Shown here: positions 1-64,000 of the stretch, piece after piece
Layout: every line of letters starts with the position of its first letter
Position numbering within the stretch: position 1 is the first letter of the stretch
Source of the DNA: Bolinopsis microptera
Taxonomy: Eukaryota; Ctenophora; Tentaculata; Lobata; Bolinopsidae
Direction: 5' to 3'
DNA: 64,000 nt
NCBI RefSeq assembly: GCF_026151205.1
Contig: NC_087073.1
Coordinates: forward strand, 16,883,837-16,947,836
The notes under the pieces: model-generated
What the model was told of the DNA's origin: nothing
Databases searched by the model: none
What the model saw: only the letters and a program-made list of their open reading frames with translations
Program-made: the position numbers and the translations under genes

Positions 1-535
1 TGCAACCACCGGGTCATTGTTGTAGAAGTGTGATACTGCGTAAACCACATGTTAATGAAAAAGTGATAATGATATGAATTAGCAATTAATAAACTCAATT
101 AACCAAGTTATCACAGTATTATCACCGCCTTGTCAGTACAGACGAGTGACCAAACTGTTGACCGAATTGACGGGTTAACTACAGCACAATTACACTATTA
201 ATTTGATTAATAAAACACACACAGTTCACCCACAACTTCCTCCTTACCTCCCTACTCGGGTATTCAGCAGATAATGGATTTAATTGCACTTAAGAGAAAT
301 ATTCATAGGGGTACAAATTAACGGCGGGCGGAATAATAGTGATCCGAAAATATGGAGATTTTGTTTGGAAATCCCCCAATATTGTTATTACTACTATTGG
401 AATGATTATTATCAAAATTGAACAGAATTGCGTACAGGTTGTCCTCAAAAAAGAAATTTATTCGATTCTTCTTTCTGTAATCCATTTTTCAGGTGGATTC
501 TCCTCGCATTTAAGAGGGAAAGCAAAACATTTGAT
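1..535. other. Intergenic, nothing recognised
   Basis: AT-rich sequence with no convincing coding exon, RNA gene or repeat. It may hold the promoter and 5' UTR of the small gene fragment that follows, but no TATA-like element stands out. Confidence 0.4.
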
Positions 536-1178
536 ATGGCGACGAAGATATTCACAACCATCAACTCCCTTAAACCGACCCATTACATACAGTTGCAAGG
601 TGAGGACTATTATTTACTTCTTTCCACTATTATTCACTATTATCCACTACTATTATTATCCACTATCATTATCCACTATTATTATTATCCACTATTATTA
701 TCCACTACTATTATCCACTACTATTATTATCCACTATTATTATCCACTATTATTATTATCCACTATTATTATCCACTACTATTATTATCCACTACTATTA
801 TTATCCACTACTATTATTATCCACTATTATTATCCACTACTATTATTATCCACTACTATTATTATCCACTATTATTATCCACTTTTATTATCCACTACTA
901 TTATTATCCACTACTATTATTATCCACTACTATTATTATCCACTACTATTATTATCCACTATTATTATCCACCATTATCTTTAACCACTCCCCCAGGACT
1001 GGGTAAGTGTGAGCTGCTCTCGCTGGACATGTTCCTGGTAATAGCTATCCTAGTTTCCTCTCGCTCTACTCTCCTCTCCTTCACCGACCAGACTGATGTG
1101 TACCAGTGGACAGGCAAACTCAAGTTGTCTGATATGTCAGCTATCTGCCATGCTCGCCAGGTTCGTTCCATCACTTAG
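536..1178 (+). CDS. Unrecognised gene fragment, two candidate exons
   Basis: Candidate exon 1 (536-599) starts MATKIFTTINSLKP and ends in a phase-1 codon before a GTGAGG donor. Candidate exon 2 starts at 997 after CCCCCAG and continues in the same frame (LGKCELLSLDMFLVIAILVS). The intron consists almost wholly of a TTATTATCCACTA satellite. Exon 2 includes a hydrophobic stretch and a Gln/Trp-containing segment (TDVYQWTGKLKLSDM), then either uses a weak donor after 1160 or stops at 1176-1178. I recognise no family. The matching splice phase and non-repetitive codons support it. It could be the 5' end of a longer gene, a decayed gene, or chance. Confidence 0.3.
600..990. repeat. TTATTATCCACTA-type satellite
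   Basis: A run of CTATTATTATCCAC and shorter variants fills about 370 bp between two candidate exons. Long open frames across it (Tyr/Leu/Ile/Ser/Thr strings) are products of the repeat and are not genes. Confidence 0.9.
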
Positions 1179-2657
1179 CAGTTAGTTTTAATACTTTCAA
1201 CACTACTATATAACAAATAATTTGAGCTAATGATGTAATCTTACGAAGTATACACTACATTTGCGTGTTTCACTGTCTAGCCCACCAACCATAATCACTT
1301 AGCACTATCATTTGACCCTTTTAGTCAATTCTCTCATTTTAATTGTACTGTACTTAAATTTATCTCTCGATCGCGATAATTGAAATTTAACTCTATAATT
1401 TAAAGCATGTAGCAATGTGGTACTATGCAGCATCCACCTCTATCACTCAACGTTATTCATTATTTTATTAAAGTTTACCAGCACCATTTATTCACTGACG
1501 TCTTACGACCATCTCCCTGTTAAACTAGTCGGTACTCGGTTAGGTAGTTTGTATCTGCCACTATTAACTAATAACTACTTAAACCACTGGTTTATTTTCT
1601 GAGGAAGAGCAGGAGTGTGCTTTAATATTTATACCCACAGATGTACGAGGAATGGGCGAGCCGCACCTGGTAAACGATCCTTTAAATCCTGAGAATAATA
1701 AACCTGACAAATAGTATTTATAATCTGACAGGTGAACCTTTAATTCTGCCTCAGTGGGCTCTTCTCAAATTAATAGGGAAGTCTTTATAATTATAGCATA
1801 GGTAAAGAATAGTTTTTAAATAGATTTTATACAACTTTTCATAGCTAAGGATTATTTTGGACAAGACGTGTAAATGTTATTACTTGAACCCTTGAACGGT
1901 ATTGAACGGTATTCAGTCGAATAGGCAAAAATGAAAAATGTACCAATTAATCATTAACATTATCGTTTTTAATTAAAATTAAATATTAAAATTAAATAAC
2001 ATCAATAAGGTTCTTAGAAACCTTACCACAGTATGCCCATTGTACATCCCGGTTTATTTAAAAGGGCTCCATAGTTCAATGTGACCATGTTTATTGTATG
2101 TAATGAGCTGATTTAATGTTTCAGAGTTACTATTTTCTTTACAATTTGAGCAGAATGTTCGGAAATCGTTGTGGTTCTGGGCTGGCCCCTTTTTTGTGTG
2201 TTTTATGATTTGAAATTTGAATGATCATAGCTACCCCAGATTGTGTATTTGTTGATTTTGACGAATTCTCTTTTAATTTTGATTTGAAATGGGCATGTGA
2301 TTTATATATAATGATATATGTAGATATTTCTTATTACTGTGATTACTAACTGCACGTTAAAAAAGAAAAGAAACTTTTTGAACTTTGTATGTTATCGCTA
2401 TGAAAATCCACATTCTTGATTTGCAATCTAAAACTTTTGAATTGATAATAAGTGTTTTACTATGCTATGAAGTGACAATTTCCTTCATACTAGTTAATAT
2501 GAAATTTACAATTTGCTTTTTATCTAATATCAAAATACAATATTTTGATAACCTCTCTCGGTAGTTTAGTTCTAATTATTATCAGTATAATAATAGGTCT
2601 GAATAATTACTAATTTTCACTAATCATTACTAATTATTACTCATAATTAGGACTATA
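1179..2657. other. Intergenic, upstream of TTLL12
   Basis: AT-rich with no credible coding exon. An ATTAG acceptor-like site lies just before the TTLL12 start codon, so a non-coding 5' exon may lie somewhere in this stretch. Confidence 0.4.
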
Positions 2658-4580
2658 ATGATTGGGAGGGACGCCCACGAGTACCAAGACTTCCTTACGC
2701 TTCACAAAGCACAGCTAGTTCACGCAGGAATACCTGAACGGTATTACCGAACTGTTTTTGAGAAGATTGAGTTGGAGAAGTATGATTCGGGGGATTGCAT
2801 GATGATGTTAACTGACGGGGAAAATTGGCAGGTCCAGTCCACATCCACTATTGATTCCAGCGACGCCAACACCATCTTCCTTGTGGATCACTGTTGGACC
2901 TTCCATGCTGAACAGGTAAAGAAAGCTCTGAGATCTATCCCAGGTCTTGCTCAGAGGATGTCTAGTCTGACTGGAGTTGGTTACCCTGATGGTGACGGCT
3001 ACGAGTCGGAGGAGGAGACTGGCCTTGAGGAACTGATTGAGAAGTTGTCAGAGAAGATTTGGGAACTGGCTGAAACATACACCATCCAGAAGGACACCGA
3101 GAAACTAACTGTTTGTTACATGATGGATGAGCTTGGTTCACGGATCCAGCACTCAGAGACCCCAAACATGAAGATGGCACCCTTTTTCCACATCACCAAA
3201 CAGTTTGCTGTGACCCTGATGTGGCCAATAGAGGATGAGATAGCGTCGGAGACTGTCATCACACGAGACATCACTCTCGGTGAAAGTGATCCTGGCAAGC
3301 GGTCCGCTCGACTTGCTATTTTCCGAGATCACATTGATCTGGACCGGGATAATTTGCGGATGGAAGAAGTGGAGAAACTGAACCCTTACAAATTGTATGG
3401 AAGGAAGGACCAGACTCTCCCTGAAGAAGTTCGATGTGATTCGGAACACCCAGCTTTCCTTCGTATGAAGGCAGCCTCTCCATCCGACCCTATTAAAGTT
3501 TTTACAGATTTGAAGTTCATGGCGGACTCTCTTTCTGACCCTCTCTTTAAAGTGGTCAACTCCGACAAGGACGCTGACTTTATCTCAACTTCAAGCAACT
3601 TTGATAAGTTCAAAGAGTTCTATGAGCAGCGCCCCACAAAAATCATAAATCAGTTCCCCAACGAGAACGTGGTATGCTGCAAGGATCTGTTGCTGAAGGT
3701 AGCAAGGAGGTGTAAAATAGATGACCAGGACCGGGAGCGCTCTGATGAGCTGATAATCGCCCGTTTGAACAGCCCAAGTAAGAGCTGGGCTGAAGACATG
3801 CACCCCCAGTGGTGCCCGGTAGGGTTTGATCTGGTGAACGAGTTGCCAGTTTTTGTGAGAAATTTCCTTGAGCGTGAGGAAGCAGGTCTTGATAACTCCT
3901 GGATTATCAAACCTTGGAATCTGTCCCGCGGACGAGGTACCTACGTCACCTCTAACCTTGCAATGATTGTCAAACTAGCGTACACTTCTCCGAAAGTGGT
4001 ACAGAAATACATTGAGAACCCCGTTCTCTTCTTCCGAGGAGATATTGGTCGGGTAAAGTTTGATATCAGATATGTGGTTCTTCTGAAATCTGTTGAACCG
4101 CTGAAGTTGTACAAATACAACGTGTTCTGGCTGAGGTTTGCCAACCAAGCTTTTGCTTTGGATGAGTTTGACGAATACGAGAAGCACTTCACCGTTATGA
4201 ACTACAATGATGCCACAGAATTAAAACAAATCGGTGACGTGGAATTTCTGGAGATGTTCGAACAGCAATATCCCGATCAGTCCTGGACGGAAATCGATCA
4301 GAAGCTCTGTTCTATGATCAAGGAATGTTTCGAAAGTGCTGTATCCCTGCCACCTCCACGTGGCATTGCCCACTCAGCCCAATCAAGAGCTATCTACGCT
4401 CTGGATATGATGCTGAAGTGGAACGGTGACAAGACTGAAATAGTTCCCCAACTCCTCGAAGTTAACTTTAATCCTGATAACCAGCGCGCTTGTCAGTATC
4501 ACCCTGAGTTTTACAATCATTGTCTCAAGACCCTTCTGTGCGAGGATGTGAGTGGCATTCCGGTCACTGAAATCAGTTGA
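2658..4580 (+). CDS. TTLL12: Tubulin-tyrosine-ligase-like protein 12
   Basis: A 640-residue uninterrupted frame, close to the roughly 640 residues usual for TTLL12. The N-terminal half carries the family-specific region (around residue 150 a segment reads YMMDELGSRIQHSETP). The C-terminal half is the ATP-grasp TTL domain: a WIIKPWNLSRGRG segment near residues 413-425, PVLFFRGDIGRVKFDIRYV near 455-473, and LLEVNFNPDNQRACQYHP near 598-615. TTLL12 in other animals is a cytosolic pseudo-ligase-type protein linked to tubulin detyrosination and histone methylation. Human TTLL12, as I recall it, lacks the Arg-Gly pair in the first ATP-grasp motif, whereas this protein keeps SRGRG. No intron interrupts the frame. 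The start is the first Met of the frame and fits the family N-terminus. The neighbouring GFM2 is on the same strand but functionally unrelated. Confidence 0.93.
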   Translation: MIGRDAHEYQDFLTLHKAQLVHAGIPERYYRTVFEKIELEKYDSGDCMMMLTDGENWQVQSTSTIDSSDANTIFLVDHCWTFHAEQVKKALRSIPGLAQRMSSLTGVGYPDGDGYESEEETGLEELIEKLSEKIWELAETYTIQKDTEKLTVCYMMDELGSRIQHSETPNMKMAPFFHITKQFAVTLMWPIEDEIASETVITRDITLGESDPGKRSARLAIFRDHIDLDRDNLRMEEVEKLNPYKLYGRKDQTLPEEVRCDSEHPAFLRMKAASPSDPIKVFTDLKFMADSLSDPLFKVVNSDKDADFISTSSNFDKFKEFYEQRPTKIINQFPNENVVCCKDLLLKVARRCKIDDQDRERSDELIIARLNSPSKSWAEDMHPQWCPVGFDLVNELPVFVRNFLEREEAGLDNSWIIKPWNLSRGRGTYVTSNLAMIVKLAYTSPKVVQKYIENPVLFFRGDIGRVKFDIRYVVLLKSVEPLKLYKYNVFWLRFANQAFALDEFDEYEKHFTVMNYNDATELKQIGDVEFLEMFEQQYPDQSWTEIDQKLCSMIKECFESAVSLPPPRGIAHSAQSRAIYALDMMLKWNGDKTEIVPQLLEVNFNPDNQRACQYHPEFYNHCLKTLLCEDVSGIPVTEIS

Positions 4581-4744
4581 CAACACTCTTAAAGGGGGAT
4601 TCTTATAGTTCAGGAATGTTTTTAATCGTTATACTTATTATATAAAATCTTTTTTTACGGTGACTGTGACGAATATGAGTCTGAGAATGGACCGTTCGCG
4701 TTCTGACTTGTGTATTTATGCGAACTCAGTGATGGGAAATTTAA

Positions 4745-4750
4745 AATAAA
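4745..4750 (+). terminator. Candidate polyadenylation signal of TTLL12
   Basis: AATAAA lies 165 bp after the TTLL12 stop codon and is followed by a GT-rich stretch (CATATGTGTG). The position is typical for a 3' UTR signal. Only the motif supports it. Confidence 0.5.
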
Positions 4751-5237
4751 GTTTCATATGTGTGCAGAGTTACGAGAACATTGTTCGAGTGCTTATAGTT
4801 TTAGTGGCCTCCAATTGAAGTACAGTTTGGAGAGATTTGGTCATAGTTGGACTGATATTCTTAACAGTTATCCTGATGAAGACTAATTTATTACAAACTA
4901 TATATTATAAGAGCTATTATATTAATAGGTTAAAGAGGTTTAATTTTAGCATTATATTTTTAAAAATTGAGAACTATGTGTCAATGATTGTGTCCTTATT
5001 AAGTCTTGAACTTCAACATGTATGCTCAAATACTGTGTAACATCATTTTTGATAAAATTAGATTTTGACTGTAAGCGAGTAACCATTAAAATCATGAGTC
5101 AAGAAACTATTATAAGATTATAATTGAGAAGGGTGAAAATCAGAGTGCTTCCACGACCATATTAGAGTAACCACCTAAACTATCAGGAAGCAGTTTTTAT
5201 ATATGTTTATATGAAAACTTGACATGACGAACGGTGA
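4751..5237. other. Intergenic between TTLL12 and GFM2
   Basis: AT-rich; no credible exon. It must contain the promoter and 5' UTR of GFM2, but I see no distinctive element. Confidence 0.4.
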
Positions 5238-7558
5238 ATGATACTGTCACAAGCCCGCGCAAGATGCCAGCTTATCCTGAGAAGAAGATGTCGGTATTTT
5301 AGATATTTCTCGACTGAAGCCAGTAAAATACGGAATATCGGAATTGTAGCTCATATTGATGCAGGTAAATTTAGAGTTTAAATCGTAGTGGAAATAATGT
5401 GGCTGTTGTTGAGACTTCAAACATGATAATTATATCTACTTCACTGATCACTAAAGTTTAATTCAAAGCATGAAGTGTAGGATATAAATGAACGTGAAGA
5501 AACATTTTGTCGTTTTGCTGAGTGAAATTAGATTACCTAATTTGTGACAAAATCTGCAGTCGGAATCGAATTTACCTCAGAATATTAATTCGGCTCTGAA
5601 CCTCAGGTAAAACTACAGTGACTGAGCGTATTTTATACGAAACTGGGGCCATACGAGCAGCGGGGACCATCAAACACGGCAACACCACCACAGACTTCCT
5701 CCCATGTGAACAGAACAGAGGTATCACCGTGAACTCTGCCTTCGTCCAGACACACTGGTCCGGTCACCTCTTTAACATCATAGACACGCCCGGGCATGTT
5801 GACTTTAGTTTTGAGGTGGAGAGGTCCCTGAGGGTACTGGATGGGGCCTTGGTGGTGATAGATGGAACTCGGGGGGTCGAGGCTCAAACTGTTACTGTTT
5901 GGAAGCAGCTGGAGAAGTTTTGTGTGCCTAGACTCGTGTTTTTGAATAAATTAGACAGAGGAAAAAGGGACATTGATCTTTGCATGTCCTCAATAAGGAA
6001 CACATTAAGAACGGTACCTGTGTTAGTTAATCACCCTGTTTATGATGAGGATAATCAGCTAGTTGGGGTCTCTAATACACCCTCCTCTGATGTGTTGACG
6101 GACACAGTTGAGTCTCTCGCAGAGGTAGATGAGGTTATGGAGGATCTGTACTTCACACACGACTGTGATCCTTCCAAGATACCTCCCTTGGAGATCTCAG
6201 AAAGCGTCAAAAGGCAGCTCCATTTAGGTAAAGTAACGCCTGTATGTGTGGGGTCAGGCTTAGCAGGAGTTGGGATAGGATCATGTCTAGATTTTATTAT
6301 TCAGTACTTGCCGTCACCATTGCATACCGTCTCAAAGCTTCCTGCAGGTTTAAGAGATCAGATATGTGGCGTGGTTTTCAAAAGTTCTCTTGATCCAAAC
6401 AGAGGGGTTTTATGCCAGACTCGGCTCTATTCTGGGACTTTACAGCCTCGGAGTAAAGTTCTTAATGTCAGAACTAAACGGTCTTATCAAGTGTCTAATC
6501 TTTTTCAAATAGATGCTGATAAAGTGAAATTGCAAAGTTCGTGTGAAGCAGGGGGTATTACAATGATTGCTGGTTGCAAGGACTTCAGGACTGGTGATGT
6601 TTTCGTAGCAGAATCATTCGCATCAAAAGGTGGCAATCTTGATGAATTGGTCGAATCTAACACAACATTGAAATCAACTATGACCTATGGAAAGCCTCTT
6701 TTCTTCTGTACCATCGAGGCAACAGACTCTATATCAAATGATAGATTAGAAAAAGTTTTAACTGCCATGACGTTTGAGGACCCCACTTTGACACTAAAGA
6801 AGAGCCAAAACGGAGAGTTGGTTCTGGGGGGAACGGGTCAGCTCCATCTCAGTGTGGTCAGAGAGAGAATAAAGGACGAGCATGGTCTGGAGTGCAAAGC
6901 TTACAAGTTCAGGGTTAACTACATGGAAACTGTGTCTCAACCAATAGAGCATTTCCACTCGGGCCCTCTCGGAGAACTTCATCTGACAATATCTCCAGCT
7001 GAATCTGGGAAAGTTGTTGCTGTTGAGAATGTTTGCCCAATAACCCGTGAAGTAGTGGAGCCTGCTATTGCTAGTTCTCTTACTATTGGTCCTCTGGTCG
7101 GTCTGCAATTATCAAACTGTCACATCACTGCCTCTTTTAACCTTAACCCACCCGACCACAACAAATTTCCCTCCAAAGAAGAGAAGAGAGTCCTTAATCT
7201 CATGGTGAAAACTGCAATCAAACAAATTTTCAAAGATAACCAGTCCTTGATGACACTTTGCGAACCATTTGCAGAGATAGAAGTAGAAGGTCCTCAAGAA
7301 TACTCCTCAGCTATCATGGCGGACTTCTCCTTGAGAGCAGGATCCCTAGAATACCAGATGTCCTTCTCAAAGGGGGGAGACTGGTTCAGTCTGGTGGGTA
7401 ATGCCCCACTTTCCAAACTTACTGACTTCAGCAGCCGGATGAGACACATTTCTAGAGGTAGTGCCTCCGTTTTGAGGATTGAGACGGTTAGGTACGGGCC
7501 CATGGAGCTTGAGGATTGCAGGACCATTGTGAAGATGTTTAAGGATGGTGTGTTGTGA
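5238..7558 (+). CDS. GFM2: Mitochondrial elongation factor G2 (ribosome-recycling GTPase)
   Basis: Two exons, 5238-5364 and 5607-7558, joined through a split Gly codon inside the P-loop, give a 692-residue protein. Exon 1 encodes an Arg-rich presequence (MILSQARARCQLILRRRCRY, then FRYFST) typical of mitochondrial import, followed by KIRNIGIVAHIDAG. The GTPase motifs are G1 AHIDAGKTT (38-46), switch I RGIT (80-83), G3 DTPGHVDF (102-109) and G4 NKLD (156-159). Later EF-G domains are present, with PLFFCTIEATDS marking domain III. In animals GFM2 works with the mitochondrial recycling factor to split ribosomes after termination, and it is distinct from the translocase GFM1. The protein is shorter than human GFM2 (about 780 residues). 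Assignment to GFM2 rather than GFM1 rests on similarity remembered across domain III. A start at the Met now at 5618 would lack most of the P-loop. Confidence 0.92.
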
Positions 7559-8925
7559 AGTGTTGACTATGTTTTGATTTTTAGAAAGTGATATTATTTG
7601 TTCATTTGGGGATTTAGTTTGATGTAATATAATGATAACCGTTGTTTTGTCTAGTTGAACTTATAATGTATTCAGTCTTTTCTTCTATTTATTTGATGAC
7701 ATGAAATCTTTGTATCATGACCACGTCACTCCGATATGCTAGTAGTCAATAACTTACAATAGTTGATATTTAATCAATAACGTAACCATTATATTGTAAA
7801 CAATATCGTGGTTATCGTCGTTATCGTGGTTTCAATCGTGGTTATTTAACCAACGATACAGGTGAAGACGATCAAATGGGTCCCCTCAATGTATGTCAAT
7901 ACTCAATGTGCCACTTATGTCAACCTGTTGAGACACCGGACTAGTTATTGTCGGTGTCCCCTGCTCTGTATTTATTTTACGAACAGCTTTAATCAATACT
8001 GCAATTTGTTCCCCTAGGCTCACTAACCCATTTCCATGAACAGGCGAGAGTAATGACTGTCCAGCTTAGATGACTACAACCGGGTAACAGAGATCAAAGA
8101 CATCTCCCCCGTCTTAACTGTATAGTAAGTTTCATATTTTATCTTAATATTGCATATTTAATGTTTAATACTGATGATTTTTTATCAGTATTAAAGAGTT
8201 AAAGTAGAATTTTAATGGCACTACCTGGTACTATGTAACAACATAATGGTTTAATCATTAGACCATTCAGTAGAATAATATTTATAGGAAGAGCGATAAA
8301 GTAGGGGACAAACTGTTCGATATTATAATATCATGATATGACTAAACGGCTAACTCAGTTTGACTCCAGTTATCTTTCCAAAAACTGAATGAACGCAAAT
8401 TTAGTAACTATATACCACAATATTACCAAGAATGTCCCATACTTTTGGAGAGGAACAACAAGATTGTACGATGAGAATAGGATAAGTAAGATATGAAGAG
8501 GATAAGTAAGATATGAAGAGGATAAGTAAGATGAGGAGAGGATAAGTAACATGAGAAGAGGATAAGTACTCCTCATCCTACAGTCAAATATTACTCCTTG
8601 TATTTCATCCTCAGTAAATGTCATAGAATTGTGTCGATGCAGTGGATATTGAAGAAATTATTAGTATTATAAGACCTAGAAGTTCGGGAGTTTCACTTTT
8701 AATTCCTTAATATCACGGTTTATTGAAATTTCTCAGACCCTAAATTTCATTATCGCATGGTTAATTCCGCGGTAAAAGCTTATAAGGTTATTTTCTTAAA
8801 CACATCACGAAAGAATAACTGATGAAATGAAAACCCCATGATTGTACTATCTAACTATCCTAATAAAATAATAATATTTTGGTTTCTCAGCGGAAGGAGG
8901 CTGTTCATCTGGTTATTTACACAAG
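7559..8925. other. Intergenic between GFM2 and SNUPN
   Basis: GFM2 3' UTR and SNUPN upstream sequence. Apart from the short satellite at 8470-8568, no feature is recognised. Confidence 0.4.
8470..8568. repeat. GAGGATAAGTAAGATAT minisatellite
   Basis: About five tandem copies of a 17-20 bp unit built on AGAGGATAAGTAA. It lies about 360 bp upstream of the SNUPN start codon. Confidence 0.8.
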
Positions 8926-11900
8926 ATGGGGGACAATTTCGAGGAGCTGGTTAGCGATCTCTCCTCCTTCAGTGTTTCTAATGAAGAAAACTGTGCAGTG
9001 TCGCGGTAAGTAACTATCATCTTTAATAAAACTACACAAATATCTGCTAGCTCTTGCAGCAGTGCAAAGATTGAAAGATCTGACAAGTCGTTGGAACACC
9101 CTAGAAATGTTTGTAAATTTGGTCTTAAAACGCATTTGTTCCATCAAGATGGAATTATGCCTGTGATTTTTCATTTTATTCTCTAATCAGGATCGATCTG
9201 TACAAGACCAAGACTTCTAAACAAGACCAGGAAACCAGGCGAGCCAAGTTCTTGGAAAGGCAAAAGAGGTACAGTTCTATAACATACTATAAGTGGCATT
9301 ATTAACGATAATACATTATTCTTGCTCCTTAGGAGTCCGTCATATTTGATACATGAGGAACGCCATTTTCGGACGTGAGGAGAGTTAGGACTCCTCCAAC
9401 TACATTAAATTAATACCTTCTGTAACGTCCTCAATAAATGTAATAGATTTGTAGTGTTGTAATTAGTTTAATACATTACTTGATTAAGTTCCAGCCCTTC
9501 AATAATCATCTGACATTTTCGGCTAAAGTATTGCTTATAATTATAGTAAAACCGAGAATTATATAGTAATTTTATAATTATATAAATTGTATGTTCACCA
9601 AAATGTCCAGTGATCGACAGAGCAGCCTCTCCGCATTGCGCAATATCGAGGAGGAGTCGCAGAGTCCTGAGAAGACTAACCCTTATAAAAACCAGGTATT
9701 TTAAATGTCACTTTCTGGATATTGGAAGCGATCGCCTGAATGAAACTGTAGTTAAAATCTTAACCCAGACGTCGCTGCACACTGCACAGTGTTTTATCAT
9801 ATAACCCGTTCAATAGAATTGAGGTCCGTATAACCCACTTAACTAACTAACTAAGTAACTTAACTAACTAACTAACTAACTTAACTTAACTAACTAACTA
9901 TCTAACTAACTATCTTCAGCTAATGCTATCAGAGTGGCTACAAGATAAGCCTGATGATTTTGAAGAGAACTGGCTGTGCAAATTTGCCCCTGTTGGGCAC
10001 AGAACTCTAATAGTGGCTCACAAGGTGGGTTACCGGTCACCAGGGGGTTTGTTCTTGTTGGGCACAGACCTCTAATAGTGGCTCACAAGGTGGGTTACCG
10101 GTCACCAGGGGGTTTGTTCTTGTTGGGCACAGACCTCTAATAGTGGCTCACAAGGTGGGTTACCGGTCACCAGGGGGTTTGTTCTTTTTGGGCACAGAAC
10201 TCTAATAGTGGCTCACAAGGTGGGTTACCGGTCACCAGGGGGTTTGTTCTTGTTGGGCACAGAACTCTAATAGTGGCTCACAAGGTGGGTTACCGGTCAC
10301 CAGGGGGTTTGTTCTTGTTGGGCACAGAACTCTAATAGTGGCTCACAAGGTGGGTTACCGGTCACCAGGGGGTTTGTTCTTGGTTTTGTTCTCTTTAAGA
10401 TGATATGTTAAACTGTTCCTTAACAGTTAACAGTAATTGTCCACTGCTTGTGGTATCACAATTGCCCTAAAATGTGCAAGACTGACTTTACAATTCTAAT
10501 ATAGTCCACGAAGTGAGAAACTTCTCATAGAAAAGTTGCTCAACTTCAAAGTTAGTATAGTTATGGTGTGTACATGTGACTGCAGGTTCTGCACCCTCCA
10601 TAAGCATCATAATGGCGAAGGTAAGTACCGCCCACTCTTCCCAAACCTGTCTCCAGGGAGTGGTTCTAAACGCTTTCAGGTCATACAGAACTATATTTAA
10701 ATATTTAAATATATAAGAGGAAATCGAGCAGGGCCTCTTTGTAAGTGTGAAATGTCAGAGACCTGACAAAATGTCACATTTCAGACACTAAGACATTTCA
10801 GACACACTGACATTTCAGACACACTGCGACATTTCAGACACACTGTGACATCTCGGACCTCAAGCTATCCCTTGATTTGCAGGCAATATTAAATTTTGTG
10901 CAGTTAGGATTTAAGTATGAAGGAAATGTTCAGTATCAACTGTGCCTGTAAAAAAGTTAAAGCATCTGACAGGATGGCCGACAGCTGCATCCTGTCAAAT
11001 TCTATTTTTATCGGCAGGAGGATAGCAGATGCGTACAGATCCCCGAATGCATGTTCCTCGTGCAAAAGGCATAGAAGAAATTCTGCAAAAATTATTATTT
11101 TCAAACACAGTTTCAAGAACGAATAATGCAATTTTAAATGTGGTTCGAAGAAGGGATGCATATTCCAGTCTCTTGGATAATTTATCAGGAAGTTTGCTTT
11201 CAGGATTAAAATCTAGCAATGTGAAATGATAAATCCAATAAGATTTTGTTGTACCAATTTAGTGGTCAGGGGATGAAGTCACCGAAATTCTGAAAATATT
11301 CTTACAGTAATAGATCTCAAATTCTAGTAACGAGGAATGTAAATTTGGATTGCAATTTCATTCAGTTAGACTGTTCGAATCATAGTCTAAATGTACTCCA
11401 GTAAAATTAGCTACAGATGGTTTAACTGTACTCAAATGCCTCGGCTGCAGATGGTCCAACTGCACTGCAGAAAACTTAGCTAAAGATGGTCTCACTGCAC
11501 AGTTAGCTGAGAAATATCTTTGAAAGTGTCTAAAGTTTATTATTTTCTGAACAAATAAGTCGTTATCACTGCACGTGATCGCATTGAAAATTGCTCTGTG
11601 CAGGCAACAATGTTACCAGCTGAAGACGATAAACACATTTTAAGAGCTCCTGCTAATAAAACCTTTCGCATTATTTATAATATGTTTCAAAACCCCCTCC
11701 AAGTTCACCAGGTCAAGGTTTTTGTAGTCAAGCCTCAAACTTGCTTCACTATGATCCGACAACCCATCCAGAGATATACCAGTCTCATAGAGTTATACAG
11801 CAAATGAGCAGGCTTTATCCACAGTCTAAACTCTAATGTGATAAGTCGCTGCTAAATGGTTAGCAGTCGGGTTGTTGGTCATGTGACCTAAACTAAGCTA

Positions 11901-14900
11901 TGATAACACAAGATCTAAGCTTCCAGACTCGTAATCGTGTTGCGGCCTAAGAGTTATTATCTAATAACGCTTGATCTATCTGTCGTCTGAAACAGTTTTG
12001 ATATCCGGTCCAGACTGTCTTATGGTTATTATCAGTGCTTGCTGTTAACAAATAAAATGCAGACTACTAACATTATACATAGTACCATAGTACGTAGTTG
12101 GTTTGGACTGCCCAATCATACTGACATGAGCATAGTAAAGCTTGTCTGACAGACATTACAACATAATGGAGAATATGATAAGATGCCACTACCAGTCAGA
12201 GCGTTTTAGTGGCTTGAGGTCACTGCATACGTCACCAAGTAGTTCACATGTAAGCTCTTGGAGCACCGTGGGAAGTTATAGTAGCTCATACATTTAGGAA
12301 CCGATTAACACAACTAAGAGCCACCAGAGAAGTAGTAACCCTTAACCTTTGAATCTCAAACAAACCCCTCCAATAACTAAGATCTCGCTTGAATGACTTA
12401 AATGTACATCTTTGTTGGGTATATTTTAATGTCGAAGCGTGTAATAAATGTTAGAATTTATTTATTATTATTTATCTACCCAGGGGAGGACGGAGAGTTA
12501 TACTAAGAACGGTTACAGAACAGCAAGTTTCCCGTCCATGCTCCCGGGGGGCAGTAACGCTACCAGGTCCTCATACTCTCTGTTGGATGCTGTGTGGTGT
12601 GACACTAACCACACCTTCTACATCCTCGACCTTATCTGTTACAGAGCTCATCCTGTGGATAACTCCGAGGTGGGGGACACTTGTTGAACGTATTAATTAT
12701 TAGAAGAATATTACTAACAATATTGGAAGAATATATTATTGATATTAATATTATGGCTGTTTATGTGTTGGGTTCCTGTGATTATTTTTTTTTTTTTTTT
12801 TTTTTTAAGAGAGGCTGGGCCTGGTTGGCCCACGAGAGGATAGCATATGAATGCTTTGCCTACCTCTGGGGTATGGCAGTCCTGTGGGAGGATGCCAGTG
12901 GAATCAAGATGTGTAATCAAGGATGATGGTAAGTGTTGTGGGGTGTGTCATAGATAAACGCTTAAGTGGTGGTTGAGTGTGGAAGAGAGAGGCGAAATAA
13001 GACGGTGTTAAAGTAGTCGCTATGTTACACCTGTCTGGTCCAACTCCTCTGGCACCACTAAGCGTTTAGTGTGGTTTGTAAAGTTGACAATGGTAGAGAT
13101 GTGTTGGTTGTCGAATATGTCATTGACAGAGAGGTAGTAGTCCCGGAAATATTGACCTCTTATTTGGGCAATAGCCGGGCACTGTCCGAGAAAGTGTGAG
13201 ACAGTCTCCTCTTCGTCGCCGCATTTAGGACAAGCACTTGTGTCTGATTTGCGAATGGTGTGTAGGTGTTTGTTGAGGCCACAATGTCCCGTGATGAGGT
13301 GCACTGCAGTTCTATAATTTTGTCTGTTGTTACTGAGTGTAGTGTTGAGATTTTTGATGATGTTGATGTTTTTATGTCCAAGTGTCAGTTTAGTGTGTCT
13401 GGGACCATCAGTAATCCATGATTCTTGATTAAGTTTTGTGACTTTGTCGTTGATCAGGCGTTTGATGTAAGATTGTGGAATTGGGCAATTCAAAGTGGAT
13501 TCACTGGTTGTACCATTTTTGGCCAGCTCGTCTGCTTTTTCATTACCCCACAATCCAATGTGTGCAGCTATCCATCTGATCTCTAAGGTGTTAGTGGATC
13601 CGAGTGTATTGAGGGTGTCGTAACAGTCTCTAGTAGTCCTACTCCTCGTTGAAGGTGAGGATATGGCTTGAATAGAGGAGAGACTGTCTGACCATATGAT
13701 GATGTGTGTGTTTGTATAAGTTGATAGATATTTACAAGCTTCGATGATGGCAGTGAGTTCTGTTTGATAAACGGTGCAATAATCGGGAAGCTTGAATGAT
13801 CTTTCATCTAGTGTAGTGTTGTTGTTGTCTGTGGTGATAATATAACCAGCCCCGCTACCTGAGTCTGTGCGTGACCCGTCTGTGTAGCAGGTGATGGTAA
13901 ATTTGATTATTTTGTAGTCGCATCAAGTTAAGTTGCTGAATGCTGGTTCCAAGTTTAGTGGATACCGTGAGAACTGCTCTGTGAAGATCGGTTTTGCGGT
14001 GAGAACAAGAGCCGGAAGGAGCACCTTTTAAAAGTAGGATTATTTCAATATAAGTAGTACAAATTAACCAGTTCTCTTGAAGTTCCTTTTAAGTAGAGTG
14101 GTTGTTCCAGTCTGCAAGTTAAATAGATATCGTTAGAATGCGGAGATAGTTAAAGAGCTTTTGTAAAGGTTTTGAACATTAATAAACGGCTTTCAGAGAA
14201 GGATTTCAACATAAAGCATTACATAAGATCGAGTAGAGGGGGAGTATGATAGTAGTCCAGTCATTTATGAACATTTATGGAAATAAACCTGCAAATTTTC
14301 AGATACTTACGAAACTTTGCATAGACCTTCCCAAAGGTATGAATAAACGATTGTCGGTTGGAGACATTTTTTTACCGTGGGGAAAACTCGGGAGGGCCAC
14401 GCCAATATTGACCCAATAACGTAACTGACCCTTTGCTTCTGAAGGTCGTAGAGACTTCAAAATAGGCTTAAACGAAGCCGCATATGCATGTTTATATAGG
14501 AGTTATTGATCAACACGTCATGGCCTAAAATCCTTACTTTTCGAGAAATTCGCCAAAAACCATTTTGGGCGTGGCGCTGAGCCCATTTTACTAAATTTTG
14601 ATAAGATCGTGATAGATTCTTCGGATAGAGTGCAAAAGATCCGCAATTGGCATATTTATATATGACTTACGAAAAAAATATGCCTTAAAGTGCTTAATTT
14701 TACAGTAATTGGCGGAAAAGTAAGGGATATATGAAGGGGGTTATCTGGCGTAGATCGGACTTAGTTCCGACATAGTAGATTAGTAGATTAGTAGTAGTCT
14801 ACATCCTAATCGTTAGCAAACCGAGGAATCATTCTTCTGACCGACTGACCGAGGCCGAGGCAAAATCGTCATTCCTCGGTAAAACCGAGGCCGAGAATTC

Positions 14901-15890
14901 GGTCGATCACTGCTTGAGCGTCTTCATCTAAACATTTAATCGATGTTGTCATACTGTTATATAAAAGTATAAAGTGAGCGGAAATTAAATTTTCAACACA
15001 AAATTATAATGACCGCTTGACGTAATCTTTACTTAAACTGTTTAAGGCAGGTTTTATTTTTCATTGGGGAGGCACGTCATTTTTAACTGTTTCAGGCAGA
15101 GTTTCGGTTTTATTGGGGAGCCACTAAATTCTCCGAAGACTTACCAGGGATATCGTCGGAGCAGCGCACTAATAGGTACCCCATGGTATGGCTGCCGAGT
15201 GTCCCCTGTGCCAAAGAGAACTTGATGAAGATGATGGCTGAGAAGCAGGAGTTTGAGGTGGACGGCTTCCTTTTCTACCATAAGATGTAAGTGGTCTTCA
15301 AATTAATAATATTGTGACTGTTGGTTGTCGAATGTCGAAGTTTAATTCACGCACGAAACTTGTCAAATCCACGTCTGAGTTGGTCTTTTTCACTATCATC
15401 ATCTGTGTTAGCTCTCAGCAGCTATAAGACTTACTACTTGCTGGTTCGTTTTCTGCCACAGCTCCGTTATAGTGGGAAACTTACAGACAAATCACTGATT
15501 TAGGCTTTTAGGGGTTTCTGAATGAGGTGGGAGATGTTTAAAATCTCATTAGATATTTACCACCTTTCTTAAATTATATAAGTCTGCATTATCACATTGA
15601 TTATACACAGACAATATAAATAATATAATATAGTAGAATATTCTAGAACCCCGCTAACAGTAACGCTCCTCTCTATGATACTCGCGAACTTTCAAAATTC
15701 ATGATATCTATTTTCTAACCATGATAGGTGATAACAATTTTGAAATAATATTTGTTTTATTAAAACTACCTGTTTCAGGGGTCACTATGCTGCTGGGCCT
15801 ACTCCGCTGGTAGGCTGGCTGAAACCAGACTTGTTGAACAAAGTCCTGGACTTAGATCTGGATCTCACCAGCTATCAAATGGACTCCTGA
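8926..15890 (+). CDS. SNUPN: Snurportin-1, seven exons
   Basis: The exons are 8926-9005, 9191-9268, 9611-9695, 9920-10024, 12484-12669, 15096-15286 and 15779-15890. All have GT-AG borders and compatible phases and total 837 nt (278 residues; human is about 360). Snurportin imports m3G-capped spliceosomal U snRNPs with importin-beta. Exons 1-2 carry the importin-beta-binding segment (LYKTKTSKQDQETRRAKFLE). Exons 4-7 form the cap-binding domain: LSEWL in exon 4, SYTKNGYRTASFPSMLPGG in exon 5, AEFRFYWG and FEVDGFLFYHKM in exon 6, GPTPLVGWLKPDLL in exon 7. The shorter length reflects a short C-terminal tail and linker. Intron 4 begins with tandem copies of the exon-4 end, and intron 5 contains a LINE insertion; neither breaks the frame when the first donor is used. 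Confidence 0.93.
9836..9918. repeat. TAAC microsatellite at the SNUPN exon-4 acceptor
   Basis: Imperfect (TAAC)n and TTAAC tracts run up to the acceptor of exon 4. Each TAAC resembles a branch-point core, so the tract may supply many weak branch sites. Confidence 0.85.
9991..10380 (+). repeat. Six 65-bp tandem copies including an exon end and 5' splice site
   Basis: Units begin at 9991, 10056, 10121, 10186, 10251 and 10316 and differ at only one or two positions. Each contains the last 34 bp of SNUPN exon 4 (ending GTGGCTCACAAG), the GTGGGT donor and about 31 bp of intron. Only the first unit is in frame. Reading past its donor meets TAA at 10073-10075. Confidence 0.95.
10770..10857. repeat. 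ACATTTCAGACACACTG minisatellite
   Basis: About five imperfect copies of a 16-19 bp unit within SNUPN intron 4. Confidence 0.75.
12788..14038 (-). mobile_element. 5'-truncated non-LTR retrotransposon with RNase H, in SNUPN intron 5
   Basis: A poly(T) tract on the plus strand (poly(A) end of a minus-strand element) starts at about 12788. The direct repeat GATTATTT flanks the insertion at 12780-12787 and 14039-14046, which I read as the target-site duplication. Inside are a 3' UTR (about 12809-13019) and the RNase H domain of ORF2 (13020-13921). The reverse transcriptase is missing, so the copy was truncated on insertion. RNase H on a LINE points to the I/Jockey-type clades. Confidence 0.85.
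13020..13921 (-). pseudogene. RNase H domain and Cys-rich C-terminus of a LINE ORF2
   Basis: One frame without stop codons from about 13921 down to 13020, with no Met start. It begins near CYTDGSRTDSGSGAGY, with the first catalytic Asp in TDGS. It continues through YQTELTAIIEA (Glu) and IIIWSDSLSSIQAI (second Asp) to IRWIAAHIGLWGNEKADELA (final Asp). A zinc-knuckle-like CPKCGDEEETVSHFLGQC follows. The same frame extends upstream with a TGA at about 13922 and a TAA near 14028. It is a truncated ORF2 tail, not a host gene. Confidence 0.88.
14820..14910. repeat. ACCGAGG-rich inverted/direct repeat cluster
   Basis: ACCGAGGAAT at 14820 is inverted at 14871-14880 (ATTCCTCGGT), and ACCGAGGCCGAG occurs twice. 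It sits in SNUPN intron 5. It may be the end of a small mobile element; no boundaries could be set. Confidence 0.4.
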
Positions 15891-17455
15891 CAAAACTGTA
15901 GATCCGTTTTTTAAAGAGTGCTACCTGAAATTGATGCGGAGTAAAAGCTCAGATTGATGAGTTTATTTGTATCAGAGAACTGGACAATGTGTTTCAAACA
16001 TTTTTGAGAGTAAAGATAAACACAGTGTGATGACTTTCTTGTGAAACAAGATAATTTTTGTCAGGGCTCATTTGCTTGAATATAGCCCAATTTTTGCTGT
16101 TAAAATGGAGATGGAAACTTTCTCCTTAAATTTTAACTATTGAATTTGATTCTTAATATATTTCTAACTATTTTGTGATACTCAATGTTAAACTTAACTT
16201 ATTATTAGTTCAGCAACCCATGTTTATTCTTTCTCATCATATAAAGTTAGAGCCGGCCATGTGACGCCATATCAAAAGCGATTATAAGAACGGAGTACAC
16301 AAGCAAGGAAATGGTCTTGGGTTTACAGTGCGAATAGTTATACAAAATTAAGTATAACATCCATTATAAGACACATGTTTCGACTTTCGGAGCTTTATTT
16401 TGAGATATACCTCCACACCTTCCCCTAAGCTCTTACCCAGGTTTCTAGTTCTTGAATGGGTATGATTAATTGGCCATCCTGAAATTACAGAATGTCAACC
16501 ACCAAATACTCCATAACTCCATAACTGCTCCTAACCACCACCTTTAGTTTTACTGCGCGGCTCGGGCGATAATAGCCGTCGGTGGTACTGGTAGTGGTCG
16601 TTGAAAATTTGTAATTCACATCCCCTGTGATTCCCTACTGTCGGATGTCTTACGTGTATTACAGATGGTAAAATTAATTGAAGTACTACAGCTGTGTGTG
16701 AAACAAACTGGCTTTCTCTCTCGAGTCAGTGAGACATAAATAATCAGAGTCCTCAGAGGCCCAAATGGCTCTAGTTAGCTGTGGTCCCCCGGAGATCAGC
16801 TTTCCTCGAAAGGAAAGCATACTCTGACTGCGTCGCTGATGTGTGATCAGTGTGATCACACATCAGCGATACTGATCAGTGAAGTTATTCATATTGTGTG
16901 AATCTTGTACAAACAAAAATTCGGGCGCCAAGCTGATCAAGTTTACCGTATTACTATTATCTCGTTATTTTGCGGTAATGACAATTCGTTTCATCACTCA
17001 TTTTTGCTCAAAGGAAACACCGGGTTTCATAACAATCAAGCGAATTTTACAGCTGAAATTGAAAACGAATACATTACACAAGCTTTCATAATTAATGATA
17101 AAACAATAAAATTAACATATCCTAATCAAATACTGTATTTGGTACTCAATCTTAAAATCCGAGACTTCCCTCGCCGCAACATTTACATACAGGGTAAAAA
17201 TCGAATCGGGTGAAAAATAAAAACGGCTGGCAGATTTAGTGAAAAGTAAAAACACGCTTTGCCTTTAGGCTTAGCTTTAATTGAATCCTTCACTGACAAT
17301 GAAATAAAATAAATAAAAGTAACTTTCCACGATCAGAAAAAAAGTAACTAAACCTTTTCATTCGCATACTTTCATTTATATGGATATAAATATACAAAGA
17401 TTGTCAGAACGAACAAACAACAGAATTATGAAATGGGTCACAAAATCATTATGAT
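15891..17455. other. Intergenic between convergent SNUPN and receptor gene
   Basis: It contains the 3' UTRs of both convergent genes. Apart from the hairpins at 16799-16868, no feature is recognised. Short open frames at 16.9-17.2 kb show no family signature. Confidence 0.4.
16799..16868. repeat. Two adjacent perfect hairpins
   Basis: GCTTTCC-TCGA-GGAAAGC style stem at 16799-16818, then a 16-bp perfect stem with a 3-base loop (16834-16849 pairing with 16853-16868, core TGTGTGATCA). These could be a folded-back MITE end or a structured 3' UTR element. Confidence 0.6.
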
Positions 17456-17461
17456 TTTATT
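17456..17461 (-). terminator. Candidate polyadenylation signal of the receptor gene
   Basis: TTTATT on the plus strand is AATAAA on the gene strand, 87 bp beyond the receptor stop codon. Confidence 0.45.
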
Positions 17462-17547
17462 ATTTTAAAGTTCCATTCCACTTCCAGCATAACGTTTCTG
17501 AACTCGACACTCACAGCATGCAACCCTTGAAAATTGTACAGTGTGTA

Positions 17548-20547
17548 CTACCTTTGTCTTTCTCGTTCTGTAATCTTATTAGAATTGCCAATCATAAGCT
17601 TCCCTTTTATGAGGGGTACCGCAAACAAGCTCGAATTAACGAGCGTCCCGAAAGTCCCGCCCAGAACACAAAATTCCCGCAAAATCTCCCGATGGGAGGT
17701 GCTCAAGTGTTTTTGAGCAGCCATGTAAATAATAGGTGCAGCGTACATCACATGGTAAAAAGTCAATAGGATCACCGACCACACTATTATGTAGATGTGC
17801 CTGGTTAAGATAAAGTCTTTACGGATGCCACCTGTGTTGCACTTGCTGGGTGTTAGTTTTGTGCGACTTCTGCTCGAGGCAATGTTGCCAGCTTCTGGAC
17901 TGCATCGTTTCCGCGAATCTCTTGTTTGTCTGAAAAATTTAAAGGGTTAAAATTTATATCGTCAGTGCAAGTAATGAGTTGAATACAGTCAACCATCAAT
18001 TTAACATAAATGACGAAATTATCCTTTTATCCTTCAAATAGTCAAATCAAGCTGAAGTCTTTGGACCCTGGCTAGTTTAGTGGTTCTGCTTGACTATTAC
18101 TTTAAATAGTTAAACCGTTCATGGTTCAAGAAATGGTGATGCATCATTAGATTGATCGGTATATTTGTTTGTGTGATCATGTTTGTGTGATCATGTTTGT
18201 GTGATCATGTTTGTGTGATCATGTTTGTGTGATCATGTTTGTGTGATCATGTTTGTGTGATCATGTTTGTGTGATCATGTTTGTGTGATCATGTTTGTGT
18301 GATCATGTTTGTGTGATCATGTTTGTGTAATCATGTTTGTGTAATCATGTTTGTGTGATCATGTTTGTGTGATCATGTTTGTGTGATCATGTTTGTGTGA
18401 TCATGTTTGTGTGATCATGTTTGTGTGATCATGTTTGTGTGATCATGTTTGTGTAATCATGTTTGTGTGATCATGTTTGTGTGATAATGTTTGTGTAATA
18501 ATGTTTGTGTGATCATGTTTGTGTGATCATGTTTGTGTGATCATGTTTGTGTGATCATGTTTGTGTGATCATGTTTGTGTGATCATGTTTGTGTGATCAT
18601 CTTTGTGTGATCATCTTTGTGTGATCATCTTTGATTTGAACCAGGAGTCAAACTAGATAACCAGCGTAGTCAGATAATGGAACTCCGCTCTCAGGTGAAT
18701 TAATTTGAAGAATTACCACCATTAAATTCAAAATAACCGCATAACCGTCATGACATAAAGGACGACTGGGGATGGACATTGCACAATGCAGCAACATGAT
18801 GTCATCTTTATACCTAACCATCAAAGATCAAAGTAATATTTACCTGGGGACCCCAGGTTATTAAGTTCATAAACATTCGGCGGAATGACAGGCTGAGCGC
18901 CGCCCAGTAAAGTAATATTCACACAAATTGTTTAAAGTATAAAAAAACAACCCAAAACTTACGGTTTGTGGAGGTTAGTGTCCCGTTTCTTGTAGTTGAT
19001 GAGTTGGTAGGCCACGTGACGTATCATAGTCCCCAGTAGGATGGTAAGAATGATCATGAGGGCTAGCTGGCAGGACATGACTAGCTGACTGTTAGTCGCC
19101 AGCACGTCTACAGGGTATTGTCTGGGTTGCTCTGGCTTCGAGTTTAACAGGATCTGAGGGTGTTAGGTGTTAGGATGAATTATGTTGTGGTACTGGTGAT
19201 GGGGAATTGGTACTGTTGTTATAGACTTAACTAAATCAAGATTCATTGTCACTTTTCTTGCCAAACTTTAATGCTATCTATATTACTGTTATCGACTTGA
19301 TTACTGGTCCCACCTGGAGTAGAAGAATGGAGCTGATAACCCAAGCTGAGAGGACGGTGCACAGAACCCGTCTCCGAGTTACCCATCTTTTGTAGCAGAA
19401 CGGTTTAGCACAGGCTATCAACCTGAAAAATTAGTTAATTTAATGATCAATTAGATAATACAACATCCTTGTAGTAAAACAGTTTATCTCAACTTGTTGA
19501 GAGAGAATCAGTTCGAAAAACAGTAAAGTTTAACTTTAAGGATTGAGAGAATCTAGGAGTTACGTGAAGCTGTACTCAACTTAGTGATGTATTTATAAGT
19601 ATAAGGGTATAACTATTTAACTACTAAAGCAGAGACCGTATAAATACAAAGTTCATCTTAGAAGACATCTAAAGCGAAGTTAAAAGTGTCCCACTATAGT
19701 TAGGCAGCGAATTAATGATGATTGGAAACACACCACCTCCAAAATGCTTTTAATGACGTCATGACATAGGCGATGCTCGCTAATTTGACATCGAGCAACG
19801 GGAAACATTATTGCTAAATGTTTAATGTATGCTATTCAATATTGATAAACTAAAAACTGAGAAGAAAAATCAAAGTGATATTTTAGTAAGTTTACCTGGT
19901 AACAACGATGGAGTTGATGTGGAATATGGAACCAATCTGCAGTGCAAGTGTCATTGGAGCTATCACGTCCACTCCCTTTGCCAGCAGCTGTAGAGGTTAT
20001 CTTGTTAGAATATGGGATCGTTCAACTATTTAAAGGCTTGAATCTAATTCTTAAGAATATCAAAACTTGAATGATGATATCGAAACAGGACGTCTAAGTT
20101 TTAAAGTGGCTGTCACTGTTGGCTTTAATAATATCACAATGCAATTTTTATCGGCCCAATTATTTAACATAATCATCCATATTATTTAGATAGTATTATA
20201 TTATAACTATAAGATATTAACATAAAACAAAGCATCAAATCAAAAATAAGTGGTTTCCTTGTCTCTTTTGAAATTTGTATCAGCTGAATAATTTAACATA
20301 ACTATCTATATAATTTAGATAGGATTATATAAAATATCAACAAAATACAACATACCTTGTCTCTGCTAGCGAGGTGGATTACGAGGGTAAGAGCGCTGTT
20401 GCCCAGGTCGCACATCATGAGACTGAGAATGTTGAGGGTACGTTTAGGAAACCTGGCCATGCACACCAGATAGACTATGATGAGGAGGAGGTTACTGCTA
20501 GTACCTGAAGCTGCGGCGATTGCTGCAGCCCACCGTACTACTAACAT
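17548..20547 (-). CDS. Orphan rhodopsin-like seven-transmembrane receptor, five exons
   Basis: Minus-strand exons 20547-20356, 19987-19896, 19422-19314, 19153-18963 and 17929-17548 have GT-AG borders and matching phases and total 966 nt (321 residues). Exon 1 holds TM1-TM2 (SSNLLLIIVYLVCMARFPKR and LSLMMCDLGNSALTLVI). Exon 2 holds TM3 (IGSIFHINSIVVTR). Exon 3 has KPFCYKRW and the TM4 Trp segment (VLSAWVISSILLL). Exon 4 holds TM5 (LALMIILTILLGTMIRHV). Exon 5 has loop 3, TM6 (IIVWSVILLTFYHVM) and TM7 (FGTLVNSSLFAVPLI). The layout fits class A receptors, but the DRY and NPxxY motifs are replaced by VTR and NSSLFAVPL, so it is divergent. The ligand is unknown. A first exon upstream of the Met at 20547 is possible. 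Confidence 0.75.
18167..18632. repeat. GTTTGTGTGATCAT 14-bp satellite
   Basis: About 33 tandem copies in the last intron of the receptor gene. The unit contains the palindrome TGATCA and shows point variants (GTAATCAT, GATAATG). There are no spacers. Confidence 0.95.
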
Positions 20548-20549
20548 AG

Positions 20550-20783
20550 CTACTGCAGGCGGGTAGTGGTGTTAGTGGTGGTGTTAGTGGTGGTGATAGT
20601 GGTGGTGTTAGTGGTACTGGTGGTGTTAGTGGTGGTGTTAGTGATGGTGTTAGTTATTGAGCTACTGCAGGCGGGTGTGGTGTTAGAGCAACTGGAGCTG
20701 GAGTTGTGAGCAACTGTAATTGTGATATTATACATGTAAACACTGTAAACACTGTATGAAATTAAAGTAACATCAAAATTCAA
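20550..20783 (-). other. Asn/Thr-rich open frame, possible receptor N-terminal tail
   Basis: This frame starts MNFDVTLISYSVYSVYMYN and continues into many Asn-X-Thr/Ser sequons encoded by a GGTGGTGTTAGT satellite. It ends at TAG three bases before the receptor Met, in a different frame. Class A receptors often carry glycosylated Asn/Thr-rich tails, and CCTGCAG just before the receptor start could serve as an acceptor. It may be a spliced N-terminal exon, or the sequons may be a chance product of the satellite. Confidence 0.3.
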
Positions 20784-23700
20784 AACGTGGTTGGAAATTC
20801 ATTAAACACTTTAGAATCTTTGCCAATACCTTAGCAACAGCTCTCAAATATGTGAATCTACAGAGCTATCCAATCTAAAGCTGACGAAGTGAACATAAAG
20901 CACGGACTCTAAATGCGGATCACTGAACTGTTAATGATTAAAACTAAGAGGTGCCCGTCTGAAATGTCTCAACTATTTTTACTGGGCCGCGGGTCCTCAG
21001 GTAAAACTATTTATATGATTATCCGTTTAACCCCGAAGAAGAGGTTATGTAGTGTTTAACACTTTTCGTTCACGCTATTGCTGACGTAAATCTGTTTTGA
21101 CAGCGGTGGCGGTCGCGGTTTTGTTATGACTAACTGAAAATTATAAAGTAACAAACTTTTGTATTTAAAAACCGTTCAACGTCACGAAAATGAGGAATTT
21201 CGCTCAAATTGTTATCATGTCACCGGGCCACTATCACATACTCATACCCAGGATGATATTGGAATCATGTACTGGGTAACATATCAATGCAACAAGAGTT
21301 GATTATCAACAATCGCTTGAATATATGCTATAAAAGATCAAAGAAAAGTTGAAGGGGAAGGAGACCAGCTTGAGTATAAGTTTCTTGGCCCCATGCATGC
21401 TAGTGAGAACAGGTTAGATCGTTAGAATGACGTTAGATCCCCCTATAATTAAGTTTAACTGCACCAAATATTTAAAACCGTAAAGAAGGAGTCAAGCTCT
21501 CAAAGCTGTTTGTGAAGATAGCGGAGGTATAATACTTGACAGATGTTACTCGTCTAAATTTCTTCGAAGTAGCGCGCGCCGGGCCAGACCATTAACAATG
21601 GTCAAGTATAGTACTAGAACATAGCTTTGCTCGTCCATGTAAGCTATTGACAATCATTATTAATAATAATACTGGTATAACTATAAGTCTGGGCCCGGGA
21701 AGAATTGTGGCCTTACCAGCCTTTTTATTTTTATTTTTTAGATCAGAGGTTATGTTGTCAAATGGCTGATATAATGCTCACTTGCCCTGATCAAAGAAAA
21801 TTATGTTCAATGTGGTAAATTTCCCGGTATTATATTCTATAGAAAATAGAAATTCAGTTAACGATAACGCGTCGCGCGAACGTGGTCCCATACGCAATTT
21901 AAAACCTAGGAGATGGATCCCTCCGAAATAAAAATATTCCTAGTATATCACAAGATCTGATTCCTAGCCTTTGACACCTTGATTGCAGACCCTGCAATTT
22001 GCAGGATATGGCTGCCGATTTAATTTAAATTAGTTGTCGTACTGAAAGCGGGCCACAAGTGAAATACTATGAGTATGATATCGATATATAGTCGCATGTA
22101 CTGCAGGGCCGTGCTGCAATCATTCACGTGCACAAGCTATGCTATATTATTATTATATAATGTAAAATAATTAATGTAATATAAATTATAATATTCATAA
22201 CTTTATAACACTTTCAGCTCCACAGTCCATTTCTAAAGAATTACAAACACAATCATTCAGCAATTGCACAAATACACAATGAGATTGTTTGGTTAGATAT
22301 CTCAAATCAAATTTGATCTTAAAATTGGTGCACCATTGTTATAATATTTAATAAATAAAAGTGTCAGCCCTTAATGTAAAATTTTATTTTTAAGAAATTT
22401 GGATCATTGAATATTTTGAAAATGGGACTGATCGGACAATCCTCTGTTCCTCAATATAACCAACACATTATCAATGAGTTGTTTCACGGTTCATGCATCG
22501 AAACAATTGATAGGTGATCACCGGCCGTGCGCATTATTTTACTGATCCAAGTTCTTAGTCAAGTTGTTATATTTGTCGCTATATGATTATGAATATTTAT
22601 CAAAGTTAACTAATTAGGAAACATATAAATAAGCCAATCAAAAGGAACACGTTTAGGTGCCAGCTGACGTTTTTACTTTCCACTTAAAGTTCTACGTGGT
22701 AGTGGAATACCTAATTTATCTAAATTATAACTATAAGTTTAACGACAGTGGTGCTGGTACGGAGTAAGGAAAATTTATTGTGTGTGGTGTAACCTTTTTC
22801 GTGTTCATATCTGCATCATGGTGACGGGTTTCCTTACAAGGTTGGGCAAGTGTTGTCGTTTAAATTAATCCATATACAATTACAAGAAAACCATCCAGTT
22901 TTACCAATGGCAATTATGTAATTGTATAGAAAAACTGGAAATTAAAAATATCGAGTGTTAAAAGTATTTTAAGAATATATCAAAATTATATATCAAAATA
23001 TATCATATTACAATAAGGTTACCACCTACATATCAAATTTAGTTTTCAGAACAGTTCTAAATTTAAATGCATTTTTAATTATTTGGTTTGATGGTTTATA
23101 CTTTAATATTTCTCATGGATATATATTTGTGCACCTTGTACACTAATAGTAATAGCACTGTTAGTTTTACTGAGGGGCTAGACAATGTCCCCCGTTCACC
23201 TGTCCCTGTGTAGAAAGGTGTAGGGTGGGGCGAAATAAGCTGTATCTACAGCTCACAAGAACTAGCTGCAATCTGCATATATATTATATAACTAGCTGTA
23301 TTAGCTTATAGCTGTATTGGAGGATACAGTAAATAAGCAATGAACAGCAAATGAAATGCAAACTGCCCGTCTCAAAAGGTGGCCTTTGTAAATAGGCCTC
23401 CAGATTGTGTATTACTTCAAAGAGTATAACGTTCAGTTTAGTTGTTTAAGTTAACTACAATCACAGCAATAACCGAAATTAATCAAATCTAATATTAAGC
23501 CAGCTGCTCGAACTATCATTTCTAAAAATAGCAGGAGAAGGCCATCTCGCGTATTACTTTAAACAAAACGTGTGCAATTCAGTATCCTACCGTCAAATTA
23601 ACTAAAATAATACTTAAAGGGAATAAAACTGGAAGGAAATGCTATATAGTCAACTTACTTTACCGCAACAAGCAGGTAAAATCGCAATCTGCCTGGATAT

Positions 23701-25903
23701 AATGCTGGGTTGAAGATCTGCCTTCCCGGAACCATCATAACCAAAGTAAAGGAGTAAAGGGGTTATAGTTACCTAGTAACAAAAAGGTGGTTACCTAGCA
23801 ACCTGCCGGCAGACAAGCTGGACTGCATATCTGGGATCTGTGCAGCTGACCGATAAGAAAATAGGTAAAACAGCATACCGGAGCTGCGTTCAGACTACTT
23901 GGTATTTAAATCACTATTGCTAACACATCGTGGTTCATATCGGTGCATCGCAACATCTCACGTGACGTATGCTTCTGACCAAGTCAGGTGATCGTGTTTA
24001 GGCTTGACGTCACGTGATAATGTCTTAATTAGATCTGGACCAACAAGAGTCTACCGCATTAAAGGTTGTGGCGAGATGTACCCTAATATGGAGGAGGTGA
24101 TGGACGGTGGTCATTATAAAATTAGGAGTACTACGTGTTTAAACGCAATATTGAAAAGTATGGACTATAGTACTAGTATAGCTGAAGTACAGACATACTT
24201 TTCAACAGAAATTTGACTAGATTATTTTGATTTACTAAAATCGCTATATTTATAGCCTGATCTTAAAGATGCTTTGCGTTTCTGACTGTTCTATTGAAGT
24301 AGGTATCCGTCTAGACTACTGTGATCACTGTGGGACCAACCTCTCATCAGAGACTCTGGCAATTATGGATCCTGTTTGAAGCTGAAATGAGGTTGCATTA
24401 CCATGTTACTTACTATTAATATTAATAGCTTCGTTAATATACGAGCCTTTGAATAATATGATTATTAATTTGGTATGATCGCAAAATGGAAAGTCAATAT
24501 TTTGAGTCTCAAGTGCTACAAGTTGTATATTATGAATAATAAGTGGTTAGAGTCGAAGGGGGCTGTCATATATCAATTGTAATCTGACCGATCAATTGTT
24601 TCTAATAAATATATCTGATAATTCCGTGTATGCATTGTCTCAGGGTAAATATTACTGCTATGGCGAGTTTTTGATTGGCGGTATAGATTCAAATTAAACG
24701 GCGATCTTTAACGATCTTTAACGACCTTAAACGATCTTTAACGATTAATATGATCTATCTCTGCTTCTTAAAACAAAGGCACGTGATAATATTTGGGGGA
24801 GAAAATTAACAAGAGCCACCCATTTCGGTGCTCAAAATTGAAAACTCGATATTATATGAAACAGAGGTATGTGAGAGGTATGCTTTGAGACATTTCAAGT
24901 GAAACCTTCAAATTTTGATGACATAGGCCTTCACACCTACGTAATAAAGTCGCCAGATGTCCTGTAGAATTTTAATATGAATTTCCCGTAAATACAAAGT
25001 TTCTCTGGGACTAATAATATTGGCACAGTCCAAATTGTTTCGATTTGTTTTACATTTACATACCGGCATACTGCAAATCCATTTTACTGTGCCCTTGTTC
25101 CAACGTTGACTACTTTAATTATTAAAATTTGAAAAAAATGTAATTTAGTAAATGGATATCTAACAAATTATATTCGGATTCCAAAATCACACGACTCCCT
25201 CAGTATTATTTAATTTTGTCTAGAAATAACAAATACGATTTTACGCATACTATAAAATGAGTAATGCCAGCCCAGCATAAAGTGCACAATGAGTTCCTTG
25301 AGTCCTTGGTACGTGGTTCTGGCCTGTATATCACTATATTATGCGGTTCTGGCCGACCACTTTCCACTTTCTATTTACTTTAATAACATGGATATTATTA
25401 AATATAAAGCGAGACGATATATATTTTCCTGCTAGTATTATTAAATAGGCTCTCACACAATGCATGCTAACTTAATATAAGTTAAGTAAGACCTATAAGT
25501 TTCCTTCACGTTCAGCCGTCACGTGACAGTCACGAGTTTGATATATTACAGCAGTATAGTATCATAGGTAAACCAGCCAATTACATTTACAGCTGAAAAA
25601 TATAAAAAACTTTTGCATTTCAACTGCGATGCTGATAGTGAAGTCCCGGCTGTAGGGACTTCACTATCAGAATTATGAAAATAAAAACGTGTCTAATGGT
25701 TATGCGGCCTAGTTATCATATGTTAATATCTTAATTTATTCTTATAATATGTGTGGGTAGAATTTTATATCAGACTGAGTTTCACCTGAGAACTTCAAGC
25801 ATGTCTCTCCGCCGAAGCTTTGATTGGAGACCGAGAAAGAAGCTGGTGTCATGCCTAGCATACCAAGTTGAACATAGCTGCCATCAAAGCATTAACTTAA
25901 AGT
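20784..25903. other. Gene-poor AT-rich stretch
   Basis: No exon with family signature seen. A frame at 24004-24216 lacks recognisable features. A short sequence at 25399-25434 joins the two ends of a dispersed repeat family seen again at 48.5 kb (AAAGCGAGACG next to CCTGCTAG). Confidence 0.4.
25632..25670. repeat. 16-bp perfect hairpin
   Basis: CTGATAGTGAAGTCCC pairs exactly with GGGACTTCACTATCAG across a 7-base loop. No surrounding gene explains it. Confidence 0.7.
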
Positions 25904-26325
25904 CAAAGCCTGTAGATGCAGGATCACAAAGCCTTTAGATGCAGGACCACAAAGCCTGTAGATGCAGGATCACAAAGCCTGTAGATGCAGGATCACAAAG
26001 CCTGTAGATGCAGGATCACAAAGCCTGTAGATGCAGGACCATAAAGCCTGTAGATGCAGGATCAAAAAGCCTGTAGATGCAGGACCACAAAGCCTGTAGA
26101 TGCAGGATCACAAAGCCTGTAGATGCAGGATCACAAAGCCTGTAGATGCAGGATCACAAAGCCTGTATATGCAGGATCACAAAGCCTGTAGATGCAGGAT
26201 CACAAAGCCTGTAGATGCAGGATCACAAAGCCTGTAGATGCAGGATCACAAAGCCTGTAGATGCAGAATCACAAAGCCTGTAGATGCAGGATCACAACGC
26301 CTGTAGATGCCTGATGCAGGATCAC
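25904..26325. repeat. CAAAGCCTGTAGATGCAGGATCA 23-bp satellite
   Basis: About 18 tandem copies with few substitutions. The period is not a multiple of three and there are no spacers, so it is neither a coding repeat nor a CRISPR array. Confidence 0.95.
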
Positions 26326-29241
26326 TGCGTACATTTTGTCCATACTCGATAGGATCCCCCGTTTAATGTACGTATTACTGTTGATTCAAAGAAAAGTGAC
26401 ATAGTGAATTTCGGCTGTTTTCGCAAATTCATTACCGACCCTCCGTGACATTGTTTAGCAAACAATGACTTCAAAACAACCAAGTTTTCGCAGTCAGTGA
26501 TGGAATTGCGTCTGTTTGCAAACTTTATTAATCAAAAAACGCAAGAAACGGACAACTGAAACGACACTGAATGGTAAAGGCAGTTTCTTGGTAGACCATG
26601 GCCATATTATGGGACAACGTCGTGGAAGAACAGCTTTAACATTTTAAAGTTAAACATCTTTAGGTCTAACGACCGTGATTGAATCAAACGTACGTGCTCC
26701 TACTACAACTTACTAATCTTCTTGATTTCTATGCAAGGGAAGTATTCTAAAGATTTCCTTCATCCCCTATGTAAGAAATTCTGATAGAAGAATGTTAGAT
26801 TGCCGTGGCACGGCGATTACTAATCCTTAAAACATCTCATACCAAACAATGGAACTTAAAGTTTAAGTTATAGTTAAAACTTAAACGTTGGCGTTTACAA
26901 ATCCATCAGCAATAATGTTAGTAGTCTACTTTTCCATGAACAAGGATGACTGAAAAGGATGGTAATTGATTACTCTACTCTTGTCTATCACGTGACTTAC
27001 TTAAACACGTTATCTAGATGGCCCGACGGATTATTCAAAACCTTAATCCTCTACTCTGACCCCAACTCTTACCCTAACCCAATTCCTTACTGAAGCATTT
27101 GCCTAAAACTCTAACCTTAACGAGATATTAGACAAACTTTCTTACGGTCATGTCACGTGATCGAAAAAGTTTTTCGCCGATTACTCACCAGGGAAACATT
27201 TTGATCCTATGCCATGTGGGGAGATTTGGAACCAGCATTCAAAAATACAACAATTTGAACTGGTTTCAACTGTCTATTCGGAGATCATTTTAGAAAAATC
27301 TCGAAGTTCGAGTGTTCAGTGATTTAGCAAGATCGGACTGATTACTTATTAAAGATATGCAGCTGAAAACTTATATTATTGGTTTTAGGAGGGAAGTGGA
27401 GCAGCTGAAAGTTTGGTTTGACACGTGACATGAGCGACTAGAATTTACAAAGCCGGGCCCTGTTTCCATAGACAGCTAGCTACGAGAAGAATATCTATAA
27501 GTATAAGATTCAAAAATCTAGCTGAGTGGCAACAATTTTAATGCTAACAGCCGAGATTTAAAAAAATTTCTAAATGTGAATAGTTGTTAAGAATTACAAA
27601 ATGCGTCACAGGGAAGTACTGTAAATGTTATTGTACCATGCCGAATTATGACATACTAGAGAATTTAAATTAAGATTAACGGAACAGATCTCGTATGTTA
27701 TTGTCATAACATTAACGGTAACACTAACCTACAATTACTGCAACGCGCGCTCACTCGGATTAGCTACTAGTACTAGTACTCTGACTCACCAATTCTTTTC
27801 GCCGAAATATCAAAATTTCGAGCGAAATTTAAGACGGGCCTCACCCGTCAAACTCAAAGCAATTCAACTTCAAGTCGCAAGAACTGAACTGAAGCCTTAA
27901 TAACAAGTTATAGTGTTACTACAATAGTTCTTAACCATACCCGTGCCAGGGATACTGATATATCGGGAGTCTGTGACGGGGTTCTTAATGAAGCATTTTT
28001 CAGATCTTTTATTAAAACGAATACTTGTAGTTATATAGTATATACATTCAACACTAATCGGAGTCCTACAAGTACAATTGATTGGGGACCAGCTTTGCTT
28101 TGAATTTTAAGTTGAATTCTAAGTCTTTAGTTTGGTTAAAATAACGTACAACCGTGACACGTGCTACTTCAAATAAGCGAGACGGGGAGCGAATCGCTAA
28201 ATAAATACCTATAAATAATGAAAAGTTTAAAGTCAGACTTGGGGAGACACGAGTTGAGCGTTGGCAGAGGGACCCAACCATGTGACCAGAAAGCTGCGAC
28301 CACTGACAGGGCAGATTAGATACGTCAAGATACACAATCAATATGATTTATAGCATTATCTATATCTCGTACAGTTGATTTTTCTAGTCAACTAGAATTG
28401 AGGCCAGACAAAGCAGTACAATATCAACTCAGCACTACAGACCGTTTTACCTGGGGACCTCAGGCTATCATGTTCATAGAGATTCGGCGCAGCCCATTAA
28501 CAGACCATTTAGCAACAGGTTTTAATGGTGCTTTATTATAAAGTTATAATATGGATGAGCTAGACACGCTGCTGCTGCTGCTAGAGCCAGGGAAACGGTT
28601 CGTGACCGGGTAATCAAGTAATCAGGATGGGGGTAATAAGGATGGGGGTAATCAGGATGGTCAAGTTCCCAAAATCCTGATAATATAACTTGCAAAAAGG
28701 TAAAAATACACTGATGCTATTATTAGTTGCATATATATTGTATCGCTACTAAACATAAAAAACGACGAAACATTATATTGTCCCTGTATCAATTCTCCTC
28801 TGTCATCAGAAGTACCAAGGAATGATGCTATAAAAACCGTACAACGAATATTTTAGTTACCTGATCGATAACTAAACAGAGAACATAAAAATAAATATAT
28901 ACACTTTTTGTTGTCTGAGTCTCATTTAACGATTTCGAGAAAAGGAGCAATGAAGTAAATAACTCAGCGAAATATCTACTAATCAATCACAAAATGAGAC
29001 AGAGCTAGAGAGAGAGAGAGAGAGAGAGCACAGCCAGTTGAGATCACTAAAATCACGACGGTATCTAGGTTATAGAGTTGGGCGGTTAAATGATGGTTAT
29101 ATTGTAAACTGAGAGTTATCCCGCCATGTGCCTGAATATTGCGTGCTTCTAGTTCGACTGCTGGTTAAGCAATTACAAACTATTTAAGTAAACTACACTC
29201 ACGCGCTGGTAACATGATGGTATGGGAACCTACTATAGCAT
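26326..29241. other. Gene-poor stretch
   Basis: Contains a short (GA)n tract at about 29007-29029 and scattered CACGTG palindromes. No coding exon is supported. Confidence 0.4.
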
Positions 29242-29930
29242 GCTACTGTAGAGAGCTACTGTAGGGAGCTACTGTAGGGGCTACTGTAGGGAGCTACTGT
29301 AGGGGCTACTGTAGGGAGCTATTGTAGGGAGCTACTGTAGGGAGCTACTGTAGGAAGCTACTGTAGGGAGCTACTGTAGGGAGCTACTGTAGGGAGCTAC
29401 TGTAGGGAGCTACTGTAGGGAGCTACTGTAGGGAGCTACTGTAGGGAGCTACTGTAGGGAGCTACTGTAGGGAGCTACTGTAGGGAGCTACTGTAGGGAG
29501 CTACTGTAGGGAGCTACTGTAGGAAGCTTCTGTAGGGAGCTACTGTAGGGAGCTACTGTAGGGAGCTACTGTAGGGAGCTACTGTAGGGAGCTACTGTAG
29601 GGAGCTACTGTAGGGAGCTACTGTAGGGAGCTACTGTAGGGAGCTACTGTAGAGAGCTACTGTAGGGAGCTACTGTAGGGAGCTACTGTAGGGAGCTACT
29701 GTAGGGAGCTACTGTAGGGAGCTACTGTAGGGAGCTACTGTAGGAAGCTTCTGTAGGGAGCTACTGTAGGGAGCTACTGTAGGAAGCTACTGTAGGGAGC
29801 TACTGTATGGAGCTACTGTAGGGAGCTACTGTAGGGAGCTACTGTAGGGAGCTACTGTAGGGGCTACTGTAGGGAGCTAATGTAGGGAGCTACTGTAGGG
29901 AGCTACTGTAGGGAGCTACTGTAGGGAGTT
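29242..29930. repeat. GAGCTACTGTAGG 13-bp satellite
   Basis: About 53 tandem copies of a 13-bp unit with rare variants (GAAGCTTCTGTAG, GGGGCTACTGTAG). The core CTAC-T-GTAG is self-complementary, so the array could form slipped hairpins. Confidence 0.95.
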
Positions 29931-32900
29931 ATTGGGTTATACAGTTAGCTGACTCTTAATCCCATACAATAATTACACCAAGGAATCACTGGAAATTCGT
30001 AATACTTCATCTACTTACCAAAATTAAAACTATAACATCTTTTACAACGATTGTTTTGATTAACAGACTTAAATAAACCTTAAAGAATAATAACTATGTT
30101 AAGATTTCAAATGTTTTTATGACTATATTACGAAGGGTTAGTGTAAAATTATAACAAACTGAAACGTGCTTACTATTGTTTTTCAAAACTTCAGCAGAAT
30201 TAAGACTAAGAGCCCACCAGTGAAAAAAAAATACCGCATCGTTTTTTATACATGAACAATTAATGAGTATATTAAACAATTAAAAAAAGATTTAAACTTT
30301 ATTACCTCGGAAGAAGTGTTTAGAGTGATTTAGAGTATGGTTACTGGAATCGCCACTTTATACCCTAACTTGTCTCAGTACAATATTAAAGTTGGAAACC
30401 CATAAAAATCCGCTGAGAATTAGATGCGATAATATTTTGTAAATAGTTTCCACACCTGACTAACTAGACTAACTTGACTCGATCTCAATCTGTTGAAATA
30501 TTGCGATTAACCTTGACATTTTATATATTTGATAAATTATTCATTTGTCAAAATCAATCCTCATTTTGTTCTGAATCGGTTATCGATAGTGTTAAACGTA
30601 TTACGTCAATGTATTATCAATTTGCAATGTGAAAATATAAATGATATTAAAGAATAATAATGAACTTACGAGAATATTTTTAGGAAGAAAGATGTGATTA
30701 ACATCTGACGAGATGCAGTACGACAGTTAGCTTTGAGCCGAGTGCAATGGAGAATCTTGTATGTCATACAAAAGATCATATCTTTTTCGATAAAACAAAT
30801 TTCTCCATTGTACGACACCAACATCGTCCGACTATCGTTTAAGTTTTAAATAACGTGGATATAAATAACTTGCAAAGGATAGTGGATACAAATGGAAACT
30901 GGAAAGTATGAATATCATTTAAATTTGGACGCTGAATTATATTTCGATCAGTTTATTTATTCCAAATTGATCTACCGTTGGTATCACGTATTGGTTATAA
31001 AGCTCTGACTCCAACAAGGATGAGCGTGACAAACAAATTTTGCTTTCAACAAAAAATGATAAAAAAGTCTATAAGGGTAAGATTATGGATCGGTTAGGAA
31101 CTACTATAACTAATTCAGTTATGACAGACCCTTAATATAAGATTTAGGGTAAAAAAGTGATGATATCGATGTCACAATTATGACATCAATATCATCACTT
31201 TGTGACTTCATCAGCTTGTGACGTCATCAGCTTGTGAAGTCCCTAGTTTGTGAGGTTTACAGATTATGTTGCAAGATAACCTTTACGTAAATATATAATT
31301 ACGAGACCTACCAAAAATTTGAAAAATGATTGTATCTAATTTTGCTCCTTTAGCAAATTAAAAATTAAAATTTCAAATTTGGACACGAGTCTTGGAACAG
31401 CCTGTATAATCACAATATTACAAACATACCAACCAATGTATAAACTATAATGTGTATGATATTAATTAAAGGAGCTTATTAATGCTGCGAAGGGGCCATA
31501 TTCAATTGTACTTATTTGTTGTAGGCCATGTTCATGGCCTACAACATCATCAATTGGATGATAACTGATAAGATGTATAGAATTAGAAGGCAATATTGCA
31601 TAACTGGTTGCGTTACATCGTTTAAAGTTAATACATGTCCTACAAAGTTTAAAACCTGATCAATGGTAACAATTGACATAATATGTTATCATAATCTTTA
31701 GTCTTTACCGCATCGATAGCGCCATTGTTAGCCCCAGGTATTTAAATACAATAATAAAGAATATCAGGTATACATACAGATATATATCTGATTCATAAAA
31801 AACACAATTATAATCTTGATCATCTTGACCGTACCTGTCTCCGATCAATAAAAGTCTAAGGTTTTTGATTATTCGTCGTTATAATTCTTTATTATTTGGT
31901 AAAATCATTAAATAAAATCATCTGTCATAAATCTCATAATTATATAAGTTTGAATCCTGAACTAGACGTTTGGCGACCTAACAAATCATAATTGAACACG
32001 ATAGTAAAAATTATAAATCAGCCGCTCTGACATGGTTAACCACCTTCCTTGTGTTGTTGGTGAATCATATGAGCGGGATATAAATACCTCATTTCATAAA
32101 TAATTTCAGAAATCATAAATTGTAAGGTATTTTAGAAATTAGAAATTATTTAAAAAATTAGGATTAAGATATTTTTATACAGAGGGCACGCCACTCTTTC
32201 TTTTTCCCTATTGCCTTAGGGCCAATAAATTTGGTTCACAATAAATTTGGTTACCAATATTTTTGTTACCATAATTTTAGTCACCAATTTCGCAAATTTT
32301 TAGTCTATAACAATTTTAGTCACATTTTTCAACTTTTCGAAACCATTCTCCATTCCATTTATTTGATTTTTCAATTTTTGTCCCGATTTCGAATATAATA
32401 ATAAAGTCATATTTTATAGTTTAACGTTAGGCAATAGGCATGTGGATTAAATGATTTGTTGCAATAAAGAAATAAAACAAATAATTTGTAAAATAAAATG
32501 CTATCTATCAATTCGGCAATGAACACCCGTCTGAGCATAAGTATAACAAATTAAGCTGCACATGCAATGCAATACTCAGGAATTTAAATAACATCAGGTC
32601 TTTGACTCTGTATCACTAAGTTCTTCACTCTTCAGTACGCTGTTCGGTTTCTCTTTCACCATTCTTCGACTTTACCATTTCTGTCGGTACGACGTAGTTT
32701 ATGTCGATATGATTGACCCTTCAGCCGTTTCAACAGAACATGTTGGGATGGATCGATTAAAAATGTAATGTCCAAGAGGAGCTCTAACTCTTTAAGTGCA
32801 ATAGGACTTTGGTACAGTTTGTGCTTTGTAGTTTCACAACGTTCTTTCCTCCCAATAAAGTAGTTCAGCAGTAGGAACGGTGATGTCATTATATTAATTA

Positions 32901-33074
32901 TGAACAATGTAAGCTCAATAATATTCATGTCATATATGCTCTACTGAAATTTTGGTCTCCTTTAAAATTAGTCGCCGAAAAATGTAGTCTCATGAAATTT
33001 GGTTAACAACAATTTTAGTCAAAAGTTTGACTAAATTTATGATAGACTAAATTTGTCGTTCTTAAGGTATATTA
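29931..33074. other. Gene-poor stretch with small hairpins
   Basis: No credible exon. Inverted repeats occur at about 31156-31200 (GTGATGATATCGATGTCA-type arms) and 31517-31546 (14-bp perfect stem TGTTGTAGGCCATG, two-base loop). A run of TTTAGTCAC/TTTGGTTAC motifs occurs at 32.2-32.4 kb and 33.0 kb. Confidence 0.4.
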
Positions 33075-33322
33075 GGGTCTGCCCACACTACGCCTCTATT
33101 CCCCGAAGGTCTGCCCACACTACGCCATGTGGTGACGGGCCACATGGCGTGGGTAAAAAAAAACCGGATTCACACAACAAGGCGCGTAGTGTGGGCAGAG
33201 CTCCCGCCAGTTGGCGTGGAAACTCTCGGGGAATAAAGGCACGGATTTTAAAAATCCGTGTCAGAATTCCGGTGTAGTGTGGGCAGACCTTCGGGGAATA
33301 GAGGCGTAGTGTGGGCAGACCC
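33075..33322. mobile_element. 248-bp MITE with 52-bp terminal inverted repeats
   Basis: Arms of 52 bp, beginning GGGTCTGCCCACACTACGCC, match with one mismatch. The motif GTCTGCCCACACTACGCC occurs twice within each arm. TTA flanks both ends as a 3-bp duplication, as expected for PIF/Harbinger-type insertions. There is no coding capacity. It lies 77 bp from the large nested element. Confidence 0.9.
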
Positions 33323-33399
33323 TTACCACCATAACTTGAAGACGCTTTGAGCTACGAACTCCAAAGTCTCTAGGCACATTTGGTTTGATAATTGAAGTG

Positions 33400-34392
33400 A
33401 GTAGAAGGGAATGTATGAAGGCCAGCCATCAAGTGACTCCCAGCCACTCACAGCACGCCCCCAGGTCACGTGACAGCATTTCACAAAGGTCACGTGACAG
33501 ATCACATGTCATGGAATTAAACTGGAATTAAACTGGAATTAAACCTAAATAGTCAGAGGGAACACTAACGAACCCGTCGTGACAATACATCAATGAAATA
33601 AATAACATAATTATAAAAAAATCATAAATAAGACCCAAAACACGTAAAAAAATTAACTTCACTACAATCTGTACGAAAAGGAAACAAGATCAAATATAAT
33701 AATTTAACCGGATTAAAGTGGGTAATGCACCGATAAGGTAATAAATTATGCAGGAGAGGTTCATAAAATTCACAAAGTTACTCCAAAAGTCAAAAATACA
33801 CTATCAAGAAAGATTACACACAAACTCAAAGACGGGCGTAAATTATGCAACTGTAACTCCGAATGAAAACAGTTCGAACACTCATTTAAGGGACACATGT
33901 CATGTAACCACGTGACAAGCTCGTTAATTAAATGACAAGGTCACGTGACAAGATAATTGACCAATGAGGAGCCAGAACGTCATGACGAATCAATCAATAA
34001 TCCCGACTAAAGGATCTAAAGTCTGATTAAACAGTTTGTCAAGCAGATTACCCGTCACTTGATTACCGGTCACGTGTTTAGCTTAAGCATCATGTGACAT
34101 GAATGTTATTTGAACCTCGAGATCACGTGACAGGAGTCACTTGATTACCCGTCAGAACGTCATGATGAATAAATTAATAATCCTGTCTAAAGGATCTAAA
34201 GTCTGATTAAACGGTTGCCAAGCACTTGGCTCCTGTCACTTGATTACTATACCGGTCAAATGATTCTTCACGATTTACCCCGGTCCAGTCACCACTCCAA
34301 ATAAGTAGAGGGTGACATAACGAAATGTGGTGTAGGGTTACCATCGCTCGACCTCCTGGAAATTACAAGTCTTATCATCAATTTTCTGACAT
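33400..34392 (+). repeat. Left terminal inverted repeat of the 5.6-kb element
   Basis: It matches 38275-38985 in reverse complement. It carries six CACGTG palindromes, mostly within GTCACGTGAC, and a diverged internal duplication around GGATCTAAAGTCTGATTAAAC (about 34012 and 34192). A further 43 bp at 35473-35515 continue the match to 38222-38271. Confidence 0.9.
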
Positions 34393-35083
34393 TGAAAAAG
34401 ATCTTGGAGTACATATCAATAGTAAGTTAGATTGGTCACATCACTGTGATATGATATACTCTAAGGCTAGTCAGAGGTTAGGCCTTCTAAAAAGAACATG
34501 TTACTTCACCAAGAACACTAAAAAACGTCGGGCCTTCTATCTATCTCAGGTTAGAAGTCATTTCGAACACTGCACAATTGTCTGGCGGCCTCATTCAGAA
34601 ACCTCGGTGGAGAAACTTGAATCGATACAAAAAAGAGGTATCAAGTGGATCCTTAATGATATTTACTTGAGCCTTAGGGACAAAAAAAGGTATTTCATAG
34701 CGTGTAAGGAACTAAATATCGTTCCACTCTCGGTAAGGTTTGATTACAAGGATATATTATATTTTCATAGTATTTTTTATGACATGTCAGTTGTGACATT
34801 TCCACCTTACTTACGACGTTTCATGGGAAGTAGGTTAAGGCGATCACATCTAGACGATCTCAGTATGATTAGTGACATTTCTCCTCAAGTTCCACAAAAC
34901 CTTACGTCAAGCCAGACCAGATGTTCAGGCATATCTAAGTCTTACTTTTACAGAGCACACATTCTTTGGAATAAACTCCCTTATGAATTAAGGGAAATCT
35001 CAAGGCCATCCGTGTTTAAAACCCATTTAATTAAGTACCTCTGGACAGTTCTAAACGACCATATAACATCCTCTGACAGTTAA
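34355..35083 (+). pseudogene. C-terminal part of a CR1-like LINE reverse transcriptase
   Basis: The frame (open from an ATG at 34325 that lies in flanking TIR sequence) encodes DLGVHINSKLDWSHHCD, then AFYLSQVRSHFEHCTIVWRP, LESIQKRGIKWI and SYFYRAHILWNKLPYELRE. This is the typical order after the catalytic core of CR1/jockey-type reverse transcriptases. The YADD-type core and endonuclease are absent. The first 38 bp are also in the right arm (38275-38312), so the LINE entered an arm before the two arms became identical. Not expected to be functional. Confidence 0.8.
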
Positions 35084-35529
35084 ACAATTTACCTTAATGT
35101 AACTATATTGTCTAAATATAAATTGATATGAAGTATAATTAATAAAATATGTTGAATAAAGTGTGTTTATAATTATGATTTATGGTACATTGTTATTTAT
35201 TATATTTATATTTTAGGCTGTAACCTTATTAGTTCAATGGAATAAACCTAGCATGCCTTGGTTGCAGCATCGCTTCACTTATAGGTGCATTTAGGGCCCG
35301 ATGTAATTGCTATGATCAGTTTACTGGTCAACTGGTGTTTCGGTGTCCCTTATTTTGTTTACACTCGGTCACTTGTCAAGGCATGTAAGGTCATTCGGCG
35401 ATATTTTCTTTGAAATAAAATGATGTATTTGTGTAACAATTTGAAAGTTTATTGATAAAAAAAAGAAAAAAAAGCAATAGCCACAGTATCTGAACCACAT
35501 TTTTACCCTTTAAGATATAACAACTGTTA

Positions 35530-35640
35530 GGTAGCCTAGTGGTTAGAGCATCCACCTTCTGCATAAAAGGTTCAGGGCGAATCCCATTGTCACCCTGCAG
35601 TCTAGGGAGTAGCAAAGGCTCCATACCATTGACTATTATT
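35530..35640 (+). mobile_element. tRNA-derived SINE
   Basis: An exact A-box match (TAGCCTAGTGG, 35532-35542) is followed at tRNA-like spacing by a degenerate B box (GGGCGAATCCC, about 35575-35585). Between them is an anticodon-arm-like stretch (CACCTTCTGCATAAAAGG). The pattern resembles tRNA-headed SINEs. The body is short and the 3' boundary is uncertain. Confidence 0.65.
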
Positions 35641-35830
35641 AACTACTAAATTTGCGTGTTATAAATTTGGTGAATTTCAAGAGACAAATAAAACTACCGT
35701 TTTATGATAATTTTTTTTGTTATCACCATAATCATAAATTGAAATCATCAAGAGTAAGATTGGGTACATAAATCAATCTATAACAGTTGTACGTTAATGG
35801 GGTTCTAGTTCAGGTAGCTAGTTCCACCAA

Positions 35831-36520
35831 CTACTTATTCAGATAAAGTTTGAGAATCTTATCGACAATAGTTGTGTTTTCGTTCATCAGTTTGTTTACA
35901 TCAGATAGACTTGTAGTGTTGATAACTGCATCCAATAGAGCTCGTTCTTCCAAACTTAAAATACCTGTTATGTCTTTTCCGTTGTCAATGAAACGCTGCT
36001 TCAAGTCCACAAACAATTCGGTTTTCATCATGTATGAGAATAACATGTCAAAACATTTATCTTGCTCTTTACACAATTTACTTTGTAACATGACGTCTAT
36101 AGATTTAAGTACTTTCGATATCTTTTTCTTGTGTGGTTGTTTGATTGGTACTCCTTTCCGCTTGCCTACGTGTTTCCAGTCAGTATCAGATTCTAACTCT
36201 TTAGCACTATATTCTTTGTTGGACTCATCATCGCTACTTGTTACACCACTAAATTCATCATCACCACTACCTGATACATCAGAGTTAGAACCACCTTGCT
36301 GAGATTCTTCAGAAACTATTGTATCAGCATCTGAACATACAGAATCAGGACCCTCCATTTTGACATCAGTCGCATCTGAGTTAGCTTTTGACAGTGGCTG
36401 TAGAATTGCAGAACTTTGATCTAACTCTCGGTTCTCTCGATGATACCTCCTAATGTGTGAGGACAGACTATATTTATTGGCAAAAGACTTGTCACAGAAT
36501 GAGCAGGTTACACAATTCAT
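35831..36520 (-). CDS. C2H2 zinc-finger protein inside the 5.6-kb element
   Basis: A 229-residue frame starts MNCVTCSFCDKSFANKYSLS and has one classical finger (Cys-x2-Cys-x12-His-x4-His, residues about 6-27). An acidic Ser/Asp-rich stretch follows (GSGDDEFSGVTSSDDESN, near 86-103), then a Lys-rich segment (GKRKGVPIKQPHKKKISKVL). The C-terminus is a helical-looking region without known family (SIDVMLQSKLCKEQDKCFDM onward). It is the only sizeable intact frame in the element. It might bind the repeated CACGTG sites in the arms or be a captured host gene. Neither is shown by the sequence. Confidence 0.6.
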   Translation of the reverse strand: MNCVTCSFCDKSFANKYSLSSHIRRYHRENRELDQSSAILQPLSKANSDATDVKMEGPDSVCSDADTIVSEESQQGGSNSDVSGSGDDEFSGVTSSDDESNKEYSAKELESDTDWKHVGKRKGVPIKQPHKKKISKVLKSIDVMLQSKLCKEQDKCFDMLFSYMMKTELFVDLKQRFIDNGKDITGILSLEERALLDAVINTTSLSDVNKLMNENTTIVDKILKLYLNK

Positions 36521-36560
36521 AACTGCAGTACAAACGTTTTATAATGCTATGCAACAACCA

Positions 36561-36865
36561 TTATATAGCAATAATCGCATAAAATCGCATAAAATCGCAA
36601 ATAATCGCAAAATAATCGCATATAATCGCATATATTAGCATATAATTGCATATAATAGCATAAAATTGCAAATAATCGCATATAATTGCAAAATAATTGC
36701 ATAAAATAGCATATAATAGCATATAATCGCATATAATAGCATATAATAATAGCATATAATCGCATCTAATCATATATAATCACGTATATTATCTCTTAAA
36801 ATCACATTTTATTATTTATACTCGCAAATAATTGCATATAATTGCAAATAATCGCATATAGTAGC
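36561..36865. repeat. GCATATAATCGCATATAATA array
   Basis: Degenerate runs of GCATATAAT, ATAATCGCA and ATAATTGCA with a 9-10 bp period. Tyr/Ile/Cys-rich open frames across it are artefacts of the repeat. Confidence 0.85.
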
Positions 36866-36892
36866 AGGGAGAATATGATCCAACTTATACAT

Positions 36893-37096
36893 TCAACATA
36901 TTAAAGATCTTTTCAAAGATTTATTTTCATGCTGATTGCCAAGCATCATCCTGGAGATGAAACTGTAACTCTTGAGTCTACCAAAGACTGCACCCAACAT
37001 GTAGGAATACTTCTTAGTGGGGATATTAAAGAACCACACCAGACAGGACAAGGAGATCATGGTGAATTCTACGTCAACTAGCCAGACGGAGATCAT
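36893..37096 (-). other. Short hydrophobic open frame in the 5.6-kb element
   Basis: The frame contains MISLSCLVWFFNIPTKKYSY then MLGAVFGRLKSYSFISRMML, like one transmembrane segment and a basic loop. An ag acceptor-like site directly precedes its Met. It could be a captured exon or chance. No family is recognised. Confidence 0.2.
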
Positions 37097-37301
37097 CTTC
37101 GAGATCTATCACTTTCTGGATTATCATTCATAACCAGTAGTCAGCGCACCATTGATTTCTGCTTTCAAATGATAACTGCTAATACTCTTGTCGATTTTAA
37201 TGCACAGAAACCAGAATTTGACCGGGACCGGGATAGCTCAAAATTGCCAAACCCGGTACCGGGATTCCCGGGAATCCCGGTCGATTACTGGTGCATGCAA
37301 C

Positions 37302-37665
37302 TGACCAGGTTTAGGTATCAGGTGATTTTTCCTGCAATTTGGTAGTTGTGAAACATCACCTTAGATTTCTGTTGTCACAAAACATACCTTTTTAGACCTT
37401 TTCTCAAAGCATATAAAAGCATATATTAGCATATAATAGCATATAATCACATGACCAGGTTTAGGTATCGGATGATTTTTCCTGCAATTTGGTAGTTGTG
37501 GAACATCACCTTGAATTTCCGTTGTTACAAAACGTACCTTTTTAGACCTTTTCTCAAAGCATATAATAGCATATAATAGCATATAATCGCATATAATAGC
37601 ATATAATAGCATATAATAGCATATAATCGCATATAATTGCATTTAATAGCATTCAATCACATATA
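37302..37665. repeat. 150-bp tandem duplication plus GCATATAATA array
   Basis: Copies begin at 37302 and 37452 with TGACCAGGTTTAGGTATC, and each ends in a GCATATAATA run. Each also encodes a short CFEKRSKKV segment on the minus strand, so the duplicated unit may derive from a coding transposon. Confidence 0.85.
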
Positions 37666-37681
37666 TAATCCATTGGGAGGG

Positions 37682-37765
37682 CGAAAATTGTCCCCCGACA
37701 ATTGCACCCCGACAATTGACCCCCCCGACAATTGACCCCTCGACAATTGACCCCCGACAATGTAA
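37682..37765. repeat. CCCCCGACAATTGA short satellite
   Basis: About five tandem copies of a 14-16 bp unit containing CAATTG. Confidence 0.85.
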
Positions 37766-38206
37766 CTCAATACAACATCACCTCATACCATACTCCTCAC
37801 GGTTCTCTTGATCTAGGAAGAATGCACCTTTGTTGTGGCTTACCTTTCTTATAAAGTAAGTTTCATTAAAAAATATTGATATTTGCTCAATTTATGGGAC
37901 GAAATCTACCAAATTTGGTGCGTATGCCCAAATATGGGCATATGGTTTTTGGCCCATAACTCAGTCATTTCATATACGAGTTCAGGAGACCACTAGCTAC
38001 AAGAAGAGCACCTAAAATCTGGGTTTTGGGCATGTTCAGGGTATTTGGCTAAATTGGGCCTAATTTGGACCAAATATGGGTGTGGCTGCCCCGCGGGCAC
38101 CGTTTGGCGGTTGGGGTCCGGGACCCCCTCAAAAGTTTGGTCACTGGTCTTAGTTTGTTGGTCAACTGCTATCTCGAAATCAAGTTTCACAAAAAAATAT
38201 CCATTG

Positions 38207-38231
38207 TCCCCCCCCCCCCCCCCCCCCCCCT
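38207..38231. repeat. Poly(C) tract at the inner end of the right arm
   Basis: An uninterrupted run of more than 20 C, followed by TTAAAGGGTAAAAATG. The inverse of that sequence lies at 35500-35517. Confidence 0.9.
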
Positions 38232-38274
38232 TAAAGGGTAAAAATGTGGTTCAGATACTGTGGCTATTGCTTAA

Positions 38275-38985
38275 ATGTCAGAAAATTGATGATAAGACTT
38301 GTAATTTCCAGGAGGTCGAGCGATGGTAACCCTACACCACATTTCGTTATGTCACCCTCTACTTATTTGGAGTGGTGACTGGACCGGGGTAAATCGTGAA
38401 GAATCATTTGACCGGTATAGTAATCAAGTGACAGGAGCCAAGTGCTTGGCAACCGTTTAATCAGACTTTAGATCCTTTAGACAGGATTATTAATTTATGA
38501 CGTTCTGACGGGTAATCAAGTGACTCCTGTCACGTGATCTCGAGGTTCAAATAACATTCATGTCACATGATGCTTAAGCTAAACACGTGACCGGTAATCA
38601 AGTGACGGGTAATCTGCTTGACAAACTGTTTAATCAGACTTTAGATCCTTTAGTCGGGATTATTGATTGATTCGTCATGATGTTCTGGCTCCTCATTGGT
38701 CAATTATCTTGTCACGTGACCTTGACATTTAATTAACGAGCTTGTCACGTGGTTACATGACATGTGATCTGTCACGTGACCTAATATTTCATTGATGTAT
38801 TGTCACGACGGGTTCGTTAGTGTTCCCTCTGACTATTTAGGTTTAATTCCAGTTTAATTCCAGTTTAATTCCATGACATGTGATCTGTCACGTGACCTTT
38901 GTGAAATGCTGTCACGTGACCTGGGGGCGTGCTGTGAGTGGCTGGGAGTCACTTGATGGCTGGCCTTCATACATTCCCTTCTACT
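38275..38985 (-). repeat. Right terminal inverted repeat of the 5.6-kb element
   Basis: The inverse of 33400-34392 without the roughly 290-bp left-arm insert. It contains seven CACGTG palindromes. The match resumes at 38222-38271 against 35473-35515, indicating that about 1.08 kb of LINE sequence was lost from this arm. Confidence 0.9.
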
Positions 38986-40207
38986 GAAGTGCTTCCCCAA
39001 AATTTCAAGTTAGTTGTTAACAACTAAGCCGAGTTATCACCATTTTAATATCTGCATGACGGATGCATGATTCACTCAATCAATGGCCTTATGGCCTGAT
39101 TGGTTGGAACCTGGTTATAGGACAGCTATAAAGCAAATTTCTTTGATTTTAAAGAAAGTCACTATCAGTATTTACTCAAAGTGATCAGATCATCATCCCC
39201 CAACATGCTCTGTATGTACCGCCTAATGCGGCACATTGATGCACGCTAGCAAATAAGTCCCGATGAGATCCCTCATCACTGATTGAGTGACGAAATAACT
39301 GATTAAGTTATAAGTGCCGAGATCACGTATCCGCAAGATTGATTAAATTGTAAACAACCAACTTGAAATTTTGGGAGAGCACTTAAATTATCAAAATCAA
39401 ATATTTCTGGAAACCTTGGAGTTCGTGGGAATCGGTTAGAGGGCGGAAGTCACGATCGATCGAGGGTGGAGGTCGCGAGGGCAAAAGACCCAAAAGCGGA
39501 AGTTTTCTAAAAGGTTGGAATCGAGGGCTCAAACGTTCGTAGCTCAAAACGTTTTCACTTTATAGTGACAATAGTGAAAAGAGGGAGTGGCTCGTTGAAA
39601 TTTTACGAAATTTTCAGGAAATCTAAGACCCATATCAGGAAATCTAAGACCCATATCTATATTCTCTGATATTTGTTAGCAATTCTGATACGAATCACGT
39701 AGGTTATAAAAGGGTTGCATGTGGTTAGTTACTTCTTGGCCACCTGGTATACTATCAGCGCCACAAATATGATTTGGGCCGGGTGCCTAGCTTATTAATA
39801 ACTAAAAGATAGCGATCATTAGCAATGGTGCCCTGATGTTGAAAATCAAAAGGCCATCGTAAATGGTTAAAGATTGGTGCAATGTAATGAAAACGTTAAA
39901 AGGCCCTGTTCACCGCCATGCAATTAATAAAAATAGTTTTTTAAGAAATTAGAACTATTCGACTGTTCGAGACGGAGAATGTTTTTAAAAAATGCAGCGG
40001 CTTTTTACACATTATTCATGTAAGTTTTCAATTTTAGATAGCAACGTCCAACATTGGTCATTGGTGGTCCAACAGGTCCAGCTGTGCATTTATAGTCACG
40101 TGATTCGTGATAAGGTTAAGCTTTATAGCTAGGAGATTGTGTTATTGTTAAGTATAAATACAATGATATAATTTGACAACCTTTGCGGTACCTTAAATTT
40201 ATTAACA

Positions 40208-40512
40208 GGAACCCGTCTAACCCTAAAGTGGTGTTAAACTACAATAATTATTTATTTCTCGATTTATAGGGGTCCAAATTTCGGGACCTAAACTTTTTAT
40301 TCCTCCAATTTTGTATTTTTTTAATACTGCAGTCAAAAAGCAATAAAACGTTCGATCCAGTCAAAAAATTTCAATAGTATATCTTTCATGGTTTTCGCGG
40401 GAAGTCATGTTATTGTTAATATAAATATAATCAATGTTATTGATGTCGTGGTGTCAGTAAAATGGTAACAGATATTATATATCGTATCGCTTTATATATG
40501 TAAGATTAGAAA
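40208..40512 (-). repeat. Dispersed repeat, inverted copy of 48478-48755
   Basis: In reverse complement it shares TATATAAAGCGA, CCATTTTACTGACACCACG, AAAGATATAC and GGGTTCCTG with the 48.5-kb copy, in the same order. The interior is diverged. A short derivative at 25399-25434 has only the two ends. Confidence 0.7.
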
Positions 40513-40904
40513 ATAGAATCGGAGAGAAGAATTATGGGCCATCTCTTGGTGCTAATTATAACTAAAAGTCAAATGTGGATGGAAAGATTGGAAAAAGTTA
40601 CGCCTAGGTTATAAACTGACGCGACAGTTACTGTGCCGCGCCGCGCACTCAATTAAACCGAAACGCGACATCTATTTAAGATGTTTAGAGGCCATGGTCA
40701 ATAGTCAATACTTAAACTACATAGTTCTATAAACATAGTAATGGTTGCATACTAGTAACTCTAACGCTGACCAGTTTGAGATAAACATCAATATTCTATT
40801 AATTTTGCATATAGCTCTGATATCAAAATAGCTGTGTAAATTAAAGTAACACAGTTACTTTGTACTCGACGAGTAAAATGTTACCGGTTAACAAGTTCGG
40901 CCCG

Positions 40905-41083
40905 TAGAGTTCATCGGTGATTTCAAAATTAGTCTGGTTAAGATATCGTGGACGCTAGAACTTAAAGTAGTTGGAGGGATTGCAGGACGGAGTTTAATCA
41001 AAATAACGTGATATAGAGTTTAATATAATAGACGACTCGAGGCCTTATAGTTATGCTTAACTGCAATCTGCATATAGTTTAAC
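40905..41083. repeat. Dispersed repeat, copy of 48108-48276
   Basis: About 175 bp match in the same orientation with few differences (CAAAATTAGTCTGGTTAAGA to CTGCAATCTGCATATAG). The other copy provides the first 28 codons of the reverse-transcriptase frame. Confidence 0.85.
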
Positions 41084-41736
41084 ACCCTACGCGCGTGGGG
41101 TGGACTCCTGGGGTGGACTTTTATTCAGCGCGTATTTTGTAGCCTGTTCAACTTGACGTTTTGATTCGTTACTATCTCAATGTCACAGATACACAGAATG
41201 TGAGGTGATCATCTTAAAGAGAAACGTCTCAGCTTTCACCTGGTGTAAAGTTTATCTTTGTACTCAAAATATAGCTCGCTCAGTGTGCAATAGAAGTTGA
41301 CAATACAATAACCACGTCTGCGACCGGTCGTCAGATACCGGAGTGTTGCACAAAATTGGGTCCCTAAATTAAAATTCTATGACACAGTTACCATGCAGAA
41401 ATGTCTAGGGAAACATTTGGTGAAAGTTTCAACTCTCTACTATAAAAATAGCGATAGTTATTGAAGATAAACCGTGAGAAACTCCCTCTTGTCGAGATCA
41501 ACGCTCTAGGAACCTCCCTTCTGTACCACGTGACAACGATTTGAGCGTCACGTGGCCGTCACGTGATAAAAGTGCGCGCATCGGATGGAGCAGTCTCGTG
41601 GGAAATCCTGATTGCCTGATCGATCTCGTGGGAAATCCTGATTGCTACGGAAAGGGCTGACAACCACAGTTATTTCCCTTCCTCAATTTTCCAGTTCACT
41701 TGCTCAGTGCTGTCAGTTGTTTTTTGTTTGCCCTGC

Positions 41737-41744
41737 TATATAAA
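41737..41744 (+). promoter_or_regulatory. Candidate TATA box
   Basis: TATATAAA about 620 bp upstream of the ankyrin gene's first coding Met, followed by pyrimidine-rich sequence. Motif evidence only. Confidence 0.25.
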
Positions 41745-42367
41745 CTTCACTCCGTCATAATCCCCTACTCCCCTATCCAATGAACTGTTTCTGTTACAGC
41801 TGCCATTCTGTTGACTGGACCCTAACTTAGTCTTATCATTTTCACTTGATAACTTTATCCGTGTGCACTTTCTCGAAACTCAACTTATCTTTGTCAAGAC
41901 TCAGCTAATCTCAGAACTAAATGTTGCCTTAACAGACTTACTTGTCACTGCACTGGGCCCTCCTTTAAATGCAAATATCATATGAGTAGCTGATCGATTT
42001 ATTGCTTGAACTGTGCATCCTTTTTAAAAATAAATAAGGTCAATTTTACTATCGTGAAACTTAGTCACTGAAGACAACGCAATCTGGCTGTGCCGGTTCC
42101 CCTCTGCATAGATCACTTAGAATATCCATAGTTAGCAATACTTTTATCGTTTAATGCAGCGATATAGCCAGTTATCAATGCTACATAGTAGATTTTAGCC
42201 TGTTCCAATCATCCTTATATCGCGTTAATGGAATTTATGAAATTGCCTACCGTTCAAATCGCTCTCTGTTGTTAGCACCACACTGATTAACTACGATGTT
42301 CCAATTTTTTAGAATTATGTCCGACATAATTCTAATTTTTGCTGTTACAGCAGATAGTTATGGTGTA

Positions 42368-44712
<2,345 letters not shown>

Positions 44713-45278
44713 GACGGTAATACATTAACTTGTTTAGTTAATAAATTTAATAAGTAGATTTTGAGTGATGATTACTGAATACAGATATCGAGCCTCGAGG
44801 TACCATAAAAAGGGTATATAAACTTATCACTTATGCTTATATGCTTATACTATCAATGAATATCAAATCGCCTTCGGTCGAGAAGAAAGCGGCGCGCGCT
44901 ACTTCGAAGAAATTTAGACGAGTAACATCCGTCAAGAGTATAACTCAGAATAAGGCTAAGACAAAATTAAAACATAGACCATACTGATACAGTACATGTA
45001 GGTAAATAAAGGTTAGTACAGTGACATAATCAACCAAAAAGAGAAACAGATCCTAGAAAGTTAGAGATCTAGACAAATAATGGAGTGCGGTAAGAAATAA
45101 AAGCCAAGGTGTCTTGCAAAGTGAAGACAAATGGAAAGAAAAAACATCAAAACTGATTATATAAATGGTTCTTTAACATTCGCTTAAATCAGTTGGTATC
45201 AGTAATACATCTCAATATCAGTGGAAGAGAGTTCCATGCAATCGGTGCATGGCTTGAGAAACGTCTGTTATCAATCTT
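44713..45278. other. Intergenic between ankyrin gene and LINE
   Basis: No credible coding exon. The plus strand ends at the poly(T) that marks the 3' end of the minus-strand LINE. Confidence 0.4.
44740..44745 (+). terminator. Candidate polyadenylation signal of the ankyrin gene
   Basis: AATAAA 28 bp after the stop codon, in AT-rich sequence. Confidence 0.4.
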
Positions 45279-48192
45279 TTTTTTTTTTTTTTTTTTTTTA
45301 AATATGCAACCTACTAAAACCAATGGGGCCCTCCCCGGGGTCATTACTCTCGCATTTGCGAGAGTCGTCCCAAAGGTGTGAAAGTAGGTCAAGATTTGTT
45401 CACACCAAGCCCTAGCATCGCTATTTGCTGACCATCTGCCTTCACTGAAGGTATGTTTTTAGAGAGTGGAGGCCGACCGTCAGCTTGGGATGCAGGGCCA
45501 AGTGGTCAACAACGTCAAGGCCCTCTTCCACATGGGCCATGTTGGTTTTGGCAGATACTGTGGTAATAAGATATGAAGTGAATGAGTGAAATGAAGTGAT
45601 TGAAAAGGGTGTAAAAGAGGAAGAGCTTGTAAGGTAGTTTAGGAATGGAAGGAAGCAGGGCATGTACTACAAAAAACAGTTAGTAGTACTGTAAGATAGT
45701 AACAATAACCATTGATAATAAAATAACAAAGACAGCAATATAAATGGGGTGGACAATTTGCCCTAATCGGCCAAGATCGACACAATAGAACTTTTGTGGC
45801 CTATTTTGTCTCCAGTAAGTGAAAATTTAAGAAGTTTGATATATCCCTGCCAGATCGGCATGTCCCCTGCCTGAAATCTTTTGCTAATGTACCATTTGGC
45901 AACAATATTAAAATAATTTATAATTTGTGAAGTGTGATTACAAACTATAAAATTAATTTTATTGGGGTCTTTGTAATTTCTATCGATTTTCCTTTTTATA
46001 AAGTCTTCAAGTATTGTGATGAAGCTATTTGTGTGGATACAATGGAGATAGATATGAGGAATTGTTTCTAAGTTTGTGTTACACAGGCTACACATGGGAG
46101 TATCTGTAACAATTTTCATTTTGTGTCTCATGTATCTACACGTCGTGATCCTCATTAAAAGCTTGTACTGAAATTGAATCAACTTAAAATTTTTAGATAC
46201 TAAGAAAAATAGGTTGCTAAGAACGACCGCCCAATCTATTGGTTGATTATTTAGGTCAATAACCCATTGACTTAATGGGGACAGCTCGTTTGGGCAGATA
46301 GAGTCGTACATTTTATCTCGAATTTTACTTCCCTTCACCTGTCCAGTTACAGAATGTAAAAATTTAAGTTTTATATTTGAGTCAACAAACTCAATATTCC
46401 TTGAGTTAATAGTGGGGCAGTTATATCTCCGTATCCCCATGATAATGTTACAGTACTCAGTTTTGGAAATAGTATTTGGAGACAACTCCCACTTGTTAAT
46501 GAACATATCGTAGTTAAGGATTGTACTTTGGTCAATAGAAAGGAAATCTGAGATGTAAAATATTCCCTTATCAATCAGATGATTGTTCCAAAGTTTGGCC
46601 CCGATGTCGGTTATTGCTTGGTTGTACCACACGCAGTGATCAATAGAACCCAAGGCTGCATTTACCGAACTTATCTTCCACTCAGTGTAACAATTAAGGA
46701 CGTCTCGAGTAAAATGGCAGTTGGTTTTAGCGAGACCGTTTTCTACGGAGATGGTGATATGGTCAGGAAATTTCAGCTGCATAATCATAATATCTTTCCA
46801 AGTGTGGTGAAAGGAATTATTTAGTAGCTTGGATATGAGGCTGGTTTTAAGACCTATGATAAAATCAGATAAATAAAAAAGTCCCAGGCCTCCATGTTCC
46901 TTATTTCGGGTAATAATCTCACGTTTTACTTTATCGCGTTTGCAACCCCAAAGAAAATGGAAAATAGCCTTGTCAAAGATTCTGATAAAGGAAGCATCCG
47001 GTCGAGGGAGAGGAGAAACAAGATATGTTATTTGGGAAAAGAGAAGGGTTTTAATGACTGTGCATTTACCCATCAGCGTCAAATCCCTCTTGCTCCATCG
47101 GTTTATCCAAGACTGAACCTTAATCAATTTATCATTATAATTACTGTTGACAATATCCATCAGTGAGCCATCGTTCATATAAACTATACCCAAAGCGGTG
47201 AAGTTATTAGTTATAAAATCATAGCCGTATAAACTTTGAAGGGATTCTAGTAGAGTTGTATTAAGACGAGCTCGATCTAAAGGAATACATCTAGTTTTTT
47301 CGATGTTAGCTTTACACCCCGAGCACTGAGCAAAAGTTCTGAGTTCTGTCATAACCGCCTCTACACTTTCAATTGAAGCTTTCAGAAACAGATCAGTGTC
47401 GTCTGCAAAGAGACTCTGTAAGATTTCCACACCTGATATGTTAAGACCCCTTATATTAGGATTAATCTGAATTTTATTCGAGAAAGTTTGGGCCACAATC
47501 AGAAAGAGAATAGGAGACAGTGGACTACCCTGGTGAAGACCTCTTAGAATATAAATAGGCGAGCTTAAAAACCCATTAATATTGGCGTAGCTAAAGCATG
47601 CTTGAAAAGCCACTTTAATCAGTTTAATAATGTATTCGCTGAAACCCAATTTTTCAAGAGTACTGAAGACAAAGTTATGTTCTACCGAATCAAAACACTT
47701 TTCAAAATCAATCTGTAAAAGGAGGCCCTCTTGTTCCGTGTCGTTGTTAAATGATTCCAGAACCATTGACATGAGAATAAGATTATCTGCTGTACTCCTG
47801 CCCGCTTGAAAGCCTGACTGGGTTTTGCTGATTATGCTGGGGATAGCCTTCATAATCCTATTTTTAGCTATATGTGTGAAGATTTTATAGTCAATGTTTA
47901 GCAGAGTAATAGGTCTCCAATTCTTTATGTAATTAAGTTCCACTGGGCTCCTGTCATCAATCTTGGACTTCTTATTCTTTGGTACCTTGAGCATGAGATG
48001 GTCACCATGAGGTCTCTTCGACCTGGTCATGGTGTTTGAAAGTTCTATATCCGCTACATCCACATCCAGAAGTGCTTTGAGGTAATCAGGTGCAGGTGAG
48101 TTCATTGGTGATTTCAAAATTAGTCTGGTTAAGATATCGTGGACGCTAGAACTTAAAGTAGTTGGAGGGATTGCAGGACGGAGTTTAATCAA
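45279..48192 (-). mobile_element. Tx1/L1-like LINE, 5'-incomplete
   Basis: Poly(T) at 45279-45299 is the poly(A) end of a minus-strand element. It is followed by a 3' UTR of about 460 bp and a long ORF2 frame. The endonuclease domain is missing. The 5' part of the frame comes from unrelated repeat sequence, so the copy is truncated or chimeric. I could not find a target duplication. Confidence 0.85.
45763..48192 (-). CDS. LINE ORF2 reverse transcriptase with an unusual N-terminus
   Basis: An 809-residue open frame. The reverse transcriptase starts near residue 83 with IKNWRPITLLNIDYKI (89-104). It continues through KTQSGFQAGRSTADNLI, QIDFEKCFDSVEH, GLHQGSPLSPILFL (218-231) and the catalytic FADDTDLFL (262-270). 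The thumb region and a segment with HFLWGCKRDKVKRE and HGGLGLFYL follow, as in Tx1/L1 elements. A CSLC...H...C knuckle lies near the C-terminus. Residues 1-28 are encoded by a dispersed repeat also present at 40.9 kb. Residues 30-82 (with KVPKNKKSK) do not resemble the usual region before the polymerase, and no endonuclease is present. The frame is surprisingly free of stops for a truncated copy. Confidence 0.88.
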   Translation of the reverse strand: MIKLRPAIPPTTLSSSVHDILTRLILKSPMNSPAPDYLKALLDVDVADIELSNTMTRSKRPHGDHLMLKVPKNKKSKIDDRSPVELNYIKNWRPITLLNIDYKIFTHIAKNRIMKAIPSIISKTQSGFQAGRSTADNLILMSMVLESFNNDTEQEGLLLQIDFEKCFDSVEHNFVFSTLEKLGFSEYIIKLIKVAFQACFSYANINGFLSSPIYILRGLHQGSPLSPILFLIVAQTFSNKIQINPNIRGLNISGVEILQSLFADDTDLFLKASIESVEAVMTELRTFAQCSGCKANIEKTRCIPLDRARLNTTLLESLQSLYGYDFITNNFTALGIVYMNDGSLMDIVNSNYNDKLIKVQSWINRWSKRDLTLMGKCTVIKTLLFSQITYLVSPLPRPDASFIRIFDKAIFHFLWGCKRDKVKREIITRNKEHGGLGLFYLSDFIIGLKTSLISKLLNNSFHHTWKDIMIMQLKFPDHITISVENGLAKTNCHFTRDVLNCYTEWKISSVNAALGSIDHCVWYNQAITDIGAKLWNNHLIDKGIFYISDFLSIDQSTILNYDMFINKWELSPNTISKTEYCNIIMGIRRYNCPTINSRNIEFVDSNIKLKFLHSVTGQVKGSKIRDKMYDSICPNELSPLSQWVIDLNNQPIDWAVVLSNLFFLVSKNFKLIQFQYKLLMRITTCRYMRHKMKIVTDTPMCSLCNTNLETIPHIYLHCIHTNSFITILEDFIKRKIDRNYKDPNKINFIVCNHTSQIINYFNIVAKWYISKRFQAGDMPIWQGYIKLLKFSLTGDKIGHKSSIVSILAD

Positions 48193-48276
48193 AATAACGC
48201 GATATACAGTTTAATATAATAGACGTCGAGGCCTTATATTTATGCTTAACTGCAATCTGCATATAGTTATATAATT
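48108..48276. repeat. Dispersed repeat overlapping the start of the LINE frame
   Basis: Near-identical to 40905-41083. It covers the first 28 codons of the frame and the sequence upstream. The homology between the two copies ends at GTTCAT(T/C)GGTGATTTC. Confidence 0.85.
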
Positions 48277-48357
48277 TGAAACTGAGTCACATTTAGAATC
48301 CATATTAAGATTGATATTAATATTTCCGGACATCTTATACTACCTTATCGGACCTTA

Positions 48358-48411
48358 GTTGGAGGAGTCCTAACTTTCCTCACGTCCATAAATGGAGTTT
48401 TCTTTGTATCA
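48358..48411. repeat. Dispersed repeat, inverted copy at 9346-9400
   Basis: GGAGGAGTCCTAACT...CCTCACGTCC matches 9346-9400 in reverse complement over about 54 bp. The 9.3-kb copy lies in SNUPN intron 2. Confidence 0.75.
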
Positions 48412-48477
48412 TAAATAAACAGACATAATTATGAACGGACATCTTACTATATATAAAGCGAGACGGTATATATGTGT

Positions 48478-48755
48478 TTATCCGTGCCATTTTACTGACA
48501 CCACGGCATCAACTTGAGCGCAACTTTCCGCATTACGCAAAAACCGTAAAAGATATACAACTGAAACTTTTTTGATTGGGTCAAATGCTTTAATGGCCTC
48601 CAAATCAGCATGAAAATATGAAAAATTGGCTAAGGAATAATGATTTTAGAGCCCAAAATTTGGACCCTCAAGTGGTGTCAAAAACGCGAATTATTATTTT
48701 AGTCTCTTGAGTCTTGACACCGTTTAGCGGGTTATATTATACGGGTTCCTGCTAG
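48478..48755. repeat. Dispersed repeat (TATATAAAGCGA to GGTTCCTG family)
   Basis: Best seen by comparison with its inverted, diverged copy at 40208-40512 and the end-to-end deletion form at 25399-25434. No coding capacity. Its right end coincides with the outer end of the following MITE. Confidence 0.7.
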
Positions 48756-49009
48756 TGGGAATAACGCGACAGTTATTTCTAGCCCTGAACGAAATTCTTG
48801 CAGAGAGCCTAAAACTGTTACTGTATACCTAAAAGTGAATTTAGGTTCACTTTCAGCATCACTGAATCATTTAACTATAATTGTAGGGTAACTAATACGA
48901 ATATTTTTGATAACCACCCTCTCTCCCTCGGTTCATCCTGTGTAAGCTCTCTGCAAGAATGTCGTTCAGGGCTAGAAATAACTGTCGCGTTATTCCCACT
49001 AGCAGGAAC
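48745..49009. mobile_element. 265-bp MITE with 64-bp inverted arms
   Basis: 48745-48808 and 48946-49009 are reverse complements with one mismatch (arms begin GTTCCTGCTAGTGGGAATAA and include GCGACAGTTATTTCTAG). The interior of about 137 bp is non-coding. No clear target duplication. Confidence 0.92.
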
Positions 49010-49409
49010 ACGTATATAAACTGGTTAATGTTTACTATAATATTGAAATATTACATTAGAATTAGATAAATAAATAGAAAGATAGAACATACCACTATAT
49101 CCAAAAATTGAAACACTGTACCGTAGCACACAACACAAAAAGTTAAACTACTGGCAAAGTGTCCTCAGAAAAATAAAAACCCTAAATATACCTAGCCTTG
49201 GTGAGACCTGCTTCGCGATTGCTATTCAGCGATGTGTGCTCCACAAGTCATCACATACCTGAGTTACAATCACGGTTGCAGTTTATTAACTCACAATTAA
49301 AAGTTCCTCGTTATTAGCCGTAATCAACAAATACACGCAACAGCCATAAATAAGAGCCATACACACATTTAAATCAAAGTAATTATGTAGATATCAAAAA
49401 CACCGAATG

Positions 49410-50309
49410 TTACACCTTAACCTTATCTACACTGAAAATCTTGCCGTCTCTAATATAATGATACTTAGTTGGCTCATCAGTGATCATTTCCTTTACTTTG
49501 ACAACAAGTTTCTGATGAGCTGCTCTCTCCTCCTTGCTTCTGTCAGGTGTGATGTACCATGTGTGGTACGCTGTACATTTAGATTTCTTCAGATTTCTTG
49601 CTCGAGCAAGAACCATTTTTACTGATTCCGCGCAAGCCAATGTCACTTTTATTGGTCTCGGTTTACCACTGCCTGAAGTTGTTTTAGTCCCGATAGAATT
49701 TGCTGCCACAACTTTAGGATCACACCCTGAGGATTCCCAAATCAATTCGATCACTTCTTCTGCCACTAAGTGTGGATCAGGGGAGTAATTCTCCGGTACA
49801 CCGTAGATAATGAAATTCTTACTACGGATGTCGTCTTCAACTACGGTTTTCACAGCTGTTTTTATACTGTTGATCGACGGAGTACTTGTAGTTGTCTCGC
49901 AGTTCTTCTTCACGATATCGCTCCACGCTGTCTTCATCTCGGTATGAACAGTTGTTTTAAAAGAGTCGAGTTGCTCCTGTTGCTGTTTAATCCGGTCTTT
50001 CTGATAGTTCAGCTGATCTGATTTAAGTTTGTCTATCGTACTGGCTGCACATTTACAAAGTTCAAGATTACTAGTCATTAGCTTAGAAAGATTTTCAACT
50101 GCAGTAGCCAAGGGATCTTTATTTACAGCCATTAATCTCGAATGATTCAGTTCTGTAACGCTTTGTGCTTTTGACATCTTCAAAATCTCATTCATCGCTG
50201 ACGATAGCTCCTTTTCAAATCTGTTCAGATGTTCGACGGAAAAATCCATTTTACAAAAGCCAAGGCGTACAGCACGACGTGTCGGTGTAACAGCAAGTTG
50301 AGATAACAC
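49410..50309 (-). CDS. LINE ORF1-type RNA-binding protein
   Basis: A 299-residue frame. A coiled-coil-prone region (KSDQLNYQKDRIKQQQEQLD) is followed by an RRM-like domain with SKNFIIYGVPENYSPDP near 164-180. A basic C-terminal domain (TWYITPDRSKEERAAHQKL) and a short end (YHYIRDGKIFSVDKVKV) complete it. This is the architecture of ORF1p-type proteins of non-LTR retrotransposons, which coat element RNA. The first in-frame Met may be at residue 21 (MDFSVEHLNRFEKE), which reads more like a natural start. It lies 1.2 kb upstream of the Tx1-like ORF2 on the same strand, but the sequence between holds MITEs and no endonuclease, so the two may not belong together. Confidence 0.8.
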   Translation of the reverse strand: MLSQLAVTPTRRAVRLGFCKMDFSVEHLNRFEKELSSAMNEILKMSKAQSVTELNHSRLMAVNKDPLATAVENLSKLMTSNLELCKCAASTIDKLKSDQLNYQKDRIKQQQEQLDSFKTTVHTEMKTAWSDIVKKNCETTTSTPSINSIKTAVKTVVEDDIRSKNFIIYGVPENYSPDPHLVAEEVIELIWESSGCDPKVVAANSIGTKTTSGSGKPRPIKVTLACAESVKMVLARARNLKKSKCTAYHTWYITPDRSKEERAAHQKLVVKVKEMITDEPTKYHYIRDGKIFSVDKVKV

Positions 50310-50368
50310 TACCGATAAGAGAGCAATTAAAATGTTGCAAAAGCTAGAATAAAAGATTGTAACTAATA

Positions 50369-50611
50369 GGCAATTCGGTAGTGCGGCAAAGCACGGTTAA
50401 CGCACGGTTAAGGCACGGTTAAAGCACAGTAAAGGCACGGTTAAGGCACAGTTAAGGCACGGTTAAGGCACGGTTAAGGCACAAGGGTTACATAAGGCAC
50501 GGTTGAGGCACATCACTTAAGGCACGGTTAACGCACGGTTAACGCACGGTTAAGGCACGGTTAACGCACAAACTTCCCGTTAACCGTGCTTTGCCACACT
50601 ACCGAATTGCC
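50369..50611. mobile_element. MITE with a GGCACGGTTAA minisatellite core
   Basis: Inverted arms of about 33 bp (GGCAATTCGGTAGTGCGGCA at left; its inverse with one change at 50580-50611) enclose about 15 imperfect copies of an 11-bp unit GGCACGGTTAA. The array therefore grew inside a mobile element. ACTAATA occurs near both ends. Confidence 0.85.
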
Positions 50612-50804
50612 CAGTTTTAAACTAATACACAATATTAATGGTAGAAGGCCTTACGGACATTTTCTGCTCGATACGCTAGGGATCTTAAATGATTAGACTG
50701 ATTTCCTCAGCTAAAATCGAAAAAAACTGATTTGTCAATATTTGAATCAAATATTGTACAAGTATCACCCGTTAAAAAATAAGCTGTGTACGATCCGTCT
50801 CAAA

Positions 50805-51003
50805 CCTTAGTTCCCAAACCTTAGTTCCCAACCCTTGATTCCCAACCCTTAGCTACCAACCCTTAGTTCCCAACCCTTAGTTCCCAACCCTTAGCTACCA
50901 ACCCTTAGTTCCCAACCCTTAGTTCCCAACCCTTAGCTACCAACCCTTAATTCCCAACCCTTAGCTACCAACCCTTGCAGTTCCCAACCCTTAGTTCCCA
51001 ACC
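50805..51003. repeat. CCCTTAGTTCCCAA 14-bp satellite
   Basis: About 14 copies in which units with GTTCCC and GCTACC recur in a pattern close to every third unit, suggesting a higher-order repeat. Confidence 0.9.
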
Positions 51004-53342
51004 CAGCTCTCCAGCTTTCTAACGTGAGAAATATTTACCGTACGTGTTGATAAGTTTAAAACTTCGTCAGCTTGGTCCCCTGGCTTGTGGAGATGTTATA
51101 AAGTTTACTTATATCCTGCAGGCTTGTCCACCAAGATTGAATTGGGCAATTAATAAGCCCGTCTATAAACGATTTGGTGCAGCTGTTATCGGTTCCGTAC
51201 GCTGAAAATGAGCATATTATGCTGTGTTTCATCATATCAGTATTGATTTATTAAACTTCTTTTCTTTTATTTCTGATCCTAATGACACGACTTCCCAATT
51301 CTTGAGAAAGGAAGATAATGAAATCTCTGCCGAGCTCAGTATGATTGCAGTTAAGAAAATGTAGTATAAAGTTCCAGACAATTGCTACAGAAGACAACCG
51401 AATAACTGTTCACGAAAAGAAGGCAAACAGAAAGTGTAAGTGAATAGTGAATAGTGATCCCTAGCATCTAGCAGGCCAAGAACAACTACTAAGGCCAAGA
51501 ACAACTACTAAGGGGATAAATCTGGGAGGTGGATGAACAAGTGGGAGCAGACATTCTAAAAGCTGAACTAAACACAATAACGTAGATTATATCCAGCTAA
51601 ATATTACATATTGACGTTGGAAAGACCAAGGTTACAAGAACATAAGTAAATAATAATTTCAACACTACTATATTATACTGTATATAACAAATAATTTGAG
51701 GAGATTCTCTCAAGATGATTTATTTGAAGAGTTCAAGAGCCTTGTAAACTGTGAATGATTCGCTTCTCCAAACAAATCCAAAGTTAAAAGTAAATAGTGT
51801 CATCAATATATGTAATTAATTTATTTAATATTGTCATGTGTCACATTCTCCTCGACAAATCGTGATTTTTCAAGTTTACTGCGACAAATTACGAATACCC
51901 TTGCTAACCAACATGCTAACAAGCACCAACATTGATTATTAAACTTGACCAGTCGCTATTAACTTAACCATATATGACATATAAAACTTGACCAGTTGCC
52001 GCCAGGACACTCCCACTAAATCGCTCGTCCAAATTAAAAAAAATTCTTGTGAAAAGGCCCTGAGGGTGTGAAAGTTCTGTGTTTTTTGGACGCTGATTCC
52101 GAATAGATTAAGAAAGTTTTCTAAAAAGATTGAAAAAATCTCATAAAAAGATAAAAAACAAAATAGAAAAGCGTACCAGCTTATATAACATTACAGGTTA
52201 CAATAATGTCAATGCATTATTTCTAAATTTCTCAGGACCCTGTTGAAACATGAAATTAGAAGTTGTTTCATTTCAATGCTAGGCAACTCGATTTCAACCG
52301 CTTCCTTATTTAAGGTGCGTGAGAAAACTAAATCAGGATGACAATCATAATACGAAACAACGAGAGCCTTTTTATACGAGTTAGGTTGTCAAGCTAAGGT
52401 AATTCTAGTTCAGCATGACATGACGTCACCTTCACCAGAGAAAATTAAGAAATTAGCCTGAACCATCAGGTTTTGAACTACATATCCTACATACTAAAAT
52501 ACTATATTAATGTTCTTTACCCATTTCATTATAAATCGTTGTTATTTAGTGCTACTTACCGTGCTCCGATATACGGATACCAGTACCAGAAATTACGATT
52601 TAAAGGGAGATTTTTCTCCAAAATTAAGTGCAAACCTCGATTTATTGAAAATATGATTTCCAATTTTTAACCGCAAATATTTATCCTCCCCCAAGAAGAC
52701 CAGCAAATTGGGGGCTTAATTGCAAAACCCTGACCTTATACCGTGCCCCAATATTATACCGATACCATGAATTCCGATTCAAAATTATTGTGAATGTGAT
52801 TTCCAATTTTTAACAGCAAACATTTATCATTCCCAAGAAGACCAGCAAATTGGGGTTGAACAAAATATAAATTGCATGCCTCTTTGAAATTTATCCAAGC
52901 CTATCACAAATGCGATTCGTGGCAAAAATGTCGATGTACCTACTATCTACCTAGCTTAAGTAAGATGCCCAGTCAAATAAGCTGAATGCCAAAACTCGTT
53001 CTAACTCTAACTAAAACAGCATCAGTTTTGATTGGGTTTTGTTTACTGGTTAATATTTACTCAGTAATAGTATAAAAGTTTAGATATGAAAGCAACCGAA
53101 AGATAAAAAACCAACCAGAAGATAAAGAACCGATAGAAACGACTGAAGTATAGTGAAATGTATTGGCTACAAGATAGGGACTACAATATCATCTAATGCA
53201 GTAAATCCACTTTATAGTGTCAGATCTCTGCATTGTTACTTAATCAACCTCGCCGTACTTCGATGTCTCAATGAGTCAGAACCTCAATGACCCATGGTTA
53301 CTACAAGTAAAGTACATAGTTCTTTAGTTCAGGTACTAAATA
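51004..53342. other. Gene-poor stretch
   Basis: A partial duplication around CCAAGAAGACCAGCAAATTGGGG (about 52690 and 52835) is the only structure noticed. No coding exon is supported. Confidence 0.4.
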
Positions 53343-53505
53343 GGGCAATTTGGTAATCTAGCTAGGCACACTTGGGGCACACTTGGGGCACACTTGGGGC
53401 ACAAAATTGTATTTTCTGGGGCACACTTGGGGCACACTTGGGGCACAGTTGGGGCACAGTTGGGGCAAAAAGTTACTTGGGGCACACTTGGGGCAAATAG
53501 TTCCC
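53343..53505. repeat. GGCACACTTGG 11-bp satellite
   Basis: It begins GGGCAATTTGGTA, close to the terminal sequence of the 50.4-kb MITE, then runs about ten copies of GGGCACACTTG/GGGCACAGTTG. No matching inverted end was found, so it may be a one-ended remnant of that family. Confidence 0.75.
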
Positions 53506-53811
53506 AAACTATACAGTTGCAAAACTACGCTGAACCTGAAGTGGAAGATCTGCTTTACAGTGAGAAAGTGACTAATTGCAACACTACACGACGCTCTGGT
53601 TGCACGCTAGTTAATAACCTGAACAAGAAGTAGGAGCTGTATTTGCTGAACAGCTAATCTCCCTGATGAGTACTCAGATGAGCTCACACTTGAAGGGAGG
53701 TCCAGTTTTTCGAGGATACAGATTTTTATCTGCCAGGAACTGGTTCAAATGACAGTTTTTGCAACGTCCCAAAAAAGGAAATAACAACATGGTTCTCATC
53801 ATAGATGATAC

Positions 53812-54645
53812 GTACGAACTCTACGAACTCCTCAGTGACAACGAACTCTACGAACTCATCAACCCAAAATTACGAACTCTTGAGGAGTTCGTTTTGTACA
53901 ACTTACGTAAAATGAAATTAAACAGAAATTGTATTTACAATTCAGCCAATTCAACACATAACATACGATTGTAAAACAACTAAATATATTGGTACTCGAA
54001 ACTTCTACCACGCGTCGCGTGTACACTGTACATTTCACAGTACAAGGACTGGTCGATCGACTGAAACATTCTGGCGCCAATAGTTTGCGCGCGCACGTTC
54101 CCTGGACACGTACTGTTGCAGAAAACTTCAACTTGTACTTCTGGCGTTGCGTTTCGTTTTCTTCTGCTGTAAACAGCTGTGATCACACCGAATGTACATT
54201 GTACATTCAGTGTTCATGTATGATGTATACATTTTATTTTGCCATGTACAGCAGACTGAACTATTTGAAATTGAAGTGCACTGTGTATAGACTTATAGGT
54301 ATAGTTGATGATTCAAATGTCATTGTAGGTACAACTTTCAGCAGTAAAGTAGACAGTGTACAGTACTACAGTAAAGTTGATATAATAATGTACAGTTTAT
54401 AGTTATCTGTATGCATAGTTTGGTACGTGATAACGCCTGCCAAGATCGTACAGTTGTATTCTTTATTTTTACCCCAATAAATATCTGAGATCATGCGAGA
54501 AATCCTGAGCTGATTACTTTTTTAAAAAAACATTTTCCATGTTTTTTTTGAAAAATTGACTAACGAACTCCAACGAACTCTAACGAACTCCAAATTTTGA
54601 ACGAACTCCACGAACTCTACGCCAAAAATCAACGAACTCCGCATC
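53812..54645. repeat. Two clusters of ACGAACTC motifs bracketing about 0.65 kb
   Basis: Clusters at 53812-53890 and 54562-54645 contain ACGAACTCTACGAACTCC-type runs. The first also contains an inverted GAGGAGTTCGT. The interval is rich in TGTACA/GTACATTGTACA motifs. Both clusters have the same orientation. Confidence 0.6.
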
Positions 54646-56611
54646 TATGGTTCTCATCTCCTTTTTTGGTTCCGACAGGACCGTTGATTAAGATAATAAG
54701 AACCATTTTAAAAATCGTGACGTTAGCAAAACTAGCTGCGGAGGGGTTTCGAAACATTTTGATTTGTACACAATACCTAATCAATATCTGTGACAAGAGT
54801 ACAAGTGTACACTGTACAGTGGCTGACAGAGGGGGAGTCTAGAATGGCAGAAATTTGGCTGACGTAATATGTGAACCATCCTTAACTAACTTAAGGTCGC
54901 TGTCCGGACTCTTATAGGGCGTGAGATTCTAGGGTTGCATGCTTTAACCTGAACAACCAGTATAATCTTCTAGACCCTGAACATTAGAAACATTTTTAAA
55001 AGTTCGTTTGTTGATAATACAAACTAAGAATATTTTAAATTCTTGTCATTTAACTTCCGTTTTAGGATAATTTGACAAATAAAACGTTATTTTGAAGATA
55101 AAGTTTAAGTTAAAAAATTAGAAAGTTTTTGCAGCCTCAATATTTTGCCCTCAATTAGCAAAGGTTCTTCTTTCCTCTCATCGGATTCTGGAAGATCCAA
55201 TCTGAAGAATCGATTTAACACATTCACAATTTTATGTCATGCTTGGAAGCCATCAATATTATATCCTTATATTCATTATTCATTGCAAAACGTAAATGAT
55301 TCATTTGCCCTCGACTATAAAATGCTCCAAAAATATTATGGTTAGAAATTCAATAAGTTTAACAATATATTATACAGGTGTGTGAAATATTACATGCCTA
55401 TCTCAGAAGTTCTTTCCGTGACAATTTGCCTGATTTCCTTATGATCAGGGTTTTGATGAATGCAGCCCTGGATGACTGCAGCTGAGATGACTGTAGCCGG
55501 GATGACTGCAGCCTGGATGACTGCAGCCGGGCTGAGTTTGGATGTTCCTCAAGCTGTCATTATCCAACGGATAATATCCATGGTGATTTTGATTCGATTT
55601 TGGAATTGACTCTGATTTTCCACCAAGAATTCAGTTAAGTTGACATACCCAAGACAGTGGACATGACTTCTGTCGGGTTGATGCAGCAAGGTCCTACAGT
55701 CTGTACTGAATTATTGCATTGCAAAAAAAGTGCCTAAGCATGCAATCAGAAGCCATGTTTTGGTTACTTCAAGTAGAAACGTGTTTAATGTTTCTGAAAG
55801 TATTGCAATAGATTTCTGATCCATCCTAGGTTCAATATTGTGAAACAAGCCCTGTTGAAGGAGACTAATGAATGAAATTAATCATCCAGTACTGGCCATC
55901 AACACCGGAGTTAAGTTAATTTCACAACAGGGCTCGTTGAACACAACGCTAAGCAGTTGAGATTAAGAGAGAATGAAGACCTTGGGATCTGCTGCAGAGG
56001 GTTAAGAAAATGGAACCTGTTAAACTTGTGAACCTGGCGGAGTGTTAGGCACAGGTTGCCGCCATGCCACAGATACACTGCAATATCTACATACCAGGCC
56101 TCTCGAGGGAAACTCTATAAAAACATCAGGTTTTATTCTGCTCTGTGGAATCAAGCGGGAAAAGAACATTAGGGCGAAGGACACAAGCTTAGCTCGAAGA
56201 ATTGGATCTACTCACGTGTAAATTTGAAACAAAACATACTGATGTGACAAATAATCTACCAGATTAAAACGAGCCAAAGATTAAGATATTTTCCTTAAAT
56301 ATCTCATTTAACTCAGCAACTGGGTTTATTGTTTGGTAACCTGCTTAGACCAATCAAACACTGCCTAGATGTTCATATATGACAAACTTGATCTTCAGAA
56401 CATCTTACTAGTGGCTGACACTACGGTTACCCAGGTTTAGATCAAGGGCAGTACGTACCAGGACTTTACTTTGGGTAGAATAATGTCACTGAGATGTGTT
56501 CACTTAATTTCAAACCATTAATTTGTAAACTGCTGAATACTTAAATAGACATGCCGAGTGCTGATAATAATAAAGTTATCACTTATTACGTAAGCCAGTT
56601 GTTAGTCATTA
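54646..56611. other. Gene-poor stretch
   Basis: Includes the small GATGACTGCAGCC satellite described separately. The reverse-transcriptase part of the following Penelope-like element should lie here if present, but I see no such frame. Confidence 0.4.
55455..55535. repeat. GATGACTGCAGCCGG minisatellite
   Basis: About five imperfect copies of a 15-16 bp unit built on GGATGACTGCAGCC. Confidence 0.8.
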
Positions 56612-57331
56612 ATGATTAATTTGACGTTATTCATCTCCAGTTATGGAAGTGACAATGACTTGGTGAATGTTGTCCAGAAATACGAAGGTCACTTGAGACG
56701 AACTCGTAGTTTTAGTGAAAGTGAGAGTCAGCAAGCCACAAACTCCACCACAGCACCGAAAGGAAAAAATAAACTGTTTCAGTTTGTGAAGAAAACGGGA
56801 TCTAAGCTTAGATCTCGCCTCGTTACATCTAAACAGCTTGCCTTAGGTGCTAAACATGGTAAAACTGAACCCTGTCACAGAAGAAACTGCAAGTGTTGTA
56901 AAATGATCATGAATAAGGACTCCATCACATCAAATGGCAAAAAGATCAAATCAGCCCCTGGTTGTTGCAAGACCTATAACATCATCTATCTTGTACAGTG
57001 TTCGATTTGTAAGAAAAACTATGTGGGTAGGACTATTAATAGCTTGCATAAAAGGATGGACGGACACAGGTCCAAATTTTATGAAATCGTTGATGGTAGA
57101 GCATTTGATATTACTAGTGATGAGTATAGCCTAGGAGTTCACTTGATTGACCACGGTTTAGGAGTACATACAGATTTTAATGAAACTTTTAGAACTTTTA
57201 TTTTAGAGAATTGCAGTCCCAGTACACTTGAAGTAAAAGAAAATAACTACATACATTTGCTTAATTCTCTTAGACCTTTTGGCCTTAATACTGTCAATCC
57301 CTTTGGATTACCTATATTCCATAAACCTTAA
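56612..57331 (+). CDS. GIY-YIG endonuclease part of a Penelope-like element
   Basis: A 239-residue frame. Its first part (KTGSKLRSRLVTSKQLALG) resembles the end of a Penelope reverse transcriptase. A Cys cluster follows (CHRRNCKCCKM, residues about 90-100). Then comes the GIY-YIG core: YNIIYLVQCSICKKNYVGRT, where IIYLV stands for GIY and YVGRT for YIG, with the downstream Arg and His (SLHKRMDGHRSKF) and a conserved Glu (LEVKENNYI). Penelope-like elements use this nuclease for target-primed insertion. The polymerase is missing upstream, so the copy is 5'-truncated. The first 14 or so residues may be flanking sequence. ATTAATTTGACGT-type direct repeats flank the region. Confidence 0.85.
   Translation: MINLTLFISSYGSDNDLVNVVQKYEGHLRRTRSFSESESQQATNSTTAPKGKNKLFQFVKKTGSKLRSRLVTSKQLALGAKHGKTEPCHRRNCKCCKMIMNKDSITSNGKKIKSAPGCCKTYNIIYLVQCSICKKNYVGRTINSLHKRMDGHRSKFYEIVDGRAFDITSDEYSLGVHLIDHGLGVHTDFNETFRTFILENCSPSTLEVKENNYIHLLNSLRPFGLNTVNPFGLPIFHKP
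56615..56634. repeat. 20-bp direct repeat, upstream copy
   Basis: ATTAATTTGACGTTATTCAT recurs with one change at 57545-57564, bracketing the GIY-YIG frame. It could be part of a terminal repeat or a target duplication of the Penelope-like insertion. Confidence 0.5.
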
Positions 57332-60052
57332 TATGATCTTTTTAACTTTTTCGGATTCTTAATTTTGTAACGGTTTGAGTTTCACTAACCTTTTAACATT
57401 TTTTAGGTTCAATGTCACTGGAGATGACTACAATCGAAATATATTTGGCAAGAATCTGAATGTTTTCAGTGTTGAAAGTTTAGTTTCTTAAATCCTGGAG
57501 TAGTCATTCGTGTCCCTGATATTTGGGTTAATTCTAACTCTCCTATTAATTTGACGTTTTTCATTACAATCATATGATTATACCGTGGCATTGAACTGTA
57601 TTAATTGGTGTCACCAAGGTGTGTCCGGTTGCTTGGATTGTCCAAAGTTTAGAATGCTCCTCTGAGATAATACCATCCGTTTGAGCCTGTTTTTTGCCGG
57701 TGGTTATTAGTAACCACCGGCAGTAACTATTCCAGCGGATATTTAATTGAATATAATTGCAGGTGAATATATAGCCAGTTTACATAATAATCGTGCAATT
57801 ACAAGTACATCACAAACCTTGTAATCTGCGAATGTTGTGACAACAAGCAAGATTTGTTGGGATTTCGAAATGATTCACAATCACCAGTACTTGGCATAAC
57901 CACCGATTCTTTGATTGCACCAACCATTTCAGTGAAACAAAGTGGGGACGATTGTTGCGTCCTTCCAATTTCTAGCGAGAGTCTTGCAGAAATTTGATGG
58001 TAACCCACCGATCATATTAGCATATTGAACAATTTGATCAAAAACTTTGCTGAAACCGTATAAAAGCCTTGGATTTTATGCAGATCAAACGCAATCTTCA
58101 TCATAAAATTCATTTTCTGCAAGTGTATTGGCCAACCCACGTGCGACAGCGTGGACGCAAGGTGTGACAACAGCTCGATCACAGCAAACAATCACACTGC
58201 AGGTATAAGGCTTATAGTTATTTCTGATTGAAGCCTCGCTAATTAAACTTTGAGAAAGTCGCGCGTTATTTGAATCGCAACTTTGTCATGAATTTATAAT
58301 ACTCAAATAGCTTAGAGTTAGTATGGCAAGGTAAGAGGGTATATACAACAAATTATCTAGTTTGAATTTGATAATATTCCTCAGTATGGTAAGGTACACG
58401 ATCTCTATAGTTCGACACGTATTTAAGTTTGACCAGATTTTCTCGGATTTAAAATGTATAGTAATAATATATTTTATCTCATAATTCACGGCCATACAAC
58501 TTTTGGCCGTGCTAAGATTATAATAATACACATATTGCATATCTAAATTGAAAAAATCAGAAATGTTTCTCATGTGTGTGGTTTAGGCCTTAAAATGCTA
58601 GTATAAGTTCATTGGTGAATGATCAAGGGAACCATACCGAAATAAGACTCTAATTAATTAACAACGCTTTTTTACAACTGAAATAATTGAAATTTTTATG
58701 AACAAGTTCGTACTTGTTCTTAATTCAAATATGGTTGTGCACAAGAATTGCTTTAAATAACAGATGTTCGGGTATTTGTTATAAAAATATTATCGGATTG
58801 AAACTAGGCCATATCTTTTTAATCACTTAGCTCAAATTATATCGAGCAAGGAATAAGGATTATGATATTTGTCATCTAACATCCTTATATTAAATAACAA
58901 GTCTGGAAATTTGTTAGGATTGTGACGTCATACCAACATGTACCATAACAATTCTCATCCCTTTGTGATATCACATATAAAGACATTATATCCAGTGTAG
59001 CTGCTAAATAAGACGAGAGAAATAAGAATCTGGCCATCTTTAGACTGAAAGTGAACGAAATTGAAGAAGATGGTGTTTGTTGAGATTATATCAAACTAGC
59101 TAGAATGTTTTGTAGAAAACTGAAAAGGATCAGGAGTGATGCTGAGGTCACTAAGCATCTATGGAAATGTTTATTGGATAGTGAAACAACAGCCTAGCCT
59201 AGTCTCTTTGCTCCCCATATTATTATTATTTTTGTTTTATTAATTTTTTTATCTACCTTCCTATACTTTCAACATCATATCACACTTCACCCGCACACCT
59301 TCTCACACATTAATGACCATATCAGACCTGTATCTAATGTATCTGGAATTTGACGTATTGAAATACCAATTTTGACTATATATCTACAGTTATTCACCAT
59401 GGATTTGTTTGTTATTAAATAGTTTTTCATAAATTTTTGGATTTAGATTGATTCGATGTAATGGGTCCAAGTTACTGCGGACATAGTTCACTATGTGTTT
59501 ACCGTGTTTGGGTGCCCATAATATTTTACAGATGGGGGCGATATTTTGAACGATTCTATTTTATATTCATCTATTGCTGTACTCTGTAAAATTTGAAAAG
59601 TATTTAATAAAAATGCTGAAAATACAGTGATCAGTCCATGAAGATAGAATCGAACTTTTCTGATGCAGTAGCTACTCAATCAAGTATTGACAAACTACGG
59701 AAAAATACAGAAACGTTATGATTTTAAAGCTGTCTATATAAGCTCTGATCGCTCGTAAAGCTATAAGAGGTAAAGAGGGGCAAGGCAAGAATTTATTATT
59801 GACAAAATATGCAAATTATTTTAAATAATTGCCCTTCGAAAATTGTGAGCATATTTGCTTTAGTACATATGAAGCCTTTTTGGGTCAGTAATTATGTAAA
59901 ATAGTTGTTAAGAAAGTTGTTGGAATTCCCAAGATCATTCGTTCACATCGTCGTAATTTCAACAAGTATTGTGCTGTTTTGTCACGGTCTTGTCTCTAGA
60001 AAGTGTGCGTGACTCATCGATTGAAGTATTGTTCTAAAACAGTTAATTGATA
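57332..60052. other. 3' flank of Penelope-like element and gene-poor DNA
   Basis: The first few hundred bases are probably the element's 3' end. Beyond that, no exon or repeat is recognised. GCCGGTGGTTATTAGTAACCACCGGC at about 57693-57720 is a short hairpin. Confidence 0.4.
57545..57564. repeat. 20-bp direct repeat, downstream copy
   Basis: Matches 56615-56634 at 19 of 20 positions. Confidence 0.5.
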
Positions 60053-60129
60053 AATAAGGTGCAATCAGCTATATTTGGCGCTCATTTGTAATACAAACAA
60101 GCGCTAAACATAGCTGATTGCACCTTATT
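60053..60129. mobile_element. 77-bp hairpin, minimal MITE
   Basis: Two 30-bp arms starting AATAAGGTGCAATCAGCTAT are inverse with two mismatches and separated by about 17 bp. It is an almost complete stem-loop in DNA or RNA. Confidence 0.75.
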
Positions 60130-61355
60130 ACAAATTATATAACATTTAGCGCTCATCAATTACAACGGAAATTTATGTAAGCCGTGTCCGTTATTAGGGG
60201 AATGTTACCTTTTATTCGAGACAGAAATTTCAATTATTAATTATCAAAAGTGGAGAAAACAGCAGTATTTAAAGGCAGCACTTTATTAAGTATCGTAATA
60301 TAGTGGTTTCGCAATATAGTGTTGTAGCAATATACAGGTCGGAAAATTTCTTTACACGTTTCTACAAAAATATTCGGAAAATGATTTTAGAAATTTTGAT
60401 CTTCAGAAACTTTTTACAAAAAGTCAGCAGGGGTCATTAGTGTCTTATTATAGCTTACTTTCTGTAAGTCTCGGCTCATGACTATCTAACTGTCGAATTA
60501 TTAGATAGAAGCTTGGCTCACTAGATCTAAGTCTCGCCATGCAAACTCTTCAGTTCAAGGCAAAATCACAGATATAATTAAGCGTAATAGAAGGGAGCAC
60601 GAAAATTTTAGACGGTCTGTTTGTCTGTAAACCGTTTACTACACGGAAGGGAGGAATTAAATTAAATCCGAATTTTAAACACAGACGAAGATAAACGGAA
60701 GATAAAGCAACAGCACATTGTTTAGGGATACAAACAGAAATGAGAGTTTAAATACAGGGCAGCATGGTTGCTGAGTTAAGCTGATCAATCAAGTGATTAT
60801 CATCGTGTCACGTGATGCAAGACCGACCAATTGCGCTCTATAAAGTACTGTTTTATGGACGGACCACGTCCTGCTTATTTGTTCATGTTTTGATTTCTAA
60901 TTCTTATCTTACATGAGCTAAAATGTGCTTGAACTAAATGTTCTGCTGATTACATGACCAAAACAGGAAACTCCATCGTACGGTAAAGTTGCCATGGCAA
61001 AACTGAGGGGTGGAGCGTTTTGCTGATATCCTCATCACTTTTTATGTTTTATTTCAATGACCAATCTCGGACAAATTAAAATTCACGGTTATGTGAGCGA
61101 ATACTGCTGCCGGACCACCGGTACTGGTAGGGTGCCATATCGTGAAACTGGGGATATGTTTTCGGGTTAATTCCCGGAACGTGTAACCAGATCAGGTTAC
61201 TGATCATGTAGACCATTTTATGTTCATTCCTAAACGGTTCCCTACCAGCGCTCAACCAGCAACAGTATTCGCTCATGCAACAAAAGAAAGTTATTTTAAT
61301 ATAGTATGGAGTATGGACTATATGGTCTGCTATAAATGAAATGGTAACACGACTC
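60130..61355. other. Gene-poor stretch
   Basis: No coding exon or repeat recognised. Confidence 0.4.
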
Positions 61356-61735
61356 CTGTCCGACAGCGACATCTGTCCGACTCAGGGCCGTACCAGAAAA
61401 AAACGACATCTCGAAATTGTGATCTGATTTCAATACGACACATTTCCAATTAGAGACATGATCTGAACTGTTACTTGCTAATTTGTATTACGTAACATTT
61501 CCAATTTGAGATATGATCTGAGCCATATTTTACTACCGTACCATAGTTTATTTTCATTTGATGTCGATAAATTGGGAGCAGGACTGTAGAACGGGGGACT
61601 CTAGAGCGGGGGACTCTAGAGTGGGGGACTGTAGGGAAATTACAATATGATCCGAAATTCGGACAGATGTCGCCAAAAAAGACATCTGTCCGAAATCCCT
61701 AATTCGGCTGTCGGACAGATGTCGCTGTCGGACAG
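61356..61735. mobile_element. 380-bp MITE with CTGTCCGACAGCGACATC ends
   Basis: 61356-61380 and 61711-61735 are exact inverse repeats of 25 bp. Inside are further CGGACAGATGTCG copies in both orientations, a doubled ACATTTCCAATT/ATGATCTGA unit and the GGGGGACTCTAGAG satellite. No coding capacity. Confidence 0.85.
61580..61635. repeat. GGGGGACTCTAGAGC short satellite
   Basis: About three and a half 15-bp units within the 61.4-kb MITE. Confidence 0.8.
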
Positions 61736-62649
61736 ATGTCGCCCAATCAAATGAAAACTCCAAATGAAAGCTGTGCTCTGGATGGCATTTTTGTCAATAA
61801 ATCTCAAACCTATGTCGTGTGGAGAGTTTTGAATAAAAAGATGATTGAAAACGTTAGCGTTTTCGCTCACGCGTAAAACTTGCTCACAGTTATTGTTAAT
61901 GGTGGCAGTCATAGTTGGTTCGTGCGTTACTTTTCAAGGAAAAGTGCGTTTAGTTCGTGAAGATTTTTTCGTGCGTTTAAGTGCGGTAAAGTGTGTTAGT
62001 GTTACGTGCGTCTGCCTTTAAGTTTACATTACGAGGATAACGAATTTAAAAATTCTTCATTCCTACATCTTACTAAGGTAGTGTAAAAGAGAACTACCAC
62101 GTGCAGCTGCACCAGTCTTTTCAGATGTACTGATATTGCGCAGATTACCGTGGATATATAAAAGTTTCTCCACTTTTTCCGTGCCTCTCGAGATCCCTCC
62201 CCCCTCCTGCTTAAAAAACATTCATATGCTTATTACTTTATTATCCTAATAGATCATAGAAACAAAATAGTTTGGTGTTCTCAAACATGTGTAAATTACA
62301 AGGTGAGATCCAGTGGCCACCCAAAACTGTAAAAATCAATTTAAAACATAAATATCGAAAGTAATAAATTATTGAAAAGTTTTGTTCATGAATTTACTTC
62401 AAATCAACATTTAGTCTAGAAATCTAAAAATCTAGCAACCAATTTCAATCAAATGGCTGATGACTAACTTTTTAAGTTTTTAGTAGAGCAAGGTCATACT
62501 AGCCCGAATTTAAGTCATGATCTCATTAATTCGCCCCCTCATTGTTACTTCACTTTCGTGGCTTGTTTAACTCTGATGCTGTTGCTGATGTCATGATTTA
62601 CTCTTCTTATCCGGAAACTGACAATACTGTCACTATAACGCTAGCACTG
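61736..62649. other. Intergenic, downstream of the sulfatase gene
   Basis: Likely contains the sulfatase 3' UTR. No further feature is supported. Confidence 0.4.
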
Positions 62650-63862
62650 TCACACTTCAGTTGAGTTCAACAGCCATGGTGTCCAAACATCATCTTTCTT
62701 AGCTTCTTCGTTTTGATCCTCGAAAAACTTAGGCTCCACGGGCTTATGGTTTCGGTTTGAGTATGTTCTCAGGGTTTCATAAAGTTCGTCTGTCTCGGCG
62801 CTGAAGCGCCAGGATAAGTCGTTGCTCTCAGTCACATCCCAGGAGAGATCAAAAAGCAATTTATCTTTAGTCATGCAGTCCAGGTTGAGGCACTTCAGCG
62901 GGTCTGCAGCGTATTTTGTCTGGGTCTCTGCGTAGGCACGCATCTGCTGGCTAATGTTGGGGCTGATTTTGTAGTAGCTTGCATTTACCACTATATCTTC
63001 GTTCTGGATGGAATTGTCCTGGGAGGTTGAAAGCTGGTTAAGTATCTTAATAGGGGTGATGAAATTTGGTGGTGAGTCTAGACTATAAAGCATTATTCAG
63101 TGGTTCTAAAGGATGATTTAACATGGAGGGCGTTCAGTTTAATCTGCAGGTATTTATAGAGTTATAGTAACAGCATCAACTATCTTCAATCTAATAAATT
63201 GTTTCGTCAGGTACTTTTAATAAAGTTAATAAATTCATTTCTAAGATTATTCCCCTCTTAAAAGTAAACTCAAAGTTCGGAATACGGCTATCAGTGTCAG
63301 ACGACGAGATAAAATTGATTTTAATAATTGGTCTCAAATTTAGCATTAAATATTAATTAATATATATCAAGAAGGAGAAGAGTATGTTGCCTCTGGCTCA
63401 ATTATATTCACAGTTAAACTTTAGTTTTGCAATATGCTGTAAGAAGAGTTCTGTAGGATCCTATAACTAAAAAAGGCGTGGGCGTCGCCCAACTGGAAAA
63501 TAATATACATAAAACAGGGCGGGTCGGATTGTCAATGGTGTAAGGTTACCATTTGGCTGAATTTGATTGGCGCAACTGCAAAAATTCTCCTATGCCCTAA
63601 AAAATAGCCCCTGCATTTTTTTTGCGCGACAGTGAACTGAACCGGATTAAATTTGCAGTCGGTTCCTAAAACACATAAATAAAACTAACATCAATGAGAG
63701 GGTAGACTTGGTCGAAGTCCATGAAGGCAGCCTTCCCAACAATAAGCTTATATTTGCCCTTAATGATAGCTGCCTGGTTGAAGACAGGGTCAATGTCTAA
63801 TACCACGTGGTCGCGAGGAGCCTCTGCTTTCTGGGTCTCATCCAGCAGCTGTTTGAATGTCT
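62650..63862 (-). CDS. Arylsulfatase-like protein, C-terminal exons, incomplete
   Basis: Upstream exon 63862-63690 encodes FKQLLDETQKAEAP, HVVLDIDPVFNQAAII and KGKYKLIVGKAAF. The LDIDP-(x)n-A-(x)n-GKYKLI arrangement is that of the C-terminal part of arylsulfatases B/I/J, where hNIDP and GdWKL occur. The terminal exon, from about 63082 to 62650, encodes LLFDLSWDVTESNDLS, a helical stretch with ETLRTYSNRN, and ends DDVWTPWLLNSTEV, matching the usual FDL-x-D-P-E-N block and terminal W-x-PW. These enzymes hydrolyse sulfate esters in the lysosome or outside the cell. The two exons do not join in phase, so a small exon between them is probably missing from this model. The catalytic N-terminal part lies beyond the window. 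Confidence 0.62.
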
Positions 63863-64000
63863 CTGGACAATTGGGGAAGTTAAAATATATTTATCGGTAA
63901 CCAATCGCTGTCTTTAAATGGTGATGATTAAATTTCGGGAGCATCATGAACAAGGATTGTGGCCTTAACTCAATTTATGGGAAAGTCGCAAAACGGGTGC
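63863..64000. other. Intron of the sulfatase gene at window end
   Basis: Upstream of the exon acceptor (minus strand). The rest of the gene should continue beyond this edge. Confidence 0.5.

Follow-up and report, generated by a model that had tools for sequence, protein, structure and literature searches.

The 5.6-kb element at positions 33400-38985 of the window (the whole stretch of 64,000 nucleotides of Bolinopsis microptera DNA analysed here) is probably a decayed member of a group of non-autonomous derivatives of Polintons (Mavericks) that are giant palindromes, and that would have arisen as snap-back products resembling defective-interfering genomes and become fixed as transposon families. 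The original prediction of a non-autonomous Polinton derivative is supported by a longer relative with the same terminal inverted repeats (TIRs), which carries an integrase, a capsid gene and remnants of polymerase B (PolB), but the giant palindrome, of which the window copy retains only part, had been overlooked.

Structure of the window element

The tips of the element, at 33400 and 38985, are exact inverses, its ends read AG...CT, and the 6-mer GAAGTG flanks it on both sides, all as originally described. It interrupts a host repeat (38987-39023 / 39348-39384, arms 89% complementary), and the other arm of this repeat, judged by eye, has the sequence without the interruption, which agrees with the original account of the insertion site. 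The parts of the element, with percentages referring to related elements elsewhere in the genome (L025, L028), are as follows.

33394..33399, no strand: target-site duplication (TSD) GAAGTG, left copy, from the sequence
33400..33516, + strand: left arm, outermost 117 bp, with the tip AGTAGAAGGGAATGTATGAAGGCC common to the family; 93% to L028 1-117
33517..33893, no strand: insertion of a foreign repeat into the left arm; missing from the L025 and L028 arms, with copies elsewhere in the genome
33894..34396, + strand: left arm continued, with TCACGTGA motifs; 95% to L028 104-599
34397..35471, + strand: LINE-like 3' fragment with an A-rich tail, in the left arm only; splits the L028-like arm exactly
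35472..37838, + strand: inner left arm, with the zinc-finger (ZF) gene and arrays of ~10-bp A+T-rich iterons; 97% to L028 598-2966
35831..36520, - strand: ZF gene, intact frame of 229 aa counted from the Met; PF00096, E 1.8e-5
37839..38229, no strand: unrelated filler, without a match to L028 or L025
38230..38781, - strand: right arm, surviving part; 91-94% to the L028 and L025 right arms
38782..38868, no strand: piece of the foreign repeat (compare 33517..33893) in the right arm; the first 201 bp inward of the tip match exactly between the arms, after which native right-arm sequence resumes
38869..38985, - strand: right arm, outermost 117 bp, with the inverse tip, from complementarity to the left tip and from the arms of relatives
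38986..38991, no strand: TSD GAAGTG, right copy, from the sequence

The left arm thus spans 33400-37838 with two insertions, while the right arm retains only its outer part (38230-38985). Comparison with relatives gives a true arm of ~3 kb and shows the loss of most of the right arm, the filler marking where the palindrome centre, the second ZF gene and the inner right arm were lost. The near-identical arms of ~700 bp in the original prediction therefore stand for the outer 201 bp, which are 100% complementary (201/201), but not for the length, which is 700 bp because of the deletion in the right arm. Approximately the first 85 bp of the foreign repeat recur in the right arm, and this piece is read as a likely trace of arm-to-arm copying. 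The fragment at 34397..35471, which we take to be LINE-like, is accompanied by a 255-aa open frame (34316-35083), and a Pfam scan gave no match for it. Among the four window frames scanned no Polinton core gene was found, the element carrying instead the ZF ORF and the LINE-like fragment. The protein-primed PolB and retroviral-type integrase that mark an autonomous Polinton were thus not found in these frames, and are partly present in the 18.4-kb relative, as an integrase and a broken PolB.

A genome-wide family of giant palindromes

A search of the whole genome with the tip pattern, allowing at most 3 mismatches, gives 48 matches, 24 per strand, compared with 0 for the reversed pattern used as a control. 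These tips pair into 22 two-ended elements, comprising 2 Polintons and 20 giant palindromes (5.6-9.6 kb), including the window copy. The expectation of 6-bp duplications at other sites holds, an identical 6-mer being present at both outer junctions in 21 of the 22 elements, window copy included (displaced controls, 0/2033), the lone element without an exact TSD being L011 (ATCATC/ATCAGC). All 22 have AGTAGA or AGTAGT tips. Mavericks are described as having (AGT)2//(ACT)2 end motifs and TSDs of 6 bp (PMC8097293); within the family the exact (AGT)2 motif occurs in L022 only.

The palindromes consist of two ~3-kb inverted copies of a unit containing the Polinton terminal repeat, the ZF gene and A+T-rich iterons, around a mostly asymmetric centre of mostly about 0.9-1.2 kb. 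In 16 of the 20 a single alignment of 2.39-3.4 kb joins the two arms, with up to 100% identity, reached in L011 (2755/2755) and L031 (2838/2838), and these 16, with such long arms and a short centre, have the structure of foldback elements. The closest relative of an arm is the other arm of the same element in 18 of the 22 elements, the exceptions being L013 (a hybrid), L026, L027 and L029. In the arm tree the two arms group as sisters in 18 of the 22 elements, the other four being L013, L026, L027 and the 18.4-kb Polinton; of these 18 groupings, 4 lack a support value or have one of zero. The gapped self-alignment of L028 covers the whole element at 98%, and its agreement in a gap-free midpoint test is at chance level (0.24-0.32), which is put down to indels shifting its axis.

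Assembly duplication, which had been named as a possible source of the arms, is rejected as a general cause, since the arms are not a one-off: the 20 palindromes have differing flanks, outer TSDs, sometimes non-identical arms and mostly asymmetric centres. A plain short-arm Polinton MITE is rejected because the arms are about 3 kb.

Polinton relatives

The suggested search for a longer relative with PolB and integrase between the same TIRs was successful, though the PolB is broken. This 18.4-kb Polinton (C1:8045654-8064101, TSD ATGGGT, TIRs of ~550 bp, same tips) and a second, 12.0-kb Polinton contain genes for a putative integrase, a double-jelly-roll capsid protein, ATPase-like and protease-like proteins, and a broken PolB, and the TIRs of the window-element family are homologous to those of both. 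The integrase, ATPase and protease assignments are weak at the sequence level; the integrase of the 18.4-kb Polinton matches Pfam below Pfam's cut-off, and the PolB remnants match Pfam. A 95% identical homologue of its capsid protein folds as a double jelly-roll, and a sequence search of the capsid protein against the PDB gave no match. Over ~500 bp, the TIRs of the 18.4-kb Polinton and of L011 are 88.5% identical at the left end and 93.6% at the right.

The TIRs of the 12.0-kb Polinton are enlarged to ~1.2 kb (99.75% identity), a duplicate of the leftmost 1.2 kb standing in place of the right part, and its enlarged ends are flanked by their own TSD (GGCTAG). Either, therefore, it transposed once its ends had been enlarged, or the enlargement reached precisely to its tips. 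It illustrates how arms grow, by the copying of one end at the other. The family integrase is found at 99-100% identity in 2 places, both Polintons with broken or cut PolB (the breaks may be introns). No uninterrupted PolB frame was seen in any family member, and the helper is therefore hypothetical.

The ZF gene and the PolB palindromes

The original prediction listed the ZF ORF among the contents of the element. The gene is integral to it, being located (sometimes broken) in both arms of 19 of the 20 palindromes, which also rules out a gene picked up by the window copy alone. It has no match in either Polinton, and the palindromes are therefore not simple deletions of these. The protein contains one C2H2 finger, an acidic linker and a helical C-terminal part, and has 10 homologues. 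Its structure model has a mean pLDDT of 57.7, values above 70 being confined to the finger and the C-terminal helices. A sequence search against the PDB gave zinc fingers only (E 0.015 or worse), and 5 pattern matches in viral contigs yielded 0 confirmed. Its dN/dS is 0.33-0.41 between subfamilies, and about 0.94 among recent copies, with no sign of selection there. The genome contains 38 inverted ZF pairs, compared with 0.2 expected under random placement, and ZF genes of other types also form inverted pairs. At 6 loci the ZF genes of a pair face inward.

A second type of palindrome, with AGTAGT ends, thus the exact (AGT)2 motif, contains intact PolB in both arms, with 7 uninterrupted 1261-aa frames at 4 loci; its TSD was observed at one locus and reads GACGTC. 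Three elements, on C5, C11 and C12, have tips of this palindrome type. The C-terminal half of the frame matches PF03175 in Pfam (E 2.4e-9), PF03175 is not listed for the whole frame, and a sequence search of the frame against the PDB gave mainly zinc fingers and endonuclease VII, and no polymerase.

Origin of the palindromes

The structure of the palindromes fits a defective-interfering snap-back genome. During protein-primed replication, a displaced strand or a switched polymerase would copy one end back on itself, forming a palindrome. Replication would then start at the identical ends, a putative helper providing PolB in trans, and the palindromes would insert via a putative Polinton integrase, also in trans. 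Because either arm could template the other and the arms would be renewed every round, they would be near-identical within an element and less alike from one element to another. As for the ZF protein, its domains and the distant relatives found next to PolB prompt the guess that the elements carry it as a DNA binder or regulator of Polinton origin.

Equal arms could also result from ordinary gene conversion. In this view the palindromes would have formed, and would be kept uniform, on the chromosome, fold-back replication playing no part; the process would be ectopic gene conversion or break-induced copying from one inverted arm to the other, which has been proposed for Galileo and for segmental duplications. 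We consider this unlikely. In its favour, the 201-bp tract of the window copy, running inward from the tip, ending inside the insertion and followed by native sequence, is as expected from an aborted break-induced copy, and TIR growth by conversion is known for Galileo (PMC3573991). However, the 12.0-kb Polinton has its own TSD at the enlarged ends, palindromes with PolB or other ZF genes recur, and L029 (96.9%) and the window copy (97.9%) retain diverged arms.

Some transposons form inverted dimers, and one C13 locus has two right tips, which would suit palindromes that are not single mobile units but pairs of elements joined head to head by insertion or recombination. This is disfavoured and very improbable, given the same arm order at unrelated sites, the single tip pair and the exact outer TSD pair in 19 of the 20 palindromes. 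The originally suggested alternative of a foldback class, taken here as unrelated to Polintons and similar in its ends by convergence, which the long foldback-like arms and the lack of a core gene in the four scanned window frames would suit, is likewise very improbable in view of the ~500-bp TIR homology to Polintons and the same tips.

Snap-back replication, as the preferred origin, also allows a tentative extension, doubtful as it stands, to a divided system, in which Polintons and palindromic satellites with one gene in both arms (PolB or ZF) and a common end signature would complement one another in trans, as multipartite segments or as stable satellites repeatedly made by snap-back replication.

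Comparison with known systems

The protein-primed replication of Polintons is itself deduced from gene content and end motifs. Arms that match better within than between copies, together with a Polinton in which one end has been copied over the other, would be traces of this process in the genome, and would make the replication mechanism testable from sequence. Palindromic Polintons or ctenophore Polintons appear in none of the titles and abstract starts of the best-ranked literature matches, which come mostly from non-subscription journals and are weak evidence of absence.

The elements resemble Polintons/Mavericks (Polintoviruses) in their 6-bp TSDs, AG/CT ends (AGTAGT in some), long TIRs, and termini shared with a core-gene-bearing copy. 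By contrast, the ZF palindromes yielded no core gene, are mostly inverted arm by length and have one accessory gene duplicated. Galileo is not known to be protein-primed. Like the palindromes, Galileo/Foldback of Drosophila has long, dynamic inverted ends and TIR growth by side-to-side copying, but Galileo belongs to the P-element superfamily and has TIRs of up to ~1.25 kb, according to PMC3573991, which also mentions earlier reports of Polinton inverted-repeat growth. Long TIRs as such are not new, the filter described in a Polinton-like virus study having admitted TIRs of up to 8 kb (PMC12220804).

Snap-back defective-interfering genomes occur in viruses, including adenoviruses. Those described for AAV (PMC8235507) are, like the palindromes, self-complementary and short and, as proposed for the palindromes, helper-dependent and made from one end, in some cases with regulatory regions. 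Unlike the palindromes, which are integrated, TSD-flanked and multiply as transposon families, the AAV snap-back genomes are virion populations and have another replication initiator. If the palindromes are satellites, animals would possess, among their transposons, an equivalent of defective-interfering viral genomes, with genes possibly split between helper and satellite.

The window element and its family

The tips of the window copy (33400-38985, on contig C2 of the 264.65-Mb genome) are exact inverses at 33400 and 38985, and it has the AG...CT ends and the GAAGTG duplication on both sides that were originally described. It is also nested as described, in an older inverted repeat whose opposite arm carries the uninterrupted sequence. 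A separate palindromic repeat (33074-33323, 53-bp arms, 98%) lies directly to its left. A search of the whole 264.65-Mb genome with a 35-base tip pattern gave 48 matches (control, 0), corresponding to 22 two-ended elements, which are 20 giant zinc-finger (ZF) palindromes and two Polintons, and to four unpaired tips. The 6-bp target-site duplication (TSD) is exact in 21 of the 22 elements, the exception being L011 (ATCATC/ATCAGC), and was absent from all displaced controls (0/2033).

Unpaired tips
C7:5418183
C8:16613658
C2:15279231
C13:4365784, a second right tip

The last belongs to a single palindrome at C13:4353898-4365818 (stretches L022 and L023), with two right tips 3.1 kb apart and a flank common to both, reflecting either tandem duplication of an arm together with its flank or an error of assembly.

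Anatomy of the palindromes

Self-comparison of the 20 non-Polinton copies revealed arms of 2.39-3.4 kb in a single alignment in 16, of which 14 have arms of >2.6 kb with 95.6-100% identity. The arms of copy L034 reach 2.39 kb within the stretch fetched (99.5%), and the complete 6.7 kb of copy L028 aligns to its own reverse at 98%. The other four (the window copy, L013, L026 and L027) are disrupted by insertions, deletions or hybrid arms. The centre measures 0.88-1.17 kb in 12 of 14 copies (1.8 and 2.3 kb in the remaining two), is A+T rich in the seven palindromes inspected, and in L011 is packed with tandem repeats. Two palindromes have no arm mismatches over 2755 and 2838 bp.

Over the outer ~1 kb, the closest relative of an arm is the opposite arm of its own element in 18 of 22 elements, the mean identity between elements being 90.8%, with some pairs depressed by rearranged copies. 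The two arms are likewise sisters in the arm tree in 18/22 (support at least 0.87 in 14, no value in three, and 0 in one, L024), the non-sister arms being those of L013, L026, L027 and the 18.4-kb Polinton. Five TCACGTGA (E-box type) sites lie within 540 bp of outer arm (e.g. L011 1001-1540), compared to 8 in the window's other 58 kb, and a factor of the host or the element may bind there.

Each intact arm contains a ZF frame of 229 aa (235 aa stop to stop), transcribed toward the tip, with one C2H2 finger (PF00096, E 1.8e-5), an acidic linker modelled with low confidence and a helical C-terminal part. Both arms carry this frame, broken in some cases, in 19 of the 20 palindromes, while the window copy, with its reduced right arm, retains one. 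Within an element, the two copies match codon for codon in 10 of the 14 pairs that could be tested. Among 18 copies (153 pairs) dN/dS is ~0.94, and therefore no constraint is visible in recent copies. Between subfamilies it is 0.33-0.41 (15 pairs: 12 of this family against three other ZF sequences, and 3 among those three), pointing to source lineages kept under purifying selection. The frames of L011 and the window copy, from two groups of the family, differ by ~2 synonymous and >20 nonsynonymous changes (dN/dS 2.8-3.5), too few for calling positive selection.

Polintons with the same tips

The two Polintons have the tips of the ZF palindromes. One (C1:8045654-8064101, 18.4 kb) has TSD ATGGGT and terminal inverted repeats (TIRs) of ~550 bp (98.9% over 551 columns), and the other (C7:16159956-16172003, 12.0 kb) has TSD GGCTAG. 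The original proposal to look for a longer relative with polymerase B (PolB) and integrase between the same TIRs was borne out for integrase and other Polinton genes, with PolB present only as pieces.

Genes of the Polintons (pooled; frames read in either copy)
Integrase: two adjoining frames, rve E 3.5e-5 (below Pfam's cut-off) and 0.016
ATPase-like P-loop protein: AAA_14 0.0013, Pox_A32 0.034 (weak)
Protease-like frame: Peptidase_C48 0.016 (weak)
PolB pieces: PF03175 0.00027 and 0.0048

The integrase frames are probably separated by a short intron, and both Polintons, as read, have a broken or cut PolB, with introns possible. Among the matches listed, the next-best integrases of the genome reach no more than 45% identity to that of the family. 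The capsid protein had no match in the Pfam scan; the model (pLDDT 87.7) of its 95% identical homologue P0011 matches the double-jelly-roll capsids of PBCV-1 (E 1.8e-17) and mavirus (7.5e-15), and Mnemiopsis leidyi has a homologue of the Polinton capsid protein (75% identity, 80% of the query covered). The ZF gene was not found in either Polinton. The 18.4-kb copy interrupts a transporter-like open frame (L040 27-773, L041 1276-1944, its flanking stretches), the right part of which matches MFS_1 (E 1.5e-8); the left side has a frame of similar appearance.

The TIRs of the 12.0-kb Polinton have reached ~1.2 kb (99.75% over 1205 columns, of which a few lie beyond the tips), compared to ~550 bp. 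The sequence past the C-terminal part of PolB is missing, with the left 1.2 kb inverted in its place, an overlap of at most a base or so at the junction, and a TSD of its own at the grown ends. The arms of the window copy are identical over their outer 201 bp, a tract that takes in the beginning of a repeat interrupting the left arm; native sequence then resumes in the right arm, with ~29 bp duplicated. Both look like products of tip-inward copying. An inverted capsid gene pair with integrase in between (C9:8585060-8592588) is perhaps another Polinton with grown ends.

A second palindrome lineage

A PolB of a different lineage (1261 aa, uninterrupted by stops; C-terminal half matching PF03175 at E 2.4e-9) also occurs in inverted pairs.

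Inverted PolB pairs
C9:662254-674315: PolB palindrome, ends AGTAGTATGTAA, TSD GACGTC on both sides
C8:6278687-6287079: fifth inverted PolB pair, frames broken

Within the stretch fetched, the C9 element has arms identical over 3475 bp and a 303-bp centre. Its outer arms share 96.7% identity (1 mismatch, 23 gap columns), and its first 12 bases are the tip of the L022 palindrome. Three further loci are inferred from matches, the TSD being read at C9 only. The tips of the PolB palindrome also bound three elements, C5:18059736-18070047, C11:6783760-6791428 and C12:15097586-15106053, with no PolB, ZF, integrase or capsid among the matches listed. PolB with 74-84% identity to that of the palindrome is present at five loci outside inverted pairs. 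At each of them a ZF-like frame, distant in sequence (29-33%), follows 1.7-2.7 kb downstream, so the ZF gene likely belongs to the 1261-aa PolB lineage. Of 127 ZF matches, 102 were kept once 25 pieces that were small, weak or duplicates had been removed. Within a distance of 10 kb, 76 of the 102 pair up in inverted orientation, giving 38 pairs where random placement predicts 0.2; of these pairs 19 are outside the window's family and 6 have an inward-facing gene.

The comparison of neighbourhoods took a single row for each place (33 of 39 for PolB, 30 of 32 for integrase and 37 of 64 for capsid), from match lists covering relatives of the queries only. Among the matches listed, a capsid match is near 29 of 30 integrase places, whereas the 1261-aa-lineage PolB loci have no match to the family's integrase or capsid within 20 kb. 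No working helper for the ZF palindromes was identified in the genome searched, although some of them must be very young. These points, like the absence of the ZF gene from both Polintons, weigh against a simple account.

Origin and comparison with known systems

The palindromes have the anatomy expected of snap-back derivatives of a protein-primed replicon, and may be such products. The main rival is that they were shaped by conversion on the chromosome. For a snap-back origin, adenoviral fold-back genomes offer a comparable anatomy. AAV snap-back genomes are likewise comparable (PMC8235507). TIR growth per se is known for Galileo and, according to the same source, is reported in Polintons (PMC3573991). 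Among the papers listed in searches of the open-access literature, none was seen to describe transposon families that are entire palindromes with ends of the Polinton type and a gene in two copies, and as far as that literature shows, such families are new.
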